Positions 1 to 64,000 of a stretch of DNA of 64,000 nucleotides are shown here, piece after piece (position 1 is the stretch's first letter; each line of letters begins with the position of its first letter). The stretch is from Bosea sp. NBC_00550 (GTDB taxonomy: Bacteria > Pseudomonadota > Alphaproteobacteria > Rhizobiales > Beijerinckiaceae), in the NCBI RefSeq assembly GCF_026020075.1, contig NZ_CP102772.1, forward strand, positions 4,182,501-4,246,500, written 5' to 3'. A model generated the notes under the pieces. The model saw nothing but the letters and a program-made list of their open reading frames with translations. It was not told the origin of the DNA and searched no databases. The position numbers were made by a program, and so were the translations under genes.

Positions 1-2
1 GG

Positions 3-122
3 GCCGGATCGGCAGCAGGGACGAATGCTGCCGCGTTGGCGCCGCTGGCGCAGCGCTTTGCGCGGCGCGCCCTTGAGTCCATGGAAGGGCAGGGCGTCTT
101 TCTCGGGCGAAGCGAAGCGTAG
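3..122 (+). CDS. Possible C-terminal end of a gene entering from the left
   Basis: The frame that begins at base 3 is open to a TAG at 120-122. It reads as an Ala/Leu/Arg-rich helix-like tail (…LAPLAQRFARRALES…) with GC-rich third positions. The last codons run into a REP-like repeat. No family can be assigned from about 39 residues, and the frame could be open by chance. The first 190 bases hold no other gene. Confidence 0.3.
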   Translation, partial: AGSAAGTNAAALAPLAQRFARRALESMEGQGVFLGRSEA

Positions 123-135
123 ACCCGGGAATCTC
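95..135. repeat. REP-like palindromic repeat, single unit
   Basis: This imperfect palindrome has CTCGGGCGAAGCG facing CCCGGGAATCTC. Its reverse complement is nearly identical to the unit at 50711-50751, and it shares its outer arms with the unit at 31182-31222. It belongs to the same dispersed family of intergenic palindromes. Confidence 0.6.
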
Positions 136-151
136 AGGCCAGAGCGGGCAG

Positions 152-179
152 TTTAAGAAACGGGCGGATCGAGCCCGCC
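152..179 (-). terminator. Probable terminator of eutBC
   Basis: Read on the minus strand just after the eutC stop, a 5-bp GC stem (175-179 with 163-167) with a 7-nt loop is followed by a T-rich tail (bases 152-161). The stem is short, so efficiency is uncertain. Confidence 0.45.
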
Positions 180-192
180 TATGATGGCGCGT

Positions 193-960
193 TCAAATCG
201 CGTCGGTGGCGAGGCGGGGGCTCGTGTTGCTCGCGCTCTCATCCTTCAGCGCCACGCCGGAGAGCCCGCGCGCAAAGGCTGCCTCGACCAGCCAGGCCAC
301 GCGCGCCGCGGCCTCGGACGGTGCCAGACCCGCGCCATGTATATTGGAGACGCAGTTGCGCTCGCCGTCGTTGCGGCCCGGGCGCGGCGCGTGAGTGACA
401 TAGACCCCGAGGCTGTCGGGGCAGGAGAGGCCCGGTCGCTCACCGATCAGCAGCAACGTCAGGCGCGCGCCGAGGAGCGCGCCGATCTCGTCGCCGATCG
501 CGACCCGGCCCTGCGAGACTATAACGGCCGGCGACGGCGACCAGCCATGACGCTGTGCGAGGGGCAGGAAAGCCGCCACGAAGTTTACCGCGTGGGCCTG
601 GACGGCGCTCGCCGAAAGACCATCGGCGATGACGAGCGCGATATCGCAGCCCGTGCCGGCGCGGCTTTCCAAAAGGGCTCGGCTTTCGGAAATGAGGCTG
701 CGGCCGAGATCGGGCCGCAGCAGGTAGGAGGCACGCCCGGCCGCGCGGCTCGCCACCTGGAAGCTATCGAGCCCGGGCGTTGCCAGTTTGGCCGCAAGTT
801 TTCCGACATCGAGCTCGGCGTGGACGGCATCGCGCGCCTGTGCATGCGCTAGTGCGAAACGCAGCGTCTCGCGCGTGCCTAGCCCCGAGCCGGCACGGCC
901 GATGCCGATGCGCGCCGGCGTCAGTGCCGACAGCCTTGGCCAGGGATCGGGCACGCTCAC
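193..960 (-). CDS. eutC: Ethanolamine ammonia-lyase small subunit EutC
   Basis: EutC is the light chain of the adenosylcobalamin-dependent lyase that splits ethanolamine to acetaldehyde and ammonia. The 255-residue protein carries family segments such as ARIGIGRAGSGLGT near the N terminus, DIALVIADGLS in the middle and a C-terminal CVSNIHGAGL segment. I place the start at a GTG whose bases overlap the eutB stop (GTGA), which implies translational coupling and needs no Shine-Dalgarno of its own. Longer in-frame upstream extensions run antiparallel within eutB and are not credible. No microcompartment shell genes or eutA reactivase lie nearby, so this is a minimal cytosolic ethanolamine pathway. 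A terminator-like hairpin follows. Confidence 0.93.
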   Translation of the reverse strand: MSVPDPWPRLSALTPARIGIGRAGSGLGTRETLRFALAHAQARDAVHAELDVGKLAAKLATPGLDSFQVASRAAGRASYLLRPDLGRSLISESRALLESRAGTGCDIALVIADGLSASAVQAHAVNFVAAFLPLAQRHGWSPSPAVIVSQGRVAIGDEIGALLGARLTLLLIGERPGLSCPDSLGVYVTHAPRPGRNDGERNCVSNIHGAGLAPSEAAARVAWLVEAAFARGLSGVALKDESASNTSPRLATDAI

Positions 961-2345
961 GCCACCAGCTCCGCCAGCGAGGTGACGAGGCGTGGCGCGC
1001 CGGCTTGGGCCAGAAGCCGGCCATCGGTTCCGGTCAGGCCCTGCTCCTGCAGCCAGCGCTCGAATTCGGGCGCGCGCTTCAGCCCGAGCAGGTCGCGGAT
1101 ATAGAGCTGATCGTGGAAGGAGGTCGACTGATAGTTCAGCATCACGTCGTCGGCGCCGGGCACGCCCATGACATAGGTGACGCCGGCGGCACCGAGCAGC
1201 GTCAGCAGCGCGTCCATGTCGTCCTGATCGGCTTCGGCGTGATTGGTGTAGCAGACGTCGCAACCCAGCGGCAGGCCCATCAGCTTGCCGCAGAAATGGT
1301 CTTCCAGCCCGGCGCGGGTGATCTGCTTGCCGTCATAGAGATATTCCGGGCCGATGAAGCCGACGACGGTGTTGACCAGCAGCGGATCGAAGGCCCGGCA
1401 AACCGCATAGGCGCGCGCCTCCAGGGTCTGCTGGTCGACACCGTGATGTGCCTCCGCCGAGAGCGCCGAGCCCTGCCCCGTCTCGAAATACATCAGGTTC
1501 TGTCCCAGCGTGCCGCGCTTGAGCGAGAGGCCGGCCTCGTAACCTTCGCGCAGCACCGCGAGATCGATGCCGAAGGAGCGGTTGGCGGCCTGCGTGCCAG
1601 CGACGGACTGGAAGACGAGGTCGACCGGTGCGCCGCGTCCGATCAATTCGATCGAGGAGGTGACATGGGTGAGCACGCAGCCCTGCGTCGGGATCTCGTA
1701 GCGCCGGATCACCTCGTCGAGCAGCTTGAGCAGGTCCGACAGCACGGCGAGATTGTCCGAGACCGGATTGATCCCGATGACGGCATCGCCGCAGCCATAG
1801 GACAGCCCGTCGATGATCGAGGCGGCGATGCCGCGGGGGGCGTCGGCAGGGTGGTTCGGCTGCAGGCGCACGGCCATGGTGCCGGGCAGGCCGATCGTGT
1901 TGCGGAAGCGGGTCACCACCCGGCATTTCCGCGCCACCGCGATGAGATCCTGCAAGCGCATGATCTTGGAGACGGCGGCCGCCATCTCCGGCGTGATGCC
2001 CCGCGCCAGCCTCGTCAGCGCCTCGGTCGAGGCTTCGTCCGAGAGCAGCCAGTCGCGAAAGCCTCCGACCGTCAGGCTGGCGACGGGCGCGAAGGCCGCG
2101 ACATCATGGCTGTCGACGATCAGGCGGGTGACCTCGTCGGTCTCGTAGGGGACCAGCGCCTGCGACAGGAAGGTCGCGAGCGGCAGGTCGGCGAGGGCCA
2201 TGCGGGCGGCCACGGCCTCTTCAGCAGATCGAGCCGCCAGCCCCGCGAGCTGGTCGCCGGAGCGCAGCGGCGTTGCCTTCGCCATGAGATCGCGCAGGTC
2301 GTCGAAGACATAGCTTCGCGAACCGATGACATGGCGATAGGCCAT
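957..2345 (-). CDS. eutB: Ethanolamine ammonia-lyase large subunit EutB
   Basis: EutB is the catalytic TIM-barrel heavy chain, here 462 residues, close to the usual ~455. Family segments include the N-terminal YVFDDLRDLMAKA, a mid-protein GYGCGDAVIGINPV-like stretch (SYGCGDAVIGINPVSD) and the C-terminal MGVPGADDVMLNYQSTSFHD. The start at 2345 follows AGAGAGGTG with proper spacing and gives the expected MAYRH N terminus. It is first in the eutBC operon and divergent from the iron ABC genes across a 299-bp gap. The gap holds an Irr-like box closer to the iron gene and no other gene that I can see. Confidence 0.96.
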   Translation of the reverse strand: MAYRHVIGSRSYVFDDLRDLMAKATPLRSGDQLAGLAARSAEEAVAARMALADLPLATFLSQALVPYETDEVTRLIVDSHDVAAFAPVASLTVGGFRDWLLSDEASTEALTRLARGITPEMAAAVSKIMRLQDLIAVARKCRVVTRFRNTIGLPGTMAVRLQPNHPADAPRGIAASIIDGLSYGCGDAVIGINPVSDNLAVLSDLLKLLDEVIRRYEIPTQGCVLTHVTSSIELIGRGAPVDLVFQSVAGTQAANRSFGIDLAVLREGYEAGLSLKRGTLGQNLMYFETGQGSALSAEAHHGVDQQTLEARAYAVCRAFDPLLVNTVVGFIGPEYLYDGKQITRAGLEDHFCGKLMGLPLGCDVCYTNHAEADQDDMDALLTLLGAAGVTYVMGVPGADDVMLNYQSTSFHDQLYIRDLLGLKRAPEFERWLQEQGLTGTDGRLLAQAGAPRLVTSLAELVA

Positions 2346-2555
2346 GCGCTTCACCTCTCTGCTGCCGGCGGGGCTGGTCGGCGTCCACGCGCGATCGATC
2401 GCCCGATCTTCAGCATGAATCGTGCCGGCGGGCAAAAGCTGGGGGTTGGCCTGCTCCGCAACGGGATCGCGCCTCCGGGCAGCCTGACGAGCGATCCAAG
2501 GCCGGCGGCGAGACGATGCGTCGGGAGATTTCAGGAAATCACCAGTATTCACCAA

Positions 2556-2572
2556 TTTAGAATGATTAAAAA
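2556..2572 (+). promoter_or_regulatory. Irr-type iron control element (ICE-like box)
   Basis: The 17-mer has a perfect TTTAGAA left arm, a 3-bp spacer and a TTAAAAA right arm. That matches 12 of 14 arm positions of the Irr consensus TTTAGAA-N3-TTCTAAA. It lies 73 bp upstream of the iron-siderophore binding-protein gene. Irr binding is inferred. Confidence 0.55.
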
Positions 2573-2644
2573 CAGAGCGATTTGCTTTGATGGACCCCGC
2601 AAGACTGTGTAAGCGCGGGGGAGTTCTCGATAAGGACGGTTGTC

Positions 2645-3778
2645 ATGTTTGTTCTGCCCCGGCTGACACGCCTGCTCTCGGTTGCCGCACTGGCTATTGC
2701 CGCCTTGTCGGCTTCGGCGCGGGCCGAGACGATCGAGGTCACCGATCTCGCCGGGCGCGTCGTCAAGGTTACGCGCGATCCATCGAAGATCGTGCTCAGC
2801 GAAGGCCGCCAGCTCTACACGCTGGCGATGCTGGACCGCGAGGATCCGTTCAAGCGCGTCGTGGGCTGGGGCAACGACCTGATCCAGAACGATCCGGGAG
2901 CCTGGGCGAAATATCTGGCGAAGTTCCCGAAGGCCAAGGACGTCGCCGATATGGGCAACCCCTTTGCGGCCGATGTCAGCATGGAGAAGATCGCCTCGCT
3001 CGGCACCGAGGTCTACATCCTCGACCTCTCCAACTACTTCAAGGCGCAGGAGACCGGCCTGCTCGGCAAGCTCGAGAAGGCTGGCATCGCCACGGTCTTC
3101 GTCGATTTCCGCCAGGATCCGACACAGAACGTGCTGCCGAGCGTGCAGTTGCTGGGCCGCGTGCTCGGCCGCGAGAAGGAGGCGAACGCCTTCGCCGACT
3201 ACTACATGCAGCAGACCCGGCGCATCTATGCCCGCGTCGGCTCCATTCCCGACAAGAAGAAGCCGATGGTCTTCGTCGAGCGCGCTGCCGGCCTGCTGCC
3301 CTGCTGCGCCACCTTCGGCCCCTTCAATTTCGGCCGCTTCATCGAGGAAGCCGGTGGGCGCAACTGGGGCAGCCAGTTCTTCTCCGCCTTCCAGGCCGAG
3401 GCTGCGCAGGAGAAGGTGCTCTCCGACAATCCCGACGTCTATTTCCTGACCGGCGCCAACTGGTACGGCAGCAATCCCGGCAGCACCGCCGTCAGCCTCG
3501 GCTATGACGCCACGCCGGAGAAGGTCCAGAAGGAGATGTCAGCGCTGATGCAGCGGCCCGGCTTCCAGCAGCTCAAGGCGGTGCAGGGCAAGAAGGTGAT
3601 GGCCTTCTACCACCAGTTCTACGATGCCCCGTATTACTTCGTCGCTGAGCTCGCCATGGCGAAGGAACTCTACCCGGACCTGTTCAAGGATCTCGATCCG
3701 GAGGTGGTGTTCAAGGAATTCCACGAGAAGTTCCTGCCGATCGCCTATTCCGGCGTGTTCTGGGCGAAGCTCCAGTGA
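2645..3778 (+). CDS. Iron-siderophore ABC transporter substrate-binding protein
   Basis: A 377-residue periplasmic protein of the FepB/FhuD/BtuF class-III binding fold. A Sec signal peptide of about 27 residues ends in ARA. The body begins with the family's IEVTDLAGRVVKV strand and includes GRQLYTLAML and VVGWGNDL, both shared with the paralogue at 8339-9457. It is expected to deliver ferric siderophore to the permease/ATPase pair that follows 15 bp downstream. An Irr-like box precedes it, consistent with iron control. The exact ligand cannot be read from sequence. Confidence 0.9.
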   Translation: MFVLPRLTRLLSVAALAIAALSASARAETIEVTDLAGRVVKVTRDPSKIVLSEGRQLYTLAMLDREDPFKRVVGWGNDLIQNDPGAWAKYLAKFPKAKDVADMGNPFAADVSMEKIASLGTEVYILDLSNYFKAQETGLLGKLEKAGIATVFVDFRQDPTQNVLPSVQLLGRVLGREKEANAFADYYMQQTRRIYARVGSIPDKKKPMVFVERAAGLLPCCATFGPFNFGRFIEEAGGRNWGSQFFSAFQAEAAQEKVLSDNPDVYFLTGANWYGSNPGSTAVSLGYDATPEKVQKEMSALMQRPGFQQLKAVQGKKVMAFYHQFYDAPYYFVAELAMAKELYPDLFKDLDPEVVFKEFHEKFLPIAYSGVFWAKLQ

Positions 3779-3793
3779 GCGCGGCCTGAGGCG

Positions 3794-4855
3794 ATGACGG
3801 CTGTCCTGCCCGTGCCGGCGACCGCGACTGCGGACTATCGCAAGCGCAATACGAAGCGCCTGAGGCTCGTGCTTCTCGGCGTTGTCGCGCTCGTCCTCGC
3901 GGTGGCGCTCGATGTCTCGATCGGGCCGGGCAATCTGCCGCTCGCCGATGTACTGCGCACGCTGGCCGATCCGCAATCGGCCACGCCGCGGCTGTCCGTC
4001 ATCGTCTGGGATCTGCGTCTGCCGATCGCGCTGATGGCGCTCGCCGTCGGCGCGATGCTCGGCTTGAGCGGGGCGGGCATGCAGACCATCCTCGCCAATC
4101 CGCTGGCCGATCCCTTCACGCTCGGCGTATCCGCCGCCGCGACGGTCGGCGCCTCCGTCGCGATCGTCTTCGGCTGGAGCGTCATCCCCGGCGCCGGCGC
4201 CTTCATCGTCACGGCCAACGCCTTCGTCTTCGCGCTTGCCGCCTCGCTCGTCCTGTTCCTAATGACCAAGCTGCGCGGCGTCAGCGCCGAGACGATGATC
4301 CTCGTCGGCATCGCCCTGCTCTTCACCTGCAACGCCATCACGGCGCTGCTGCAGTATCGCTCCAACGAGGTGCAACTCACCCAGATCGTATTCTGGACGC
4401 TGGGCAGCCTCGCCCGCGCCACCTGGACCAAGGTCGGCGTCGCCGCCGTGCTGATCGGGCTGGCTCTGCCGTTCTTCCTGATGCGCGGCTGGGCGTTGAC
4501 CGCGCTCCGGCTCGGCGACGAACGGGCGGAAAGCCTCGGCGTCCGCGTCGATCGCCTGCGGTTGGAAATCCTGATCGCGACCTCGCTGCTGGCCGCCGTC
4601 TCGGTCTCCTTCGTTGGCGGCATCGGCTTCATCGGGCTCGTCGGCCCGCATATTGCGCGGCTTTTGGTCGGCGAGGACCAGCGCTTCTTCCTGCCCGTGG
4701 CGACGATCGCGAGCGCGGTGCTGCTCTCGCTGGCTTCCACCGTCTCGAAGGTGATTACGCCGGGGGTGATCTATCCGATCGGCATCATCACGGCGCTGAT
4801 CGGCGTGCCGTTCTTCATCAGCCTGGTCATGTCGATCCGCAACAAGGCAGCCTGA
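3794..4855 (+). CDS. FecCD-family iron ABC transporter permease
   Basis: A 353-residue inner-membrane permease with many hydrophobic segments, the FecCD hallmark GLSGAGMQTILANPLADPFTLG-type loop near residues 90-115, and the C-terminal GGIGFIGLVGPHIARLLVG segment. It would form a homodimer that moves ferric siderophore or a related chelate inward. It lies between the binding protein and the ATPase, which starts 2 bp after its stop, so the three form one transcription unit. Confidence 0.95.
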   Translation: MTAVLPVPATATADYRKRNTKRLRLVLLGVVALVLAVALDVSIGPGNLPLADVLRTLADPQSATPRLSVIVWDLRLPIALMALAVGAMLGLSGAGMQTILANPLADPFTLGVSAAATVGASVAIVFGWSVIPGAGAFIVTANAFVFALAASLVLFLMTKLRGVSAETMILVGIALLFTCNAITALLQYRSNEVQLTQIVFWTLGSLARATWTKVGVAAVLIGLALPFFLMRGWALTALRLGDERAESLGVRVDRLRLEILIATSLLAAVSVSFVGGIGFIGLVGPHIARLLVGEDQRFFLPVATIASAVLLSLASTVSKVITPGVIYPIGIITALIGVPFFISLVMSIRNKAA

Positions 4856-4857
4856 CG

Positions 4858-5643
4858 ATGGCGCTCGCGATCCGCGATCTCGATTTCCGTTACGGTTCGA
4901 CGCCGGTCCTGCGCGGGCTCGGCACCGGCGACCTGCCGCGTGGCGAACTGACGGCGCTCGTCGGCCCGAACGGCTCCGGCAAGTCGACGATGTTCCGCTG
5001 TGCTGCCGGGCTGCTGCGGCCGCAAGCCGGCCATGTCAGCCTCGACGGCCATGACCTGGCCGGGCTCCCGCAGCGCGAGCGGGCGCGCAAGGTGTTCTAC
5101 CTCTCGCAGGATACCGAGGCACGGGTCGTGCTCTCGGTCTTCGACATCATCCTGCTCGCCCGCAAGAGCCTGCATCGCGGCTTCGCGCTCGCGGCTTCGG
5201 CCGACGACACCCGCGCCGTCGAGGCGGTGATCGAGGAGCTCGGCCTCGGCCCCTTCGCCTCGCGCGATATCGCGACGCTCTCGGGCGGCCAGCGCCAGCT
5301 TGCGGCGATCGGCCAGGCGCTGGTGCGCGAGCCGGACGTGCTGCTGCTCGATGAGCCGACCAGCGCGCTGGACGTCCGCCGACAACTCGACGTCATGGCG
5401 ACGATCCGCGACGCGACGCGCCGGCGCGGCATCGTGACGGTCGTGGCGATCCACGATCTGTCGCTCGCGGCCCGCTTCGCCGATCGCGTGCTGGTCATGA
5501 ATGCCGGCCAAATCGCCCAGGCCGGTCAGCCTGAAAAGGTGCTTGCGCATCCCGCCGTTGCGGAGACATATGCGGTCGGCGTTCACCTTGAGCGCTCGGC
5601 CCGGGGCACCCTGCTGGTCGAGCCCTATATCCACGGTCAGTGA
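4858..5643 (+). CDS. FecE-type iron ABC transporter ATP-binding protein
   Basis: A 261-residue ATPase with Walker [10 protein letters not shown] (36-44), signature LSGGQRQ (141-147), Walker B VLLLDEP (161-167) and a switch histidine in AIHDLSLAA. It is the energising subunit for the preceding FecCD permease. The gene sits 2 bp behind the permease and 3 bp ahead of a methyltransferase gene, so all appear co-transcribed. All catalytic motifs are intact. Confidence 0.96.
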
Positions 5644-5646
5644 GCC

Positions 5647-6426
5647 ATGTCCGCCCCCGCCTCGCACGACAACTTCACCCTGAAGGAAGAGATCCGCGCC
5701 TATTGGTCGGTTCGCGCCGAGAGTTTCGATCTCTCCTTCGGCCATGCGATCAAGTCGGATCGGGAGCTCAAGGCGTTCCAGCGCCTGATCGGCGATTCCT
5801 TCGGCCCCCGGCCTCTGGATGTGCTCGACCTCGCCTGCGGCACCGGCGAGATCACGCGCGCGCTGCTGTCGCTGGACCACCGCGTCACGGCGCTCGACTT
5901 TTCCGAGGCGATGCTCGAACGGGCCCGCGCCAAGCATGGCAAGAACGCCCGCTTCCGGCTCGGCGACGCCGAGCATCTGCTTGACGAGGATGCGAGCTAT
6001 GACGCGGCGATCACCCGCCATCTCGTCTGGACGTTGACCGATCCGGAGGCCGCCTTCGCCGAGTGGTTCCGGGTTCTGCGCCCCGGTGGCCGCCTCCTCG
6101 TCATCGATGGCGACTGGATCAACCGCAGCCGCTGGCAGGCGCTGGTCAACCGCTTCGGCAACTGGCTGCGCGACAAGCGCGGCGCGCCCGTCCACCAGAT
6201 CGATGCCGACACCCATGCCTCGATCGCCCAGCGCTTCTATTTCAAGGACGGGCTGAGCCGGCAGCGCCTGGAAGACATGCTGAAGGCGGCTGGCTTCGTC
6301 GATATCGCGCCGGCCGACTACATCCAGGTCGTGCGCGAGCAGCAGCGCGCCGCGCCGCTGCATGATGCGATCCGGCTGTCGTCCTCGACCCGCTTCGCCC
6401 TCCTCGCCCGGAAGCCCTCGGCATGA
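5647..6426 (+). CDS. Class I SAM-dependent methyltransferase, substrate unknown
   Basis: A 259-residue Rossmann methyltransferase with motif [13 protein letters not shown] (59-70), the post-I acidic segment [12 protein letters not shown] and a later [14 protein letters not shown] strand typical of the UbiE/Methyltransf_11 group. It is embedded between the iron ABC ATPase (3 bp away) and a Tam-like methyltransferase (4-bp ATGA overlap). That context suggests a role tied to iron or chelator metabolism, but nothing in the sequence fixes the substrate. Confidence 0.85.
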
Positions 6427-7208
6427 CCGCGAAGCCGGACTGGGACGCCGCGCAATATCTGCGCTTCGAGGACGAGCGCACGCGGCCGCCCGCCGATCTT
6501 CTTGCCCGCGTGCCGCTGAACGAGCCGAAGCGCTGCATCGATCTCGGCTGCGGCCCCGGCAACAGCACAGAGCTGGTCGCGGCGCGCTTCCCGCATGCCG
6601 TGACGGAGGGGCTCGATTCCTCGCCGGACATGCTGGAGAAGGCGCGCAACCGCCTGCCGGACCTGTCCTTCGTGCTGGGCGATGTCGCGACCTGGTCCGA
6701 CGCCGCCGGCTACGACCTGATCTTCGCCAATGCCGTCCTGCAATGGCTGCCTGACCACGAGGCGCTGTTCCCGCGGCTGGCACGCTCGCTGGCGCCGGGC
6801 GGCTGCCTCGCCGTGCAGATGCCGAACAATCTCATGGAGCCCTCGCATGTCGCGATGCGGGAGGTCGCCGCTGAAGCGCCGTGGGCCGAGAAGCTCGCAA
6901 CCGCCAAGGCGGAGCGGTCGGCGATCGGCTCCTTCGGTGATTATCGGCGCTGGCTCGCAGCCGCCGGCTGCCGGGTCGATATCTGGCAGACCACCTATGT
7001 GCACGCGCTGGCCGGGATCGAAGCTATCGCCGAATGGTTCAAGTCGACCGGGCTGAAGCCCTATCTCGACCGTTTGACGCCGGCTGAGCGCGAGATCTTC
7101 ATCGAGCGCTATCTGGAGCATATCGCCCCCGGCTATCCGGTCGAGAGCGAAGGGAAGGTGCTGCTGCGCTTCCCGCGCCTGTTCATCGTCGCCGTTCGCG
7201 AAGGCTGA
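6423..7208 (+). CDS. tam: Trans-aconitate 2-methyltransferase-like protein
   Basis: A 261-residue SAM methyltransferase matching the Tam family: [21 protein letters not shown] at the N terminus, motif [12 protein letters not shown] (40-50), the [13 protein letters not shown] segment and a C-terminal [14 protein letters not shown]. Tam methylates trans-aconitate, an inhibitor of the iron-sulfur enzyme aconitase. Its 4-bp overlap with the preceding methyltransferase places it last in the iron ABC operon. It ends 12 bp from a convergent gene with no clear terminator between. Confidence 0.88.
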
Positions 7209-7220
7209 CCGCGGCCAGGA

Positions 7221-8327
7221 TCAGGCCTTGGCTGCCTCCGCCTTCTTGGCGGCGACGTGTTCCTCGTCGGTCGCGCCGTTGCGCCAATAGCTGACGACGA
7301 GATGCTGGTCGCGCTCCGGCCGCAGCTTGCCGCGCGCCGCCGCCCGGATCTCCCGGAAACCGCCATGCTCCATCGCCGCCCAGAGATAGGTGGCCGGCCC
7401 TTCCGCTTGCCAGTCGAGCGCCGCGAAAGCTTCCTGCAATAGCGGCAGGCTGCCGGGCGCCGCATCGCCGCGATGCAACCAGGTCACGGCAATGCCCGCC
7501 GGATGGCGCAGCGGCTGCTCCTCGCCGGCATTGGCGACTTCGAAGAAGGCCTGCCCCACAGCCTCAGGGGGCAGGTTCTCCAGCATGCGCGCCGCCGCTG
7601 GAAGCCCGGTCTCGTCCGCGAGGAAGACGTAGCGCTCGGCGGTCTTGAGGCCGCGCCCGCCGGGCCCGCCCATCCCGACCAGATCGCCCGTCTTGGCCCG
7701 CATCGCGAAGGCCGAACCGGGGCCGGCATCCTCGTGCAGGACGAAGTCGACCGCCAGCGTGCCGGCCGCAGAATCGATCTCGCGGATCGTGTACTTCCGG
7801 ACGATAGGGCGCGATTCGGCGGGCGGCTGCAGCAGGAGGCCGTCATCGCCGACCATCGGCCAGCTCGGCGCCGTCACACCCTCGGGCGGGATGAACAGCC
7901 GCACATGCAGCGCATCGATCTTGTCGAAGCGGGCGAGATTCTCGCCGCGGAAACGGATGCGGCGCATATGCGGTGTGATCGTCTCGACGCCGGTCACGGC
8001 CAGCACCCGGAAATCGGCCGGCAGTGCCGGGCCCGTGCCGTCGCCGACCCAGCGCATTTCCGGCGCGGCGCCCTTCGGGGCGAATTCGATGACATGGCTG
8101 GCGATCGCGCGCTTCATCTCCTGCAGCGCCGCCACATCCGGTGCCTCGACCGTGACGTCGAGCGCGGCGGCCGAGAGGCCGATGCGCGCCCGGCTGGCAT
8201 CGAGCACGATCACCGTCGCGCCCTCCTGCTCGCTGATCACGGCCTCATGCTCGACGAGATGCGCGCAGAGCGGCCTCAGGACGCTTTCCGGATCGGCCAA
8301 TGCGATCCGGGTCGAGGTAGCCAGCAT
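7221..8327 (-). CDS. Siderophore-interacting FAD reductase with N-terminal DUF2218 domain
   Basis: A 368-residue two-domain protein. Residues ~1-90 resemble the stand-alone DUF2218 family (…LCAHLVEHE…, …ASHVIEFA). From ~110 it is a ViuB-type siderophore-interacting protein with the FAD-binding ITPHMRRIRFRGENLARF segment and the GRGLKTAERYVFLADETGLPAAARML NAD(P)H-side segment. Such enzymes release iron from imported ferric siderophores by reduction in the cytoplasm. The start at 8327 follows GGAG and lies 11 bp after the upstream binding-protein stop. It is last in the leftward TonB-receptor operon. Confidence 0.9.
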   Translation of the reverse strand: MLATSTRIALADPESVLRPLCAHLVEHEAVISEQEGATVIVLDASRARIGLSAAALDVTVEAPDVAALQEMKRAIASHVIEFAPKGAAPEMRWVGDGTGPALPADFRVLAVTGVETITPHMRRIRFRGENLARFDKIDALHVRLFIPPEGVTAPSWPMVGDDGLLLQPPAESRPIVRKYTIREIDSAAGTLAVDFVLHEDAGPGSAFAMRAKTGDLVGMGGPGGRGLKTAERYVFLADETGLPAAARMLENLPPEAVGQAFFEVANAGEEQPLRHPAGIAVTWLHRGDAAPGSLPLLQEAFAALDWQAEGPATYLWAAMEHGGFREIRAAARGKLRPERDQHLVVSYWRNGATDEEHVAAKKAEAAKA

Positions 8328-8338
8328 GATGATCTCCG

Positions 8339-9457
8339 TCAGGGTTTGCCGGCTGCCGGGGCCGCGATCCACAGCGTCCCGTCGAGCGGAATGGCCGAGA
8401 AGCGCGCGCCCTCCGCAAGCGTAGCGGCCGGGTCGATGTCGCGAAAACGCTCAGGATGGAGCCATTTCGCCAGCGCCTCGATGGCGACGACATGCAGCGG
8501 CGTGTCGTTGAAGAGGTGCCAGAAGCCGAAGGCGCGCCGCTTCTCGATGGCCGTGAGCGTCGACAGAGATGGTGTCGCGAGCAGCTTGGCGAAGCTCGCT
8601 TCGGCATCGGCTTCGCCGATGCCGAGGCCGAGCACCAGCCCGCCGAGCTTCGCCAGATGTGTGCCGCCGGTCGCGACATAGACGTCGGGGTCGGCGCTGA
8701 TGAGCTGCTCCAGCCCGATCTGCCCGGTTGCGCCCGGCAGCATCGCGGCGGCGATGTTGCGGCCGCCCGCGGCGTGGACGAATTCGTTGAAGGTGCCCTG
8801 GCCGGCGGTCATGCAGCAATCGTAGCCGCCGGCATGAGCATGGACGAAGACGGAGGGCCGGGTTGCGCCCGCGACGCGGCTCGCGACGCGCTGCATCCGC
8901 TCCTCGTAGAACGCGATCAGCTTGTCCGCCTGCTCATCGCGGCCGATGAGCCGCCCGAGCGCCCGCAGGCTCGGCACGGTGTCGCGCAGCGGCTCCAGGA
9001 AGAAGTCGACGACCACGACCGGAATGCCCGCGCCCTCCAGCTTCTCGACGAGATCGCCCGGGCCGCGGCGGGTGCCGGCGAGCGAGCGGCTGAGCACGAC
9101 GAGATCCGGCCCGAGCGCGATCGCCCGCTCCAGCGAGAAACCGTTAGCCGTTCCCCCGTCGCCGACGATGGGAAGCGCGTCGATCGCCGGAAACCGCGCC
9201 CGGTAGCGGGCGAGCGCATCGGCGTTCTGGCGTTCGAGGTCGTTGCCCCAGCCGGCGAGCAGGCTGACCGGATCGGGATGGAGCAGGCCGAGCGCATTGA
9301 GCTGCCGGCCTTGTGCCAGCACGATGCGCCTTGCCGGCGCAGCCAGCCTGACGGTGCGGCCGAGCACATCGGTCGCCGTGACCGGTTCGCTCGCCCTTGC
9401 GGACAGAACCGGCAAGGCCAGACCGGCCAGAAGCAGCGTTCGCCTGTCGATCGTCAT
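8339..9457 (-). CDS. Second iron-siderophore ABC substrate-binding protein
   Basis: A 372-residue binding protein with an N-terminal export signal that has a twin-Arg-like start (MTIDRRTLLLAG) ending near ARA. It is a clear paralogue of the 2645-3778 protein: both share DVLGR/DLAGR, GRQL..L and GWGNDL. No permease or ATPase accompanies it in this leftward operon, so it probably feeds the single FecCD/FecE pair nearby or acts in ligand relay. Its ATG overlaps the esterase stop (ATGA). Confidence 0.88.
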   Translation of the reverse strand: MTIDRRTLLLAGLALPVLSARASEPVTATDVLGRTVRLAAPARRIVLAQGRQLNALGLLHPDPVSLLAGWGNDLERQNADALARYRARFPAIDALPIVGDGGTANGFSLERAIALGPDLVVLSRSLAGTRRGPGDLVEKLEGAGIPVVVVDFFLEPLRDTVPSLRALGRLIGRDEQADKLIAFYEERMQRVASRVAGATRPSVFVHAHAGGYDCCMTAGQGTFNEFVHAAGGRNIAAAMLPGATGQIGLEQLISADPDVYVATGGTHLAKLGGLVLGLGIGEADAEASFAKLLATPSLSTLTAIEKRRAFGFWHLFNDTPLHVVAIEALAKWLHPERFRDIDPAATLAEGARFSAIPLDGTLWIAAPAAGKP

Positions 9458-10302
9458 GCGGCTGCGACCTTGTCCTGTGCCGTCCCGGTCAACGCGAAGG
9501 CCACGGCCCGCGACAGCATCGCCGGGATCACCGAGACGTGGTTCTCGCCCGGGAATTCCACGAACTCGCAGGCCACCCGGCCGGAGGCTCTGAGGCGCTC
9601 GGCCATCTCCGCGGCGTTGTCGCGCATGCGGGCTCGCGCCAGTCGCTCGGCTCGCTGCGCGCCCACGGCGAGCCCCGGCCCTTGCTCCAGACCGCCTACT
9701 GTCATCAAGAGCCGTCCGGCGCGGGGCGTGCCGAGGCGGAAGGCGTCCTCGCTCGCCAGGATCGCGCGATCCTGCCACCAGATCGACGGGCTGCCGGCGA
9801 CATGGGCTTCGAAGAGACCGGGCCGGTTGAAGCAGGCATGGAGCGCGAACAGCCCGCCATAGGAATGGCCGACCAGCGTGCGCCGGGCCCGGTCGAGCGG
9901 GGCGAGGCGTTCGACGAGGGGAAGGATTTCGCCCGCAATCATGTCGAGGAACCGGTTGGCGCCATCAGGCACGGGCAGCAGGTCGCGCTGGCGGCGCTCC
10001 GCATCGAAGGGCTGACCGCCGGGATAGCCGATGCCGATGATCACGGCGGGGCTCACCCCGGTCGCTTCTGGCCTCAGCGCCTGCAGGTTTGCGGCGGCTA
10101 GGGCCGTCGCGAACAGAGCATGGCCGTCGACAAGTATCATCGCCGGGAAGCCGCTTGGTGGGGCGGGGTCGGGTGGTATCGAGATCAGCAGCCGATAGCG
10201 CGATCCGTCCCGGGCCTCGAAGTCACGCTGCCAGGCCTGCGGCAGCATGACCGGCTGAAGCTCCGCATCTGATCCGTTCGGCTGCTGCACGCTCGACCTC
10301 AC
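9454..10302 (-). CDS. Siderophore esterase-like alpha/beta hydrolase
   Basis: A hydrolase of the IroE/Fes-like esterase group with the nucleophile elbow GHSYGG, a DGHALFATAL segment near the N terminus and a C-terminal GENHVSVIPAML holding the likely catalytic His. The context of TonB receptor, binding protein and reductase suggests cleavage of an ester siderophore during iron release. The chosen start is the GTG that overlaps the receptor stop (GTGA), giving 282 residues. A longer in-frame start at 10353 would overlap the receptor gene by 55 bp. Confidence 0.82.
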   Translation of the reverse strand: MRSSVQQPNGSDAELQPVMLPQAWQRDFEARDGSRYRLLISIPPDPAPPSGFPAMILVDGHALFATALAAANLQALRPEATGVSPAVIIGIGYPGGQPFDAERRQRDLLPVPDGANRFLDMIAGEILPLVERLAPLDRARRTLVGHSYGGLFALHACFNRPGLFEAHVAGSPSIWWQDRAILASEDAFRLGTPRAGRLLMTVGGLEQGPGLAVGAQRAERLARARMRDNAAEMAERLRASGRVACEFVEFPGENHVSVIPAMLSRAVAFALTGTAQDKVAAA

Positions 10303-12497
10303 CAGCGATAGGATAGCGTCGCCAGGACGGTGCGGCGCAGGCCGAAGGAGCACTGCACGGCGGCGTAACAGCCGGCGATGTACTCCTTGTCGAAGAGGTT
10401 CTGGGCGTTCACCTGCAGCTTCCAGGCCTTCATCGACGGGTTCAAGGCGCCGAAATCATAGCTGATCATCGCATCGAACAGCGTGTAGTCGGGGGTGAAG
10501 AAGGTGTTGCCGGGATCACCGGCGCCTTCGCCGACATAGCGCACGCCGCCGCCGAGACCGAGGCCGGCCAGAGGCCCGGTCTTGAAATTGTAGAGCGCCC
10601 AGAGCGAGGCCATGTGGCGCGGCACCACCGTCGGGCGCTTGCCCAGGTCGACGCCGTTGCTCCTGGTCACCTCGGCATCGGTATAGGCATAGGCGGCCAC
10701 GAGGTCGAAATTGTCGAAGAGCGTGGCGCGTGCCTCGACCTCGACGCCGCGGGCGCGAACCTCGCCGGTCTGGATCTGGAAGCCGACATTGTTCGGGTCG
10801 GTGGTGGCGACGTTGGTCTGGGTGAGCTGGTAGACCGCGGCCTGGAAGGAGGCGTTCCAGCCGGTCGGCTCGTATTTGAAGCCGGCCTCGTACTGTTCGC
10901 CTTCGGTCGGCTTGAAGGCCTGGCCGCCGAAGGTGGTGCCGGCCACCGGCTCGAAGGAGGTCGAATAGCTCGCATAGGGCGCGAAGCCATTGTCGAAATT
11001 ATACATCAGCGCGACGCGGCCGGTGCGGGCCGTATCGTCCTGCTTTGTCAGGACGCCCGTGTTGACGGCCCGGGTGCGCGCTTCGGCCCGGTCGAACCGG
11101 CCGCCGACCAGCAGGGAGAGCCGGTCGAGCTTGATCTGGTCCTGAAGGTAGACGCCGTACTGCTCGGTCGTCTGCTTGGTCAGCGGCGTGGCCGGCAGCG
11201 CGAAGGGCACGCGTCCGTAGACCGGGTTGGTGAAGTCGAGCGTCTGCACGGTGCCGCCCGCTCCGGTGCGGGCCGAGCCGTCCATCCAGTAGCCGTCGAC
11301 GCCGAAGAGCAGCTTGTGGGTCAGCGGTCCCGTGCGGAAATCGGCCTGGAGCTGGTTGTCGATGCCGGCGGTCCGGGCATTCTCGTTCGACACGGTGACA
11401 CGGCGGTTCAGCGTCTTCTGGTCGGCGGCGATGCTCGCGACCGCGACGGTCCGGAACCGCGATTCGAGGTCGGAGAGCCGGACATTCTGGCGGAAGGTGA
11501 AGACGTCGTTGAAGCGGTGCTCGAACTCGTAGCCGGCGTTGAGCTGGTTGCGGCTATAGCCCTCGAAACGCGGCTCACCCGGGAAGAACTCGCTGCGGAT
11601 GCGGCCGGCGCGGCTCGGCAGCACGGTGCCGACGGCCGGGATGAAGCCGTAGAACCCGGTTTCGGGGTCGCGCTGGAACGAGGTCAGCAGCGTGAAGGAG
11701 GTCGCCCCGTTCGGCCGGTAGGTCAGCGAGGGCGCGATGAAGATGCGTTCCTCGCGAGTGTAGTCGACCTGGGTGTCGGCGGCGCGGCCCAAGCCGACGA
11801 CGCGATAGGTCCAGGTCTTGTCGGGGGTGACGGGGCCGCCGAAATCGAAGGCCATCTGCGCCCGTTCATAGCTGCCGAACTGGAGTTGGACCTCGCCATG
11901 GGCCTCCTCCTTCGGCTTCTTGCTGACCATGTTGACGATGCCGCCGGGCTTGACCTGCCCGAAGACCACCGAGGAAGGCCCGCGCAGAACCTCGACCCGC
12001 TCCAGCCCCCAGGGCTCGTAGGCCGGCACGAGGAAGTTGACGCCGCGCTGGTAGCGCAGCCCGTCGAGATTGTTGATGAAGCCGGCGCCACCGCCGCTGC
12101 CGCCGAAGCCGCGGATGAAGGCGCTGTCGTAGCGACCCGAGGACAGGCGGGTCTCGGCGAGCACGCTGGCGGTGTAGCGCAGGGCCTGGCCGACGCTCTG
12201 CGCGCTCTGGTCGTCCATCTGCTGGCGCGTGACCACGGTGACGGACTGCGGGGTCTCGATCAGCGGCGTATCGGTCTTGGTGGCGGTGTCGCTGCGCCGG
12301 GCGACATAGCCGTTCACCGGGCCGCCGGCCTGCTCGCCCTGAACCTGGATGGTGTCGAGGCTGATTGCGTTGCCGTTCTGTGTCGGCGCGCCGCTCTGCC
12401 CGAAGGCTGCGCCCGACCAGCCGGCGACGATGGCCGCCACTGCGACGCCGGCCCGTCTCGCCGCGCGATTGCCGATGATGATCCCGGTCATGCCCAT
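10299..12497 (-). CDS. TonB-dependent siderophore receptor
   Basis: A 732-residue outer-membrane receptor with a signal peptide of about 33 residues, a plug domain (DTPLIETPQSVTVVTRQQMDDQ and the VEVLRGPSSVVFGQVKPGGIVNMVSK block) and a 22-strand barrel ending in SYRW with C-terminal Trp. It lacks the extra N-terminal signalling domain of FpvA-type transducers, so regulation probably comes from the adjacent AraC protein instead. First gene of the leftward operon receptor-esterase-binding protein-reductase. It is preceded by a triple repeat that looks like an AraC operator. Confidence 0.95.
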   Translation of the reverse strand: MGMTGIIIGNRAARRAGVAVAAIVAGWSGAAFGQSGAPTQNGNAISLDTIQVQGEQAGGPVNGYVARRSDTATKTDTPLIETPQSVTVVTRQQMDDQSAQSVGQALRYTASVLAETRLSSGRYDSAFIRGFGGSGGGAGFINNLDGLRYQRGVNFLVPAYEPWGLERVEVLRGPSSVVFGQVKPGGIVNMVSKKPKEEAHGEVQLQFGSYERAQMAFDFGGPVTPDKTWTYRVVGLGRAADTQVDYTREERIFIAPSLTYRPNGATSFTLLTSFQRDPETGFYGFIPAVGTVLPSRAGRIRSEFFPGEPRFEGYSRNQLNAGYEFEHRFNDVFTFRQNVRLSDLESRFRTVAVASIAADQKTLNRRVTVSNENARTAGIDNQLQADFRTGPLTHKLLFGVDGYWMDGSARTGAGGTVQTLDFTNPVYGRVPFALPATPLTKQTTEQYGVYLQDQIKLDRLSLLVGGRFDRAEARTRAVNTGVLTKQDDTARTGRVALMYNFDNGFAPYASYSTSFEPVAGTTFGGQAFKPTEGEQYEAGFKYEPTGWNASFQAAVYQLTQTNVATTDPNNVGFQIQTGEVRARGVEVEARATLFDNFDLVAAYAYTDAEVTRSNGVDLGKRPTVVPRHMASLWALYNFKTGPLAGLGLGGGVRYVGEGAGDPGNTFFTPDYTLFDAMISYDFGALNPSMKAWKLQVNAQNLFDKEYIAGCYAAVQCSFGLRRTVLATLSYRW

Positions 12498-12574
12498 ATT
12501 CCTGCCCCGGGCGCCAGTTGCGCCCCATACCGGGGTTCTTTCAGGAAGCCGGCCATACCGGCAACGCAGCTGAC

Positions 12575-12617
12575 TTTCGATCGCGGCAGTATTTCTTTCG
12601 GTCGCGTTTCGAACGCA
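12575..12617 (-). promoter_or_regulatory. Repeated TTTCGNNCGC operator upstream of the TonB receptor
   Basis: Three copies of a related word begin at 12575 (TTTCGATCGCG), 12596 (TTTCGGTCGCG) and 12607 (TTTCGAACGCA), spaced 21 and 11 bp apart, that is on one DNA face. This layout fits a direct-repeat AraC-family site like the PchR box. It lies 78-120 bp before the receptor start codon and just after the AraC gene. Confidence 0.55.
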
Positions 12618-12655
12618 TCCAAGCAGGAAAAGCAGCTCCGGCGCATCGCGTCTGC

Positions 12656-13519
12656 TCAGCGCAGGGCGCTGGGCGCGATACCGAACCGCTTCCGGAAAAG
12701 CCCGGAAAAATGAGCGGGGCTGTAGCCGACGCGGAAAGCGGCGACGGCGACGTTCGCCTCGCCGCTCGCGATCATGGCATAGGCCTGCTGGAGCCTGTGC
12801 TCCTGCAGATATTCGAAGACGCTGGTGCCGAACTCGGCCCGGAAGGCGGCCGTGAGCTTGGTCGGGTTGAGGCCGCTCAATCGTGCGAGCTCCGCCAGGC
12901 TCGGCGGCTCCTGAACCGCTTCGAGCAGCAGGTCGCGCACGGTATGGACCTGCTCGCGCAGGCGTGGATTGAGTCGTGCGGGGCGCGGCGGCCGCTCGCC
13001 GAGCATGCGGTCCAGCACCAGCGCGCCGAGTTCGAGCGCCTTGCCGGCGAGATAGAGCGGACGCAGGGCTTCGCCCACCGGGCAGTCGGCCATCTGGAGC
13101 GCCAGGGCGCGGACCGGCGCATCCGCAGGGCGCACCCAGAACCCGGCATCGCCGGCGCAGGCCTGCCGTGCAGCCTTCGCGACGGCCTCGCCGAATTCGC
13201 GCGCGACGAAGTCGAAATCGAACTGCATCAGCGCATAGCGCAGCTCGCCATCGGCTAGCCCGGTGCGCTGCTGCACGTGATCGCCGCCATTCGCGGCGAC
13301 GAGGACCGCCGGGCCGTCGAGCACCACGGCCGGGCGGTCGTCCAGCTCAAGTGCCTGCCGACCCTCCAGCATCACGGCAACCTTCAGCCCCGGTCGCATC
13401 GGCCCCGTGACGCGCTCGCCCTCATGGATGAAGAACGAGCCGGCGGAGAGCGAGAGATTGCGCGAGAACAGCTCCAGGCTTGCGGAAGGCAATCGTGCGG
13501 AACTGGAACGGACGGACAT
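12656..13519 (-). CDS. AraC-family regulator of the siderophore locus (PchR-like)
   Basis: A 287-residue regulator with an N-terminal ligand-binding half and a C-terminal double HTH (about 190-287) containing PPSLAELARLSGLNPTKL and FRVGYSPAHFSGLFRKRFG. PchR-type AraC proteins sense a siderophore and activate the cognate TonB receptor gene, which here starts 158 bp downstream on the same strand after a tandem-repeat site. An Irr-like box lies 66 bp upstream. The effector is not known. Confidence 0.9.
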   Translation of the reverse strand: MSVRSSSARLPSASLELFSRNLSLSAGSFFIHEGERVTGPMRPGLKVAVMLEGRQALELDDRPAVVLDGPAVLVAANGGDHVQQRTGLADGELRYALMQFDFDFVAREFGEAVAKAARQACAGDAGFWVRPADAPVRALALQMADCPVGEALRPLYLAGKALELGALVLDRMLGERPPRPARLNPRLREQVHTVRDLLLEAVQEPPSLAELARLSGLNPTKLTAAFRAEFGTSVFEYLQEHRLQQAYAMIASGEANVAVAAFRVGYSPAHFSGLFRKRFGIAPSALR

Positions 13520-13584
13520 CGCGACCCCTGGGAAGATCGCTCCAGCTTAGGGTATCAGGGAAAGAAAATCAATAAAATCAATAC

Positions 13585-13601
13585 TTTAAATAGATTCTAA
13601 G
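13585..13601 (-). promoter_or_regulatory. Irr-type iron control element (ICE-like box)
   Basis: TTTAAAT-N3-TTCTAAG matches 11 of 14 arm positions of the Irr consensus TTTAGAA-N3-TTCTAAA. It is 66 bp upstream of the AraC gene, next to a tandem AAAATCAAT repeat (13565-13583) in an AT-rich promoter. It mirrors the box at 2556-2572 at the other edge of the iron locus. Confidence 0.5.
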
Positions 13602-13653
13602 GTTCGGATGGCCCCTGCGGGAGCGGGAGCCGCGCAGCAATGCGGGCTCGCGC

Positions 13654-14232
13654 CTAGAGATAGGGCGGGGTGCAGGCGCTGACGACGATGCAGCGGTTCG
13701 TCCCGATATTGCGGAAACGATGCGGGATGCGGCTGTCGAAGAGATAGGCGTCGCCCGGGGTCAGCACCTTGATCTGGTCGCCGACCGTGACTTCGAGTTC
13801 GCCGGAAAGGACGACCCCGCCTTCGTGGGAATCGTGCTTCAGCATCGCGATCCCGGTGTCGGCGCCCGGCTCGTAGGATTCGTGCAGGATCTGCAGGTTG
13901 TGCGCCTGGGCATCGCCGACCTGGCGGAAGGACATCTGCCCCTGGCTTTCGCCGCCATTGACCTGGTGCAGGCGGGACGTCAGGTCGAGCAGGTCGGGCG
14001 CCTCGAAGAACACCTTGTCCTTGGGGGTTCTGTCTTCGTCAAAAAAATTCACCATGCTCATGGGAATGCCGTCGAGAATCTTGCGGAGCGAAGCGACCGA
14101 CGGACTGTTCCGATTCTGCTCGATCAGCGAGATCAGGCTATGCGTCACGCCGGAGCGCGCGGCGAGTTCGCGCTGGGAAAGTCCCGCGGTGAGCCTGATT
14201 TCCTTCAACCTGCCGCCGACATCAAAGCTCAT
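13654..14232 (-). CDS. XRE-family regulator with C-terminal cupin domain
   Basis: A 192-residue PuuR-like repressor. The N-terminal HTH (GLSQRELAARSGVTHSLISLIEQN, about 18-40) is followed by a C-terminal cupin sensor (…HEGGVVLSGELEVTVGDQ…, …DSRIPHRFRNIG). This class commonly senses small metabolites such as polyamines or amino acids and represses adjacent catabolic genes. It is divergent from the amidohydrolase/ABC operon, whose expression it presumably controls through the palindrome at 14313-14332. Confidence 0.9.
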   Translation of the reverse strand: MSFDVGGRLKEIRLTAGLSQRELAARSGVTHSLISLIEQNRNSPSVASLRKILDGIPMSMVNFFDEDRTPKDKVFFEAPDLLDLTSRLHQVNGGESQGQMSFRQVGDAQAHNLQILHESYEPGADTGIAMLKHDSHEGGVVLSGELEVTVGDQIKVLTPGDAYLFDSRIPHRFRNIGTNRCIVVSACTPPYL

Positions 14233-14312
14233 GGCCGTCCTCCGTCCCCATTCTCAGCGCCTTTTTCATTTCTGCGCATGATCCAAGAGGCGCCTGCGCG
14301 GCAGCCCTTGCC

Positions 14313-14332
14313 TTGCTCAATATTCTGAGCAA
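14313..14332. promoter_or_regulatory. Perfect inverted repeat, probable XRE-cupin operator
   Basis: TTGCTCA and TGAGCAA are exact inverted copies separated by 6 bp. The site lies in the 326-bp divergent gap 14233-14558, 80 bp from the regulator start. The rest of the gap is AT-richer than its surroundings and shows no other gene or convincing terminator. Confidence 0.5.
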
Positions 14333-14558
14333 TGCTGCACGGAAGCCAATAAGAAATTAGTGTCTTGGGGAACAGGCGAAGTGGATTAGTTTTCGCGATC
14401 AAAGCGCACCGTTCAGATAAAAAATCCAGTCCTGTCCGACAGGGCCGCGCGGAGGCGAGCTTTCGTTCCGCGCGACGGTAGATGCTTGTCCGAATACTAG
14501 GCACTCGCCAATGCCTGCGACGAGAATTCAACAGCGAAAGCAGGGGTAAGCAGGGTCA

Positions 14559-16205
14559 ATGACGCAAGCCGAGACCGTTTTGTTGAATGGCCGCATCTTC
14601 TGCGGCTTGGCGGAAGGCTTCGCCGAGGCATTGGCGATCGGAGACGGCAAGGTGCTGGCCGCGGGTTCGGCCGCCGAGATCGCCGCGCTCCAGGGCGCCG
14701 GAACGAAAATCGTCGATCTCGCCGGCCGCATCGCCATCCCCGGCCTCAACGATGCGCATATGCACCTGCTGCCGCTTGGCCTCGCCATGAGCGAGGTCAA
14801 TCTGCGCCCCGAGGAAGGCGTCAACAGCATCGACGAAATCCTGCGCCGCGTCGCGGTTGCCGCCAAGGGCAGGAAGCCTGGCGAATGGGTCACCGGCCGC
14901 GGCTATGATCACAACGAGCTCGCCGAGGGACGCCATCCGACGGCTGAGGAACTGGATCGCGTCGCGCCGGACAATCCCGTCTACATCAAGCGCACCTGCG
15001 GCCATGTCGGTGTCGTCAACAGCCGCGCCATGGCGGCGGCGGGCATCGGCCACAACACGCCCAGCCCCGACGGCGGCCTGATCGAGCGTCGTGACAACAA
15101 GCTCACCGGCCTGCTGGCCGAAAGCGCGATGCGCCTGATCGTCGAGGCGATGCCGCGGCCGAGCGCTGCCGAATTGAAGGCCGCGATCGAGAAGGCCGGG
15201 CACTACATGCTGTCGCAGGGCTTCACCAGCGTGATGGATGCCGGCGTCGGCATGCTCGCCGGCATGGCCGAGATCGAGGCCTATGAGGAGGTCGCCCGCG
15301 CCGGCACGCTTCCGGTGCGCACCTGGGTCTGCATTTACGGCAATTCTGACGGCATCGGCGACGAGGCCCACGCCGCCGGCTATCGCTTCGGCCGCGAGAC
15401 CGGCCTGCTGCGCTACGGCGCGATGAAGGTGTTCGGCGATGGCAGCGCCGGCGGCCTGACGGCGGCGATGAGCGAAGCCTATCTGGTCGGGGATCCCGAA
15501 AACCGCGGCATCTTCATTTATTCCGACAAGGATATGCACGGCTATCTCGCGCATTATCACAAGCTCGGCTACCAGCTCGCCATCCATGCGATCGGCGATG
15601 CCGCGATCGAGCAGGTGCTGTCCGGCATCGAGAAGGCCGACAGCGCCGAGCATCCGATCCGCGGGCGCCGCCATCGCATCGAGCATTGCGGCTTCCTGAC
15701 CGACGGACAGCTCGCGCGCATGGCCGCCGCCGGCATCGATCCCGTGCCGCAGCCGGCCTTCATCTACGAGTTCGGCGATCTCTACGTGATCAATCTCGGC
15801 CAGAGCCGCGCCGATGCCTCCTACCCCATGCGCAAATGGCTCGATGCCGGCCTCCATGCCGCGGCGAGCTCTGACGCCCCGGTCTGCGCCACCGACCCGT
15901 TCAAGAACCTCTTCACGATGGTCACTCGCCAGACCAAGCGCCACACCGAGATCGGCGGCGCCGAGCGGCTGAGCATGGAAGAGGCGGTGCATGCCTATAC
16001 GGCGCTCGGTGCCTACACCCAGTTCGCCGAGGACAAGCTCGGCCGGCTGGTGCCGGGCCAACTCGCCGATATCGCCGTGCTCTCGCACGATATTTTCGCG
16101 GTCCCGGTCGAAGCGGTCGAGAACGAGGTTCGCTGCGACCTGACCCTGCTCGGTGGTGAGGTCGTGTTCGATCGTCACGGCCAGCTCGCAGCCGCCGCGC
16201 AATAA
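14559..16205 (+). CDS. YtcJ-like metal-dependent amidohydrolase
   Basis: A 548-residue Amidohydro_3 enzyme. The metal ligands include HxH in LNDAHMHLLP (H67, H69), AIHAIGDAAI, RIEHCGF and the SSDAPV aspartate near the end. These TIM-barrel enzymes hydrolyse amide or related C-N bonds, and the substrate is unknown. It lies 14 bp before an ABC permease gene and divergent from an XRE-cupin regulator. The operon therefore looks like uptake plus hydrolysis of one nitrogenous compound. Confidence 0.88.
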   Translation: MTQAETVLLNGRIFCGLAEGFAEALAIGDGKVLAAGSAAEIAALQGAGTKIVDLAGRIAIPGLNDAHMHLLPLGLAMSEVNLRPEEGVNSIDEILRRVAVAAKGRKPGEWVTGRGYDHNELAEGRHPTAEELDRVAPDNPVYIKRTCGHVGVVNSRAMAAAGIGHNTPSPDGGLIERRDNKLTGLLAESAMRLIVEAMPRPSAAELKAAIEKAGHYMLSQGFTSVMDAGVGMLAGMAEIEAYEEVARAGTLPVRTWVCIYGNSDGIGDEAHAAGYRFGRETGLLRYGAMKVFGDGSAGGLTAAMSEAYLVGDPENRGIFIYSDKDMHGYLAHYHKLGYQLAIHAIGDAAIEQVLSGIEKADSAEHPIRGRRHRIEHCGFLTDGQLARMAAAGIDPVPQPAFIYEFGDLYVINLGQSRADASYPMRKWLDAGLHAAASSDAPVCATDPFKNLFTMVTRQTKRHTEIGGAERLSMEEAVHAYTALGAYTQFAEDKLGRLVPGQLADIAVLSHDIFAVPVEAVENEVRCDLTLLGGEVVFDRHGQLAAAAQ

Positions 16206-16218
16206 GGGAGGCGTCTTC

Positions 16219-17160
16219 ATGCTGCGGCACGCGCTGCAAAGGCTGCTGCTCGTCCTGCCGGTTCTGCTCGGCGTGCTGCTGATCGGCTTCCTGCTGATGC
16301 AGGTGGTGCCGACCGATCCGGCGCAGGTCCGCGCCGGCCCGACCGCGACCCAGGACGTGGTCGAGGCCATTCGCCAGGAACTGGGGCTGAACCAGCCGCT
16401 CTGGAAGCAGTTCCTGATCTATATCGGCCGCCTCGCACAGGGCGATCTGGGCGTCTCCATCATCAACAACGTCCCCGTCGTGCAGGAGCTCGGCAACACC
16501 ATCGGGCCGACGCTCGAGCTGATGTTCGCTTCGCTGATCTGGGCCATCCCGCTCGGCATGCTGCTGGGCACGGCCGGCGCCTATTTCCGCGGCTCGCTGC
16601 TCGACCGCGCGATCATGGCGGTCTCGGTCGCCGGCGTTTCGCTGCCGGTCTTCTTTCTCGGCCTCGGCCTGATCTGGCTCTTCGGCTTCAAGTATCCGAT
16701 CCTGCCCTTCACGGGCCGCACCGGTCCGCTCTGGACCTGGGAAGGCATCCAGGGCGTCATCCTGCCGGCGATCACGCTCGGCGGCGTCTTCGTCGGTCCG
16801 GTCGCCCGCATGACCAGGACCTCCGTGCTCGACGAGCTCGGCGCCGACCATGTCCGCACCGCCCGCGCCAAGGGGCTGGCCGAGGTCGTCGTCCTGGTCA
16901 GGCACACGCTGCGCAACGCGCTCGTGCCGGTCGTCACCCTGATCGGCCTGCAGATCGGCTTCCTGCTCGGCGGCGCCGTCGTCACGGAAACGGTGTTCAG
17001 CTGGCCCGGCATCGGCCGGCTCGCGGTCGGCGCCATCCTGTCGAGCGATCTGCCGATGGCGCAGGGCACGATCATCGTGCTCTCGCTCGGCTTCATCCTG
17101 GTCAATCTCACGGTGGACGTCCTTTATGCTGTGCTCGATCCGAGAGTGAGGGGCGCCTGA
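16219..17160 (+). CDS. DppB-type ABC transporter permease
   Basis: A 313-residue inner-membrane permease of the oligopeptide/nickel family: N-terminal helix, QDVVEAIRQELGLNQPLWKQF region, PLGMLLGTAGAYFRGSLLDR and the EAA-like VRTARAKGLAEVVVLVRHTLRNALVPVVT loop. The start at 16219 follows GGGAGG immediately after the amidohydrolase stop. The next permease gene overlaps its stop by 1 bp (TGATG). Confidence 0.94.
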   Translation: MLRHALQRLLLVLPVLLGVLLIGFLLMQVVPTDPAQVRAGPTATQDVVEAIRQELGLNQPLWKQFLIYIGRLAQGDLGVSIINNVPVVQELGNTIGPTLELMFASLIWAIPLGMLLGTAGAYFRGSLLDRAIMAVSVAGVSLPVFFLGLGLIWLFGFKYPILPFTGRTGPLWTWEGIQGVILPAITLGGVFVGPVARMTRTSVLDELGADHVRTARAKGLAEVVVLVRHTLRNALVPVVTLIGLQIGFLLGGAVVTETVFSWPGIGRLAVGAILSSDLPMAQGTIIVLSLGFILVNLTVDVLYAVLDPRVRGA

Positions 17161-18071
17161 TGAGTTCCGCTATCAGCCCGCTCCAGCCCGGCGCCAGCGC
17201 GGTGGAAGCCGCCGTCAGCGTCGCTGCCGCCACGCCCGTCCGCCGCAAGACGGTGCTCAGGATGCTGCTGTCCGATGTCGGCGCCTGCATCGCGCTCGCC
17301 CTCGTCGTTCTCGCCATCCTCGGCGCTGTGTTCGCGCCCTGGCTCGCGCCGACCGACCCTTATGGCAACGATCTCGCCAACACGCTGAAGCCGCCGGGCG
17401 AAGCCGGCCTGCTCGGCACCGATGGCCAGGGCCGCGACATGATCACCCGTCTGCTCTACGGCCTGCGGACGACGCTGCTCATGGGCGTGGCTTCCGTCGC
17501 CTTCGGCTGCATCATCGGCGGCGTCATAGGCTTCGCGGCGGCCTATTACCCGAAGCTGTCCGGCCTCCTGATGCGCTTGATGGACGTGCTCCTGTCCTTC
17601 CCGGCCATCCTGTTCGGCCTCGCCATCGCGGCGATCTTCGGCCCCGGTCTGACGGCGGTCATCATCGCGCTCTCGATCGCGACCGTGCCGCTGATGGCCC
17701 GCGTCGTGCGCGGCTCGGCGCTGGTGGTGCTGCAGCAGGGCTATATCGAGGCGGCCCGCTCGCTCGGCCTCAGCGATCTGCGCATCATCCTGCGCTACGT
17801 GCTGCCGAACTGCCTGTCGGCGATGTTCGTCTTCGTCACCCTGCGCTTCGGCCAGGTCATCCTGCTCGGCGCCGCCCTCTCCTTCCTCGGGCTCGGGGCC
17901 CAGCCGCCGACCGCCGAGCTCGGCGCCATGGCCGCCGACGGCCGCAATTTCCTGTTCTTCGCGCCGCATGTCTCGGTCCTGCCGAGTCTCGCGATCTTCG
18001 CGGTCGTGCTCGCCTTCAACGTCCTCGGCGATGCGCTGCGGGACGCCCTCGATCCCAAGCTGCGGAAATAG
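17160..18071 (+). CDS. DppC-type ABC transporter permease
   Basis: A 303-residue partner permease with an extended N-terminal cytoplasmic segment, the LGTDGQGRDMITRLLYGLRTTLLMG motif and the EAA loop YIEAARSLGLSDLRIILRYVLPN. It would pair with the preceding DppB-like subunit. The substrate-binding gene follows after 43 bp. No ATP-binding genes occur in this operon. Confidence 0.94.
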   Translation: MSSAISPLQPGASAVEAAVSVAAATPVRRKTVLRMLLSDVGACIALALVVLAILGAVFAPWLAPTDPYGNDLANTLKPPGEAGLLGTDGQGRDMITRLLYGLRTTLLMGVASVAFGCIIGGVIGFAAAYYPKLSGLLMRLMDVLLSFPAILFGLAIAAIFGPGLTAVIIALSIATVPLMARVVRGSALVVLQQGYIEAARSLGLSDLRIILRYVLPNCLSAMFVFVTLRFGQVILLGAALSFLGLGAQPPTAELGAMAADGRNFLFFAPHVSVLPSLAIFAVVLAFNVLGDALRDALDPKLRK

Positions 18072-18114
18072 CAGCAGACATCAACCAAGAAGCGTCAAAA
18101 AGGGGACCTGCTCG

Positions 18115-19704
18115 ATGATGAAACTATCCACTCTGCTTCTCGCCGGCGCCGCCGCCGCGACACTTGCCGCTGCGCCGGCCGTGGCGCAGCAGAAGGCGCC
18201 GCTCTCGATCCTGCGCGTCATCGACGCCGACAACTACGACCCGATCCGCACCACCGCGACGGCCGCCGCCGAGGTGCTCTACATGCTGGCCGACACGCTG
18301 GTGACGGTCGACTTCGACATGAAGACGATCAAGCCCGGCCTCGCGAACAGCTGGACGGTCTCGCCCGATGGCACGACCTACACCTTCAAGCTGCGCAACG
18401 ACGTCAAGTTCTGCGACGGCCGGCCGATGACGATCGACGACGTCGTCTATTCGCTGAAGCGCTGGACCGACCCGGCCAACAAGTCGCCGGTCTCCTTCCG
18501 CGGCGGTCCGGTCAAGGATATCCGCGCCGAGGGCGACTCCACGTTGATCTACGAGCTGAAGGAGCCCTATAGCGATCTGCTGTTCCAGATGGCGCTGTCC
18601 TTCGCCTCGGTGGTCGACAAGAACACGGTCGAGAAGCTCGGCCAGAACTTCGGCGTGCAGGGCTTCAACGCCACCGGCCCCTATTGCTGGTCGAAATGGA
18701 CCCCGCGCCAGGAACTCGTCATCAAGAAGAACCCGCACTACAACTGGGGTCCGTCGATCTACAAGGACCCGAAGCCGCAGGTCGACGAGATCGTCTGGAA
18801 GGTCATCCCTGAGTCGAACACGCTGATGGCCGCGATCCAGGCCAAGCAGGCCGACGTGACCTATTACATGCCCTATATCGCGCTCGACACGATGCAGCGC
18901 ATCCCGGGCATGACGGTGCAGCGCCAGGAAAACTACATCTACGACATCTTCATGGGCTTCAAGGTCGACAAGCCCGTCTCGAAGGATCCGGCGATCCGCG
19001 AGGCCGTCAACATGGCGGTCGACAAGCAGGCGATCGCCAAGGCGATCTTCTTCGGCAAGGGCACGGCGCTGCCCTCGCTGCTGAACCCGGCCGTGCTCGA
19101 CTACGACAAGGATTCGGCCGGCAAGATGCCGAAGCATGACGCCGCCGGCGCCATCAAGCTGCTGGAAGCGGCCGGCTGGAAGCCGGGTTCCGACGGCATC
19201 CGCGAGAAGGACGGCCAGAAGGCGACCTTCATCGTCTACGGCATCCGCAACGACGTGAACCCGCGCATCTCCGAGGCGATGCAGGCCGATCTGCGCAAGG
19301 TCGGCATCGACCTCAAGATCCAGCTCTGGGACGCCACCGTCGCCTGGGGCAAGCTCGCGACGCAGGAATTCGACGCCTTCTACATGGCCTACCCCTATGT
19401 GACGGCAACCGAGGCGCTGAACCTCTATTTCGCCAGCCGGCAGGTGCCGACGCCGAACCGGATGAACTGGAAGGACCCGAAGACCGACGAGCTGCTCAAG
19501 GCTGCGGCGACCGCCGTCGATGCCGTCAAGCGCAAGCAGGCGATCGGCGCGGTCCAGACCCAGCTCACCGAGGCGAATGTTTGGGTGCCGCTGGCCTCGC
19601 AGCCGCTCTGGGTGGTCGCGGGCGACCGTGTCGAGGGCGTGCGCGCCCATGGCATCTACGGCGCCGGCCTCTACAAGGGCCTCGACATCAAGCTGAAGCG
19701 CTGA
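18115..19704 (+). CDS. Peptide/nickel-type ABC transporter substrate-binding protein
   Basis: A 529-residue family-5 extracellular binding protein with a 24-residue signal peptide ending AVA and the family blocks SWTVSPDGTTYTFKLRNDVKFCDG and NMAVDKQAIAKAIFFGKG. The start at 18115 follows AGGGGAC. It would deliver the substrate of the two preceding permeases. A strong Rho-independent terminator closes this part of the operon. Confidence 0.93.
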   Translation: MMKLSTLLLAGAAAATLAAAPAVAQQKAPLSILRVIDADNYDPIRTTATAAAEVLYMLADTLVTVDFDMKTIKPGLANSWTVSPDGTTYTFKLRNDVKFCDGRPMTIDDVVYSLKRWTDPANKSPVSFRGGPVKDIRAEGDSTLIYELKEPYSDLLFQMALSFASVVDKNTVEKLGQNFGVQGFNATGPYCWSKWTPRQELVIKKNPHYNWGPSIYKDPKPQVDEIVWKVIPESNTLMAAIQAKQADVTYYMPYIALDTMQRIPGMTVQRQENYIYDIFMGFKVDKPVSKDPAIREAVNMAVDKQAIAKAIFFGKGTALPSLLNPAVLDYDKDSAGKMPKHDAAGAIKLLEAAGWKPGSDGIREKDGQKATFIVYGIRNDVNPRISEAMQADLRKVGIDLKIQLWDATVAWGKLATQEFDAFYMAYPYVTATEALNLYFASRQVPTPNRMNWKDPKTDELLKAAATAVDAVKRKQAIGAVQTQLTEANVWVPLASQPLWVVAGDRVEGVRAHGIYGAGLYKGLDIKLKR

Positions 19705-19713
19705 GCGTCTTCG

Positions 19714-19746
19714 GCGCCGCGCGGTGAGAACCGCGCGGCGCTTTTT
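19714..19746 (+). terminator. Strong Rho-independent terminator
   Basis: A perfect 11-bp GC stem (19714-19724 with 19731-19741) closes a TGAGAA loop and is followed by TTTTT. It lies just after the substrate-binding gene, so the next amidohydrolase is either read through at reduced level or has its own promoter in the short gap. Confidence 0.85.
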
Positions 19747-19775
19747 CTATGTCTGGTCGCTAGGGAGGAAATGTC

Positions 19776-21209
19776 ATGACGATCACGGTCATCAAGAACG
19801 CCGAAGTCGTTGTCGCCTGGGATGCGGAAGCCTCCCGGCATGTCTACCTGCACGGTGCCGATGTCGCCTTCGAGGACGGAACGCTGCGCTATGTCGGCCC
19901 GCGCTATGACGGGCAGGCCGACGAGACCGTCGACGGAAGCGGCCGCATGGTCATGCCCGGCCTCGTCAACATCCACTCGCACCCCTCCAGCGAGGCCCTG
20001 AACAAAGGCTTCCTCGACGAGCTCGGTTCGCCCGCGCTGTATAATTCCTCGCTCTACGAGTTCATGCCGATCCTGCGGCCGGATGCCGAGGCGGTGCCCG
20101 ACTGCGTGCAGGTCGCCTATTCCGAGCTGCTGCTATCCGGCGTCACCACCGTAGCCGATCTCTCGGTCGCCCATCCCGGCTGGCTCGATCTTGCCGCCGA
20201 TAGCGGGTTGCGCGTCTGCCTGTCCCCGATGTTCCGCTCGGCCCGCTGGTACACCAAGAACGGCTATATCGTCGAATATGAGTGGGACGAGAAGGCCGGC
20301 GCCGAAGCCATGGCAACGGCGTTCGACGTTATCGAGAAGGCTGAGAACCATCCTTCCGGCCGCCTGTTCGGCATGGTCTGCCCGGCCCAGATCGACACCT
20401 GCAGCGAGGGGCTGATCAAGGACAGCCATGCCGAGGCCGGGCGCCGCGGCCTGCGCTGGCAGATCCACGCCGCGCAGTCGACGGTCGAGTTCCACGAGAT
20501 CACCCGCCGCCACGGCGTCTCGCCGATCCAGTGGCTGGAGAAGCTTGGTGTCCTCGGCGACACCAGCATCGTCGGCCACGGCATCTTCCTCGACGACTAT
20601 CCGCGCGTCGCCTGGCATAGCCGGCGCGATCTTGCGCTGCTGGCGGAGACCGGCACGACGGTCGCTCACTGCCCGACCGTGTTCATGCGCCGCGGCATCG
20701 CGCTCGACGATTTCGGGCGCTATCGCCGTGCCGGCGTCAGGATCGGGCTGGGTACCGACACCTATCCGCACAACATGCTCGAGGAGATGCGCCACGCCGG
20801 CTATGTCGCCCGGCTGATGGCGGAGAACCCGCGCACCCTGACCACGACTGACATCTTCGAGGCCGCGACCACGGCCGGCGCCGCGGCTCTCGGCCGCGAC
20901 GATATCGGCCGGCTGGAGGCGGGCTGCAAGGCCGACCTCGTGATGGTCGACCTTGCCCATCCGATGATGCAGCCGCGGCGCGATCCCGTGCGCAGCCTCG
21001 TCTATGCCGCGGCCGAGCGCGCCGTCGACCGCGTCTATGTCGATGGCAAGCTGGTGGTACGCGACGGCACGGTGCTGACGATGGATTACCCCGCCGCCGC
21101 GCTGCGCCTGCACGAGGCGCAGAAGCGGACCGAGGCCGCGGCGCCGCAGAACGACTGGGCGAAGCGGCCGGTGACCGACTACTCGCCGCTCACCTTCCCG
21201 GTGAAGTGA
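19776..21209 (+). CDS. TrzN/AtzB-like amidohydrolase or deaminase
   Basis: A 477-residue cyclic amidohydrolase with HxH in NIHSHPSSEALNKG (H67, H69), a third His in RWQIHAAQS, VGHGIFLDD and the catalytic Asp in GLGTDTYPHNM. The pattern fits chlorohydrolase/guanine deaminase-type enzymes acting on nitrogen heterocycles or related amines. It follows the ABC substrate-binding gene on the same strand behind a terminator, and probably acts on the same imported compound. Confidence 0.88.
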   Translation: MTITVIKNAEVVVAWDAEASRHVYLHGADVAFEDGTLRYVGPRYDGQADETVDGSGRMVMPGLVNIHSHPSSEALNKGFLDELGSPALYNSSLYEFMPILRPDAEAVPDCVQVAYSELLLSGVTTVADLSVAHPGWLDLAADSGLRVCLSPMFRSARWYTKNGYIVEYEWDEKAGAEAMATAFDVIEKAENHPSGRLFGMVCPAQIDTCSEGLIKDSHAEAGRRGLRWQIHAAQSTVEFHEITRRHGVSPIQWLEKLGVLGDTSIVGHGIFLDDYPRVAWHSRRDLALLAETGTTVAHCPTVFMRRGIALDDFGRYRRAGVRIGLGTDTYPHNMLEEMRHAGYVARLMAENPRTLTTTDIFEAATTAGAAALGRDDIGRLEAGCKADLVMVDLAHPMMQPRRDPVRSLVYAAAERAVDRVYVDGKLVVRDGTVLTMDYPAAALRLHEAQKRTEAAAPQNDWAKRPVTDYSPLTFPVK

Positions 21210-21281
21210 GCCCTATATCGGCATAAGCGCGGATGTCGGCACTGCACCTCCAGAGCCTGCCGACCTCTGAAGAAACCGCCG

Positions 21282-21377
21282 CGTCATCCCGGGCCAGCTG
21301 CCAGCAGCGCAGATTCGGGGATCCATCGTAGAGCTCCGGAGCCCTCCGATGGATTCCGGGGCAAGCCCGGGATGACG
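21282..21377. repeat. REP-like long palindrome of the CGTCATCCCGGG class
   Basis: The outer arms CGTCATCCCGGGC and GCCCGGGATGACG are exact inverted copies, with inner arms around TCCATCG and CGATGGATTCC. The 96-bp unit lies in the 273-bp gap 21210-21482, which otherwise shows nothing. Its core differs from the CTCGGG class at 95, 31182 and 50648. Confidence 0.7.
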
Positions 21378-21488
21378 TCGCGGCTCCGGGACAAGCCGGT
21401 ACACTCCGGCGAAGGCATCGCCGCATCGTGAGCCCCTGCGTCACGCCGCCCGCTTCCGGACGGCGCGCGCCGGCGATAGGGTGTGCCC

Positions 21489-21665
21489 ATGGTGCAGGTG
21501 GATCCGACAGCGCAAGCCGAAGCGGGCTCTTCGAGCCGCACAGGGCTTTTGTTGCTCGGCGGCGGCTTCTTCGGCCTGCTGCTCGCCGGCCTTCTGCTCT
21601 GGTGGCGCGAGGGAGACCGGCTCTTCACCGACGGGCTCATCGCCGCCATCGTTGCCTGTTTTTAG
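21489..21665 (+). CDS. Small single-span membrane protein upstream of SCO1
   Basis: A 58-residue protein: a short polar N terminus, one hydrophobic segment (GLLLLGGGFFGLLLAGLLLWW) and a short C terminus. It precedes the SCO1 gene by 33 bp on the same strand, so it could be an accessory membrane protein. I recognise no family. No strong Shine-Dalgarno is seen, and a GTG 6 bp upstream is an alternative start. Confidence 0.55.
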   Translation: MVQVDPTAQAEAGSSSRTGLLLLGGGFFGLLLAGLLLWWREGDRLFTDGLIAAIVACF

Positions 21666-21698
21666 CGGCCTGTCTGCCGCCCTTCCGGGAAGCTCTCC

Positions 21699-22295
21699 GT
21701 GAATCGCCGTATCGTCCTGCCTCTCGTCGTCTTCCTTGCGGGCGCACTCGCGCTGGCCGCCGCCGCCATCATCACTTTCGCCCCGGGCCGTCAGGGTGGC
21801 GGTAGCGGCACTGCGAGCGTCGGCGGTCCCTTCACGCTGACGACACAGGATGGCAAGCCGCTCTCCGACGCGGATCTGAAGGGCTCGCCCTTCCTGGTCT
21901 TCTTCGGCTTCACCCATTGCCCGGATATCTGCCCGACCAAACTCTTCGAGATTTCCGAGGCGCTGCGCGCCGCTGGTGAGGGCGACAAGGCCAAGAAGCT
22001 GAAGGCGCTGTTCATCACCGTCGATCCCGAGCGCGACACGCCGGAGACGATGAAGAGCTATCTCGGCTCCTTCGATTCGCGCATCATCGGCTTGAGCGGC
22101 GACCGGCCGGCGATCGACGCCGCGATCAAGGCCTATCGCGCCTATGCCAAGAAGGTGCCCCTCAAGGATGGCGACTACACGATGGACCACACCGCGCTGG
22201 TCTATCTGATGGGCAAGGACGGCAGCTTCATCGGCGCCTTCAATATCGAGCAGACTCCGGCGCAGGCCGCAGCGGAATGGCTGCGCCACTCTTAG
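21699..22295 (+). CDS. SCO1/SenC copper chaperone
   Basis: A 198-residue membrane-anchored thioredoxin-fold protein with an N-terminal hydrophobic anchor, the copper-binding CPDICPT motif (C74, C78) in GFTHCPDICPTKL and the distal His in MDHTALVYLMG. It delivers copper to the CuA site of cytochrome oxidase or acts as a thiol reductase in the periplasm. The start is GTG. Its last 56 bp overlap the 3' end of the convergent glycosyltransferase gene. Confidence 0.95.
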   Translation: MNRRIVLPLVVFLAGALALAAAAIITFAPGRQGGGSGTASVGGPFTLTTQDGKPLSDADLKGSPFLVFFGFTHCPDICPTKLFEISEALRAAGEGDKAKKLKALFITVDPERDTPETMKSYLGSFDSRIIGLSGDRPAIDAAIKAYRAYAKKVPLKDGDYTMDHTALVYLMGKDGSFIGAFNIEQTPAQAAAEWLRHS

Positions 22296-24153
22296 CCGCC
22301 TCGACTGGCGCGCGCTGGCGCGCCAGTCCGTGCTCCGTCTTGTTCCAGGCAAAACGCCGCGTGAAATACTCGTAGAGAGCCATCCAGGCCGCGACCGAGA
22401 CCAGCGCATAGTAGAGCGGCAGCAGGGGCAAGAGCAGGAGCAGCCCGGGCGAGCCCCGGCGCAAGGCGCCGACGGCCGGCGGCACAAAGAGCGCGATGCT
22501 GCCGAGAAGCCAGACCGCGAGCGCGATGGTCGAGGTCAGGGTGGCGAGCGTGCCGACCGGTTGAAACAGAGAGCCGTCCCAGCAGGCGAGCAGCGCCGCG
22601 ATGGCGAAGGCGGGATAGCCCAGCGCCGTCGCGACCGTGCCGAAGGCCAGCGACAGGAACGCGAATGTCGCGGCCGGACCGACTTCGCGCAGCAGGCTCA
22701 GCGGCGCCCGCGAATGCGTCACCAGCGTCTGGATATAGCCCTTGATCCAGCGCGAGCGCTGCTTGAGCCAGGCCGGAATGGTGACGGGAGCCTCCTCGCG
22801 CGTGTTCGACGGCAGGTCGCCGATGCGATAGCCGGCGCGGACCAGCCGCAGGCCGAGATCGGCATCCTCCGTCACGTTCCAGGCGTCCCAGCCGCCGAGC
22901 TTGCGCAGCGTCTCGGTGCGGAAATGGTTCGAGGTTCCGCCGAGCATGATCGGCAGCTGGAACAGCAGCAGGCCCGGGTTGAGGACCTCGAAAAGCCCGG
23001 CATATTCGAGCGCGAAGAGCCCGGGGAGCGTCCCCTCCGCGGCATGGTCGATCACGAGCCGTGCCTGCAGGCAGGCGAGCTCCGGCGGCCCGCCGAGAAA
23101 GCGCGCCGCCGCCATGCGCAGTTGCTGCGGATCGGGAATGTCCTCGGCGTCGAAGATCGTGAACAGCGAGCCGCGCGCCTCGAGCAGGGCGAGATTGAGC
23201 GCGCGCGGCTTGGTGCGCGGCGCGCCGGGCGGCACGATCGTCACGGTGAAATGCGCCGGCAGCGCCATCTTCGCCAGCGCCGTCCGCATGCCCGCGTCGT
23301 CGGCCTCGATCAGCAGGCGGATGTCGAGCTTGGCCGGCGGATAGTCGAGGGCGCACAGCGCATTCGTCAGCTGCCGCAGGACCGCTTCCTCGCGGTACAT
23401 CGGCACGGCGACGGTGTAGACGGGCAGGCGCGCATCGTCGATGCGCCAGCGATGGCTCTGCCAGAGATCGGGGGCCGAGCGCTCGATGGCCGTAGCCAGA
23501 CGCAGCAGGATGAGGCCGAGGAAGAGCGGGCCGAGCAGCAGGGCGAGCGCGAAGAAGGTTTCGAGCGGCGCGAAGACGCTGCCGATCGCGGCAGCCGCGA
23601 GGCTGGTGACGGCCGCGATCATTTGGCCCCGGCTGGCGCCGGTGCGCGCGCTGTCGCGGGCAAGCCCGCTCTCGTCGAGACCGGCAGCATGGCGGGCCAG
23701 CTCCGTGGCGTTCGAACGGCGCAGCGCCTCGGCGAAGCGGCGCGGCGTCGTCACCGCTATATCGCGGCGCTGTGGACCGGCCTCGATCATCCGGCGCAGT
23801 GCTGGCCCTTCGGGGGCGAGCACGAAGCGAAGCGGCGCCACTTCCTGTGTGGGCACGATGCCCTCGCGCAGGATCGCGGCATATCTGCCGCCTGACTGTA
23901 CCGGTGGGCAGACGGAGTGGAATGGCAGACCCATCTCGGCCGCGAACGCCCGGTAGAAGGTGGCCTCGTCCAGCACGCCCAGCGCGATCGCTTCGCGGAC
24001 CGGGTCGGTCCGATGGCGGCCGGCGCGCTCGGCTGCGCGCGTGAGCGCCGCGGGCGCAATGCCATGACGCGTCAGAAATGCGAGTTCGACGGGCAGTCCG
24101 GCAGGCGCCGGCCCGGGCACGCTCGAAGGGCTGTCGTTACCGCTGCCCCCCAA
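22240..24153 (-). CDS. GT2 glycosyltransferase with N-terminal MshEN-like domain
   Basis: About 637 residues. The N-terminal ~120 residues resemble the type II secretion E-protein N-terminal domain (LGVLDEATFYRAFAAEMGLPF). Then come a pair of helices, a GT2 catalytic domain (VAVPMYREEAVLRQL, acidic DAEDIPDP, EDADLGLRL, KQRSRWIKG) and several C-terminal membrane helices, as in processive polysaccharide synthases. The product is unknown. A TTG at 24153 or a GTG at 24120 is the likely start; neither has a clear ribosome site. The 3' end overlaps SCO1 tail-to-tail. Confidence 0.85.
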   Translation of the reverse strand: MGGSGNDSPSSVPGPAPAGLPVELAFLTRHGIAPAALTRAAERAGRHRTDPVREAIALGVLDEATFYRAFAAEMGLPFHSVCPPVQSGGRYAAILREGIVPTQEVAPLRFVLAPEGPALRRMIEAGPQRRDIAVTTPRRFAEALRRSNATELARHAAGLDESGLARDSARTGASRGQMIAAVTSLAAAAIGSVFAPLETFFALALLLGPLFLGLILLRLATAIERSAPDLWQSHRWRIDDARLPVYTVAVPMYREEAVLRQLTNALCALDYPPAKLDIRLLIEADDAGMRTALAKMALPAHFTVTIVPPGAPRTKPRALNLALLEARGSLFTIFDAEDIPDPQQLRMAAARFLGGPPELACLQARLVIDHAAEGTLPGLFALEYAGLFEVLNPGLLLFQLPIMLGGTSNHFRTETLRKLGGWDAWNVTEDADLGLRLVRAGYRIGDLPSNTREEAPVTIPAWLKQRSRWIKGYIQTLVTHSRAPLSLLREVGPAATFAFLSLAFGTVATALGYPAFAIAALLACWDGSLFQPVGTLATLTSTIALAVWLLGSIALFVPPAVGALRRGSPGLLLLLPLLPLYYALVSVAAWMALYEYFTRRFAWNKTEHGLARQRAPVEAAKSGAAIPLRPAPESARY

Positions 24154-24276
24154 GGCGCCGGCCCCGCTTCACGCAACAGCGCCGGCGCGGTTGCGCCGAA
24201 GCAACCCATGGTTGCCGTTGACGTAACGAGAGTCGAGAGGCGACCGCGTAAAACTTTGGGAGAGTCCCGGAGGCGG

Positions 24277-25490
<1,214 letters not shown>

Positions 25491-25494
<4 letters not shown>

Positions 25495-26174
25495 GCCGTC
25501 AAGCCTTCCTGCACTGCCGCCGCGGCCTTGCGGGCCGCCGCGATGAATTCCACGATCCGGGCCGGGTCCTTGACGCCCACAGCGCTTTCGACGCCGGATG
25601 ATACGTCGACGCCCGCAGGGCGGTTCACGCGGATCGCCTCCGCGACATTCGCCGGATCGAGCCCGCCCCCTAGCATGAAGGGCAAGCCGGGGTCGAGGTC
25701 GGCGAGCACCGTCCAGTCGAAGGGCCGGCCGTGTCCGCCGGGGAAGGCGGCATCCTTGGGCGGCTTTGCATCGAGCAGGATGCGGTCGGCCACGTCGCGA
25801 TAGGCGGCAATGGCGGCGAGGTCCCCGGCTTCGGCGACGCCCAGCGCCTTCATCACCCGCCGGCCGGAGGCGCGGCGCAGCGCGGCGGTCTGCTCCGGCG
25901 TCTCGCGGCCGTGGAGCTGCAGCCAATCCGGGTTCAGTGCTTCGACCAGCTCGGTCGTCTGCTTCTCGGTCCAGTCGACGGTCAGCGCGACGATCTCGGC
26001 CTTGCCGCGCGCGATCGCGGCCAGTTCGACGGCACGCTCCAGCGTGATGAAACGCGGGCTCTTCGGATGGAACACGAGGCCGATCATATCCGCGCCGCCA
26101 TCGAGGGCCGCGCGCAGCGTCTCGGGGGTGGAGAGCCCGCAGATCTTGACCAGGAAAGGTGGAGCGATCGACAT
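25491..26174 (-). CDS. trpF: Phosphoribosylanthranilate isomerase
   Basis: A 227-residue TIM-barrel enzyme converting phosphoribosylanthranilate to CdRP. Motifs include [11 protein letters not shown] near the N terminus with the catalytic Cys, [17 protein letters not shown] and the C-terminal [16 protein letters not shown] with the phosphate-binding loop. The start at 26174 trims a longer in-frame extension that has no family support. It is first in a trpF-trpB pair. Confidence 0.97.
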
Positions 26175-26272
26175 GGCCGGGCCTTTAGCATGGCTCGGTC
26201 GTCGGCGCATGCCGTACTTGCGACATGATGGCGAAGGAAGCCATGGTGAAGAGGCGAAGAAGGGGTTGAGGG

Positions 26273-27574
26273 TTGATCCGGCTCGGCTTGGGCAGACGCG
26301 GTCTGGCGGTTCTGGCGGCTCTTCTCGCCATGTCCGGCCTCGTCGCCATGGTGTTCTACTACCTCAGCCAGCCACGCACGCTGCGCGTCGCGGTCGGGCC
26401 GCTCGGCTCCGAGGATGCGCGCATGGCTGCCGCCTTCGTCCAGGGCCTGAACCGCGACAAGGCTGCGATCCGCCTGCGGCTGGTGCTGACGGAAGGGTCC
26501 GAGGACAGCGCCAGGAAGATCGATGCCGGCCAGGCCGATCTCGCCATGCTGCGGGCGGACATCGCCATGCCTTCGACCGCCGACACCGTGCTGGTCACGC
26601 GCCGGACCTATCCCTTCTTCATCACGACCAGGGAAACCGCGATCGGCCGCATCGCGGATCTGCGCGGCCGCAGGGTCGGCGTCATCCGCAACCCCGCCGG
26701 CAATCTGACGCTGCTGAAGCGCGTCCTGACCCAATACGAAGTGCGCGCCGAAGAGCTCGAGATCGTCGATCTGGCCCCGGACGAGGTGGTATCGGCGGCC
26801 AAGGAGAAGCGCATCGACGCCTTTTTCTCGATCAATGCGATCGGCTCCCACACCAATAATGACGGCTTGCGCCGCCTGCGCGCCGCCTGGGGCGAGGACC
26901 CGGTGCTGATCCCGATCCGCGAGGCCGACGCGCTGGCGGTGCATTATCGGGCCATCGAATCCGGCGAGATCGTCCGGGGCGCTCTGGGCGGCGATCCGCC
27001 CCGGCCCGCGGAAAGCCTCCAGACCATCTCGATCACCTCCCGCCTCGTCGCATCGCAGAGCCTCGACGACAATCTGGTCGGTGAACTGACCAAGGAGATT
27101 CTCGGGCTTCGCCTGACGCTTGCGGCCGAGCTGCCGGCCGTGCAGGCGCTGGAGACGCCCTCCACCGACAAGGACGCGCCGCTGCCGGTCCATTCCGGCG
27201 CGGCGGCCTATATCGACGGCGAGCAGGAGACGTTCTTCGACCGCTATGGCGACTGGTTCTATATCGGCGCCATGGCGCTCTCGGCGGTCGGCACCGGTGG
27301 GGCGGCACTGCTCGGCCGCGAAAGCGCCAATCGGCGCAGGCGGGCCATGTCCGGTCTCGACGAGCTGCTGGCGCTGCTGGCAACGATCCGCGCCTGCAAG
27401 GACGAGGCCGAACTGGGCCGGCTCGGCCGCGAAGCCGACCAGATTCTGACCCGCGTTCTCGCCGATTATGCGAAGGGCGATCTCGATACGGCGGCACTCG
27501 CGGCCTATCGGCTCGCGATCGATCAGGTCGGACGTGTCGTCACCGAACGGCAGCTCGCGCTGGCCGAAAGCTGA
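26273..27574 (+). CDS. Membrane-anchored TAXI-type TRAP solute-binding protein
   Basis: A 433-residue protein with one N-terminal membrane segment (about 10-29), an immunogenic-protein/TAXI binding domain (LRVAVGPLGSEDARMAA, LRGRRVGVIRNPAGN) and a second membrane segment near 325-345 (WFYIGAMALSAVGTGGAALLG) followed by a ~90-residue cytoplasmic tail. No TRAP permease gene is nearby, so it may be a sensor-like or solitary member. The TTG start follows a GGGG-TTGAGGG purine run. Confidence 0.82.
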   Translation: MIRLGLGRRGLAVLAALLAMSGLVAMVFYYLSQPRTLRVAVGPLGSEDARMAAAFVQGLNRDKAAIRLRLVLTEGSEDSARKIDAGQADLAMLRADIAMPSTADTVLVTRRTYPFFITTRETAIGRIADLRGRRVGVIRNPAGNLTLLKRVLTQYEVRAEELEIVDLAPDEVVSAAKEKRIDAFFSINAIGSHTNNDGLRRLRAAWGEDPVLIPIREADALAVHYRAIESGEIVRGALGGDPPRPAESLQTISITSRLVASQSLDDNLVGELTKEILGLRLTLAAELPAVQALETPSTDKDAPLPVHSGAAAYIDGEQETFFDRYGDWFYIGAMALSAVGTGGAALLGRESANRRRRAMSGLDELLALLATIRACKDEAELGRLGREADQILTRVLADYAKGDLDTAALAAYRLAIDQVGRVVTERQLALAES

Positions 27575-27702
27575 GGCGCATTCACCTTTTGACGGTGTCT
27601 GCGGTTGCCCAAACGCCCTCCAGCGTTTATGTGCAGCGCAACGAATTCCAGATTCACGAGAAATGGGCTGCGCCGGCAGGGCTTCGAACCTGACCGGCTC
27701 GT

Positions 27703-27720
27703 GGCCTTGAAAGCAAGGCC
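27703..27720 (+). promoter_or_regulatory. Hairpin covering the Shine-Dalgarno of typA
   Basis: GGCCTTG-AAAG-CAAGGCC forms a perfect 7-bp stem with a tetraloop, ending 7 nt before the typA ATG. The only SD-like word (AAGG, 27715-27718) is inside the 3' arm, so folding would hide it. The 153-bp leader upstream shows no gene. Confidence 0.4.
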
Positions 27721-27727
27721 CTCACGC

Positions 27728-29551
27728 ATGTCCATGCGCAACATCGCGATCATCGCGCACGTCGACCACGGCAAAACCACCCTCGTCGACAAGCTGCTGC
27801 AGCAGTCCGGCACCTACCGCGACAACCAGCGCGTCATCGAGCGCGTGATGGACTCCAACGACCTCGAGAAGGAGCGCGGCATCACCATCCTGGCCAAGGC
27901 GACCTCGGTCGTCTGGAAGGATACGCGCATCAACATCGTCGACACCCCCGGCCACGCCGATTTCGGCGGCGAGGTCGAGCGCATCCTGAACATGGTCGAC
28001 TCGGCCATCGTGCTGGTCGACGCGGCCGAAGGCCCGATGCCGCAGACCAAGTTCGTGGTCTCCAAGGCGCTGAAGCTCGGCCTTCGTCCGATCGTCGCGA
28101 TCAACAAGGTCGACAAGCCCGACGCGCGCGTCACCGAAGTCATCAACGAGGTCTTCGACCTCTTCGCCGCGCTTGACGCCACCGACGAGCAGCTCGACTT
28201 CCCGATCCTCTACGGCTCGGGCAAGCAGGGCTGGATGGCCCATTCGCCGGAAGGCCCGCAGGATCAGGGCCTCGCTCCGATGTACGACCTCATCCTCTCC
28301 CATGTGCCGGAGCCGACCGTCGAGGGAGGCCCGTTCCGCATGATCGGCACGCTGCTGGAGGCGAACCCCTATCTCGGCCGCATCATCACCGGCCGCGTGA
28401 CCTCGGGCACGGCCAAGCCGAACCAGACCGTCAAGGTGCTCTCGGGTGACGGCTCGGTCGTCGAGACCGGTCGCATCTCGAAGATTCTCGCCTTCCGCGG
28501 GTTGGAGCGTCAGCCGATCGAGGAGGCCGTCGCCGGCGACATCGTCTCGATCGCGGGCCTGGTTAAGGGTTCCGTCGCCGACACCTTCTGCGACCCTAGC
28601 ATCGAGACCCCGATCAAGGCGCAGCCGATCGATCCGCCGACGGTGTCGATGACCTTCATGGTCAACGATTCCCCGCTTGCCGGCACCGAAGGCGACAAGG
28701 TCACGACCCGCGTCATCCGCGACCGCCTGTTCAAGGAGGCCGAGGGCAACGTCGCGCTGAAGATCGAGGAAGCCTCCGACAAGGACAGCTACGTCGTCTC
28801 CGGCCGCGGTGAATTGCAGCTCGCCATCCTGATCGAGACGATGCGCCGCGAGGGCTTCGAGCTCGGCGTGTCCCGTCCCCGCGTCGTGCTGAAGCGCGGC
28901 GAGGACGGCCAGCTTCTGGAGCCGATCGAAGAGGTCGTGATCGACGTCGACGAGGAGCATTCCGGCGTCGTCGTGCAGAAGATGTCGGAGCGCAAGGCTG
29001 ACATGCTGGAGATGCGTCCGTCGGGCGGCAATCGCCTGCGTCTGGTCTTCCACGCTCCGACCCGCGGCCTGATCGGCTATCAGGGCGAGCTGCTGACCGA
29101 CACGCGCGGCACAGCGATCATGAACCGGCTGTTCCATGACTACCTGCCCTACAAGGGCGAGATCGGCGGCCGTCGCAACGGCGTGCTGATCGCGATGGAG
29201 ACCGGCGAGGCTGTCGCCTACGCGCTCTGGAACCTCGAAGATCGCGGCCCGATGATGATCGAGCCCGGCTGGAAGGTCTATCAGGGCATGATCGTCGGCG
29301 AGCACACCCGCGAGAACGATCTCGAGGTGAACGTGCTCAAGGGCAAGAAGCTCACCAATATCCGCACGACGTCGAAGGACGAGGCGGTCCGCCTTACCCC
29401 GCCGATCCGCATGACGCTGGAACGTTCGCTGGCCTGGATCGACGATGACGAGCTCGTCGAGGTCACGCCGAAGTCGATCCGCCTGCGCAAGGGCATCCTC
29501 GACCCGAACGAGCGCAAGCGCTCGCAGAAGCAGAAGGCCGAAGTGGCCTGA
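27728..29551 (+). CDS. typA: Translational GTPase TypA/BipA
   Basis: A 607-residue ribosome-associated GTPase with G1 [11 protein letters not shown] (10-20), [22 protein letters not shown] and the EF-G-like C-terminal domains ending in a KG-rich ribosome-binding tail. It acts in ribosome assembly and stress adaptation, notably in the cold. The full-length start [10 protein letters not shown] is standard for the family. A small hairpin precedes the start, and the downstream kinase gene begins 8 bp after its stop. Confidence 0.97.
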
Positions 29552-29559
29552 TCGCCAGT

Positions 29560-30120
29560 TTGGTCGATACTCCGGTCGAGATTCTACTGATCACCGGTCC
29601 GGCCGGTGTCGGGAAATCGACGCTGTGTTGGGAAATGGGCGATCTGTTGGCCGCGGCCGGCATCGCCTATGCCGCGATCGAGACCGACGAGCTCGATCGC
29701 GTCTTCCCGAAGCCCAGTGCCGAGGATCTGGCGCCGCTGGCGCTCGGCGCCCGCGATGTCAGCCAGCTCAACCTGGCCGCCCTTTGGGGCACCTATCGCG
29801 CCCTTGGGCACTGGCGCCTGCTGATGTCGGGCGTCATGCTCCATGTCGATTTCGACAGGCGCTGGATTCGCGCCGCCGTCCCCGATGCGCAGATCACGGT
29901 CGTGCGCCTGCGTGCCGGCAATGAGACCCTGCTCGCGCGCCTCGACCGACGCGAGCAGGGGGCTGGTCGCGATGCCCAGATCGAGCGCAGCTTGCGTCAG
30001 GCCAGCCGCATGGCGAGCGAAGCTGTCGACGGCTATTTCGTCATCGACACGGACGGGCATTCGCCGACCGAACTTGCCCGCCTCGTCCTCGCGCGGACGG
30101 GCTGGCTGACGCCTGCCTGA
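29560..30120 (+). CDS. Small P-loop kinase-like protein
   Basis: A 186-residue protein with Walker A GPAGVGKST (13-21), a lid-like acidic ETDELDRVF segment and a C-terminal VIDTDGHSPTELA strand, as in adenylylsulfate- or shikimate-kinase-like P-loop phosphotransferases. The substrate is unknown. It begins 8 bp after typA at a TTG, probably in the same operon. A later internal start cannot be excluded. Confidence 0.75.
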   Translation: MVDTPVEILLITGPAGVGKSTLCWEMGDLLAAAGIAYAAIETDELDRVFPKPSAEDLAPLALGARDVSQLNLAALWGTYRALGHWRLLMSGVMLHVDFDRRWIRAAVPDAQITVVRLRAGNETLLARLDRREQGAGRDAQIERSLRQASRMASEAVDGYFVIDTDGHSPTELARLVLARTGWLTPA

Positions 30121-30238
30121 TCTGGCCGCGGCGGGAAACCGCCCGTTCGGCTGCTGCGTGTCCGCCCTGCATCGGGCGCCATTGTCTCTCCCCGCCCGCT
30201 CTGGTCCTCTGCCCGCCTCTCAGGGAAGGATCATCGCC

Positions 30239-31177
30239 ATGCAATTCCGCAATCTCGGCCGCTCGGGCCTGCGCGTCTCGCTCGTCGGGCTCGGCTGCAA
30301 CAATTTCGGCGGGCGCATCGATCTCGACGCGACCCGCAAGGTCGTCGATGCCGCGATCGAGCATGGCATCACCCTGTTCGACACCGCCGACATCTATGGC
30401 GAGCGTGGTGGCTCCGAGACGGCGCTGGGCGAGGTGCTGGGCGCGCGGCGCAAGCAGATCGTGCTCGCCAGCAAGTTCGGCATGGAGATGGATGCCGAGG
30501 GCGTGAAGAAGGGCGGCTCGCGCCGCTACATCATGAATGCCGTCGAGGATTCGCTGCGGCGCCTGAAGACCGACTGGATCGATCTCTACCAGCTCCACCG
30601 GCCCGATCCGCTGACCCCGATCGAGGAGACGCTGCGAGCCCTCGACGATCTCGTCCGCCAGGGCAAGGTTCGCTATGTCGGCTGCTCGAACGTCGTCGCC
30701 TGGCAGGTCGCCGATGCGCACTGGACGGCGCGCGACATCGGCATTCCCGGCTTCGCCTCGGCGCAGGACGAGTACAGCCTGCTGAAGCGCGGCGCCGAAG
30801 CCGATCTGATCCCCGCCATCGCCCATTACGGCATGGGGCTGCTGCCTTATTTCCCGCTCGCCAACGGCGCGTTGACCGGCAAGTACAAGCGCGGCGCGGC
30901 GATGCCGGAAGGCGCGCGCCTGACCAAGCTGCCGCAGCGCGCCGACGAGATCTTCAGCGAGGACAACTGGCGCCGCATCGAGGGGCTGACCGCCTTCGCC
31001 GAGGCGCGCGGCCATTCGCTGGTGGAGCTGGCCTTCTCCTGGCTCGCGGCGCAGCCCGTCGTATCGAGCGTCATCGCCGGCGCGACCAAGCCCGAGCAGG
31101 TCGCGGCGAACGTCAAGGCTGCGGACTGGGCGCTGACGGCAGAGGATCTGGCGGAGATCGATGCGATCGTGAAGTAA
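30239..31177 (+). CDS. Aldo/keto reductase
   Basis: A 312-residue (beta/alpha)8 NADPH oxidoreductase with the catalytic tetrad visible: Asp and Tyr in FDTADIYG (D48, Y53), Lys in LASKFG (K79) and His in YQLHRPD. The C-terminal part carries the cofactor-binding SSVIAGATKPEQV segment. The group resembles the YhdN/Kv-beta type. The start at 30239 follows AGGGAAGGA. Downstream is a REP-like repeat split by an IS110 element. Confidence 0.94.
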   Translation: MQFRNLGRSGLRVSLVGLGCNNFGGRIDLDATRKVVDAAIEHGITLFDTADIYGERGGSETALGEVLGARRKQIVLASKFGMEMDAEGVKKGGSRRYIMNAVEDSLRRLKTDWIDLYQLHRPDPLTPIEETLRALDDLVRQGKVRYVGCSNVVAWQVADAHWTARDIGIPGFASAQDEYSLLKRGAEADLIPAIAHYGMGLLPYFPLANGALTGKYKRGAAMPEGARLTKLPQRADEIFSEDNWRRIEGLTAFAEARGHSLVELAFSWLAAQPVVSSVIAGATKPEQVAANVKAADWALTAEDLAEIDAIVK

Positions 31178-31181
31178 GGCG

Positions 31182-31280
31182 CGTCATTCTCGGGCCGCGC
31201 CTCGCGCGGACCCGAGAATCTCTTGCCGGAAGAGGCTCGCAGGTCTCCTCGTCCTGAGATGCTCGGGTCAAGCCCGAGCA
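31182..31280. repeat. Composite REP-like element, split by the IS110 insertion
   Basis: Two palindromes (31182-31222 and 31256-31280) are separated by 33 bp. The second is cut at its last arm by the insertion sequence and resumes at 32461 with TGACG. Rejoined, the element is 104 bp, the same length as and inverted relative to the intact composite at 50648-50751, so nothing was lost on insertion. The 332-bp gene-free stretch 31178-31509 holds this repeat plus the IS left end. Confidence 0.8.
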
Positions 31281-31324
31281 TTGTCTGTTTGTGATGGGGT
31301 ATTGAGGTTTTGTTCCGCGTGAGC

Positions 31325-31495
31325 GGGATGTCTGGTCCGGCTGGCCGGCCGGACCAGACGCGACTCGTCGACCGTCCCGAGCCAGGGCTTTCGCCCGTCG
31401 TCATCGAGGTTGCGGGTCGCTTCCTTGTCACGCTTGGTGAGTTGCCAGGGCCTCTTCGCATGAGCCGAACGCCCGCAGACAATCACAAGCCCTTC
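31325..31495 (+). ncRNA. Predicted bridge RNA of the IS110 element
   Basis: The left end begins with a 10-bp hairpin (31331-31340 with 31349-31358), then two internal loops. Loop 1 contains CCCGAGC (31376-31382), identical to the left target arm 31273-31279, and CGTCAT (31399-31404), complementary to the right target arm plus core 32460-32465. They flank a GGGC-TTTC-GCCC stem and are closed by GCGAC/GTCGC. Loop 2 contains TGAGTTG (31438-31444), identical to the IS right end 32453-32459, and CAGACAAT (31476-31483), complementary to core plus left end 31280-31287. It is closed by GCTTG/CAAGC. All four guides expected of a bridge RNA are present. RNA ends are approximate. Confidence 0.82.
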
Positions 31496-31509
31496 GAGGA
31501 TAGCTCCCG

Positions 31510-32460
31510 ATGCCGGTTTGCACCACGGTCCCTGAACCCTCCCGTTTCCTCGGCTGTGATGTCGGCAAGGCCGGGATCGTCGTCTTCGACAGCCGCGGCG
31601 ACACCCTCGGCAGTCTCCCTAACGAGGCTTCGGCCCTGGCAGCCTTCGCAGCCGGGCTCGGCCCGGACTGCCTCGTCGTCTGCGAGGCGACGGGCGGCTA
31701 TGAGGACGCCCTGCTGGCGGCGCTCGTCTCAGCCGGCTGCCCGGCCCATCGCGCCGATGCCCGCAAGGTCAAGGCCTTCATCCGCTCCTATGGGACGCTC
31801 GGGAAGAGCGATGCGCTCGATGCCAGGGCGCTTGCCCGCTACGGCGCCGAGCGCCACGCTCGGCTGATCCGCTGGCAGGCGCCCGCCCCGGCACGCGAGC
31901 GCCTCCAGGTCCTGGTGCGGACCAGAGCCGATCTCGTCGCCCAGAGAACGGCCTGCACCAACCGGCTCAACGCTCCCGGCATCGAACCGGTCAAAGCCCC
32001 GCTCCAGGCCCTGCACGACTGCCTCAAAGCCCAGATCGCCGCCCTGGCGCAAACCATCGCCGAGACCCTGCGCACCATCGCCCGCACCGACAGAAGCGAG
32101 CAGGCCTTGCGCTCCATCCGCGGCATCGGAACGACCACCGCCGCCACCCTCATCGCACTCATGCCCGAGCTCGGACGCATCAGCCGGCGCCAGGCCGCCG
32201 CACTCGCAGGCCTGGCTCCTCATCCAAACCAGAGCGGCAGTCGAGACGCCTACCGCCCAACCAGAGGCGGCAGGGCCGAAATCAAGGCCGCCCTGTTCAT
32301 GCCCGCAATGGCCGCCGCAAGGCACGACCCCGCCATGCGCGACGCCTACACACGCCTCATCGCAAACGGAAAAAAGCCAATCGTCGCTCTCACCGCAATC
32401 ATGCGACGCATCATCGTCATCGCAAATGCCCGCGTCAGAGACCAAAACAAACTGAGTTGA
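31510..32460 (+). CDS. IS110-family transposase (DEDD recombinase)
   Basis: A 316-residue, apparently intact recombinase. The RuvC-like DEDD residues are visible: D17 (GCDVGKAG), E59 (VCEATGG), D101 and D104 (KSDALDARAL). The C-terminal transposase-20 part carries RSIRGIGTTTAATLIALMPELG, and GLAPHPNQSGSRD contains the probable nucleophilic serine. In this family the enzyme is guided by a bridge RNA encoded in the non-coding end. The stop codon coincides with the right boundary of the element. Confidence 0.95.
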   Translation: MPVCTTVPEPSRFLGCDVGKAGIVVFDSRGDTLGSLPNEASALAAFAAGLGPDCLVVCEATGGYEDALLAALVSAGCPAHRADARKVKAFIRSYGTLGKSDALDARALARYGAERHARLIRWQAPAPARERLQVLVRTRADLVAQRTACTNRLNAPGIEPVKAPLQALHDCLKAQIAALAQTIAETLRTIARTDRSEQALRSIRGIGTTTAATLIALMPELGRISRRQAAALAGLAPHPNQSGSRDAYRPTRGGRAEIKAALFMPAMAAARHDPAMRDAYTRLIANGKKPIVALTAIMRRIIVIANARVRDQNKLS

Positions 32461-32554
32461 TGACGGCTTGGGCGCTGCCATTCCTGACAGCTTCGTGCAC
32501 AACGACGCGCTGCCGCCATGGACCGCCAGCGCAGGCCCGCTTATGGTCCGCGCC

Positions 32555-35500
32555 ATGAGCGAGACAGCCACGACCGCCCCTGCCCTGAAGCCCGGCGACC
32601 ACCTCTTCCTGGTCGACGGCTCGAACTTCATCTTCCGGGCCTATTTCCAGTCGATCAACCAGGACCGGAAATACAATGCCCGCTCGGATGGGCTGCCCTC
32701 CGGCGCGGTCCGGCTCTTCGCCACCAAGCTCTTCCAGTTCGTGCGCGAGGGCGTGCTCGGCGTCAGGCCGACGCACCTCGCCATCGTCTTCGACAAGTCG
32801 GAGAACTCCTTCCGCAAGGCGATCTACCCGGCCTACAAGGGCAACCGCTCCGAACCCCCTGCCGATCTCATCCCGCAATTCCCGCTGATGCGCGAGGCTG
32901 TCCGCGCCTTCGGATTGATCCCGGTCGAGCAGGATGTCTACGAGGCCGACGACCTGATCGCGACCTATGCCAAGCAGGCGCGCGAGGCCGGCGCCGAGGT
33001 GCTGATCGTCTCGGCCGACAAGGACCTGATGCAGCTCGTGGGGCCGGGCGTCGCGATGTACGACCCTGCCTCCGGCGACCAGAAGAAGGGCGCGGGCTTC
33101 CGGGCCGAGCGTCGCATCGGCGAGCCCGAGGTCGTCGAGTATTTCGGCGTCACGCCCGACAAGGTCACGGATGTGCAGGCGCTGGCCGGCGATGCCACCG
33201 ACAACGTGCCTGGCGCGCCCGGCATCGGCATCAAGACGGCCGCTCAGCTCATCGGCGAATACGGCGATCTCGAAACCCTGCTGGCGCGCGCCGGCGAGAT
33301 CAAGCAGCCCAAGCGCCGGGAAACGCTGACCAACCCCGAGGTGGTCGAGAAGGTCCGCATCTCGCACAAGCTGGTCACGCTGGTCGACGATGTGAAGGTC
33401 GAGACCCCGCTGGAAAACCTGACGCTGGAGCAGCCGGACCCCGCGAAGCTCGTCGCCTTCCTCAAGGCGATGGAATTCACCACCATCACCAAGCGCGTCG
33501 CCGAGGCCTATGAGGCCGATATCGGCGCGATCGACGCCGACCCGGCGCTGGCCCCGGGCGGCTCGCGCGCGGCGGAGCTCAAGGCGCTCTATGTCGGCGC
33601 CGATGCGATCGAGGATGCCGTTTCGGCCGTGACGACGGCGACGCCGTCCGCCTCGGCGACCCTGCCCGAGGCTACCGGCGGCGAAGCCGGCTGGATGAAG
33701 CCGGCCGATCTCGCCGCCACGCGCAAGAACGAGGCGATCGCGGCGAAGATCGACCGTTCGACCTATGAATGCGTGCGCACGCTTGCCGATCTCGAACGCT
33801 GGATCGGCTGGGCCTATGAGGCCGGCCATGTCGCTGTGGACACCGAGACCAATTCGCTCGACGCGATGCAGGCCGACCTCGTCGGCATCTCGCTCGCGGT
33901 CGCGCCGGGCCGCGCCTGCTACATCCCGCTCCAGCACCGCGGCGGCGATGGCGGCCTGTTCGACGAAGGGGTGCTCGCCGATCAGATCCCGTTGGCGCAG
34001 GCCGTCGCGGCGCTGAAGCCGCTGCTGGCCGATGCCGGCGTGCTCAAGATCGGCCAGAACCTGAAATACGATCTGCTGATTCTGGAGCGCCACGGTCTCA
34101 CCGTGTTCCCGGTCGAGGACACGATGCTGATCTCCTATGCGCTCGATGCCGGCATCAACAGCCATGGCATGGACAAGCTCTCGGAGATCCATCTCGGCCA
34201 CGAGACGATCCCCTATTCGCAGGTCGCCGGCACCGGCAAGGCGCAGGTCACCTTCGACAAGGTGCCGCTCGACCGCGCGACGGAGTACGCCGCCGAGGAT
34301 GCCGACGTCACGCTCAGGCTCTGGCTCGCGCTGAAGCCGCGCCTCGCAGCCGAGAAGAAGACGGCGGTCTACGAGGTGCTGGAACGGCCGATGGTCGAGG
34401 TCCTCGCCAAGATGGAGCGCCGCGGCATCGCCATCGACCGGCAGATCCTGTCGCGGCTTTCCGGCGATTTCGCGCAGGGGCTGGCCCGGCTCGAGGACGA
34501 GATCTACGAGCTCGCAGGCGAGAAGTTCACCATCGGCAGTCCCAAGCAGCTCGGCGACATCCTGTTCGGCCGGATGGGGCTAGCAGGCGCCAAGAAGACC
34601 GCGACCGGCCAATGGGCGACGGGCGCCGGCGTGCTGGAAGACCTTGCCGAGCAGGGCCACCCTCTGCCCTCGAAGATTCTCGAATGGCGCCAGCTCGCCA
34701 AGCTGAAATCGACCTATACCGACTCGCTGCCGGCCTATGTGAACCCGCAGACCACCCGGGTCCACACCTCCTATGCGCTGGCGGCGACGACGACGGGCCG
34801 GCTCTCCTCCTCCGAGCCCAACCTCCAGAACATCCCGATCCGTACCGAGGCCGGGCGCAAGATCAGGACCGCCTTCGTGCCGGAGAAGGGTTTCAAGCTC
34901 GTTTCGGCCGATTACAGCCAGATCGAATTGCGCCTGCTCGCGCATATCGCCGAAATCCCGCAGCTCAGGCAGGCCTTCGCGGATGGCATCGACATCCATG
35001 CGATGACGGCCTCGGAGATGTTCAGCGTGCCCGTCCAGGGCATGCCGAGCGAGGTCCGCCGTCGCGCCAAGGCGATCAATTTCGGCATCATCTACGGCAT
35101 CTCGGCCTTCGGCCTCGCCAACCAGCTCGGCATCGGCCGCGAGGAGGCTAGCGCCTATATCCGCAAGTACTTCGAACGCTTCCCCGGCATCCGCGACTAC
35201 ATGGACCAGACCAAGACCCATGTGCGCGCCCATGGCCAGGTCACGACCATCTTCGGACGCGTCTGCCATTTCCCGGCGGTCTCCTCGAAGAACCCGTCGG
35301 AGCGAGCTTTCGTCGAGCGCCAGGCGATCAACGCGCCGATCCAGGGCTCGGCCGCCGATATCATCCGCCGTGCGATGACCCGCATGGATTCGGCCCTGAC
35401 CGCGAACCGGCTCAACGCCCGCATGCTCCTGCAGGTCCATGACGAGCTCGTCTTCGAGGTGCCGGAGGAAGAGGTCGAGAAGACGCTGCCGATCATCGAG

Positions 35501-35596
35501 AAGGTGATGGTCGACGCGCCGAATCCCGCCGTGCAATTGCGCGTGCCGCTCGCCGTCGAGGCCCGCGCCGCCGGCAACTGGGACGAGGCACACTGA
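32555..35596 (+). CDS. polA: DNA polymerase I
   Basis: A 1013-residue, three-domain polymerase: N-terminal 5'-3' exonuclease (FLVDGSNFIFRAYF), a proofreading domain with intact DxE (D429, E431 in VAVDTETN), and the polymerase domain with motif A DYSQIELRLLAH (D786), motif B RRRAKAINFGIIYG and motif C QVHDELVFEV (D963). Length is normal for alphaproteobacteria. I chose the ATG at 32555 because the family N terminus begins there. An IS110 element ends 94 bp upstream, so the native promoter may be displaced or altered. Confidence 0.97.
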   Translation: MSETATTAPALKPGDHLFLVDGSNFIFRAYFQSINQDRKYNARSDGLPSGAVRLFATKLFQFVREGVLGVRPTHLAIVFDKSENSFRKAIYPAYKGNRSEPPADLIPQFPLMREAVRAFGLIPVEQDVYEADDLIATYAKQAREAGAEVLIVSADKDLMQLVGPGVAMYDPASGDQKKGAGFRAERRIGEPEVVEYFGVTPDKVTDVQALAGDATDNVPGAPGIGIKTAAQLIGEYGDLETLLARAGEIKQPKRRETLTNPEVVEKVRISHKLVTLVDDVKVETPLENLTLEQPDPAKLVAFLKAMEFTTITKRVAEAYEADIGAIDADPALAPGGSRAAELKALYVGADAIEDAVSAVTTATPSASATLPEATGGEAGWMKPADLAATRKNEAIAAKIDRSTYECVRTLADLERWIGWAYEAGHVAVDTETNSLDAMQADLVGISLAVAPGRACYIPLQHRGGDGGLFDEGVLADQIPLAQAVAALKPLLADAGVLKIGQNLKYDLLILERHGLTVFPVEDTMLISYALDAGINSHGMDKLSEIHLGHETIPYSQVAGTGKAQVTFDKVPLDRATEYAAEDADVTLRLWLALKPRLAAEKKTAVYEVLERPMVEVLAKMERRGIAIDRQILSRLSGDFAQGLARLEDEIYELAGEKFTIGSPKQLGDILFGRMGLAGAKKTATGQWATGAGVLEDLAEQGHPLPSKILEWRQLAKLKSTYTDSLPAYVNPQTTRVHTSYALAATTTGRLSSSEPNLQNIPIRTEAGRKIRTAFVPEKGFKLVSADYSQIELRLLAHIAEIPQLRQAFADGIDIHAMTASEMFSVPVQGMPSEVRRRAKAINFGIIYGISAFGLANQLGIGREEASAYIRKYFERFPGIRDYMDQTKTHVRAHGQVTTIFGRVCHFPAVSSKNPSERAFVERQAINAPIQGSAADIIRRAMTRMDSALTANRLNARMLLQVHDELVFEVPEEEVEKTLPIIEKVMVDAPNPAVQLRVPLAVEARAAGNWDEAH

Positions 35597-35603
35597 GCCG
35601 GCC

Positions 35604-35629
35604 GGAACCGGGCTGACCATTCCCGCGTT
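35604..35629 (+). promoter_or_regulatory. EcfG-type promoter, GGAAC-N17-CGTT
   Basis: An exact -35 GGAAC (35604-35608) and -10 CGTT (35626-35629) at 17-bp spacing, 51 bp before the AI-2E transporter start. It begins 8 bp after the polA stop. Confidence 0.7.
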
Positions 35630-35680
35630 AACATTCCCGGCGCGCCAGGGGGGCGCGGGTCGCGCGTTGGAAGCAGGATC

Positions 35681-36814
35681 ATGCTCAGCTCATCGGCCTG
35701 GAGGCCGTTTCCGCGTTACATGGCGGAGACGGAACCGGTGGACGAGACCGAAGAGGTCACACCCTACGAGCATGACCTCATCGTCCGCTACGCCATCGTC
35801 GGCATCTTCGTCATCCTGGCGACGGCCTCGCTCGCGCTGACCAAGGTCATCGCCATGCCGGTCATCGCGGGGGTGATCTTCGGCCTGGTCCTCGGGCCTC
35901 TCGTCGACTGGATGGTCCGGCACAATGTGCCGCAACAGGCGGCCGCGGCGCTGGTGATGCTGCTCTTCGTCGGCCTGCTTCTCGGCGGGATCGGGATACT
36001 TGCGGTACCCGTGGCGGGCTGGAGCGACCAGGCGCCGGCGATGATGGCGGCGCTGCAGGCCAAGCTGGCCGGCGTCTTCGCCTTCATGGACGAGTTCAAG
36101 CGCGGCGTCGCCTCGATCACCGGCAAGGGTGCCGAGCTCAGCGTTTCCCAGGGGAATCCCCTGTTCGACATCGCCATGTCGTCCTCGGCGGCCGCCGGCG
36201 GCATGCTGATCTTCGTCGCGACGGTCTATTTCTGGCTGGCGACGCGCCGCCATCTCAAGGCTCGCGTACTCCGGCTCTGCCTCGGCCGCGGCGCGCGCCG
36301 GTCCGCGGGCTCTTTCTTCGAGGAGATCGAGGAGCGGGTAGCGCGCTATTTCGGCCTGGTGACGATCATCAATCTCGGCATGGGCTTCCTGACGATGACC
36401 ATCGCCTGGATCGCCGGCTTGCCGTTTCCGCTGTTCTGGGGCGCGCTCGCCTTCATGCTCAACTATCTCGCCTTCATCGGACCCATCTTCGTCGCGGTCC
36501 TGCTGTTGGCGGGCGCATTGTTGGACGCTCCGTCGCTCCTCGCCGCGCTCTGGCCGGCTGCGGCCTATTACGTCCTCCATCTGTTCGAGGGTAACGCGAT
36601 CACTCCGGTCTTCGTCGGCAGCCGGCTGACGATCTCTCCCTTCCTCGTCTTCATCTCCTTCATCTTCTGGCTCTGGCTATGGGGACCGATCGGTGCCGTG
36701 CTTTCGACCCCGATCGTCATCGTGGCCATGGTGGCGCAGGAAGAATTCGCGCGTTACCGCCGCGAGAAGGCCAAGGCCGACGCGGAAGAGAAGCCGGAGG
36801 CACAGGCCGCCTGA
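35681..36814 (+). CDS. AI-2E family transporter (PerM/TqsA-like)
   Basis: A 377-residue membrane protein with about seven to eight hydrophobic helices. It shows the family's C-terminal pattern FWGALAFMLNYLAFIGPIFVAV, LFEGNAITPVFVGSRLTISPFLVFISFIFWLWLWGPIGAVLSTPI and a charged tail. Members export autoinducer-2 or act as ion antiporters, and the substrate here is not defined. An exact EcfG promoter motif precedes it, placing it in the general stress regulon. Confidence 0.9.
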   Translation: MLSSSAWRPFPRYMAETEPVDETEEVTPYEHDLIVRYAIVGIFVILATASLALTKVIAMPVIAGVIFGLVLGPLVDWMVRHNVPQQAAAALVMLLFVGLLLGGIGILAVPVAGWSDQAPAMMAALQAKLAGVFAFMDEFKRGVASITGKGAELSVSQGNPLFDIAMSSSAAAGGMLIFVATVYFWLATRRHLKARVLRLCLGRGARRSAGSFFEEIEERVARYFGLVTIINLGMGFLTMTIAWIAGLPFPLFWGALAFMLNYLAFIGPIFVAVLLLAGALLDAPSLLAALWPAAAYYVLHLFEGNAITPVFVGSRLTISPFLVFISFIFWLWLWGPIGAVLSTPIVIVAMVAQEEFARYRREKAKADAEEKPEAQAA

Positions 36815-36825
36815 GTGCCGCGCCC

Positions 36826-36850
36826 GGAACAGAACCGGAGTGGACGCGTT
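36826..36850 (+). promoter_or_regulatory. EcfG-type promoter, GGAAC-N16-CGTT
   Basis: Exact -35 (36826-36830) and -10 (36847-36850) at 16-bp spacing in the gap between the AI-2E gene and the DUF883 gene, giving a leader of about 75 nt to the next start codon at 36931. Confidence 0.75.
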
Positions 36851-36930
36851 GCGACACAGGCAGTGCCCCTTGCGGCGGCGACGTTGCATCGGCACCATTC
36901 CCTATTCAACAGCGACAGGAACTCATCGTC

Positions 36931-37290
36931 ATGGCAACCACGACATCCGCGAAACGTCAGGCGGCTGCTGCCGCCAAGCGAGCCAAGGCAGAGGTCGAAG
37001 GCGGCGCCGAGGATGTCGCTGCGGAGGCACGCAGCGCCGGAGCACGCGCCAAGCGCCAGGCGAGCGCGCTGGAAGACACGCTGACGCGCAGCGCCGAGGA
37101 TATCGCCGCGACCGTCGGCGAGCGCCTGCGCGCCGTTGGCGTGGATACCGACAAGATGGTCGACATCGCCAAGGAGCAGGCGACCGAGCTGCAAAAGCTG
37201 ATCGAGGACGAGATCCGCGAGCGGCCGCTGCGCGCGCTCGGGCTGGCGGCGGCGGTCGGGCTGTTCGTCGGCTTCCTGTCGGCGCGCTGA
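36931..37290 (+). CDS. DUF883 (ElaB/YqjD-like) membrane-anchored protein
   Basis: A 119-residue protein: a Lys/Ala-rich helical N-terminal stretch, an amphipathic middle (MVDIAKEQATELQKLIEDEIRERPLRALG) and one C-terminal membrane anchor (LAAAVGLFVGFLSAR). ElaB/YqjD-type proteins tether ribosomes or stabilise membranes in stationary phase and stress. The start follows AGGA. An EcfG promoter lies upstream, and a membrane-protein gene follows 2 bp after its stop. Confidence 0.85.
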   Translation: MATTTSAKRQAAAAAKRAKAEVEGGAEDVAAEARSAGARAKRQASALEDTLTRSAEDIAATVGERLRAVGVDTDKMVDIAKEQATELQKLIEDEIRERPLRALGLAAAVGLFVGFLSAR

Positions 37291-37292
37291 TC

Positions 37293-37718
37293 ATGTTCGG
37301 GGGGATCGGATCTTTCATCGCTTCGGAAATCTCCGGCGCGGTGAAGCGCAATGTCATCGTCTACGGCCTGTTCGGCCTGGCGGCGCTGCTGGTGCTTTGC
37401 GCCGGCGGCTACGCGCTCAATGCCCTGCACACGATGCTGATGCTTCGCTACGGGGGGATTGCCGCAAGCCTCTGGATCGCTGGCGGCTTGTTTGCGACGG
37501 CACTCCTCGCCTTCTGCATCGCGCTTTACGTCAAGGGCCGACGCAGGCCGCCTCGTCCGGCCGCGACGGCTGCGCTCGCCGCCGCCCCCCTCGCCGCAAA
37601 GCTGATCGGTTCGCGCATGAGCTGGCGCTTGGCCCTGGCTGGCGGAATCGTCGTCCTTGGCGCAATTCTCGGCCGTCAGATCGTCGCCGGCGGGGCAGAG
37701 GACGACGAAGAGGCTTGA
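37293..37718 (+). CDS. Small membrane protein, holin-like
   Basis: A 141-residue protein with two strong N-terminal membrane helices (VIVYGLFGLAALLVLCAGGY and GGIAASLWIAGGLFATALLAFCIALYV), a basic loop and a third weaker helix before an acidic tail. It is 2 bp downstream of the DUF883 gene and surely co-transcribed from the EcfG promoter at 36826. The pairing of a DUF883-like protein with a small integral membrane protein is common in this order. No biochemical role is known to me. Confidence 0.75.
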   Translation: MFGGIGSFIASEISGAVKRNVIVYGLFGLAALLVLCAGGYALNALHTMLMLRYGGIAASLWIAGGLFATALLAFCIALYVKGRRRPPRPAATAALAAAPLAAKLIGSRMSWRLALAGGIVVLGAILGRQIVAGGAEDDEEA

Positions 37719-37796
37719 TCCGAGGCGCCCATGGCGGTGGACGGGCCGTGTCATTTTACATAGGGATGTCGGCATGCGTCCTTTAACAAGGCTGGC

Positions 37797-39188
37797 ATGT
37801 CCGATCAGGTGAGGCCCCGTAGCCGCTTCTCGCTTCCGGCCCTTCCGGCCTTCAGCACACGGCTCCGCTCGGCAACGACTACGATCATCTCGATCGGTGT
37901 CGTCGCCGTGGCGGTGATCGTGGCTGCGTTGATCAATCAGCAGGCCCGGCGCACGGCGGATCTTGTCTCGCATGCGATCGAGATCCGCGAACGCGCGGAG
38001 CGCTTTCTCGGCCGCCTCCGCGATGCGGAGACGGGTCAGCGTGGATTTCTCCTGACCGGCCAGCCGAGCTATCTCGAGCCTTTCACCGAAGGGCGGGCGA
38101 CGGCTGGCCCCGAACTCGACATCCTGGCTGCGCTTGTCGATGCCGATCCGGCCCAGAAGGCGCAGGTGGCGAAGCTGCGTCAGGATATGGGCATCAAGTT
38201 CGAGGAACTCGATCGCACGATCACGCTGGAGCGGGCCGGACGCCGTGAGGAGGCGATCGCGCTCGTGCGCGATGCCGGCGGCATTGCGGCGATGGACCGG
38301 CTGCGCGACACGGTGCAGGAGATCCAGCAGGCCGAGAACACCCGTCTCCTCTCGCTCTATCGGCGTGAGGAGCGCAGGCGGCTCTGGAGCAGCACGGGCA
38401 TCGTCGTCGCGCTCGCAGGGCTCGCCTTCGCGGCCTGGCAGCAGCTGCGCCGGCGCCAGCGCCGCACCGCCGCGCTGGCGGTCAGCAACGCCGAGCTCGA
38501 ACAGATCGTCGGCGAGCGCACCCGCCAGCTCGAGAGCGAGCGCCTGCGGATCGAGGCGCTGCTGCGCGACGTCAATCACCGCGTCGGCAACAACCTGGCC
38601 ATGGTCTCGGCCCTGCTCAATGTTCAAAGCCGGCAGACACGGCAGCCCGCGGTCAAGGCCGCGCTGGCGCAGGCGCAGTCCCGCATCCAGGCGATTGCGG
38701 CCGGCCAGCGCCGCCTGCGCCTCGACATCGAGACCGACGAGATCGATGCGCGTCCCTATATGGAGGACCTGCTGGCCGAGATCGGCAAGGCTGCGGAAGG
38801 CCGCCCGATCCGGATCGATCTCGACATGGAGTCGATCCGCCTTCCCGGGCGCGATGCGGTGTCCTTCGTCGTCATCGTCAACGAACTGGTGACCAACGCG
38901 ATCAAGCACGCCTTTCCCGACGGCATGTCGGGATGCATCACCATCCGGCTTGCCCAGGATGAGGTGGAAGGCGTGCCGGTCCTGGCCATGACGATCGAGG
39001 ATGACGGCGTCGGTTTCCCGGCCGAAGCTCAGAACAAGGGGCTTGGGCAGACGGTGATCGCGAGCCTGCTGCGCAGCATGCGGGCGAGCATGATGAGCCG
39101 GCCGCTGCATGCTGAAGCAGGAGAACGTCCGGGAACACGGATCAGGGTGATCTTTCCGAAGCGGGAGACCCCGCCAGCCTCGGCCTGA
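37797..39188 (+). CDS. CHASE3 sensor histidine kinase of the HisKA_2 type
   Basis: A 463-residue kinase: N-terminal membrane helix (about 28-48), extracytoplasmic CHASE3 domain (LRDAETGQRGFLLTGQPSYLEPF), a second helix near 195-212, then HisKA_2 with the phospho-acceptor His in DVNHRVGNNL (H261) and an intact ATPase domain (N box VNELVTNAIKHAFP, G1 DDGVGF). It faces a convergent single-domain response regulator 2 bp away. The pair may feed the PhyR stress pathway nearby. Confidence 0.92.
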   Translation: MSDQVRPRSRFSLPALPAFSTRLRSATTTIISIGVVAVAVIVAALINQQARRTADLVSHAIEIRERAERFLGRLRDAETGQRGFLLTGQPSYLEPFTEGRATAGPELDILAALVDADPAQKAQVAKLRQDMGIKFEELDRTITLERAGRREEAIALVRDAGGIAAMDRLRDTVQEIQQAENTRLLSLYRREERRRLWSSTGIVVALAGLAFAAWQQLRRRQRRTAALAVSNAELEQIVGERTRQLESERLRIEALLRDVNHRVGNNLAMVSALLNVQSRQTRQPAVKAALAQAQSRIQAIAAGQRRLRLDIETDEIDARPYMEDLLAEIGKAAEGRPIRIDLDMESIRLPGRDAVSFVVIVNELVTNAIKHAFPDGMSGCITIRLAQDEVEGVPVLAMTIEDDGVGFPAEAQNKGLGQTVIASLLRSMRASMMSRPLHAEAGERPGTRIRVIFPKRETPPASA

Positions 39189-39190
39189 CG

Positions 39191-39571
39191 CTAACCCTGA
39201 ACGGTCTCGTCGGGAGCGGGCTCTATCGCGCTCACGACGAAAGCTGCGACTTCCCGGATCGAGAAGGGCTTGCGCAGGAAGCGGGCATTCCGCAGCGGCG
39301 CCGGCACCTCATGCGGAGCGGAACCCGACACGAACGCGAACGGCGTTCCGGTCTGCTGGAGCGCGCTCGCGACCTCGAAGGTCTTCCCCCCGACGACATC
39401 GATGTCGAGCAGGGCACAGGAAAGCTGGCGAGACGCGGCACGTCTCGCCTCTGCGACGGATTCGACCACGATCAGCTCGGCATCGGCGCCGAGCTGTTCT
39501 GCGACGGCACTTTCGATGTCCATCGCGATGAACGGGTCATCTTCGACGATCAGAACGCGGATATCAGCCAT
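39191..39571 (-). CDS. Single-domain response regulator
   Basis: A 126-residue receiver domain with the acidic pair in IVEDDPF (E10-D12), the phospho-acceptor Asp in LLDIDVVGG (D56) and the conserved Lys in FLRKPFS. There is no output domain, so it likely acts in a phosphorelay. PFAFVSG recalls the FAT-GUY-type receivers that tune the alphaproteobacterial stress response. An exact EcfG promoter lies upstream. An alternative start is 15 bp earlier (39586). Confidence 0.9.
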   Translation of the reverse strand: MADIRVLIVEDDPFIAMDIESAVAEQLGADAELIVVESVAEARRAASRQLSCALLDIDVVGGKTFEVASALQQTGTPFAFVSGSAPHEVPAPLRNARFLRKPFSIREVAAFVVSAIEPAPDETVQG

Positions 39572-39612
39572 TGACCGGCTTCTCACTCACTGCAATCCCA
39601 GCACGGCTCGAT

Positions 39613-39637
39613 AACGTCATAGGATTGGCGATGTTCC
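39613..39637 (-). promoter_or_regulatory. EcfG-type promoter, GGAAC-N16-CGTT
   Basis: On the minus strand, -35 GGAAC at 39637-39633 and -10 CGTT at 39616-39613 with 16-bp spacing, about 42 bp before the response-regulator start. A TCGATT/AATCGA inverted repeat (39667-39681) lies just upstream. Confidence 0.75.
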
Positions 39638-39735
39638 TGCTCTCGCTCAGTAAGGCCCGAAAAGCCTCGATTTTGAATCGAATTTGCCAAGTCAGGGTTA
39701 GCAAAACGTAATCTTGGGTCTTTTTTGCCTTCAGC

Positions 39736-40227
39736 TTAGCGCCGCCGGCCGGGAGCGACGAGCGTCAGCTCGAAGCTGGTGACGCCGACAGCGACATTGA
39801 TGCCGCGATTGCCCTGGAAAGGCAGCGGCTGCAGGGTCACCGCGTTGTTGTCGCCGCCCACGAGGGTGTTGCCTCCCGCTCCGGGCGTTGCGCCTGTCGC
39901 CTTGTACTGGCCCGCGAGCGCTCCCAGCGGCGCACGCGCATAGGGGCCGTAGACGCGCCAGGCCAGCGCGGCGCTGCGGACGGAGGCGAGGTCGAGCCCG
40001 AAGCTCCGAACGATGCCGGTATAGTGCTGCAGGGGTCCGCGACGGGGGCGGAAACGGCACTCCATCGGCTTCTGCGCCGTCACGACCGGCGCCAGGCCGC
40101 CGCTGACTGTGCAGGACAGCCGGCCTGTCGGCGGTTCGCTCGACTGGGCCAGCGCAGGGGTGGACATGCTTGCCAGGCCAGCGAGGGCGGCAAGGGCAAG
40201 GAGGAGACGGGGTTGCCCAAAAGTCAT
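39736..40227 (-). CDS. DUF992 secreted protein
   Basis: A 163-residue exported protein. The signal peptide ends near ALAQ (about residue 28). The mature part matches DUF992: GRLSCTVSGG, CRFRPRRGPLQHYTGIVRSFGLDL, ALAGQYKATGATPGAGGNTLVGG and NRGINVAVGVTSFELTL. Function is unknown, and the family is restricted largely to alphaproteobacteria. Transcription is predicted from the EcfG promoter at 40258-40282. Confidence 0.88.
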   Translation of the reverse strand: MTFGQPRLLLALAALAGLASMSTPALAQSSEPPTGRLSCTVSGGLAPVVTAQKPMECRFRPRRGPLQHYTGIVRSFGLDLASVRSAALAWRVYGPYARAPLGALAGQYKATGATPGAGGNTLVGGDNNAVTLQPLPFQGNRGINVAVGVTSFELTLVAPGRRR

Positions 40228-40257
40228 CGCGTAGGCTCCTGGCGAGGTGACGGACGG

Positions 40258-40282
40258 AACGCCTCAAGAATCCCACAGTTCC
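40258..40282 (-). promoter_or_regulatory. EcfG-type promoter, GGAAC-N16-CGTT (left member of a divergent pair)
   Basis: Minus strand, -35 at 40282-40278 and -10 at 40261-40258, 16-bp spacing, 31 bp before the DUF992 start. Its -35 lies only 8 bp from the -35 of the rightward EcfG promoter at 40291. Confidence 0.78.
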
Positions 40283-40290
40283 GGCTTAGA

Positions 40291-40315
40291 GGAACCAAAG
40301 GAAGCTTGTTGCGTT
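40291..40315 (+). promoter_or_regulatory. EcfG-type promoter, GGAAC-N16-CGTT (right member of a divergent pair)
   Basis: Plus strand, -35 at 40291-40295 and -10 at 40312-40315, 16-bp spacing, about 28 bp before the 77-codon gene at 40344. Back to back with the DUF992 promoter. Confidence 0.78.
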
Positions 40316-40343
40316 GGCGCTTCATCTTGGCATGGGAACGTCG

Positions 40344-40577
40344 ATGTCCGTGAGTCGCCCGCTGGGAGAAATCCCAATAATTCACGATCCGGCTCCGGAC
40401 CCGGCCCTGCCGCCGTTCTGGGAGCTCGAGGATTTGATCGCGACCGGGCTCGATTGCGATGCGGCGCTGGCGGTGATGGCGGCGCGGCGCGCCGGCCCGA
40501 GACTCGTCGATGTCGACGACGCCGATGATTCCCCGGAGCGGCAATCGTTCCTCATGCGGTTCGACATCTCGGAATAG
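40344..40577 (+). CDS. Small acidic protein of unknown function under EcfG control
   Basis: A 77-residue protein, acidic overall, with a proline-rich start (IIHDPAPDPALPPFW), a helical middle (LEDLIATGLDCDAALAVMAARRAG) and an acidic C terminus ending MRFDISE. I know no family. I chose ATG 40344 because the predicted EcfG transcription start is near 40322, and GGGAA sits about 7 bp before it. An ATG at 40332 is possible. The dedicated promoter is the best evidence that it is real. Confidence 0.65.
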   Translation: MSVSRPLGEIPIIHDPAPDPALPPFWELEDLIATGLDCDAALAVMAARRAGPRLVDVDDADDSPERQSFLMRFDISE

Positions 40578-40584
40578 GCTCCGT

Positions 40585-41385
40585 TCACTGGCAGAAGCGT
40601 GATGCGCGCGAGCGCCGCGCCTGGATGTCGACATGAAGGTGATTGGCGTGTGCGGCGTCTGAGCCGGGTCCCAGCGCCGTCATGAAGGCTCCGCAAGCCG
40701 ATTGACGCACTCCATCGAGGAAGCGGTTCTGCGCAAGTCCCGAAGGCTTCTCGACCGAGATCACTTCCGATTTGCCGCCTTCCGCCAGCTTGAAGGCGAA
40801 GATGTCCAGAGCCTGACCCGTTGCGTGTTCGCTGATCGGGCCGGCCGAAGCGCGGTTGCGCCTTCGGCATTCCTGCCCTCCGCCGACACGCAGCCCCGTC
40901 AATCCCATAGCGAAATGTCCCTGCGCAAGCGGCTGAACGCTGGTGTCGAGCCAATCGGCAACGGCTGATGCCATCGCGCAGCTGACGAGCGGCGCCGGAT
41001 CGAACGTGACCGTGAGCGCTGCCTTGCTCCCGCGGAGGGCGAGGGCGTGGAGGCGAACCGGCTCTTCGACGCGACAGGCCGCGTCGGCTTGCGCAAGCTC
41101 CGATACGGCCGGCTCGATCCGGTTGCCGGGAATGGCCGCCAGTCGGGACAGGCATGTCGATGCGCTCGACGGCGTTGGCTCGGCCGGCGCCGGCTGCGGC
41201 GGCTTGACCACGTTCCGCTCGACGGGTGCACGCGGCAGAAGCTCCGCAGGGCGCGGCGGGGGCAGGGGGCTGGCGGAAGCGGAAGGAGCGGGTTTTGCCT
41301 GCGCCGACGCGACACACGGACAGACCAAGACGGCCATCGCGATCAATGCGGCTTGGACGTGGCCGGAGTGTATCGCAGAACTCAA
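40585..41385 (-). CDS. Extensin-like C-terminal domain protein
   Basis: A 266-residue exported protein. From a TTG at 41385 it has a clean signal peptide (…AALIAMAVLVCPCVASAQA), a Pro-rich linker and an extensin-like C-terminal/M15-like domain with SEHATGQALDIFAF and HANHLHVDIQ, the likely metal ligands. Such proteins are thought to act in the cell wall. The TTG overlaps the stop of the preceding small gene (TTGA). Longer in-frame starts up to 41631 exist but would bury the signal peptide. Confidence 0.82.
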   Translation of the reverse strand: MSSAIHSGHVQAALIAMAVLVCPCVASAQAKPAPSASASPLPPPRPAELLPRAPVERNVVKPPQPAPAEPTPSSASTCLSRLAAIPGNRIEPAVSELAQADAACRVEEPVRLHALALRGSKAALTVTFDPAPLVSCAMASAVADWLDTSVQPLAQGHFAMGLTGLRVGGGQECRRRNRASAGPISEHATGQALDIFAFKLAEGGKSEVISVEKPSGLAQNRFLDGVRQSACGAFMTALGPGSDAAHANHLHVDIQARRSRASRFCQ

Positions 41386-41546
41386 CCGTCGAGAGCCGCG
41401 GCGCCGGCGACGGCTAGGCTCGTCAAGGCTGCAAGTGCCAGCGACAATACCTCCCCGCTCAGCGCTCCAGGCGCCACCGCTCCCGAAAACAACGCTGTCG
41501 CGATCGAACTCGCCGCGATTGCTGCTGACAAGCAGGTCATCGCCAT
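41382..41546 (-). CDS. Small hydrophobic protein coupled to the extensin-like gene
   Basis: A 54-residue, almost wholly hydrophobic Ala/Leu/Ser protein (MAMTCLSAAIAA… ending AAALDG) in a different frame from the extensin-like gene. GGGAGG stands 9 bp before its ATG, the best ribosome site in this stretch. An exact EcfG promoter starts transcription about 40 nt upstream. Its TGA overlaps the TTG of the extensin-like gene. It is probably a single-span membrane peptide or a coupling leader. Confidence 0.62.
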   Translation of the reverse strand: MAMTCLSAAIAASSIATALFSGAVAPGALSGEVLSLALAALTSLAVAGAAALDG

Positions 41547-41592
41547 AGCCCACGCCCTCCCGAACCGGATACCAAACCGACATCGTGACGCG

Positions 41593-41617
41593 AACGCTCG
41601 ATTGCGGAGCTTGTTCC
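41593..41617 (-). promoter_or_regulatory. EcfG-type promoter, GGAAC-N16-CGTT
   Basis: Minus strand, -35 at 41617-41613 and -10 at 41596-41593, 16-bp spacing, serving the small hydrophobic gene and the extensin-like gene. It starts 13 bp after the T-run of the phyR terminator. Confidence 0.78.
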
Positions 41618-41629
41618 GGAGGCCGCGAC

Positions 41630-41655
41630 AAAAAAACCCGCAGCCGCGCCGCGGG
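41630..41655 (-). terminator. Rho-independent terminator of phyR
   Basis: On the minus strand, CCCGC/GCGGG (41655-41651 with 41641-41637) and further GC pairing form a hairpin followed directly by seven T. It lies 25 bp after the phyR stop. Confidence 0.78.
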
Positions 41656-41679
41656 CTTCGACGATGGGAAAACGCCGGT

Positions 41680-42474
41680 TCAGGCGGCCTTGCGGCCCGC
41701 GCGCCGGTCGAAGAACAGCGCCTGGCTGATCGCCGCCTTCACCGCTTCCGGTTGGAAAGGCTTGGTGATGAGGAAGGCGGGCTCGGGCCGGTCGCCGGTG
41801 AGCAAACGCTCGGGATAGGCCGTGATGAAGATCACCGGCACATCGATCGACGACAGGATTTCGTTCACGGCATCGAGACCCGAGCTGCCATCGGCGAGCT
41901 GGATATCGGCCAGAACGAGCCCCGGCCGCTTCTTGGCGACGAGGGCGATGGCTTCGCGCTGGGTGCGGGCGACGCCGGTGACGGTATGGCCGAGCTCCTC
42001 GACCATCGTCTCGATGTCGAGCGCGATGATCGGCTCGTCCTCGATGATGAGCACGTCGGTCGCAACCTGCTCCGCGATCTCCTGGCCGGCGGTCTGGACC
42101 AGCGTGGCGGCATCGCCCGGGTTGATGCCCATGATCGTCGCGACCTCCTCGATGGAAAAGCCCTCCACGGTCCGCAGCAGGAAGGCCTGCCGTGGTCGCG
42201 GCGTCAGCGCTTCGAGATTGCGTTCGGCCGGAGCCCGCGTGAGTTCGACGATCGGCTCGCGCATATCGACGCTGGCCGAGGACCAGAGCTTCAGGAAGGC
42301 TTGATAGAGGCCGATTCGCGGGTCGATCCCGCGGGGAAAGCCGGAAGGATCAGCCACCAGCGCTTCCAGCATCGCTACGACATAGGCGTCGCCGCTGGTT
42401 TGCGTGCCGGTGAGCGCGCGGGCAAACCGGCGCAGGTAAGGAAGATGAGGCGCAATTTCTTTGGCGATCGACAT
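41680..42474 (-). CDS. phyR: Anti-anti-sigma response regulator PhyR
   Basis: A 264-residue general-stress switch. Residues ~1-120 form an ECF-sigma-like domain (LPYLRRFARALTG, LTPRPRQAFLLRTVEGFSIEEVATIMG). Residues ~135-255 form a receiver with acidic IIEDEPIIA, phospho-acceptor Asp in VLADIQLAD (D190) and Lys in LITKPFQ. Once phosphorylated, the sigma-like domain sequesters NepR and frees EcfG. It is divergent from nepR-ecfG, the canonical arrangement, with AAGGG before its ATG. Confidence 0.98.
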   Translation of the reverse strand: MSIAKEIAPHLPYLRRFARALTGTQTSGDAYVVAMLEALVADPSGFPRGIDPRIGLYQAFLKLWSSASVDMREPIVELTRAPAERNLEALTPRPRQAFLLRTVEGFSIEEVATIMGINPGDAATLVQTAGQEIAEQVATDVLIIEDEPIIALDIETMVEELGHTVTGVARTQREAIALVAKKRPGLVLADIQLADGSSGLDAVNEILSSIDVPVIFITAYPERLLTGDRPEPAFLITKPFQPEAVKAAISQALFFDRRAGRKAA

Positions 42475-42551
42475 GAACGCATCCCTTTTATCGTGCCGAA
42501 ATAATGGCTTAGGATGGGCCGCTGACAAGGAATTTATTTTTTGTCGGATGC

Positions 42552-42576
42552 GGAACTTTTTGGAATCTAGGCTGTT
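42552..42576 (+). promoter_or_regulatory. Near-consensus EcfG promoter before nepR-ecfG, GGAAC-N16-TGTT
   Basis: An exact -35 (42552-42556) with a one-base -10 deviation (TGTT for CGTT, 42573-42576) at 16-bp spacing, in the 212-bp phyR/nepR gap. Autoregulation of nepR-ecfG by EcfG is usual in this pathway. No clear promoter for phyR was found in the gap. Confidence 0.5.
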
Positions 42577-42686
42577 ATTACGGCGCATTGGTGTCGCCAC
42601 CGCCACTGGGCTTTGGTTTCGCCGACGAAGAAACGGAATGCGGGACTTGCTGGAAAAGCAGGCTCGGTAGTGGCGCGAGGGCTGAT

Positions 42687-42911
42687 ATGAGCAATCTGGA
42701 TGCAGCGATGTCCGAACCCGACGGAGGCGATAGTGACGACTTCGAACTGGTTCTGGACCCGAAGGTGCAGGAATCCATCGGTCGCTCGCTGAAGGCCCAT
42801 TACGACGACATCGTGAACGCGCCCGTGCCGGACAAGTTCCTCGTCCTGCTGGCGCAGCTTGAAGCCACCGAACAGCGCGCAGCCGGAGCGTCGTCCGATG
42901 AGCGCAAGTGA
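42687..42911 (+). CDS. nepR: Anti-sigma factor NepR
   Basis: A 74-residue anti-sigma factor that holds EcfG inactive and is titrated by phosphorylated PhyR. The diagnostic core is IGRSLKAHYDDIVNAPVPDKFLVLLAQLE, with short disordered ends. The start at 42687 follows GCGAGGGC. Its last 14 bp overlap the ecfG start, coupling anti-sigma and sigma synthesis. Confidence 0.95.
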   Translation: MSNLDAAMSEPDGGDSDDFELVLDPKVQESIGRSLKAHYDDIVNAPVPDKFLVLLAQLEATEQRAAGASSDERK

Positions 42912-43485
42912 CGCCAGGACCGCTGCCCAAGCCAACGAGTTCAAGGATGGCTTGATCCGCGAAATCCCCAATCTGCGTGCCTTCGCGGCTTCCCTGTCTG
43001 GCTCGATGCAGCTGGCGGACGATCTGGTGCAGGATACGCTGCTCAAGGCCTGGGGCAATTCCGACAAGTTCGAACCGGGCACGAGCTTGCGCGCCTGGCT
43101 GTTCACGATCCTGCGCAATACCTATTACTCCCTCTACCGCAAGCGCGGCCGCGAGGTGCAGGACAGCGAGGGCACCTATGCCGAGCGCATGGCGACCCAT
43201 GGCAACCAAGAGAGCCATCTCGACCTCGCCGATTTCCGCAAGGCGCTGGCGAAGCTCCCCGAGGAGCAGCGGGAAGTCCTGATCATGGTCGGTGCGACCG
43301 GCCTGTCCTACGAAGAGGCTGCCGACATCTGCGGCGTGGCCATCGGCACCATCAAGAGCCGGGTCAATCGCGCGCGGACCAAGCTCGCCGAACTGCTCTC
43401 GATCGGCGGGGTCGACGATCTCGGGCCGGACCGCACCAGTGCGGCAGCGATGCAAAGGGTCGGTTCCGAACCTGTTGGTTCCTGA
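42898..43485 (+). CDS. ecfG: General stress response ECF sigma factor EcfG
   Basis: A 195-residue ECF sigma of the EcfG group: region 2 (LAAF/FAASLSGSMQLADDLVQDTLLKAWGN) and region 4 (LAKLPEEQREVLIMVGATGLSYEEAADICGVAIGTIKSRVNRARTKLAELL). It directs transcription from GGAAC-N16/17-CGTT promoters, of which nine exact copies lie within 11 kb around it. It overlaps nepR by 14 bp and the downstream kinase by 1 bp (TGATG). Confidence 0.97.
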   Translation: MSASDARTAAQANEFKDGLIREIPNLRAFAASLSGSMQLADDLVQDTLLKAWGNSDKFEPGTSLRAWLFTILRNTYYSLYRKRGREVQDSEGTYAERMATHGNQESHLDLADFRKALAKLPEEQREVLIMVGATGLSYEEAADICGVAIGTIKSRVNRARTKLAELLSIGGVDDLGPDRTSAAAMQRVGSEPVGS

Positions 43486-45137
43486 TGCGTCTGGCGAAAA
43501 TCAGCACCGTTCGCGGGCGCCTTCTGGCCCTGTTGATCGCCATTGCGGTGCCGGTCGGATGTGCCTCCGCATTCGCAGCCTATGCAACCTACCGGGCCGC
43601 TATAGCGACGATCGAAACCGCACAGGCCCGGGCCGTCGATGACTTCGCGGTGCGGACACGGGTCTGGTATCGCGGCGCTTCACGGGCTTTGCTCGCCTTC
43701 GGCACGGTGGCGATCGATGCGCGCCTCGACGGCGCTGTTTGCGAAGAGGCCGCGCTGGGGGCGTTGAAACGGGCGAGCGGCTTCCGTGCGTTCTTCCTGC
43801 GCAGCGCCGACGGACGCGTTTGCGCGGGCTCTCTCGACGCAGATCTATCAAGCGAGATGATGAGCAACGTCGCCCGGCAACTTGCCGGGCTTTCTTCTGT
43901 CGCGACCTGGAACGGAGCCGATCTCGGCAGGCTTCGCTACGATCAGGTCACGCTCGCAGGTCGTCGTTACCTCGCCGTTCTGATGGCGGACGAACAGGCC
44001 TCGGGCGGGGGGCTGCAGGAGGCCCTTCTCCTGACGACTCCGGATCTGCTGGAGAACGTGTTCGACCTCGGCGATGGCGGCCGGGATATGAATGTCGCCT
44101 TGATCGGCCGTGGTGGCGCTGTTGTGGCCAGCCGCGGCGAGGATGCCGACATGTCATGGCTGCCGCAGCAGGATCGCCTCCCGACCGGGCGCGAGCGCTG
44201 GACGGCACCAAGCCGGTCAGGTCCAGGCCGCATTTATACGGCCCGGATGGTCGCCGAGCCGGACTTCTACGTCATAGCCAGCTTCGACGACGGACCTGCC
44301 AAAGCCGCGCGCGTGCAGTTCATGGTGCTTCTGCTGGCGCCGCTCATCACGCTTGGCTTGCTCTGCCTCGTCTATCTGCGGGCGATCGACAAGCACTGCG
44401 TTCGCTGGCTGCGCGGCATCGAGGCGGCCGCGCGGGCCCGTGCTTCCCTGGGGCGGACGAGAGCGGCGATCGCCGACGACATGCCGAGCGACATCCGCAG
44501 TGTGGCGGAAGCCTTCAACGCGATGGTCGACGAGCAGGAGGTGCGTCAGCGCCGGCTCCAGACCGCGCTCGACGACAACCGCTTTCTGGTGCGCGAGCTG
44601 CATCATCGGGTGAAGAACAGCCTGCAGGTCGTCCAGAGCTATATCGGCCTGAGCAAGCGCGATTATCGCAACGAGGCCCGGCTGGCGCTCGCCGATGCCG
44701 AGTGCCGTGTCCATGTGCTCTCTGCCGCCTATCGCTTCACCCTGGCCGACGGTGAGATGCAGCCGGTCCGCGTCGACCTGTTCCTCGACGATGTCGTCAC
44801 GATGATCTCGAACCTGATCCGCAGCCGCGACCAGTGGGTCACGAGCCGGATCGATACCACGGCGACACTCTCGGTCGACCGCATCATCCCATTGGGGTTC
44901 CTGGTGGCGGATGTCGCTTCGCGGGCGCTGCGCAGCACGCCCGAAGTGCGGATCACGGTCAGCGTCGTCGATATCGATGAAGCCACGATCGAAGTCGGGC
45001 TCGACGCCGACCGCGAGATCAGCCATGGCGCCCCGCCGCGCATCTTCGCCGGCCTGATCGCCCAGATCGAGGCCGTTCAGACGGCCGATCCCCAGAGCCA
45101 TTCGCTTGGCCGCTGGCGCGTCAGGCACGCCGTCTGA
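43485..45137 (+). CDS. HisKA_2-type sensor kinase with degenerate ATPase domain
   Basis: 550 residues: two membrane helices (about 11-35 and 280-300) around an extracytoplasmic sensor, a HAMP-like segment, then a HisKA_2 dimerisation box with LVRELHHRVKNSLQVVQSYIGL (H374). The C-terminal region aligns with the ATPase fold but lacks key residues. The N box reads LGFLVADVASRALRS instead of NELVTNALKH, and no DxGxG loop follows. It may be a pseudokinase or phosphatase controlling PhyR. Its TGATG junction with ecfG implies a dedicated role. Confidence 0.88.
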   Translation: MRLAKISTVRGRLLALLIAIAVPVGCASAFAAYATYRAAIATIETAQARAVDDFAVRTRVWYRGASRALLAFGTVAIDARLDGAVCEEAALGALKRASGFRAFFLRSADGRVCAGSLDADLSSEMMSNVARQLAGLSSVATWNGADLGRLRYDQVTLAGRRYLAVLMADEQASGGGLQEALLLTTPDLLENVFDLGDGGRDMNVALIGRGGAVVASRGEDADMSWLPQQDRLPTGRERWTAPSRSGPGRIYTARMVAEPDFYVIASFDDGPAKAARVQFMVLLLAPLITLGLLCLVYLRAIDKHCVRWLRGIEAAARARASLGRTRAAIADDMPSDIRSVAEAFNAMVDEQEVRQRRLQTALDDNRFLVRELHHRVKNSLQVVQSYIGLSKRDYRNEARLALADAECRVHVLSAAYRFTLADGEMQPVRVDLFLDDVVTMISNLIRSRDQWVTSRIDTTATLSVDRIIPLGFLVADVASRALRSTPEVRITVSVVDIDEATIEVGLDADREISHGAPPRIFAGLIAQIEAVQTADPQSHSLGRWRVRHAV

Positions 45138-45140
45138 GCT

Positions 45141-46022
45141 TTATGGCTGCGCGGCCTGCGCCGGTTCGATCGCAACGCCGACGCTGAGCCCCAGGAAGGA
45201 GCCGGCCGGCCCGACGAAGCTGCCTGCGACGGCCGAGGCATCCTCCGGCACGCGCGCGACAGCGACACGCAGGAGCTGCCGGTCGGCGACGAGATCGTTG
45301 GTCGGGTCGAACTCGACCCAGCCATCGCCGGGGATGAAGACGTCGGCCCAGGCATGGGTCAGCCCGACGGCACTGATCAGCGACGACGCCTCCAGGCTCC
45401 GGTCATGGATGTAGCCGGTGACGAAGCGTGCGGCGAAACCCATGCGCCGGGCGAGCTCGATGAACAGCCAGGCATAGTCGCGGCACGAGCCGCTGGCGCT
45501 TTCCAGCGTATCGACGGGATGCTGGGTCCCCTCGTCGAAGCGCACGGCATAGGAAAGCGCATCGTGGATCGCATGGGCGAGGTCGCGCAGAAGATGGCCC
45601 GAGCCCTGGCCGATCCGGGCCCTGAAATCTGCGAGCCAGTGATCGAGATGCTTGTCGGGGTCGGCGCTGGCGAGCATCAGGAAAGGCTGGAGAACCGCTC
45701 GCTCGTTTTCGCTGTAGACCACGCCGGTGAGCGCGGCCCCGGGCTTGATTTCGGTCCGGGGCAGGGCCGAGCCGAAGCGCTGGAGCGTCAGGATGCTGAC
45801 GATTTCGAGCGTATCGGCCTCGGCTTTGAAATTCGCGATGGCGACGGGGTTGCCGTAGGCGTCATGCATCCAGGTGAGATGGGCGTGCGGCGAGATCGAG
45901 AGCGCGGTGTCGAAGACACGCAGGTCGAAGCTGTCGCGCGGCCGCAGCATCAGCCGGTGCGGACCGAAGGCCACGGGCTGGGCATAGCGGTAGGTCGTTG
46001 CGTGCCGAATGCGCAGCAGCAT
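45141..46022 (-). CDS. Transglutaminase-like cysteine protease family protein
   Basis: A 293-residue protein with the bacterial N-terminal beta domain (LLRIRHATTYRYAQPVAFGPHRLMLRPRD) and a transglutaminase core: catalytic Cys in SASGSCRDYAWLFIELARR, His in LTHAWADVFIPGDGW and Asp in VEFDPTND. Likely a cytoplasmic peptidase. It ends 3 bp from the convergent kinase. An EcfG promoter lies 82 bp upstream, but a strong terminator stands between, so expression may depend on read-through. Confidence 0.92.
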   Translation of the reverse strand: MLLRIRHATTYRYAQPVAFGPHRLMLRPRDSFDLRVFDTALSISPHAHLTWMHDAYGNPVAIANFKAEADTLEIVSILTLQRFGSALPRTEIKPGAALTGVVYSENERAVLQPFLMLASADPDKHLDHWLADFRARIGQGSGHLLRDLAHAIHDALSYAVRFDEGTQHPVDTLESASGSCRDYAWLFIELARRMGFAARFVTGYIHDRSLEASSLISAVGLTHAWADVFIPGDGWVEFDPTNDLVADRQLLRVAVARVPEDASAVAGSFVGPAGSFLGLSVGVAIEPAQAAQP

Positions 46023-46043
46023 GGGGTTTCCGCCTTCAAGAAG

Positions 46044-46098
46044 CCAAAAAATAAGCCGCCAGAGGCGGCTTTGAAGTGCGACGCGAGGATGCGTCGCG
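46044..46098 (-). ncRNA. Predicted EcfG-dependent small RNA, about 53 nt
   Basis: The EcfG -10 at 46107-46104 predicts a start near 46097. The RNA would open with a perfect 7-bp hairpin (46097-46091 with 46084-46078) exposing AUCCUC in the loop. After a short ACUUCA linker comes an 8-bp terminator hairpin (46071-46064 with 46060-46053) with a UUUUUU tail. No start codon or reading frame fits. The UCCUC loop resembles anti-Shine-Dalgarno loops of alphaproteobacterial regulatory RNAs. It could alternatively be an attenuated leader of the transglutaminase gene. Confidence 0.6.
46045..46071 (-). terminator. Strong Rho-independent terminator
   Basis: On the minus strand, AAGCCGCC-TCT-GGCGGCTT is a perfect 8-bp stem with a 3-nt loop, followed by ATTTTTT. 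It ends the predicted small RNA and any read-through from the gene at 46159, 22 bp before the transglutaminase start. Confidence 0.85.
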
Positions 46099-46103
46099 CA
46101 TGT

Positions 46104-46128
46104 AACGCGGGAAATCCCGTCAGGTTCC
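46104..46128 (-). promoter_or_regulatory. EcfG-type promoter, GGAAC-N16-CGTT
   Basis: Minus strand, -35 at 46128-46124 and -10 at 46107-46104, 16-bp spacing. The spacer contains the palindrome CGGGAAATCCCG (46108-46119). The nearest downstream element is the small RNA hairpin, not a gene. Confidence 0.72.
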
Positions 46129-46158
46129 GCCGCTACGCATTTTTAGATCCTCACGTGC

Positions 46159-46440
46159 TCAGCGCACGATATGCGTGACGAGCCCGCCCGCCATCGCCTG
46201 CTGCGAAGGCGAGGCGATCGCACGCTTCGCGGTGCTCTGCGCGCGGTCTGAGCGATCGACCGCCGCGAACCGGAGATCGGCAGCCTGATCACGCTCGCCC
46301 TTGGCCATCGCGACGGTGGTCGAACTCTGGTCGGTCGGCGCCTGCAATTGTGCTCCGAGCGTCAGGCCGGTGACGGCTGCGCCCATGAATCCGAAGAAGA
46401 GGAGGGCTCGTGCAGCCGGGGCAAGACTGGCTTTCGGCAT
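46159..46440 (-). CDS. Small membrane-anchored protein under EcfG control
   Basis: A 93-residue protein with a basic N terminus, one hydrophobic helix (about 11-30, ALLFFGFMGAAVTGLTLGAQL) and an outward polar tail. No family recognised. GGGAGACAG gives a good ribosome site, and an exact EcfG promoter (N17) lies about 50 bp upstream. It is divergent from the Crp/Fnr gene, which also has an EcfG promoter. Confidence 0.72.
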   Translation of the reverse strand: MPKASLAPAARALLFFGFMGAAVTGLTLGAQLQAPTDQSSTTVAMAKGERDQAADLRFAAVDRSDRAQSTAKRAIASPSQQAMAGGLVTHIVR

Positions 46441-46489
46441 ATCTGTCTCCCAACGCTTTCCGACGCCAAACGTCGGGTTTCAGCAGGAA

Positions 46490-46515
46490 AACGCGACGGA
46501 AGCCCTGATGGTTCC
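46490..46515 (-). promoter_or_regulatory. EcfG-type promoter, GGAAC-N17-CGTT
   Basis: Minus strand, -35 at 46515-46511 and -10 at 46493-46490, 17-bp spacing, upstream of the 93-residue membrane protein. Back to back with the rightward EcfG promoter at 46530. Confidence 0.72.
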
Positions 46516-46529
46516 CTTGGTCCCGGCAG

Positions 46530-46555
46530 GGAACGCGTGGCCGCCTGTGCGCGTT
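46530..46555 (+). promoter_or_regulatory. EcfG-type promoter, GGAAC-N17-CGTT
   Basis: Plus strand, -35 at 46530-46534 and -10 at 46552-46555, 17-bp spacing, about 50 bp before the Crp/Fnr-family regulator start. Confidence 0.72.
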
Positions 46556-46604
46556 GGGCGATTGCCGGCGCTTTCCGCATCGGCCTCGGGGGATCGATCC
46601 GCTC

Positions 46605-47360
46605 ATGAACATCGTCAGTAAGCAGGGACGGTTGGGTACGCCCTGCCTTGCCTGCCCGCTGCGGCTGAAACCCGCTTTCAAGGACAAGACCGACGACGAG
46701 ATCCGATTCATCCAGGCGATGAAGATCGATCATCGCGCGCTGCCGGCAGGCGCCGACATCATCCACCCCGGACAGGAGGATGCGGAACTCTATACGCTCT
46801 ATTCGGGCTGGGCCTTCCGCTACAAATCCCTGCCGGATGGGCGCCGCCAGATCCTGAATTTCCTGCTGCCGGGCGACCTCGTCGGCCTGCAGGCCTCTCT
46901 GCTCAGCGCTTCCGAGCACGGCATCGAGGCACTCACCGAGGTCGAGCTTTGTGTCTTCTCGCGCAGGCGGATCTGGGACCTGTTCGTGAAAATGCCGTCT
47001 CTGGCCTACGAGCTGGCGTGGCTGGGCTCGCGCGAGGAGAGTCTGATCGACGATAATCTGACGTCGGTGGGCCAGCGCAACGCAGGCGAGCGCGTCGCGG
47101 CGCTGGTGATCTCGCTCTATCACCGGGCCGATGCGCTTGGCCTGGTGAGCAACGACAGCTTCGCCTTTCCGCTCTCGCAGCAGCAGCTTGCCGATGCACT
47201 CGGCCTCTCGCTCGTCCACACCAGCAAGACCTGGTCGCGCCTGCGCAAGGCTGGCCTGTTCTCGCTGTCGGGAGGGCGTCTGACGTTGCTCAATCCGCGC
47301 CTGACGGCGCGTATGGCCTCGGTCTACGAGCAGAATTCGACGCCCAGGCCGCTGATCTGA
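46605..47360 (+). CDS. Crp/Fnr-family transcriptional regulator
   Basis: A 251-residue regulator with an N-terminal Cys-containing segment (GTPCLACPLRLKPAF), a cyclic-nucleotide-type beta roll (AGADIIHPGQEDAELYTLYSGWAFRYKSLPDGRRQILNFLLPGDLVGL) and a C-terminal winged helix (LSQQQLADALGLSLVHTSKTWSRLRKAGL). The effector is unknown. I start at 46605, where the family N terminus begins. An EcfG promoter upstream makes it a secondary regulator in the stress cascade. Confidence 0.92.
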   Translation: MNIVSKQGRLGTPCLACPLRLKPAFKDKTDDEIRFIQAMKIDHRALPAGADIIHPGQEDAELYTLYSGWAFRYKSLPDGRRQILNFLLPGDLVGLQASLLSASEHGIEALTEVELCVFSRRRIWDLFVKMPSLAYELAWLGSREESLIDDNLTSVGQRNAGERVAALVISLYHRADALGLVSNDSFAFPLSQQQLADALGLSLVHTSKTWSRLRKAGLFSLSGGRLTLLNPRLTARMASVYEQNSTPRPLI

Positions 47361-47492
47361 AGCGTTTGTCCGATGGTTGTTGGCTGGAAAGCGGAAAAGA
47401 GCTTGGCGGGCGGCCGCTCTTGACCCCATATGCCGCACAGGTAACGTTCGTCCGCGTCAGACGCGTCGTCTCTGCGGCGATCAAGGGGTGCC

Positions 47493-48284
47493 ATGTCTTC
47501 GACGGTTCGTCATCGTCCGCGCGCTACGTCGCTTGCCGCTCGCCTCGGGCAGTCCCGTGTAGCGTCGCGGATCGAAGGCGAAATGCGGGTGACGGCCGCC
47601 GACCTCGTCGACAGCGTCGCCGAAGCCAAGCTCAAGGTGGCGGCTGTCCGCTACAAGGTCGAGAGCGAGGTCCGCAGCACCGCCGAGAAGTTCAAGAGCC
47701 GCGTCAGCGAGGCCAAGGCGAAGCTTGGCGATGAGGCCCGCTTCATCAAATCCTGGATCGACGATCCACGCCGCACGGGTTCGGTGACGCCGTCGAGCCC
47801 GGCGCTCGCGCGGCGGATGGCATCCTTCGTCGATCCGGAACAACCCGGCCCGGTCATCGAGATCGGCCCCGGCACCGGCCCCGTCACCGAGGCGCTGATC
47901 GAGCGCGGCATCGACGAAAGCCGTCTGATCCTCGTCGAATTCAGCCCGGAGTTCTGCGAGCTCCTGCGCCGGCGCTTTCCACGCGCCACCGTTGTGGAGG
48001 GCGATGCCTATGCGCTCGCCGCCACGCTCTCCGGCCATCTGCACGAGAAGGCGATCGCGCTCGTCTCGAGCCTGCCGCTGTTCAACCGCCCCCCGGCCAC
48101 GCGCTCGGCGCTGGCCCGCGAGGCGTTCCCCCTGCTCGTTCCGGGCGCGCCCTTCATCCAGTTCACCTATTCGGTGATTTCGCCGATCCCGCGCAAGGGC
48201 TCGGGCCTCAAGGCGTTCGTATCGGACTGGGTGCTGCGCAACATCCCGCCCGCGCGCGTCTGGGTTTATCGTCAAAATCGCTGA
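47493..48284 (+). CDS. PmtA-like phospholipid N-methyltransferase
   Basis: A 263-residue SAM methyltransferase with a charged coiled-coil-like N-terminal extension (about 30-85), motif I VIEIGPGTGPVTEAL (121-135), post-I VEFSPEFCELLRRRFP and the SSLPLF motif typical of rRNA-adenine-like/PmtA enzymes. Sinorhizobium-type PmtA methylates phosphatidylethanolamine toward phosphatidylcholine. The N-terminal extension is longer than usual. A TTGACC/TAACGT pair near 47420 could be its housekeeping promoter. Confidence 0.8.
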   Translation: MSSTVRHRPRATSLAARLGQSRVASRIEGEMRVTAADLVDSVAEAKLKVAAVRYKVESEVRSTAEKFKSRVSEAKAKLGDEARFIKSWIDDPRRTGSVTPSSPALARRMASFVDPEQPGPVIEIGPGTGPVTEALIERGIDESRLILVEFSPEFCELLRRRFPRATVVEGDAYALAATLSGHLHEKAIALVSSLPLFNRPPATRSALAREAFPLLVPGAPFIQFTYSVISPIPRKGSGLKAFVSDWVLRNIPPARVWVYRQNR

Positions 48285-48429
48285 AGATATGAGCTTTCGG
48301 CATCCCTGCGTTGCAGGCCGGGCGTGATTCGCGCGGCTTTCCTCACCGAATCGTAATACCTCCCTGCTACGCAGCCCTTCGCGACCGGCTGCCCCGATGG
48401 CCTGTTCGCCAGAGGAGCCGGATCAGCCG

Positions 48430-49620
48430 ATGAGTGCCCCAGTCCTCCGTTTCAGCCTGCCGCGCTGGCGCGTGACGCGCTGGCTTGCGGATGCTGGTCC
48501 GGATGTTCCGCCGGAGATCCGGGTCGCGCTGGTGGGCAGCCTCTACGGCACGCTGCCGATCTTCGCAGGCGGCGTGATCAATTCGCTGGCGGTCTCGTTT
48601 CTGATCACGCTGCGCATTCCGACCCTGCCGTTCATGCTCTGGTGCGCCTTCGAGGTCATCTGCTGCTTCGTGCGCCTGCTTGTCCTGGTGAGCGCACGCG
48701 GCCGCGCGGCCCGTGGCGACTCGACACCGACGGATTTCTATCTCCTGCTCGGCATCGCCTGGGCGGCCGGCATCGGGGCCGGGACCTTCCTCAGCCTGAC
48801 GAGCGGCGACTGGGTGGCCGCGGCGCTCGCCTGCCTGTCCGCCGCCGCGATGGTCGGCGGCATCTGCTTCCGCAATTTCGCCGCGCCGCGCATGGCCGGC
48901 GTGATGATCGTGCTGACGCTCGGGCCCTGCGTGCTGGCGGCGCCGTTCCTCTCCGAGCCGATCATGCTGATCACCTTCATGCAGATCCCGTTCTATCTCT
49001 TCAGCATGACGGTCGCGGCCTACAAGCTGAACGCGATGCTGATCTCGACGATGCGGGCGGAGCGCGAGAACGCCTTCCACGCGCGGCATGACATGCTGAC
49101 GGGGCTGTCGAACCGGGCCGGGCTGGCGACAGCCTTCACCAGCAGGTTCGAGAGCGAGGCGGCGCCGCGCGGGCTTGCCCTGGTCTATCTCGACCTCGAC
49201 GGCTTCAAGGCCGTCAACGACAGCTACGGGCACATGGCCGGCGATGCCCTGCTCCAGCTCGTGGCCGACCGTCTGCGCGGCCTCGTCCGCGCTTCCGACA
49301 TTGCAGCCCGTATCGGCGGCGATGAGTTCGTCGTCCTCTCCGAGCAGACCGAGCGCGTCCAGCTCCAGCGCTTCGGCGAGCGGATCGTGCGCGAGATCTC
49401 CGAGCCCTATGAGCTCGACAGCGGGCACAAGCTTCACATCGGCGCCTCGATCGGCATTGCGCTCGCCCCCGAGCATGGCCGCGACATGAACAGTCTGATG
49501 ACGGCGGCCGATGCCGCGCTCTATCAGGCGAAGTCGCGCGGCAAGTCGCTCTGCATCATCGCCGCCCAACGCCCCGCGATCGACGGTGGCCCGTCAGGTG
49601 GGGCGCTCCGCCTCCATTGA
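48430..49620 (+). CDS. Membrane-bound diguanylate cyclase
   Basis: 396 residues with about five to six N-terminal membrane helices (30-200) and a C-terminal GGDEF domain: HDMLTGLSNRAGL, LDLDGFKAVNDSYGHMAGD, intact RIGGDEFVVL (GGDEF at 296-300) and the MTAADAALYQAKSRGK end motif. It makes cyclic di-GMP; an inhibitory RxxD site is not obvious. The start at 48430 follows GGAG at longer spacing, with an in-frame alternative at 48397. Confidence 0.93.
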   Translation: MSAPVLRFSLPRWRVTRWLADAGPDVPPEIRVALVGSLYGTLPIFAGGVINSLAVSFLITLRIPTLPFMLWCAFEVICCFVRLLVLVSARGRAARGDSTPTDFYLLLGIAWAAGIGAGTFLSLTSGDWVAAALACLSAAAMVGGICFRNFAAPRMAGVMIVLTLGPCVLAAPFLSEPIMLITFMQIPFYLFSMTVAAYKLNAMLISTMRAERENAFHARHDMLTGLSNRAGLATAFTSRFESEAAPRGLALVYLDLDGFKAVNDSYGHMAGDALLQLVADRLRGLVRASDIAARIGGDEFVVLSEQTERVQLQRFGERIVREISEPYELDSGHKLHIGASIGIALAPEHGRDMNSLMTAADAALYQAKSRGKSLCIIAAQRPAIDGGPSGGALRLH

Positions 49621-49707
49621 TGATTGATGTCCATCGCCTGTTCCGCCGGGCTTGACCCGCCGGCCCGCTCGGGCTTGCCTGAAGCGCGCAACAGCCGGGA
49701 TCGCAGC

Positions 49708-50637
49708 GTGACGGATATCGGGCGGCTCGTCCGCGACATTGCCGACGAGATGCGCGACGCCGGCGAGCGCGGCGAGGTCGCGACCTATATCCCGCCGCTC
49801 GCCCGCATCGATCCCCACCAGTTCGGGCTCTGCGTCGTCACCGCGGATGGCGAGGTTCACGCTGCCGGCGACAGCGACGAGCCCTTCTCGATCCAGAGCG
49901 TCTCCAAGGTCTTCGCGCTGACCCAGGCGCTCGGCAAGGTCGGCGATACGCTCTGGCGTCGCGTCGGGCGCGAGCCCTCCGGCACGCCGTTCAATTCGAT
50001 CGTCCAGCTCGAGCGCGAGCAGGGCGTGCCGCGCAACCCCTTCATCAACGCCGGTGCGCTGGTCGTCGCCGACGTCAATCTCGCTGGCCATGAGCCGCGC
50101 GTCGCCATCGGCGAATTGCTGCGCTTCGTCCGCTATCTCGCCGACGACGACGCGGTCATCATCGACGAGGCCGTGGCGCGGGCCGAGCAGGCCACCGGCT
50201 TCCGCAACATCGCGCTCGCCAACTACATGAAGGCCTTCGGCAACATCACCCATCCGCCGGAGCTGACGCTCGGCGTCTATTTCCACCAATGTGCCATCGC
50301 CATGAGCTGCCGCCAGCTCGCCATGGCCGGGCGTTTCCTGATGCATGGCGGGCTCTACGAGCCGGGCGGCTCGCGCGTGGTATCGGCCCAGCGCGCGCGC
50401 CGCATCAACGCGTTGATGCTGACCTGCGGCCATTACGACGCCTCGGGCGATTTCGCCTTCCGCGTCGGCCTGCCCGGCAAGTCCGGCGTTGGCGGCGGCA
50501 TTCTCGCCATCGCGCCGGGCAAGGCCGCGATCGCGGTCTGGTCGCCCGGCCTCAACGCCAACGGCAATTCCCTGCTCGGCACGCTGGCGCTGGAACGTCT
50601 TGCGGACGCCACCGGCTGGTCGGTCTTCGCCCGGTAG
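49708..50637 (+). CDS. glsA: Glutaminase
   Basis: A 309-residue beta-lactamase-fold glutaminase (glutamine to glutamate and ammonia). The nucleophile SxxK is in FSIQSVSKV (S64, K67). Other family blocks are [29 protein letters not shown] and [34 protein letters not shown]. The GTG at 49708 yields the family length. An ATG at 49627 would add a 27-residue disordered extension. Confidence 0.93.
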
Positions 50638-50647
50638 AGGGAAGGCT

Positions 50648-50751
50648 CGTCATGCTCGGGCTTGACCCGAGCATCTCGGGACGCGGAGGCTCGGGAGCCT
50701 TTTCTTGAGGGAGATTCTCGGGTCTGCGCTTCGCTTCGCCCGAGAATGACG
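50648..50751. repeat. Intact composite REP-like element
   Basis: Two palindromes, CGTCATGCTCGGGCTTGACCC… (50648-50677) and …TTCGCCCGAGAATGACG (50711-50751), are separated by 33 bp, 104 bp in all. It is the mirror image of the IS110-split element at 31182-31280/32461-32465, and its second unit matches 95-135. It lies in the gap between the convergent glutaminase and ABC-F genes and may help end both transcripts. Confidence 0.8.
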
Positions 50752-50764
50752 GCGTGCTTTCCCC

Positions 50765-52387
<1,623 letters not shown>

Positions 52388-52512
52388 GGAGTTGGGAAAC
52401 CTTGAAGCGTGTGCCGGCCGCCCTTCTCGCAATGACGGGATGGCGATCTGATCTGTCTGGAAAGCGCTCTACGCGATCACGGAGAATGGGGAAAGGCGGC
52501 GCGAGGCCGCGA

Positions 52513-52986
52513 TCAGACTGAAATGGCAGCGCTACGAGCACCCGCCGCGCTCAGGAGATCGGCGGGCGCAAGCGCGATCTGCAGGCCACGCTGTCCGCCA
52601 TTGACGTAGACCAGCGTCTCGCCCGAGGCGGCTTCGTCCACGATCGTCGGCAGCTTGCGCTTCTGGCCGAAGGGGCTGACCCCGCCGACCTTGTAGCCGG
52701 TCAGGCGCTCGGCATCCGGCACCGGCATCATCGCCGCCGCCTTGCCGCCGAAAGCCGCCGCGACCTTCTTCATGCTGGCCTCGCGGTCGGAAGCGAGCAC
52801 GATGCAGACCGGCTTGCCGTCGACCTGCGCGATCAGCGTCTTGAGCACGCGCTGCGGCGGCTCGCCCAGCGCCTCCGCCGCCTGCAGCCCCACGCGTTCC
52901 GCGTTGGGATCGTAGGCATAGCTGCGCAGTTCGAACGCGATGCCGAGTTGCTTCAGCGCCAATGTGGCGGGTGTCGTCTGGGCCAT
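52513..52986 (-). CDS. ybaK: YbaK/EbsC Cys-tRNA(Pro) deacylase
   Basis: A 157-residue trans-editing enzyme that clears Cys from tRNA(Pro). Motifs: TPATLALKQLGIAFELRSYAYD near the N terminus, a Lys in RVLKTLIAQVDG, YKVGGVSPFGQKRKLPTIVDE and VYVNGGQRGLQIALAPADLL. The start at 52986 is the family start. A longer frame to 53094 has no support. Confidence 0.95.
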   Translation of the reverse strand: MAQTTPATLALKQLGIAFELRSYAYDPNAERVGLQAAEALGEPPQRVLKTLIAQVDGKPVCIVLASDREASMKKVAAAFGGKAAAMMPVPDAERLTGYKVGGVSPFGQKRKLPTIVDEAASGETLVYVNGGQRGLQIALAPADLLSAAGARSAAISV

Positions 52987-53128
52987 GATCTCGCGGCTAT
53001 CGGGGCTTCCGGCAAAACCGGCACGGCGGTCGTCGCCGTCGCCATGGGAGCCTGATAGCCATTCGCCGGCCGCCCGAAAAGGGCCATGCTTCAAGCTGAT
53101 GCCGACGCAGCCTGAGCGACGGGCGCGG

Positions 53129-54151
53129 TTAGTACTTCACCACGCGGGCGCCGGGGACGGGTTCCGGAGGTGGCGCCGCCTGCGCGACATGGCCGAGCGG
53201 GAAGGCGACGCTGACCAGTCCGATCGTCCCTTGCGGCCGATTTTCGACGCTGACTTCGCGCAGGATCTTGAGGCGCGTCGAGACAGGCGTCCCGGCGACG
53301 ACGAAGGTATAGCCGATCGAGCCGCCGATTGCCGTCGTGCGCCCCTTGTAGGGCCCGAGGGAGGCGCCGGCACCGCTATCCGCCGTGACCTGCTGATAAT
53401 GCGAGACCTGGGCGCCGACCGTCAGCTCCTTGGTGAGCGAATAGGTGACGGCGAGGTCGCCATGGACCGCATTGCCGCTCTTGTAGTCGGTATCGTCGTT
53501 CTTGCCGTTGATCTCGAAGCCGACGGCGCCCGAGATGTCGAGGCCGATCTTCGGGTCGAACCAGGTTGCCGCCGCGTAGAGATCGCCGATCCAGCGATTG
53601 AACGACAGGTTGGACAGCTGGCCATCCTGATAGGTGCCGGAAGGAATGTTGACGGCGGCGCCGACCTGCCAATGGAAGTTGCCGGCATGCCAGCCGACGA
53701 AGCTCGTCATGACGGGATCGCCGAACAGGAATTCCGAATCCCGCAGCTTCACGCCGAACCCGCGGCCGAGACGAGGCGCGGCGATCAGCGCTCCCGCGCT
53801 GACGCGCGGCTGGCCGAAAGGCAGGGTGACGGCGAAGGCCAGGTTGCCGCCGAGAATCTCGACAGGCGTGACCCAGGTCGGCGTGGCGAAGTTGACGCGC
53901 GCCTGGACCTTGACATTGGTGAGGACGGAGCCGCCAATCTGCGTCTGCGTGCTTGCCGAAAGGCGTCCTGAGTACGAATAGAAGTCGTTCTCGAAGTAGA
54001 AGCCGGGTGGCGGGACGATGCCGGCGCCGGGGCCGCGAAGTCCGGGAACGAAAAGGCTGGCGCCGCTTTCGGTGGCGAAGACCGCATCGGGAACGGCACC
54101 GACAGCAACCCATGCCGTTGCTGCGAAGACAGCCGTACCTATACGCCGCAT
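53129..54151 (-). CDS. Outer-membrane beta-barrel protein of the SphA/MetA-phenol type
   Basis: A 340-residue exported barrel. The signal peptide ends near VFAT (about 27). The mature protein starts PGLRGPGAGIVPPPGFYFENDFYSYSG and continues with alternating strands (NLAFAVTLPFG, WHAGNFHWQVGAAVNIPSGTY, DISGAVGFEINGKNDDTDY) as in the Phenol_MetA_deg family of putative small-molecule channels. The substrate is unknown. It is monocistronic, transcribed leftward. Confidence 0.85.
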   Translation of the reverse strand: MRRIGTAVFAATAWVAVGAVPDAVFATESGASLFVPGLRGPGAGIVPPPGFYFENDFYSYSGRLSASTQTQIGGSVLTNVKVQARVNFATPTWVTPVEILGGNLAFAVTLPFGQPRVSAGALIAAPRLGRGFGVKLRDSEFLFGDPVMTSFVGWHAGNFHWQVGAAVNIPSGTYQDGQLSNLSFNRWIGDLYAAATWFDPKIGLDISGAVGFEINGKNDDTDYKSGNAVHGDLAVTYSLTKELTVGAQVSHYQQVTADSGAGASLGPYKGRTTAIGGSIGYTFVVAGTPVSTRLKILREVSVENRPQGTIGLVSVAFPLGHVAQAAPPPEPVPGARVVKY

Positions 54152-54243
54152 GATTGATGTCCCTGACCCCTCATGCGGACGCTGGACCGATTTGCTGGGG
54201 TCGTCAAAGCGGCCTGACGATTGCTGCAGGCGAAAACAGGATT

Positions 54244-54254
54244 GTTACGGTTAC
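54244..54254. promoter_or_regulatory. GTAACSGTTAC-like site 1 (GTTACGGTTAC)
   Basis: One base off the palindrome GTAAC-S-GTTAC. It lies in the divergent gap between the outer-membrane gene and the small gene at 54324. Part of a set of four sites confined to 54.2-59.9 kb. Confidence 0.4.
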
Positions 54255-54323
54255 ATGGTGTCCCGACGGCGAGGACTGGAGTCACACTATTCATGTGTCC
54301 GTTCGTCTGATGAAAGCGTGGCG

Positions 54324-54569
54324 ATGGAAAACGCGCAGAGACGCGGCCTGGCTCGCCTGATGCTCCGGTGGCCACAAAAGCGCCCAGCGCTCAAGGCTCG
54401 GTTCGGCAGCGATGCGCGGCTTGCGGAGTTGTGCGAAGCCTATGAAGTCGCCTGCGAGGCGGCTTCCTACTGGGACAAGTCTCCGTCGCCCGCTGCCCCC
54501 GAACGGGCGCAAGAGTATCGCTCGCTGATGGTCGCGACAGAGCAAGATATCCTGAAGCGAATTTCTTAA
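54324..54569 (+). CDS. Small conserved-looking helical protein
   Basis: An 81-residue, helix-rich soluble protein (LKARFGSDARLAELCEAYEVACEAASYWDK, then REYRSLMVATEQDILKRI-like end) with GC-rich codon use matching its neighbours. I recognise no named family. The start at 54324 is the first ATG of the well-composed part; the ribosome site is weak. A regulator gene follows after 124 bp of sequence without other features. Confidence 0.6.
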   Translation: MENAQRRGLARLMLRWPQKRPALKARFGSDARLAELCEAYEVACEAASYWDKSPSPAAPERAQEYRSLMVATEQDILKRIS

Positions 54570-54693
54570 GGTCGTCGGGAATCGCGAGTGTGCCATGCGT
54601 CTTCAGGCTTGCTGACACGGCCAACTGCACGTCATACTTGGAACAGCGTACATTATATCGACGTGGTTTCGGTCCAGCGGCGAGGACGAAGCG

Positions 54694-55530
54694 ATGCGCG
54701 AGAGCTTGAACAGCAGGCGGGAACCACCGGGGGCCGAACAGGTCTTCGGAGCTCTCGAACGATTGCTGACTTCCGATGAACTGCGTCTTTCGGAGCGCAA
54801 CCGGCGCTTCCTGTCCTTCGTGGTGACGCAGGCCATCAGAGGCACGGCGGATCGCATCAAGGCTTATACGATCGGCGTCGATGTCTTCGGACGCGATGAA
54901 GCCTTCGATCCGGCGACGGATCCGATCGTCAGGATCGAGGCGACACGCTTGAGAGCGGCCCTGGCATCCTATTACGAGCAGGTGGGATCTGAAGCGGCGG
55001 TCAGGATTTCGCTTCCCAAGGGCAGTTACGTGCCGGCATTCGACTGGGCTGCCTTGGCGCACGGCGCGGAGGCCGGCGGGGATCTCGCCGAGAAGAGGGC
55101 CGGCATGCCGCTGCTCTCGGCGCAAGTGATCGTTCAGGATCATACCGGGCGGGGCAATGAAGACATGGCGGCACGCGCCGAGCTGTTCGTCGATGCGCTC
55201 GCGATGACGCTGCAGAAGGCTTCCTTCACGGTCCATGTCGTGCCGCCGGAGGAGCGCCGTGCGGCCGCCGACGCGATCCAGGCCATCTACTGTGCGCCGC
55301 ATGAGGCGCTTTCGCTCGATATCGCGGTTCGCCCCGTCGATGCCAAGATGCGTTACTCCTGGCGCCTGGGCGATCTCGCAACAGGCGAGGTCCTGGCCAC
55401 CAGCTTCCGCGACTACGTGGTCGCGAGCGCATCCGGCTATGAGGGCGTCGACGATCTGGCCGCCGACGCGACCAGCGCCATGTCCGCGGCCATCGGCCTG
55501 CGCCAGCGCGCACAAGGCCGGGTTCCGTAA
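54694..55530 (+). CDS. Putative regulator with an adenylate-cyclase-associated N-terminal domain
   Basis: A 278-residue protein whose first ~115 residues match the domain found at the N terminus of many alphaproteobacterial cyclase/TPR proteins: LSERNRRFLSFVVTQAIRG, IKAYTIGVDVFGRDEAFDPATDPIVRIEATRLRAALASYYEQVG. The rest resembles their beta-rich periplasmic-like module, but there is no membrane helix, cyclase or TPR part. It may bind DNA or a ligand. Its stop codon lies inside a GTAACSGTTAC palindrome upstream of the sulfatase gene. Confidence 0.7.
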   Translation: MRESLNSRREPPGAEQVFGALERLLTSDELRLSERNRRFLSFVVTQAIRGTADRIKAYTIGVDVFGRDEAFDPATDPIVRIEATRLRAALASYYEQVGSEAAVRISLPKGSYVPAFDWAALAHGAEAGGDLAEKRAGMPLLSAQVIVQDHTGRGNEDMAARAELFVDALAMTLQKASFTVHVVPPEERRAAADAIQAIYCAPHEALSLDIAVRPVDAKMRYSWRLGDLATGEVLATSFRDYVVASASGYEGVDDLAADATSAMSAAIGLRQRAQGRVP

Positions 55531-55537
55531 CCGTTAC
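55527..55537. promoter_or_regulatory. GTAACSGTTAC site 2 (GTAACCGTTAC), perfect palindrome
   Basis: The arms are exactly complementary around a central C. The site overlaps the stop of the regulator gene, 105-115 bp upstream of the sulfatase start, and shares the following AGGCT-like bases with site 4 upstream of moxR. Confidence 0.5.
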
Positions 55538-55641
55538 AGGCTTAAGCCCCAAATTGGTCCATGCAATGCTCGGCGGCGTGCGCGGACGAACGCTGTGTCA
55601 GCTATGTCTCCACGGTTGCAATGTGAAACCAGGAGCATTTC

Positions 55642-57240
55642 ATGGAACGCCATAAATTCCTGGCCGCGGCAGCACTGGCTGCCGTCCTGGGTCTCTCGGG
55701 GGGCGCGGCGAAGGCTCAGCAGCCCGCGCCTGCATCGGCGCCCAGCCGGCCGAACATTCTCGTGATCTTCGGCGACGACATCGGCCAGTCGAACATCAGT
55801 GCCTACACGCAGGGGTTGGTCGGCTACAGAACGCCGAACATCGACCGGATCGCCAAGGAAGGCATGATGTTCACCGATTATTACGCGGAGAACAGCTGCA
55901 CGGCGGGACGCTCTTCCTTCATCACGGGGCAGACGCCCAAGCGCACCGGTCTCACCAAGGTCGGCATTCCCGGCGCGCCGGTCGGCCTGCAGGACCGCGA
56001 CATCACCATTGCCCAGGCGCTCAAGGCCCGCGGCTACGCGACCGGGCAGTTCGGCAAGAACCATCTCGGTGACCGCGATGAATACCTGCCGACCCGGCAC
56101 GGCTTCGACGAGTTCTTCGGCAATCTCTACCATCTCAATGCCGAGGAGGAGCCCGAGCGGCCGTACTGGCCAAAGCAGGACACGGCCTATGTCAAGGCCA
56201 ACTCGCCGCGCGGCGTGCTCAAGGCCTCTGCCGACGGCAAGATCGAGGATACCGGCCCGCTGACCAAGAAGCGGATGGAGACGATCGACGACGAGACGAC
56301 CGCGGGCGCAATCGATTTCATGCAGCGTCAGGTCCGGGCCAACAAGCCGTTCTTCACCTGGATGAACACGACGCGCATGCACGTGTTCACGCATATTCGC
56401 GAAGCCAACAAGGGCAAGAGCGGCATGCCCGGCAACGACTACGCCGACGGCATGCTCGAGCACGACGAGGATGTCGGCAAGCTGCTGAAGGCGGTCGACG
56501 ATCTTGGCATTGCAAGCAACACCATCGTCATTTACGCCACGGATAACGGTCCGAACCGATTCTCCTGGCCGGATGCGGCGACCTCGCCGTTCCGCAACGA
56601 GAAGGATTCGAACTGGGAAGGCGCCTTCCGCGTGCCGGCCATGGTCCGCTGGCCTGGAAAGATCAAGCCGGGCGAGGTCTCCAACGAGATGTTTTCAGGC
56701 CTCGACTGGTTCCCGACCCTGCTCGCTGCGGCCGGCGACACGGACGTCAAGGAGCGCCTGCTCAAGGGTACGAGCGTCGAGAACAAGACCTTCAAGGTCC
56801 ATCTCGACGGCTACAACCAGCTGCCCTACCTGACCGGCCAGCAGCCGAAGGGCAACCGCACCGACTTCGCCTATTTCAACGATGACGGCGTGCTCGTCGC
56901 CTATCGCCACGAGAACTGGAAGGCCGTGTTCTGCGAGATGAAGTATCCCGGCGGCTTCGACGTCTGGAAGGAGCCCTTCGTCTGCCTGCGCGTGCCGAAG
57001 ATCTTCAACCTGCGCATGGACCCCTTCGAGCGCGCCGACATCGTCTCGGACCAGTACAATGCCTGGCTGGTCGACAACGTCTATCTGGCCGGCTGGCTGG
57101 TGACCAAGGCGGCCGGTTTCCTCGAAACCTTCATCGAATATCCGCCGAGCCAGGAAGCGCCGAGCTTCTCGATCGATCAGGTGGCGCGCGACGTGGAGGC
57201 GAAGATCAAGGCCAATGCCGCCAAGGCTGCTCCCAAGTAG
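55642..57240 (+). CDS. Periplasmic sulfatase (formylglycine type)
   Basis: A 532-residue alkaline-phosphatase-superfamily sulfatase: signal peptide of about 25 residues (AKAQ), metal-binding ILVIFGDDIGQSN, FGly motif CTAGR (C86-R90) in ENSCTAGRSSFITGQ, GKNHLGDRDEYLPTRHGFDEF and YATDNGPNRFSW. Cys at the active site requires conversion to formylglycine, and a formylglycine-generating enzyme is encoded 1.2 kb downstream. Sulfate-ester substrate unknown. Confidence 0.95.
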   Translation: MERHKFLAAAALAAVLGLSGGAAKAQQPAPASAPSRPNILVIFGDDIGQSNISAYTQGLVGYRTPNIDRIAKEGMMFTDYYAENSCTAGRSSFITGQTPKRTGLTKVGIPGAPVGLQDRDITIAQALKARGYATGQFGKNHLGDRDEYLPTRHGFDEFFGNLYHLNAEEEPERPYWPKQDTAYVKANSPRGVLKASADGKIEDTGPLTKKRMETIDDETTAGAIDFMQRQVRANKPFFTWMNTTRMHVFTHIREANKGKSGMPGNDYADGMLEHDEDVGKLLKAVDDLGIASNTIVIYATDNGPNRFSWPDAATSPFRNEKDSNWEGAFRVPAMVRWPGKIKPGEVSNEMFSGLDWFPTLLAAAGDTDVKERLLKGTSVENKTFKVHLDGYNQLPYLTGQQPKGNRTDFAYFNDDGVLVAYRHENWKAVFCEMKYPGGFDVWKEPFVCLRVPKIFNLRMDPFERADIVSDQYNAWLVDNVYLAGWLVTKAAGFLETFIEYPPSQEAPSFSIDQVARDVEAKIKANAAKAAPK

Positions 57241-57253
57241 CGAGACGCACAAA

Positions 57254-57280
57254 CCCGGTCGGCGCACTCCGCCGACCGGG
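57254..57280 (+). terminator. Terminator-like hairpin after the sulfatase gene
   Basis: A perfect 11-bp GC stem (57254-57264 with 57270-57280) with a CACTC loop lies 13 bp after the stop. It lacks a T-run, so it may be a pause/processing hairpin or a Rho-assisted end. The 273-bp gap 57241-57513 shows nothing else. Confidence 0.45.
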
Positions 57281-57513
57281 CCCTTGCCCGAATTGGCCTC
57301 GTTTACCGACGGGTGCTCCGTTGGCTCATGACGTTTCTCCTCCGGATGTCGCGGCTTTTCCTGAGGGGCCATCGCCCAAGCTGAAGCCGGATCGAAGAGC
57401 TTCTTTTTCTGCACGGGAAGGTGGAAGATCGGAGATGCTCAGCCGGAAGATGTCGAGCGGGATGCCGACGCATTGCAACGGTTGCCGGAACCCTGGATTG
57501 GAAGGCTCCCGCG

Positions 57514-58437
57514 ATGCGGCCGGATGACATCATCGAGCGCTTCCGGGTGACCGACGGAGACGGCTTCCGCCTGAAGCGTTTCGACCCCGCCGATACCTGC
57601 GGGCTCGATATCGACAAGGACGCGGCGAAGCAGCTGCTGCAGGACGGCGTGAGGCGCCTGCACGAGTTGCAGGAGCGGCTCTATGCCGGCAGGCGCTGGT
57701 CCGTGCTCATCGTGCTGCAGGCGATCGACACCGCCGGCAAGGACGGCACGATCGAGCACGTCATGTCCGGCGTGAACCCGCAGGGCTGCCGGGTCACCTC
57801 CTTCAAGGCGCCGAGCCAGCTGGAGCTGAGCCATAACTTTCTCTGGCGCGCCACCTGCGCGCTACCGGGGCGCGGCGAGATCGGCATCTTCAACCGGTCC
57901 TATTACGAGGAGGTCCTCGTCGTCCGCGTCCATCCCGAGCTGCTGAAGAAACAGGGGCTGGCACCGAAGCTGATCGGCAAGGACGTCTGGCAGCAGCGTT
58001 TCAAAAGCATCCGCGAGTTCGAGCACCACCTGACGCGAAACGGGACCATCATCCTGAAATTCTTCCTTCATCTCTCGAAGGACGAGCAGCGCCGCCGCCT
58101 GCTGGAGCGGATCGACCAGCCCGACAAGAACTGGAAGTTCGATCCCGCCGATATCGCCGAGCGCCGCCACTGGGACGCCTATCAGGCAAGTTATGAGGAG
58201 GCCATCGCCAGTACCGCGACCAAGACGGCGCCCTGGCATGTTGTTCCCGCCGACAACAAGTGGTTCACTCGGCTGTTCGTCGCCGCCGCGATCGTGGAGT
58301 GTCTGGAAAAGTGCAAGCTCAAATTCCCGAAGGTCGATGACGACGCGCGCGAGGCGATGGCGCAGGCTCGGAAAGAACTTCTGGCCGAGGGCGATCTCGG
58401 CGGGAGCCGCCTGAAGAAAGGCCGAGACGATGGTTGA
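57514..58437 (+). CDS. ppk2: Polyphosphate kinase 2 family protein
   Basis: A 307-residue PPK2 that moves phosphate between polyphosphate and nucleotides. The P-loop-like DTAGKDGTI (72-80), Walker B/lid segments IFNRSYYEEVLVVRVHP and HLTRNGTIILKFFLHLSKDEQRRR, and WHVVPADNKWFTRL are all intact. Length and layout fit the single-domain class. The start at 57514 is the first ATG that gives the family N terminus. It overlaps the FGE gene by 8 bp. Confidence 0.94.
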   Translation: MRPDDIIERFRVTDGDGFRLKRFDPADTCGLDIDKDAAKQLLQDGVRRLHELQERLYAGRRWSVLIVLQAIDTAGKDGTIEHVMSGVNPQGCRVTSFKAPSQLELSHNFLWRATCALPGRGEIGIFNRSYYEEVLVVRVHPELLKKQGLAPKLIGKDVWQQRFKSIREFEHHLTRNGTIILKFFLHLSKDEQRRRLLERIDQPDKNWKFDPADIAERRHWDAYQASYEEAIASTATKTAPWHVVPADNKWFTRLFVAAAIVECLEKCKLKFPKVDDDAREAMAQARKELLAEGDLGGSRLKKGRDDG

Positions 58438-59389
58438 CGCTGCGATTCTGGACGTGCCCGCTGCGACCGAGGGGATGATCCGCATTGCCGGCGGCACCTT
58501 CCATATGGGGTCGGGCAAGCATTATCCGGAGGAGGCGCCGAGCCATCGCGTCAGCGTCGACCCGTTCTGGATCGATGCGACGCTGGTCACGAACCGGCAG
58601 TTCCGGTCCTTCGTCGAGGCGACCGGCCATGTCACCTTCGCCGAGATCGCGCCGGACCCGAAGGATTACCCGGGCGCCCTCCCGCATATGCTGCGGGCGG
58701 GATCGCTGATGTTCGATCCGCCGTCGCATCCCGTCGATCTGCGCAACTGGGCGCAGTGGTGGACGTTCAAGTTCGGCGCGACCTGGCGCAAGCCCTACGG
58801 TTCGGGATCCTCGATCAAGGGCATGGACGACCATCCCGTCGTCCATGTCGCCTATCGCGACGCCGAGGCCTATGCGGCGTGGGCCGGCAAATCGCTGCCG
58901 ACCGAGGCGGAGTGGGAATTCGCCGCCTGGGGCGGGCGAGAAGACGCCGAATTCGCCTGGGGCGACGAGCTCGTGCCGGCCGGCCGTCACATGGCGAATA
59001 TCTGGCAGGGGAATTTCCCCAGCGAGAACACCAAGGATGACGGCTGGGCCCGCACCTCGCCTGTCAAGGCGTTTCCGGCGAACGGCTATGATCTCTACGA
59101 CATGATCGGCAATGTCTGGGAGTGGACAGCCGATTTCTGGTCGGTGCGCCATCAGGCCGACGCACCCAAGGCCTGTTGCGTGCCGCAGAACCCGCGCGGG
59201 GGGCCGGAGGCCGAGAGCTACGATCCCCGCCAGCCGACGATCCACATTCCCCGCAAGGTACTGAAGGGCGGCTCCCATTTGTGCGCGCCGAGTTACTGCC
59301 GGCGCTACCGGCCGGCGGCGCGCCATGCCGAGCCCGTCGACACCTCCACCAGCCATGTCGGTTTTCGCTGCGTGGTCCGCGAGCGCTGA
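58430..59389 (+). CDS. Formylglycine-generating enzyme (SUMF1-like)
   Basis: A 319-residue FGE-sulfatase-domain protein: IRIAGGTFHMGSGKHYPEEAPSHRVSVDPFWID at the start, YCAWAGK-like AYAAWAGKSLPTEAEWEFAAWGG, NVWEWTADF and the active-site pair in GGSHLCAPSYCRRYRPAAR (C285, C290) that binds Cu(I) in aerobic FGEs. It oxidises the sulfatase CTAGR cysteine to formylglycine. Its start overlaps ppk2, so sulfatase maturation and PPK2 are co-expressed. No export signal is seen. Confidence 0.94.
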   Translation: MVDAAILDVPAATEGMIRIAGGTFHMGSGKHYPEEAPSHRVSVDPFWIDATLVTNRQFRSFVEATGHVTFAEIAPDPKDYPGALPHMLRAGSLMFDPPSHPVDLRNWAQWWTFKFGATWRKPYGSGSSIKGMDDHPVVHVAYRDAEAYAAWAGKSLPTEAEWEFAAWGGREDAEFAWGDELVPAGRHMANIWQGNFPSENTKDDGWARTSPVKAFPANGYDLYDMIGNVWEWTADFWSVRHQADAPKACCVPQNPRGGPEAESYDPRQPTIHIPRKVLKGGSHLCAPSYCRRYRPAARHAEPVDTSTSHVGFRCVVRER

Positions 59390-59451
59390 TGTCTCGGAAG
59401 TCGATCACCAACCACGGACAGCGAAGAGGACGGCGCAAGCCGAAGGCCGCA

Positions 59452-59721
59452 ATGACCCAGATCAGCAAGACGAAACGCTTCGCCCTGCTCGTGCTCATGG
59501 TCCCCGCATTCGTGCTGGGCGCCTGCACGACGCAGGATGCGGCCTCGCCGCCGCCGGAAACGCAGCGGATCGTGACGTCCACGCCTACCCAGCGCAGTTA
59601 TCTCGATGCCGGCCCGGCGCCGGCACGGGGTGGTGGCCCGAACTATGTGCAGGCTGGTCAGAACAGTTTCGCGCGCCAGACGGACAGCTTCGGCAACGAT
59701 GTCGTTCCCAGGATTCCGTGA
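59452..59721 (+). CDS. Small lipoprotein
   Basis: An 89-residue protein with a lipoprotein signal: basic start, hydrophobic helix (ALLVLMVPAFVLGAC) and lipobox LGAC with Cys at 25. The mature part is short, Pro/Gly-rich and polar. No family recognised. It follows the FGE gene by 62 bp on the same strand. Longer in-frame starts exist but would block the lipobox signal. Confidence 0.72.
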   Translation: MTQISKTKRFALLVLMVPAFVLGACTTQDAASPPPETQRIVTSTPTQRSYLDAGPAPARGGGPNYVQAGQNSFARQTDSFGNDVVPRIP

Positions 59722-59767
59722 GAGCCCTCGCATCCGTGTGCCAGCACGCGTGGCGCCTCTGTAGGCG

Positions 59768-59778
59768 TTTACGGTTAC
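59768..59778. promoter_or_regulatory. GTAACSGTTAC-like site 3 (TTTACGGTTAC)
   Basis: Two bases off the palindrome, 88 bp before site 4 in the 207-bp gap between the lipoprotein gene and moxR. The gap otherwise shows nothing. Confidence 0.35.
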
Positions 59779-59855
59779 GCGCTTGACGAGGACGGAGAGG
59801 GCGCGCATCGCCGGCTTGCCATGAGATGGCCTGCCCGGCTCCCGTCCTCACGGCC

Positions 59856-59866
59856 GTAACGGTTAC
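59856..59866. promoter_or_regulatory. GTAACSGTTAC site 4 (GTAACGGTTAC), perfect palindrome
   Basis: The exact reverse complement of site 2, 63 bp before the moxR start, followed by AAGGCT much as site 2 is followed by AGGCT. Confidence 0.5.
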
Positions 59867-59928
59867 AAGGCTGACTTGATCCGGGGTTCCGTCACACTCC
59901 GATCCCAGCCACAGTCGAGGGTCGGGCA

Positions 59929-60909
<981 letters not shown>

Positions 60910-60920
60910 CGAGGCGCGTC

Positions 60921-61922
60921 ATGGCGTTGATGCGGGAAAGAGCGAGGACGGAAGGGCCGGCTCCGGCTGCGGGCGCCCGCGCTTTCGCCACGCTCGACGA
61001 CCTCCTTCGTCTCAAGCATCGCGCCCGCGGCTTCAGCTTCCTGCCGCGCCAGCCGGTGCACAGCCTCCTCGCTGGGCGCCACGCCTCGCGTCTGCGCGGG
61101 CGCGGCCTGAATTTCGAGGAGCTGCGGCACTATTTCGAGGGCGACGATACCCGCACGATCGATTGGCGCGCGACGGCGCGGCTCGGCAGCCCGCATGTCC
61201 GGGTCTATTCCGAGGAGCGCGACCGGCCCGTCATCCTGCTCGTCGACCAGCGCAGCACGATGTTCTTCGGCAGCCGGCGCGCGATGAAATCGGTTGCGGC
61301 GGCGGAGGCTGCCGCGCTTGCCGCCTGGCGGGTCACCTCGCTTGGCGATCGTGTCGGGGCCGTGGTCTTCAACGATGATGGGGTGGTGACGGTCAAGCCG
61401 CAGGCGCGCGACCAGGGCGTCGTGCGCGTTCTGAGCGAGGTCGTCAGGCAGAATGCGGCGCTGGAACACGCGCCAGTCTCCGATCAAGGGGCAGGCCGGC
61501 TCAACGAGGCCCTGAGCGCGGCCGCGCGCATGGTGGCGCATGACGGCCTGATCTGCATTATCTCCGACCTCGATGGCGAGAATGACGAGACCCGCCGGCT
61601 GGTGACCCGGCTCTGCGCCCATAACGACGTCCTCGCCGTCTTCATCCAGGACCCGCTGGAGCAGCAGCTTCCGGATGTCGGGCGGGCAACGTTTAGCTCT
61701 GGGCAGGCGCAGATCGAGGTCGACGCCTCCGGCGCATCCCTGCGGCAACGCTTCTCCGATGAAAGGGCAGCATGGCGCGCCCGGTTGGCGGAGCTCTCCC
61801 GCAGCCGCGCCATCCCGGTGCTGGCGATCTCGCCCGACCGTGACGTGGCCGATCAAATGCGCGAGCTGATCGGCCGGCGCCAGGCACAAAAGCTCGCGAG
61901 CGCCAGCGGGAGGGCGCCATGA
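60921..61922 (+). CDS. DUF58 domain protein
   Basis: 333 residues with the DUF58 signature around RGRGLNFEELRHYFEGDDTRTIDWRATARLG, followed by a vWA-like half (VYSEERDRPVILLVDQRSTMFFGS). It is a usual partner of MoxR and is soluble here, with no clear membrane helix. It starts 11 bp after moxR, and its end overlaps the DUF4381 gene by 4 bp (ATGA). Confidence 0.93.
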   Translation: MALMRERARTEGPAPAAGARAFATLDDLLRLKHRARGFSFLPRQPVHSLLAGRHASRLRGRGLNFEELRHYFEGDDTRTIDWRATARLGSPHVRVYSEERDRPVILLVDQRSTMFFGSRRAMKSVAAAEAAALAAWRVTSLGDRVGAVVFNDDGVVTVKPQARDQGVVRVLSEVVRQNAALEHAPVSDQGAGRLNEALSAAARMVAHDGLICIISDLDGENDETRRLVTRLCAHNDVLAVFIQDPLEQQLPDVGRATFSSGQAQIEVDASGASLRQRFSDERAAWRARLAELSRSRAIPVLAISPDRDVADQMRELIGRRQAQKLASASGRAP

Positions 61923-62401
61923 GCGCCGATCCCGGCGACCTCGCCAATCTCGCCGATCTGGCGCTGCCTCCGGCGATATCCTTCTGGCCGCCGGCCGCCG
62001 GCGTCTGGATCTTGGGCGGTGCGACTGCTGCCGCGCTGGCGGTGGCAGGCTGGCGTGCATGGGAGCGCTATCGCGCCGACGCCTATCTCCGTCGCGCCGC
62101 CGCGGAAATCGACTCGGCGGCGCTTGCTGGCAATGCGCCCGGCGCCGTTTCGGCCGTACTGAAGCGCGCCGCGATGGTCACCTATGGGCGGGAGCGTGTA
62201 GCGTCCCTGACGGGGCCGGCCTGGACGAGCTTCGTCGTCGAGACGGCGCCTGCCGGCGAAACGATGACGGAACTGACCAGCAGCCTGCATGGGCTGTTTT
62301 CGGCAAACGCTTCTTCATCCGCACAGGACCCTGCTGCGTTGGCTGCTCAAGCCAAGGTCTGGCTGCGGGGCCAGCGCGGCCGCGTTTCAGGGCGGAGGTG
62401 A
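61919..62401 (+). CDS. DUF4381 membrane protein
   Basis: A 160-residue protein with the DUF4381 start LANLADLALPPAISFWPPAAGVWILGGATAAALAVAGW (single membrane helix near 25-45) and a cytoplasmic helical tail (RRAAAEIDS…LKRAAMVTYGRERVASLTGPAWTSFV). Standard member of MoxR/Bat operons between DUF58 and BatA. 2 bp separate it from batA. Confidence 0.9.
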   Translation: MSADPGDLANLADLALPPAISFWPPAAGVWILGGATAAALAVAGWRAWERYRADAYLRRAAAEIDSAALAGNAPGAVSAVLKRAAMVTYGRERVASLTGPAWTSFVVETAPAGETMTELTSSLHGLFSANASSSAQDPAALAAQAKVWLRGQRGRVSGRR

Positions 62402-62403
62402 CG

Positions 62404-63420
62404 ATGCTCTCCTTCGCTCATCCGTGGGTCGTTCTGCTCGCTCCGCTCCCGCTGCTCGTCTGGTTCGCGCTGCCGGCCCATGCGGAGCGGCGCGCCGGTC
62501 TGCGCGTGCCCTTCTTCGACAGGCTGGCAAGGCTGAGCGGGCAGCAGCCCTATTCCGGCGGCGTCGTCGCGCGGCGCCATCTCGGCCGTCTGCTGGTCCT
62601 GGCGCTGGTCTGGCTGATGACCCTGGCGGCGCTGTCCCGGCCGCAATGGATCGAGCCGCCTCTGCATCGCGACGTGCCCACCCGTGACCTGCTGGTCCTC
62701 GTCGATCTCTCCGGCTCGATGGACACCAAGGATTTCGTCGATGCCTCCGGCAAGACCGTGGACCGCCTGACGGCTGTGAAGCAGGTGCTCGACGACTTCC
62801 TCTCGCGCCGCAAGGGCGATCGCGTCGGCGTCGTCGTCTTCGGCGATGCGCCTTTCGCGCTGGTGCCCTTCACCACCGACCTGGAGCTGTGCCGCGCGAT
62901 GTTGCGCGACACCGATGTCGGCATGGCCGGGCCGCGCACGGCCTTCGGTGACGCCATCGGCCTCGGCATCGGGCTGTTCGCCAAGAGCACGGTCAAGGCC
63001 AGGACGATCATCGCCCTGACCGATGGCAACGACACCATGAGCAAGGTCCCGCCCGCGGAGGCCGCGCGCGTCGCCAAGGACAAGGGCATCGTGATCCATA
63101 CCGTCGCGGTCGGCGATCCGCAGGCGGCTGGCGAGGACAAGCTCGACGAGGCCGCGCTGAAGGAGGTCGCGGACACGACCGGCGGCGGCTTCTTCCGCGC
63201 GCTCGACCGCACCCAGCTCGCCGACATCTATCGCCGCCTCGATGAGATCGAGACCCGCCATATCGATACGGTGAGTTTCCGCCCGCGCCGCGACATCTTC
63301 TGGGTGCCCATCGCCGCGATGCTGGTGCTCACCATGCTCGCGCAGTCATTGTTCATCTGGCGCCGGCATAGGCGCAGCCCAGCCCCGGAACCGCAGGCGA
63401 TTGCGGGAGCGCCGCGATGA
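62404..63420 (+). CDS. batA: BatA-like von Willebrand factor A-domain protein
   Basis: 338 residues: N-terminal membrane helices (about 8-22 and 60-78), a vWA domain with intact MIDAS DLSGS (D101-S103-S105) in LLVLVDLSGSMDTKDF and TDGND, and a C-terminal helix (FWVPIAAMLVLTMLAQSLFIW). The domain faces the periplasm and is expected to bind divalent metal. It overlaps batB by 4 bp (ATGA). Confidence 0.93.
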   Translation: MLSFAHPWVVLLAPLPLLVWFALPAHAERRAGLRVPFFDRLARLSGQQPYSGGVVARRHLGRLLVLALVWLMTLAALSRPQWIEPPLHRDVPTRDLLVLVDLSGSMDTKDFVDASGKTVDRLTAVKQVLDDFLSRRKGDRVGVVVFGDAPFALVPFTTDLELCRAMLRDTDVGMAGPRTAFGDAIGLGIGLFAKSTVKARTIIALTDGNDTMSKVPPAEAARVAKDKGIVIHTVAVGDPQAAGEDKLDEAALKEVADTTGGGFFRALDRTQLADIYRRLDEIETRHIDTVSFRPRRDIFWVPIAAMLVLTMLAQSLFIWRRHRRSPAPEPQAIAGAPR

Positions 63421-64000
63421 TGGGCGCGCTCGCCGCTTTCCATTTCGAGCGGCCGCTCTGGCTGCTGGCGCTGCTTCCTGCGGCCGCGCTCTGGCTGATC
63501 CAGCGCCGCCACTCCGACACGCTGCAGCAATGGCGGCGCGTGATCGACCCGGCACTGCTGTCCCATCTCATCGTCGGGACCGACCAGCATAGGCGCGTGA
63601 CGCCGTCGGACTGGCTGTTCCTGGGCTGGATCATCGCGGCAATCGCCGTCGCCGGCCCGGCCTGGCAGCGCGAGCCATCGCCCTTCGCCGACGCCAAGCC
63701 CGCCGTCGCGGTCGTGCTCAAGGTCGCGCCTTCCATGCTGACCGGAGACCTCGCCCCGACGCGACTCGACCGCGCGCGGCAGAAGCTTGCCGATATCCTG
63801 GCCGCGCGCGAAGGGGCTTCGACGGCGCTCGTCGCCTATGCCGGCTCGGCGCATCTCGTCCTGCCGGCGACGCCGGACAGCGCCGCGGTGCTCGATCTCG
63901 CCAAGGCCCTCTCGCCGCGCATCATGCCGAAGGAGGGGGAGGATCTCGCCGGGGCGCTGGCGCTCGCGAGGCGTGCGCTCGCAGGCAGTGCCGATGGCGG
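63417..64000 (+). CDS. BatB-like vWA protein, cut by the window end
   Basis: The first 194 residues are present; the gene runs off the right edge. An N-terminal helix pair (ERPLWLLALLPAAALWLIQ and DWLFLGWIIAAIAVAGPAW) is followed by a vWA fold whose MIDAS strand reads VVLKVAPSM. The usual Asp is Lys102 and the first Ser is Ala104, so canonical metal binding is lost. BatB partners often carry such changes in this order. Two adjacent ATGs (63417, 63420) are possible starts. Confidence 0.88.
   Translation, partial: MMGALAAFHFERPLWLLALLPAAALWLIQRRHSDTLQQWRRVIDPALLSHLIVGTDQHRRVTPSDWLFLGWIIAAIAVAGPAWQREPSPFADAKPAVAVVLKVAPSMLTGDLAPTRLDRARQKLADILAAREGASTALVAYAGSAHLVLPATPDSAAVLDLAKALSPRIMPKEGEDLAGALALARRALAGSADG

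Follow-up and report, generated by a model that had tools for sequence, protein, structure and literature searches.

The closest described system is GsrN of Caulobacter crescentus, a small RNA that is activated by SigT and acts through a C-rich 5' loop (PMC5869019). According to the same source, homologues of GsrN or similar RNAs are predicted near the general-stress locus of Rhizobium, Sinorhizobium, Brucella, Agrobacterium, Rhodopseudomonas and Bradyrhizobium, the predictions for the last two genera being based on promoter and position only, and BLASTn matches to GsrN are, as given there, confined to Caulobacteraceae. In Rhizobium etli, the small RNA ReC64 lies beside phyR-tcrY behind a GGAAC-N16-CGTT promoter, its 5' end has been mapped by RACE, and it is under direct EcfG control (PMC3892343). 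Two further RNAs are comparable in part. Bsr6 of Brucella, likened here by its published description, is a small RNA that needs the general-stress sigma factor RpoE1 and has the consensus box of this factor in its promoter (PMC12772402). UpsM of Rhodobacter sphaeroides, as would be the case for the RNA described here, arises by termination within the 5' leader of protein genes; however, its source is the leader, 268 nt long, of the dcw cluster, and the abstract mentions no EcfG promoter (PMC5089854).

Here, we describe a unit found in Bosea sp. NBC_00550, within a 64,000-nt stretch of contig NZ_CP102772.1 (positions 4,182,501 to 4,246,500; hereafter the window, to which all coordinates refer). 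The unit has in common with GsrN and the GsrN-like RNAs an EcfG/SigT-type promoter, an exposed (in the predicted fold) C-rich loop near the 5' end and a 3' terminator (PMC5869019), and its promoter matches the published EcfG motif GGAAC-N16-CGTT (PMC3892343). Among the features by which GsrN-like RNAs were recognised (PMC5869019), proximity to the ecfG-nepR-phyR locus is found in Bosea, as in most of the GsrN-like species and in contrast to C. crescentus itself, and the exposed C-rich loop is found in a reduced form (i.e., a small loop) and is missing from one clade of 12 Bosea loci (below). GsrN is about 106 nt long (an allele without positions 59-106 loses the terminator) vs. about 52 nt for the predicted Bosea RNA, the loop of which is 5-7 nt; further, GsrN is processed into 5' and 3' pieces and pairs with the katG leader (PMC5869019), and the predicted Bosea RNA is located 23 nt before a protein gene. 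That is, the Bosea unit carries those GsrN-like features that sequence can test and differs in size, in its small loop and in its leader position. With ReC64 it shares, by description, a locus that includes phyR and a histidine kinase gene as well as the GGAAC-N16-CGTT promoter (PMC3892343); a position in a TG leader does not appear in the description of ReC64 as used here. A preliminary description of the window had considered a self-contained RNA beside phyR-ecfG to be undescribed, a view that does not hold since GsrN-like RNAs are predicted (PMC5869019) and ReC64 is reported (PMC3892343) at this place. Searches of open-access literature gave no earlier description of this RNA from Bosea; the kind is already known, and the Bosea RNA looks like an unusually short further case of it.

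Promoter, hairpins and neighbouring genes

The unit lies on the minus strand in the 136-nt gap between the gene of a transglutaminase-like protein (TG; PF08379 and PF01841; 45141-46022, minus strand, start codon at 46022) and, upstream, the gene of a 93-aa protein with no Pfam match (46159-46440, minus strand), the transcript of which would run into the unit. The TG protein has its nearest named relatives in Bosea records. By Pfam, the neighbourhood encodes PhyR, NepR, a HisKA_2/HWE kinase, TG, a CRP-type regulator and an ECF-type sigma factor, which we take to be EcfG because its gene follows nepR; the kinase and TG genes separate the unit from ecfG, over a distance of about 2.6 kb. It starts with an EcfG-type promoter, GGAAC-N16-CGTT (46104-46128; -35 GGAAC at 46128-46124, a 16-nt spacer, and -10 CGTT at 46107-46104), which is followed by a hairpin, GCGACGC-AUCCUC-GCGUCGC (46078-46097), with a 7-bp stem beginning at the predicted RNA 5' end near 46097 and a loop, AUCCUC (46085-46090), that is the presumed target-binding site. 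The linker ACUUCA (46072-46077; consensus CACTT in alignment A1, below) then leads to an intrinsic terminator identified by a terminator scan (46046-46071), whose 8-bp stem-loop reads AAGCCGCC-UCU-GGCGGCUU on the minus strand (46071-46053) and is followed by an A (46052) and six U (46051-46046), giving the predicted 3' end and an RNA of about 52 nt. From the U run to the TG start codon there are 23 nt. The promoter, the 7-bp hairpin with its AUCCUC loop, the 6-nt linker and the 8-bp terminator with six U are all located where the preliminary description had placed them. The predicted fold of the 54-nt strand has an energy of -27.9 kcal/mol (z -5.8; 0/200 shuffles equally stable) and leaves the AUCCUC loop unpaired, and a consensus scan of positions 45900-46500 returned this terminator as the sole terminator-like site and no sigma-70-like promoter.

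The exact promoter motif means little by itself because it is not enriched genome-wide (159 occurrences in the same genome vs. 158 for the reversed control). In the window, exact motifs number 10 vs. 0.93 expected, and none of 100 shuffles had as many. The motif is a credible marker of EcfG at this locus because it precedes nepR in 35/44 loci and the 93-aa gene in 34/45 loci (73-82 nt upstream) vs. 0/44 for phyR and 0/44 for phyK. The copy before the 93-aa gene in the window (46490-46515, minus strand) was found by motif scan, and the 93-aa protein is a probable, uncharacterised general-stress protein; GGAAC-N16-TGTT before nepR-ecfG (42552-42576, plus strand), read by eye, served as a positive control for the motif. 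All ten exact motifs (GGAAC-N15-17-CGTT) fall between 35604 and 46555, and the 35.6-46.6 kb region looks like an EcfG regulon island. An EcfG-type motif (46530-46555, plus strand) also precedes the CRP-type regulator gene, and such a motif was found there in 14/41 loci. When the 136-nt gap was shuffled 60,000 times with dinucleotides preserved, a promoter appeared on either strand in 296 shuffles and a promoter with a downstream terminator in 2, the terminator alone being found in 151 of 3,000 shuffles.

Conservation of the unit and relatives elsewhere

Conservation provides the decisive evidence that the unit is real. We compared 61 distinct loci with a TG match at E <= 1e-60, i.e., 47 of Bosea (the genus of the window, some records being filed under other titles), 7 of the Phreatobacter group (with Phreatobacter as the title of five and "PHREA1" as that of one) and 7 distant ones. 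The promoter element was called in 44/47, 7/7 and 0/7 of these loci, respectively, by a loose rule (2 of 4 letters at the -10, spacers of 15-17 nt tried and ties given to 16), and the spacer was 16 nt wherever a promoter was called. The terminator was found by rule in 46/47, 7/7 and 0/7 loci, the pattern having been widened from an earlier version that missed L024, L057 and L067 and recognising L067 through a literal string from that locus itself. A CCUC or CCCU loop was present in 27 of the 47 Bosea loci (27 of the 35 outside the 12-locus clade), as judged by a simple fold rule that missed the hairpin of L149 (GCGC-CCUC-GCGC by eye) and flagged L026, a member of the hairpin-less clade, through a UGUCC loop. 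Phreatobacter-group loci show the same layout as Bosea, with a hairpin carrying a C/U-rich loop in 6/7 by rule; their unit was recognised by position and layout only and is not among the three matches of model R1 (below) in G055. At the level of individual columns across 23 RNAs, GGAAC carries 2.0 bits per column and CGTT 1.6, 1.2, 2.0 and 2.0 bits; the spacer is mostly near random, and the flanking sequence is not fixed either.

The hairpin was assessed further in an alignment of 23 rows (A1), which leaves out L007 and L009 (close to L005), the hairpin-less clade, later-fetched rows, and L013, L015, L047 and L051, where the hairpin is broken, different or degenerate, and in which L002 and L031 have their terminator arm shifted by one column. 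All 23 aligned RNAs form the four core pairs of the hairpin, with changes on both sides at three of them, and in the loop C13 and G16 are invariant and C12, T14 and C15 are conserved in at least 90% of rows. The covariation score was 0.381 vs. 0.253 for shuffled alignments (0/500 as high). Two of the five covariation measures were ordinary (both-sided pairs were reached by 198 and pair types by 305 of 500 shuffles; 226 and 275 of 500, respectively, for the hairpin alone) and four poorly fitting rows were omitted; hence, stem covariation is clear but modest. The preliminary description had proposed covariation and conservation in relatives as checks of the RNA. The first bears it out, in that the stem covaries around a nearly fixed loop, and the second does so in part: promoter and terminator are kept, but the CCUC/CCCU loop is found in 27/47 loci and is missing from the 12-locus clade.

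No family of Rfam release 15 reached its gathering score in the window; the best weak match within 45950-46200 was asX2 (E 0.29, 17.6 of 70 bits), and up to E 10 there was nothing of note. Beyond Bosea, model R1, built from 23 Bosea RNAs, had a match at E <= 0.01 in 91 of 199 genomes of the order, most of these near the level of ordinary terminators. Of 19 outside loci that were read individually (L111-L129), Rfam assigns L111 and L119 to BjrC1505 and L123 to suhB/mmgR. By eye, L112-L115 and L129 resemble L111 and L119, in which a CCUCCC stretch occurs together with a similar 3' module; these seven are the best R1 matches outside Bosea. BjrC1505 (RF02356) is like the Bosea RNA in its CCUCCC stretch, CACUUCAA-like linker and GGCCGCC terminator; however, it is a family of 140 positions, and the window does not reach its gathering score. 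Many Bosea genomes also contain a further, weaker R1 match, 46 nt long and scoring ~31-35 bits (e.g., G084:C1:1934285 and G028:C4:153214). We also scanned phyR regions for a promoter followed by a terminator, using 48 regions, one per genome, from the 50 genomes with a PhyR match minus the own genome and G055 (the second PhyR place of G116 was left out, and L215 was cut by a contig end). Ten of the 48 regions had a match, seven of which we did not take as RNAs. The promoter and terminator at L178 (~6487, in an open frame), L199 (~8095) and L204 (~8119), which belong to other families of the order, come with large C-rich loops and make these three loci candidate GsrN-like RNAs by eye.

Linkage to the transglutaminase gene

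A strong R1 match (E <= 1.1e-8), one per genome, was obtained in 33 of 67 Bosea genomes, many of which match by construction since 23 of the matched RNAs built the model. TG adjoins the strong match in all 30 fetched loci and, by coordinates, in the remaining three. Of the 67 genomes, 19 lack TG and one more, G082, has a fragmentary copy; none of the 19 has a strong R1 match, the best being no better than E 6.3e-5. In ten of the 19 TG-less genomes the gap was read: in nine the unit is absent, with phyR-nepR-ecfG-phyK and the 93-aa gene, the latter shortened in L169, still in place, and the tenth, L171, has a promoter and terminator before what appears to be a decayed TG start, with no TG detected. 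At L148/L033 TG is kept and the unit is gone, and at L009/L092 (G020) the unit is intact though 257 nt from TG. Thus, the unit and TG are closely linked, and separable in single cases.

The 12-locus Bosea clade, to which Bosea lupini (L057) belongs, retains the promoter (with a -10 of CGTA or CGTC) and the terminator, and has no CCUC hairpin, which corresponds to a single change on the TG tree (support 90/37). Since a hairpin with a C/U-rich loop is also found in the Phreatobacter group, its loss from this clade is the simpler reading. In ten of the hairpin-less RNAs (L021-L023, L025, L026, L050, L053, L054, L058 and L059), the sequence around GATCAGCAA upstream of the terminator is well conserved. 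Nine other Bosea loci, none of them in this clade, have a distance to TG of 17-33 nt, measured from within the U run. With so short a gap, which is 23 nt in the window, transcription of TG probably passes through the terminator, i.e., the gene would be expressed by read-through.

A small RNA, a gene leader, or both

We favor the hypothesis that the unit produces an EcfG-dependent small RNA, probably GsrN-like in its action, that is made within the TG leader, with TG itself probably expressed by read-through; we place the probability of this hypothesis at roughly 0.57. The main proposal of the preliminary description, a small RNA under a stress-sigma promoter, is likely right in outline. Under this hypothesis, the EcfG-type promoter would drive an RNA of about 52 nt whose 5' hairpin would present a C/U-rich loop (AUCCUC in the window and often UCCCUC in relatives), followed by the terminator hairpin and U tail. 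The exposed loop would then pair in trans with G-rich, GAGG-type stretches of target mRNAs that overlap Shine-Dalgarno sequences, and the pairing would alter translation or stability of the targets under stress, as GsrN does. The same promoter would also feed some TG mRNA by read-through, and two such outputs are probable because the terminator ends only 23 nt before the TG start codon. A plain trans-acting RNA is disfavored by the hairpin-less clade, the 0/19 strong matches in TG-less genomes and the lack of a target signal in the genes searched.

CCUC is the core of the 16S anti-Shine-Dalgarno sequence, and GAGG-type sites would be natural partners of the loop because it contains CCUC; the likeness of AUCCUC to the anti-Shine-Dalgarno sequence is a resemblance only. 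Target prediction with the loop, which had been suggested as a way forward, gave no signal in nine neighbouring genes (11-19 loci each; mean z -0.42 to 0.36). GCGAGGATGCG, which is complementary to the loop with its flanks, is found at 51 places in the own genome, one of them the unit itself, vs. 4 for the reversed control; codon bias may cause this excess, which names no target. A classical transcription attenuator is not supported: the best upstream pairing with the terminator arm was weaker than the terminator in 33/33 RNAs, i.e., no competing anti-terminator was found among them, and no leader peptide is conserved among 23 RNAs. With competing-fold attenuation and a leader peptide both unsupported, the near-constancy of the loop suggests that it pairs with other RNAs.

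Alternatively, the unit might simply be the leader of TG, in which EcfG drives the gene, the terminator throttles it (by constitutive partial termination or as a switch operated by an unknown factor) and the short RNA is a by-product, a possibility that we take seriously and nonetheless consider doubtful. The terminator that stands before TG in 46/47 Bosea and 7/7 Phreatobacter-group loci is consistent with this idea, as are the missing strong unit in 19/19 TG-less Bosea genomes (and of any unit in 9/10 TG-less gaps read), the promoter and terminator still present in the hairpin-less clade, and the window itself, where there is hardly any room for a separate TG promoter. However, throttling does not call for a hairpin whose stem covaries around a nearly fixed C/U-rich loop, competing pairing was never the stronger one in the 33 RNAs, and L148/L033 has TG without the unit, while L171 has promoter and terminator with no TG detected. 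That is, the alternative already raised in the preliminary description, a leader terminating before TG, is tenable insofar as the unit goes with TG and hardly any space is left for a separate promoter of TG, but is not supported as a classical attenuator.

Improbable in our view is that the terminator belongs to the 93-aa gene and that the RNA represents the 3' end of the EcfG-driven message of this gene, the inner promoter being minor; the EcfG-type motif of this gene in 34/45 loci and the single terminator-like site within 45900-46500 would fit, but the inner promoter is conserved letter for letter and at a fixed spacing, and the hairpin begins at the 5' end predicted from it. It is very unlikely that promoter, hairpin and terminator coincide by chance: hairpins do arise easily in GC-rich DNA and the promoter motif is not enriched genome-wide, but promoter plus terminator appeared in only 2/60,000 shuffles, and the arrangement is conserved over Bosea and Phreatobacter-group loci. 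Finally, a very small peptide encoded by the unit is hardly credible, because, even if a 21-codon ATG frame from 46101 does run through the unit (contrary to the earlier statement that no reading frame fits) and a frame of at least 8 codons follows the -10 in 18/23 RNAs, start codons, positions and frames differ, the other 5/23 have none, the terminator frame differs between species, and stem changes are compensatory; no frame is conserved among the 23 RNAs.

Returning to the favored small RNA made in the TG leader, a more specific and only tentative version is that of a stress element with two outputs, in which the EcfG promoter would give rise both to a minimal trans-acting RNA, whose loop mimics the anti-Shine-Dalgarno core, and to TG mRNA through leaky termination, one clade having lost the RNA part while the throttle stayed. 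Among the GsrN-like RNAs compared, only the Caulobacter one has, in the published account, a shown target and stress role (PMC5869019). A conserved version of about 52 nt that has a defined loop, and of which nature offers dozens of variants, some lacking the hairpin and some lacking TG, would allow comparative dissection of the RNA arm of the stress response, and the variants would test the origin of such RNAs from gene leaders. If the two-output version is true, the unit illustrates how gene leaders and regulatory RNAs turn into each other.
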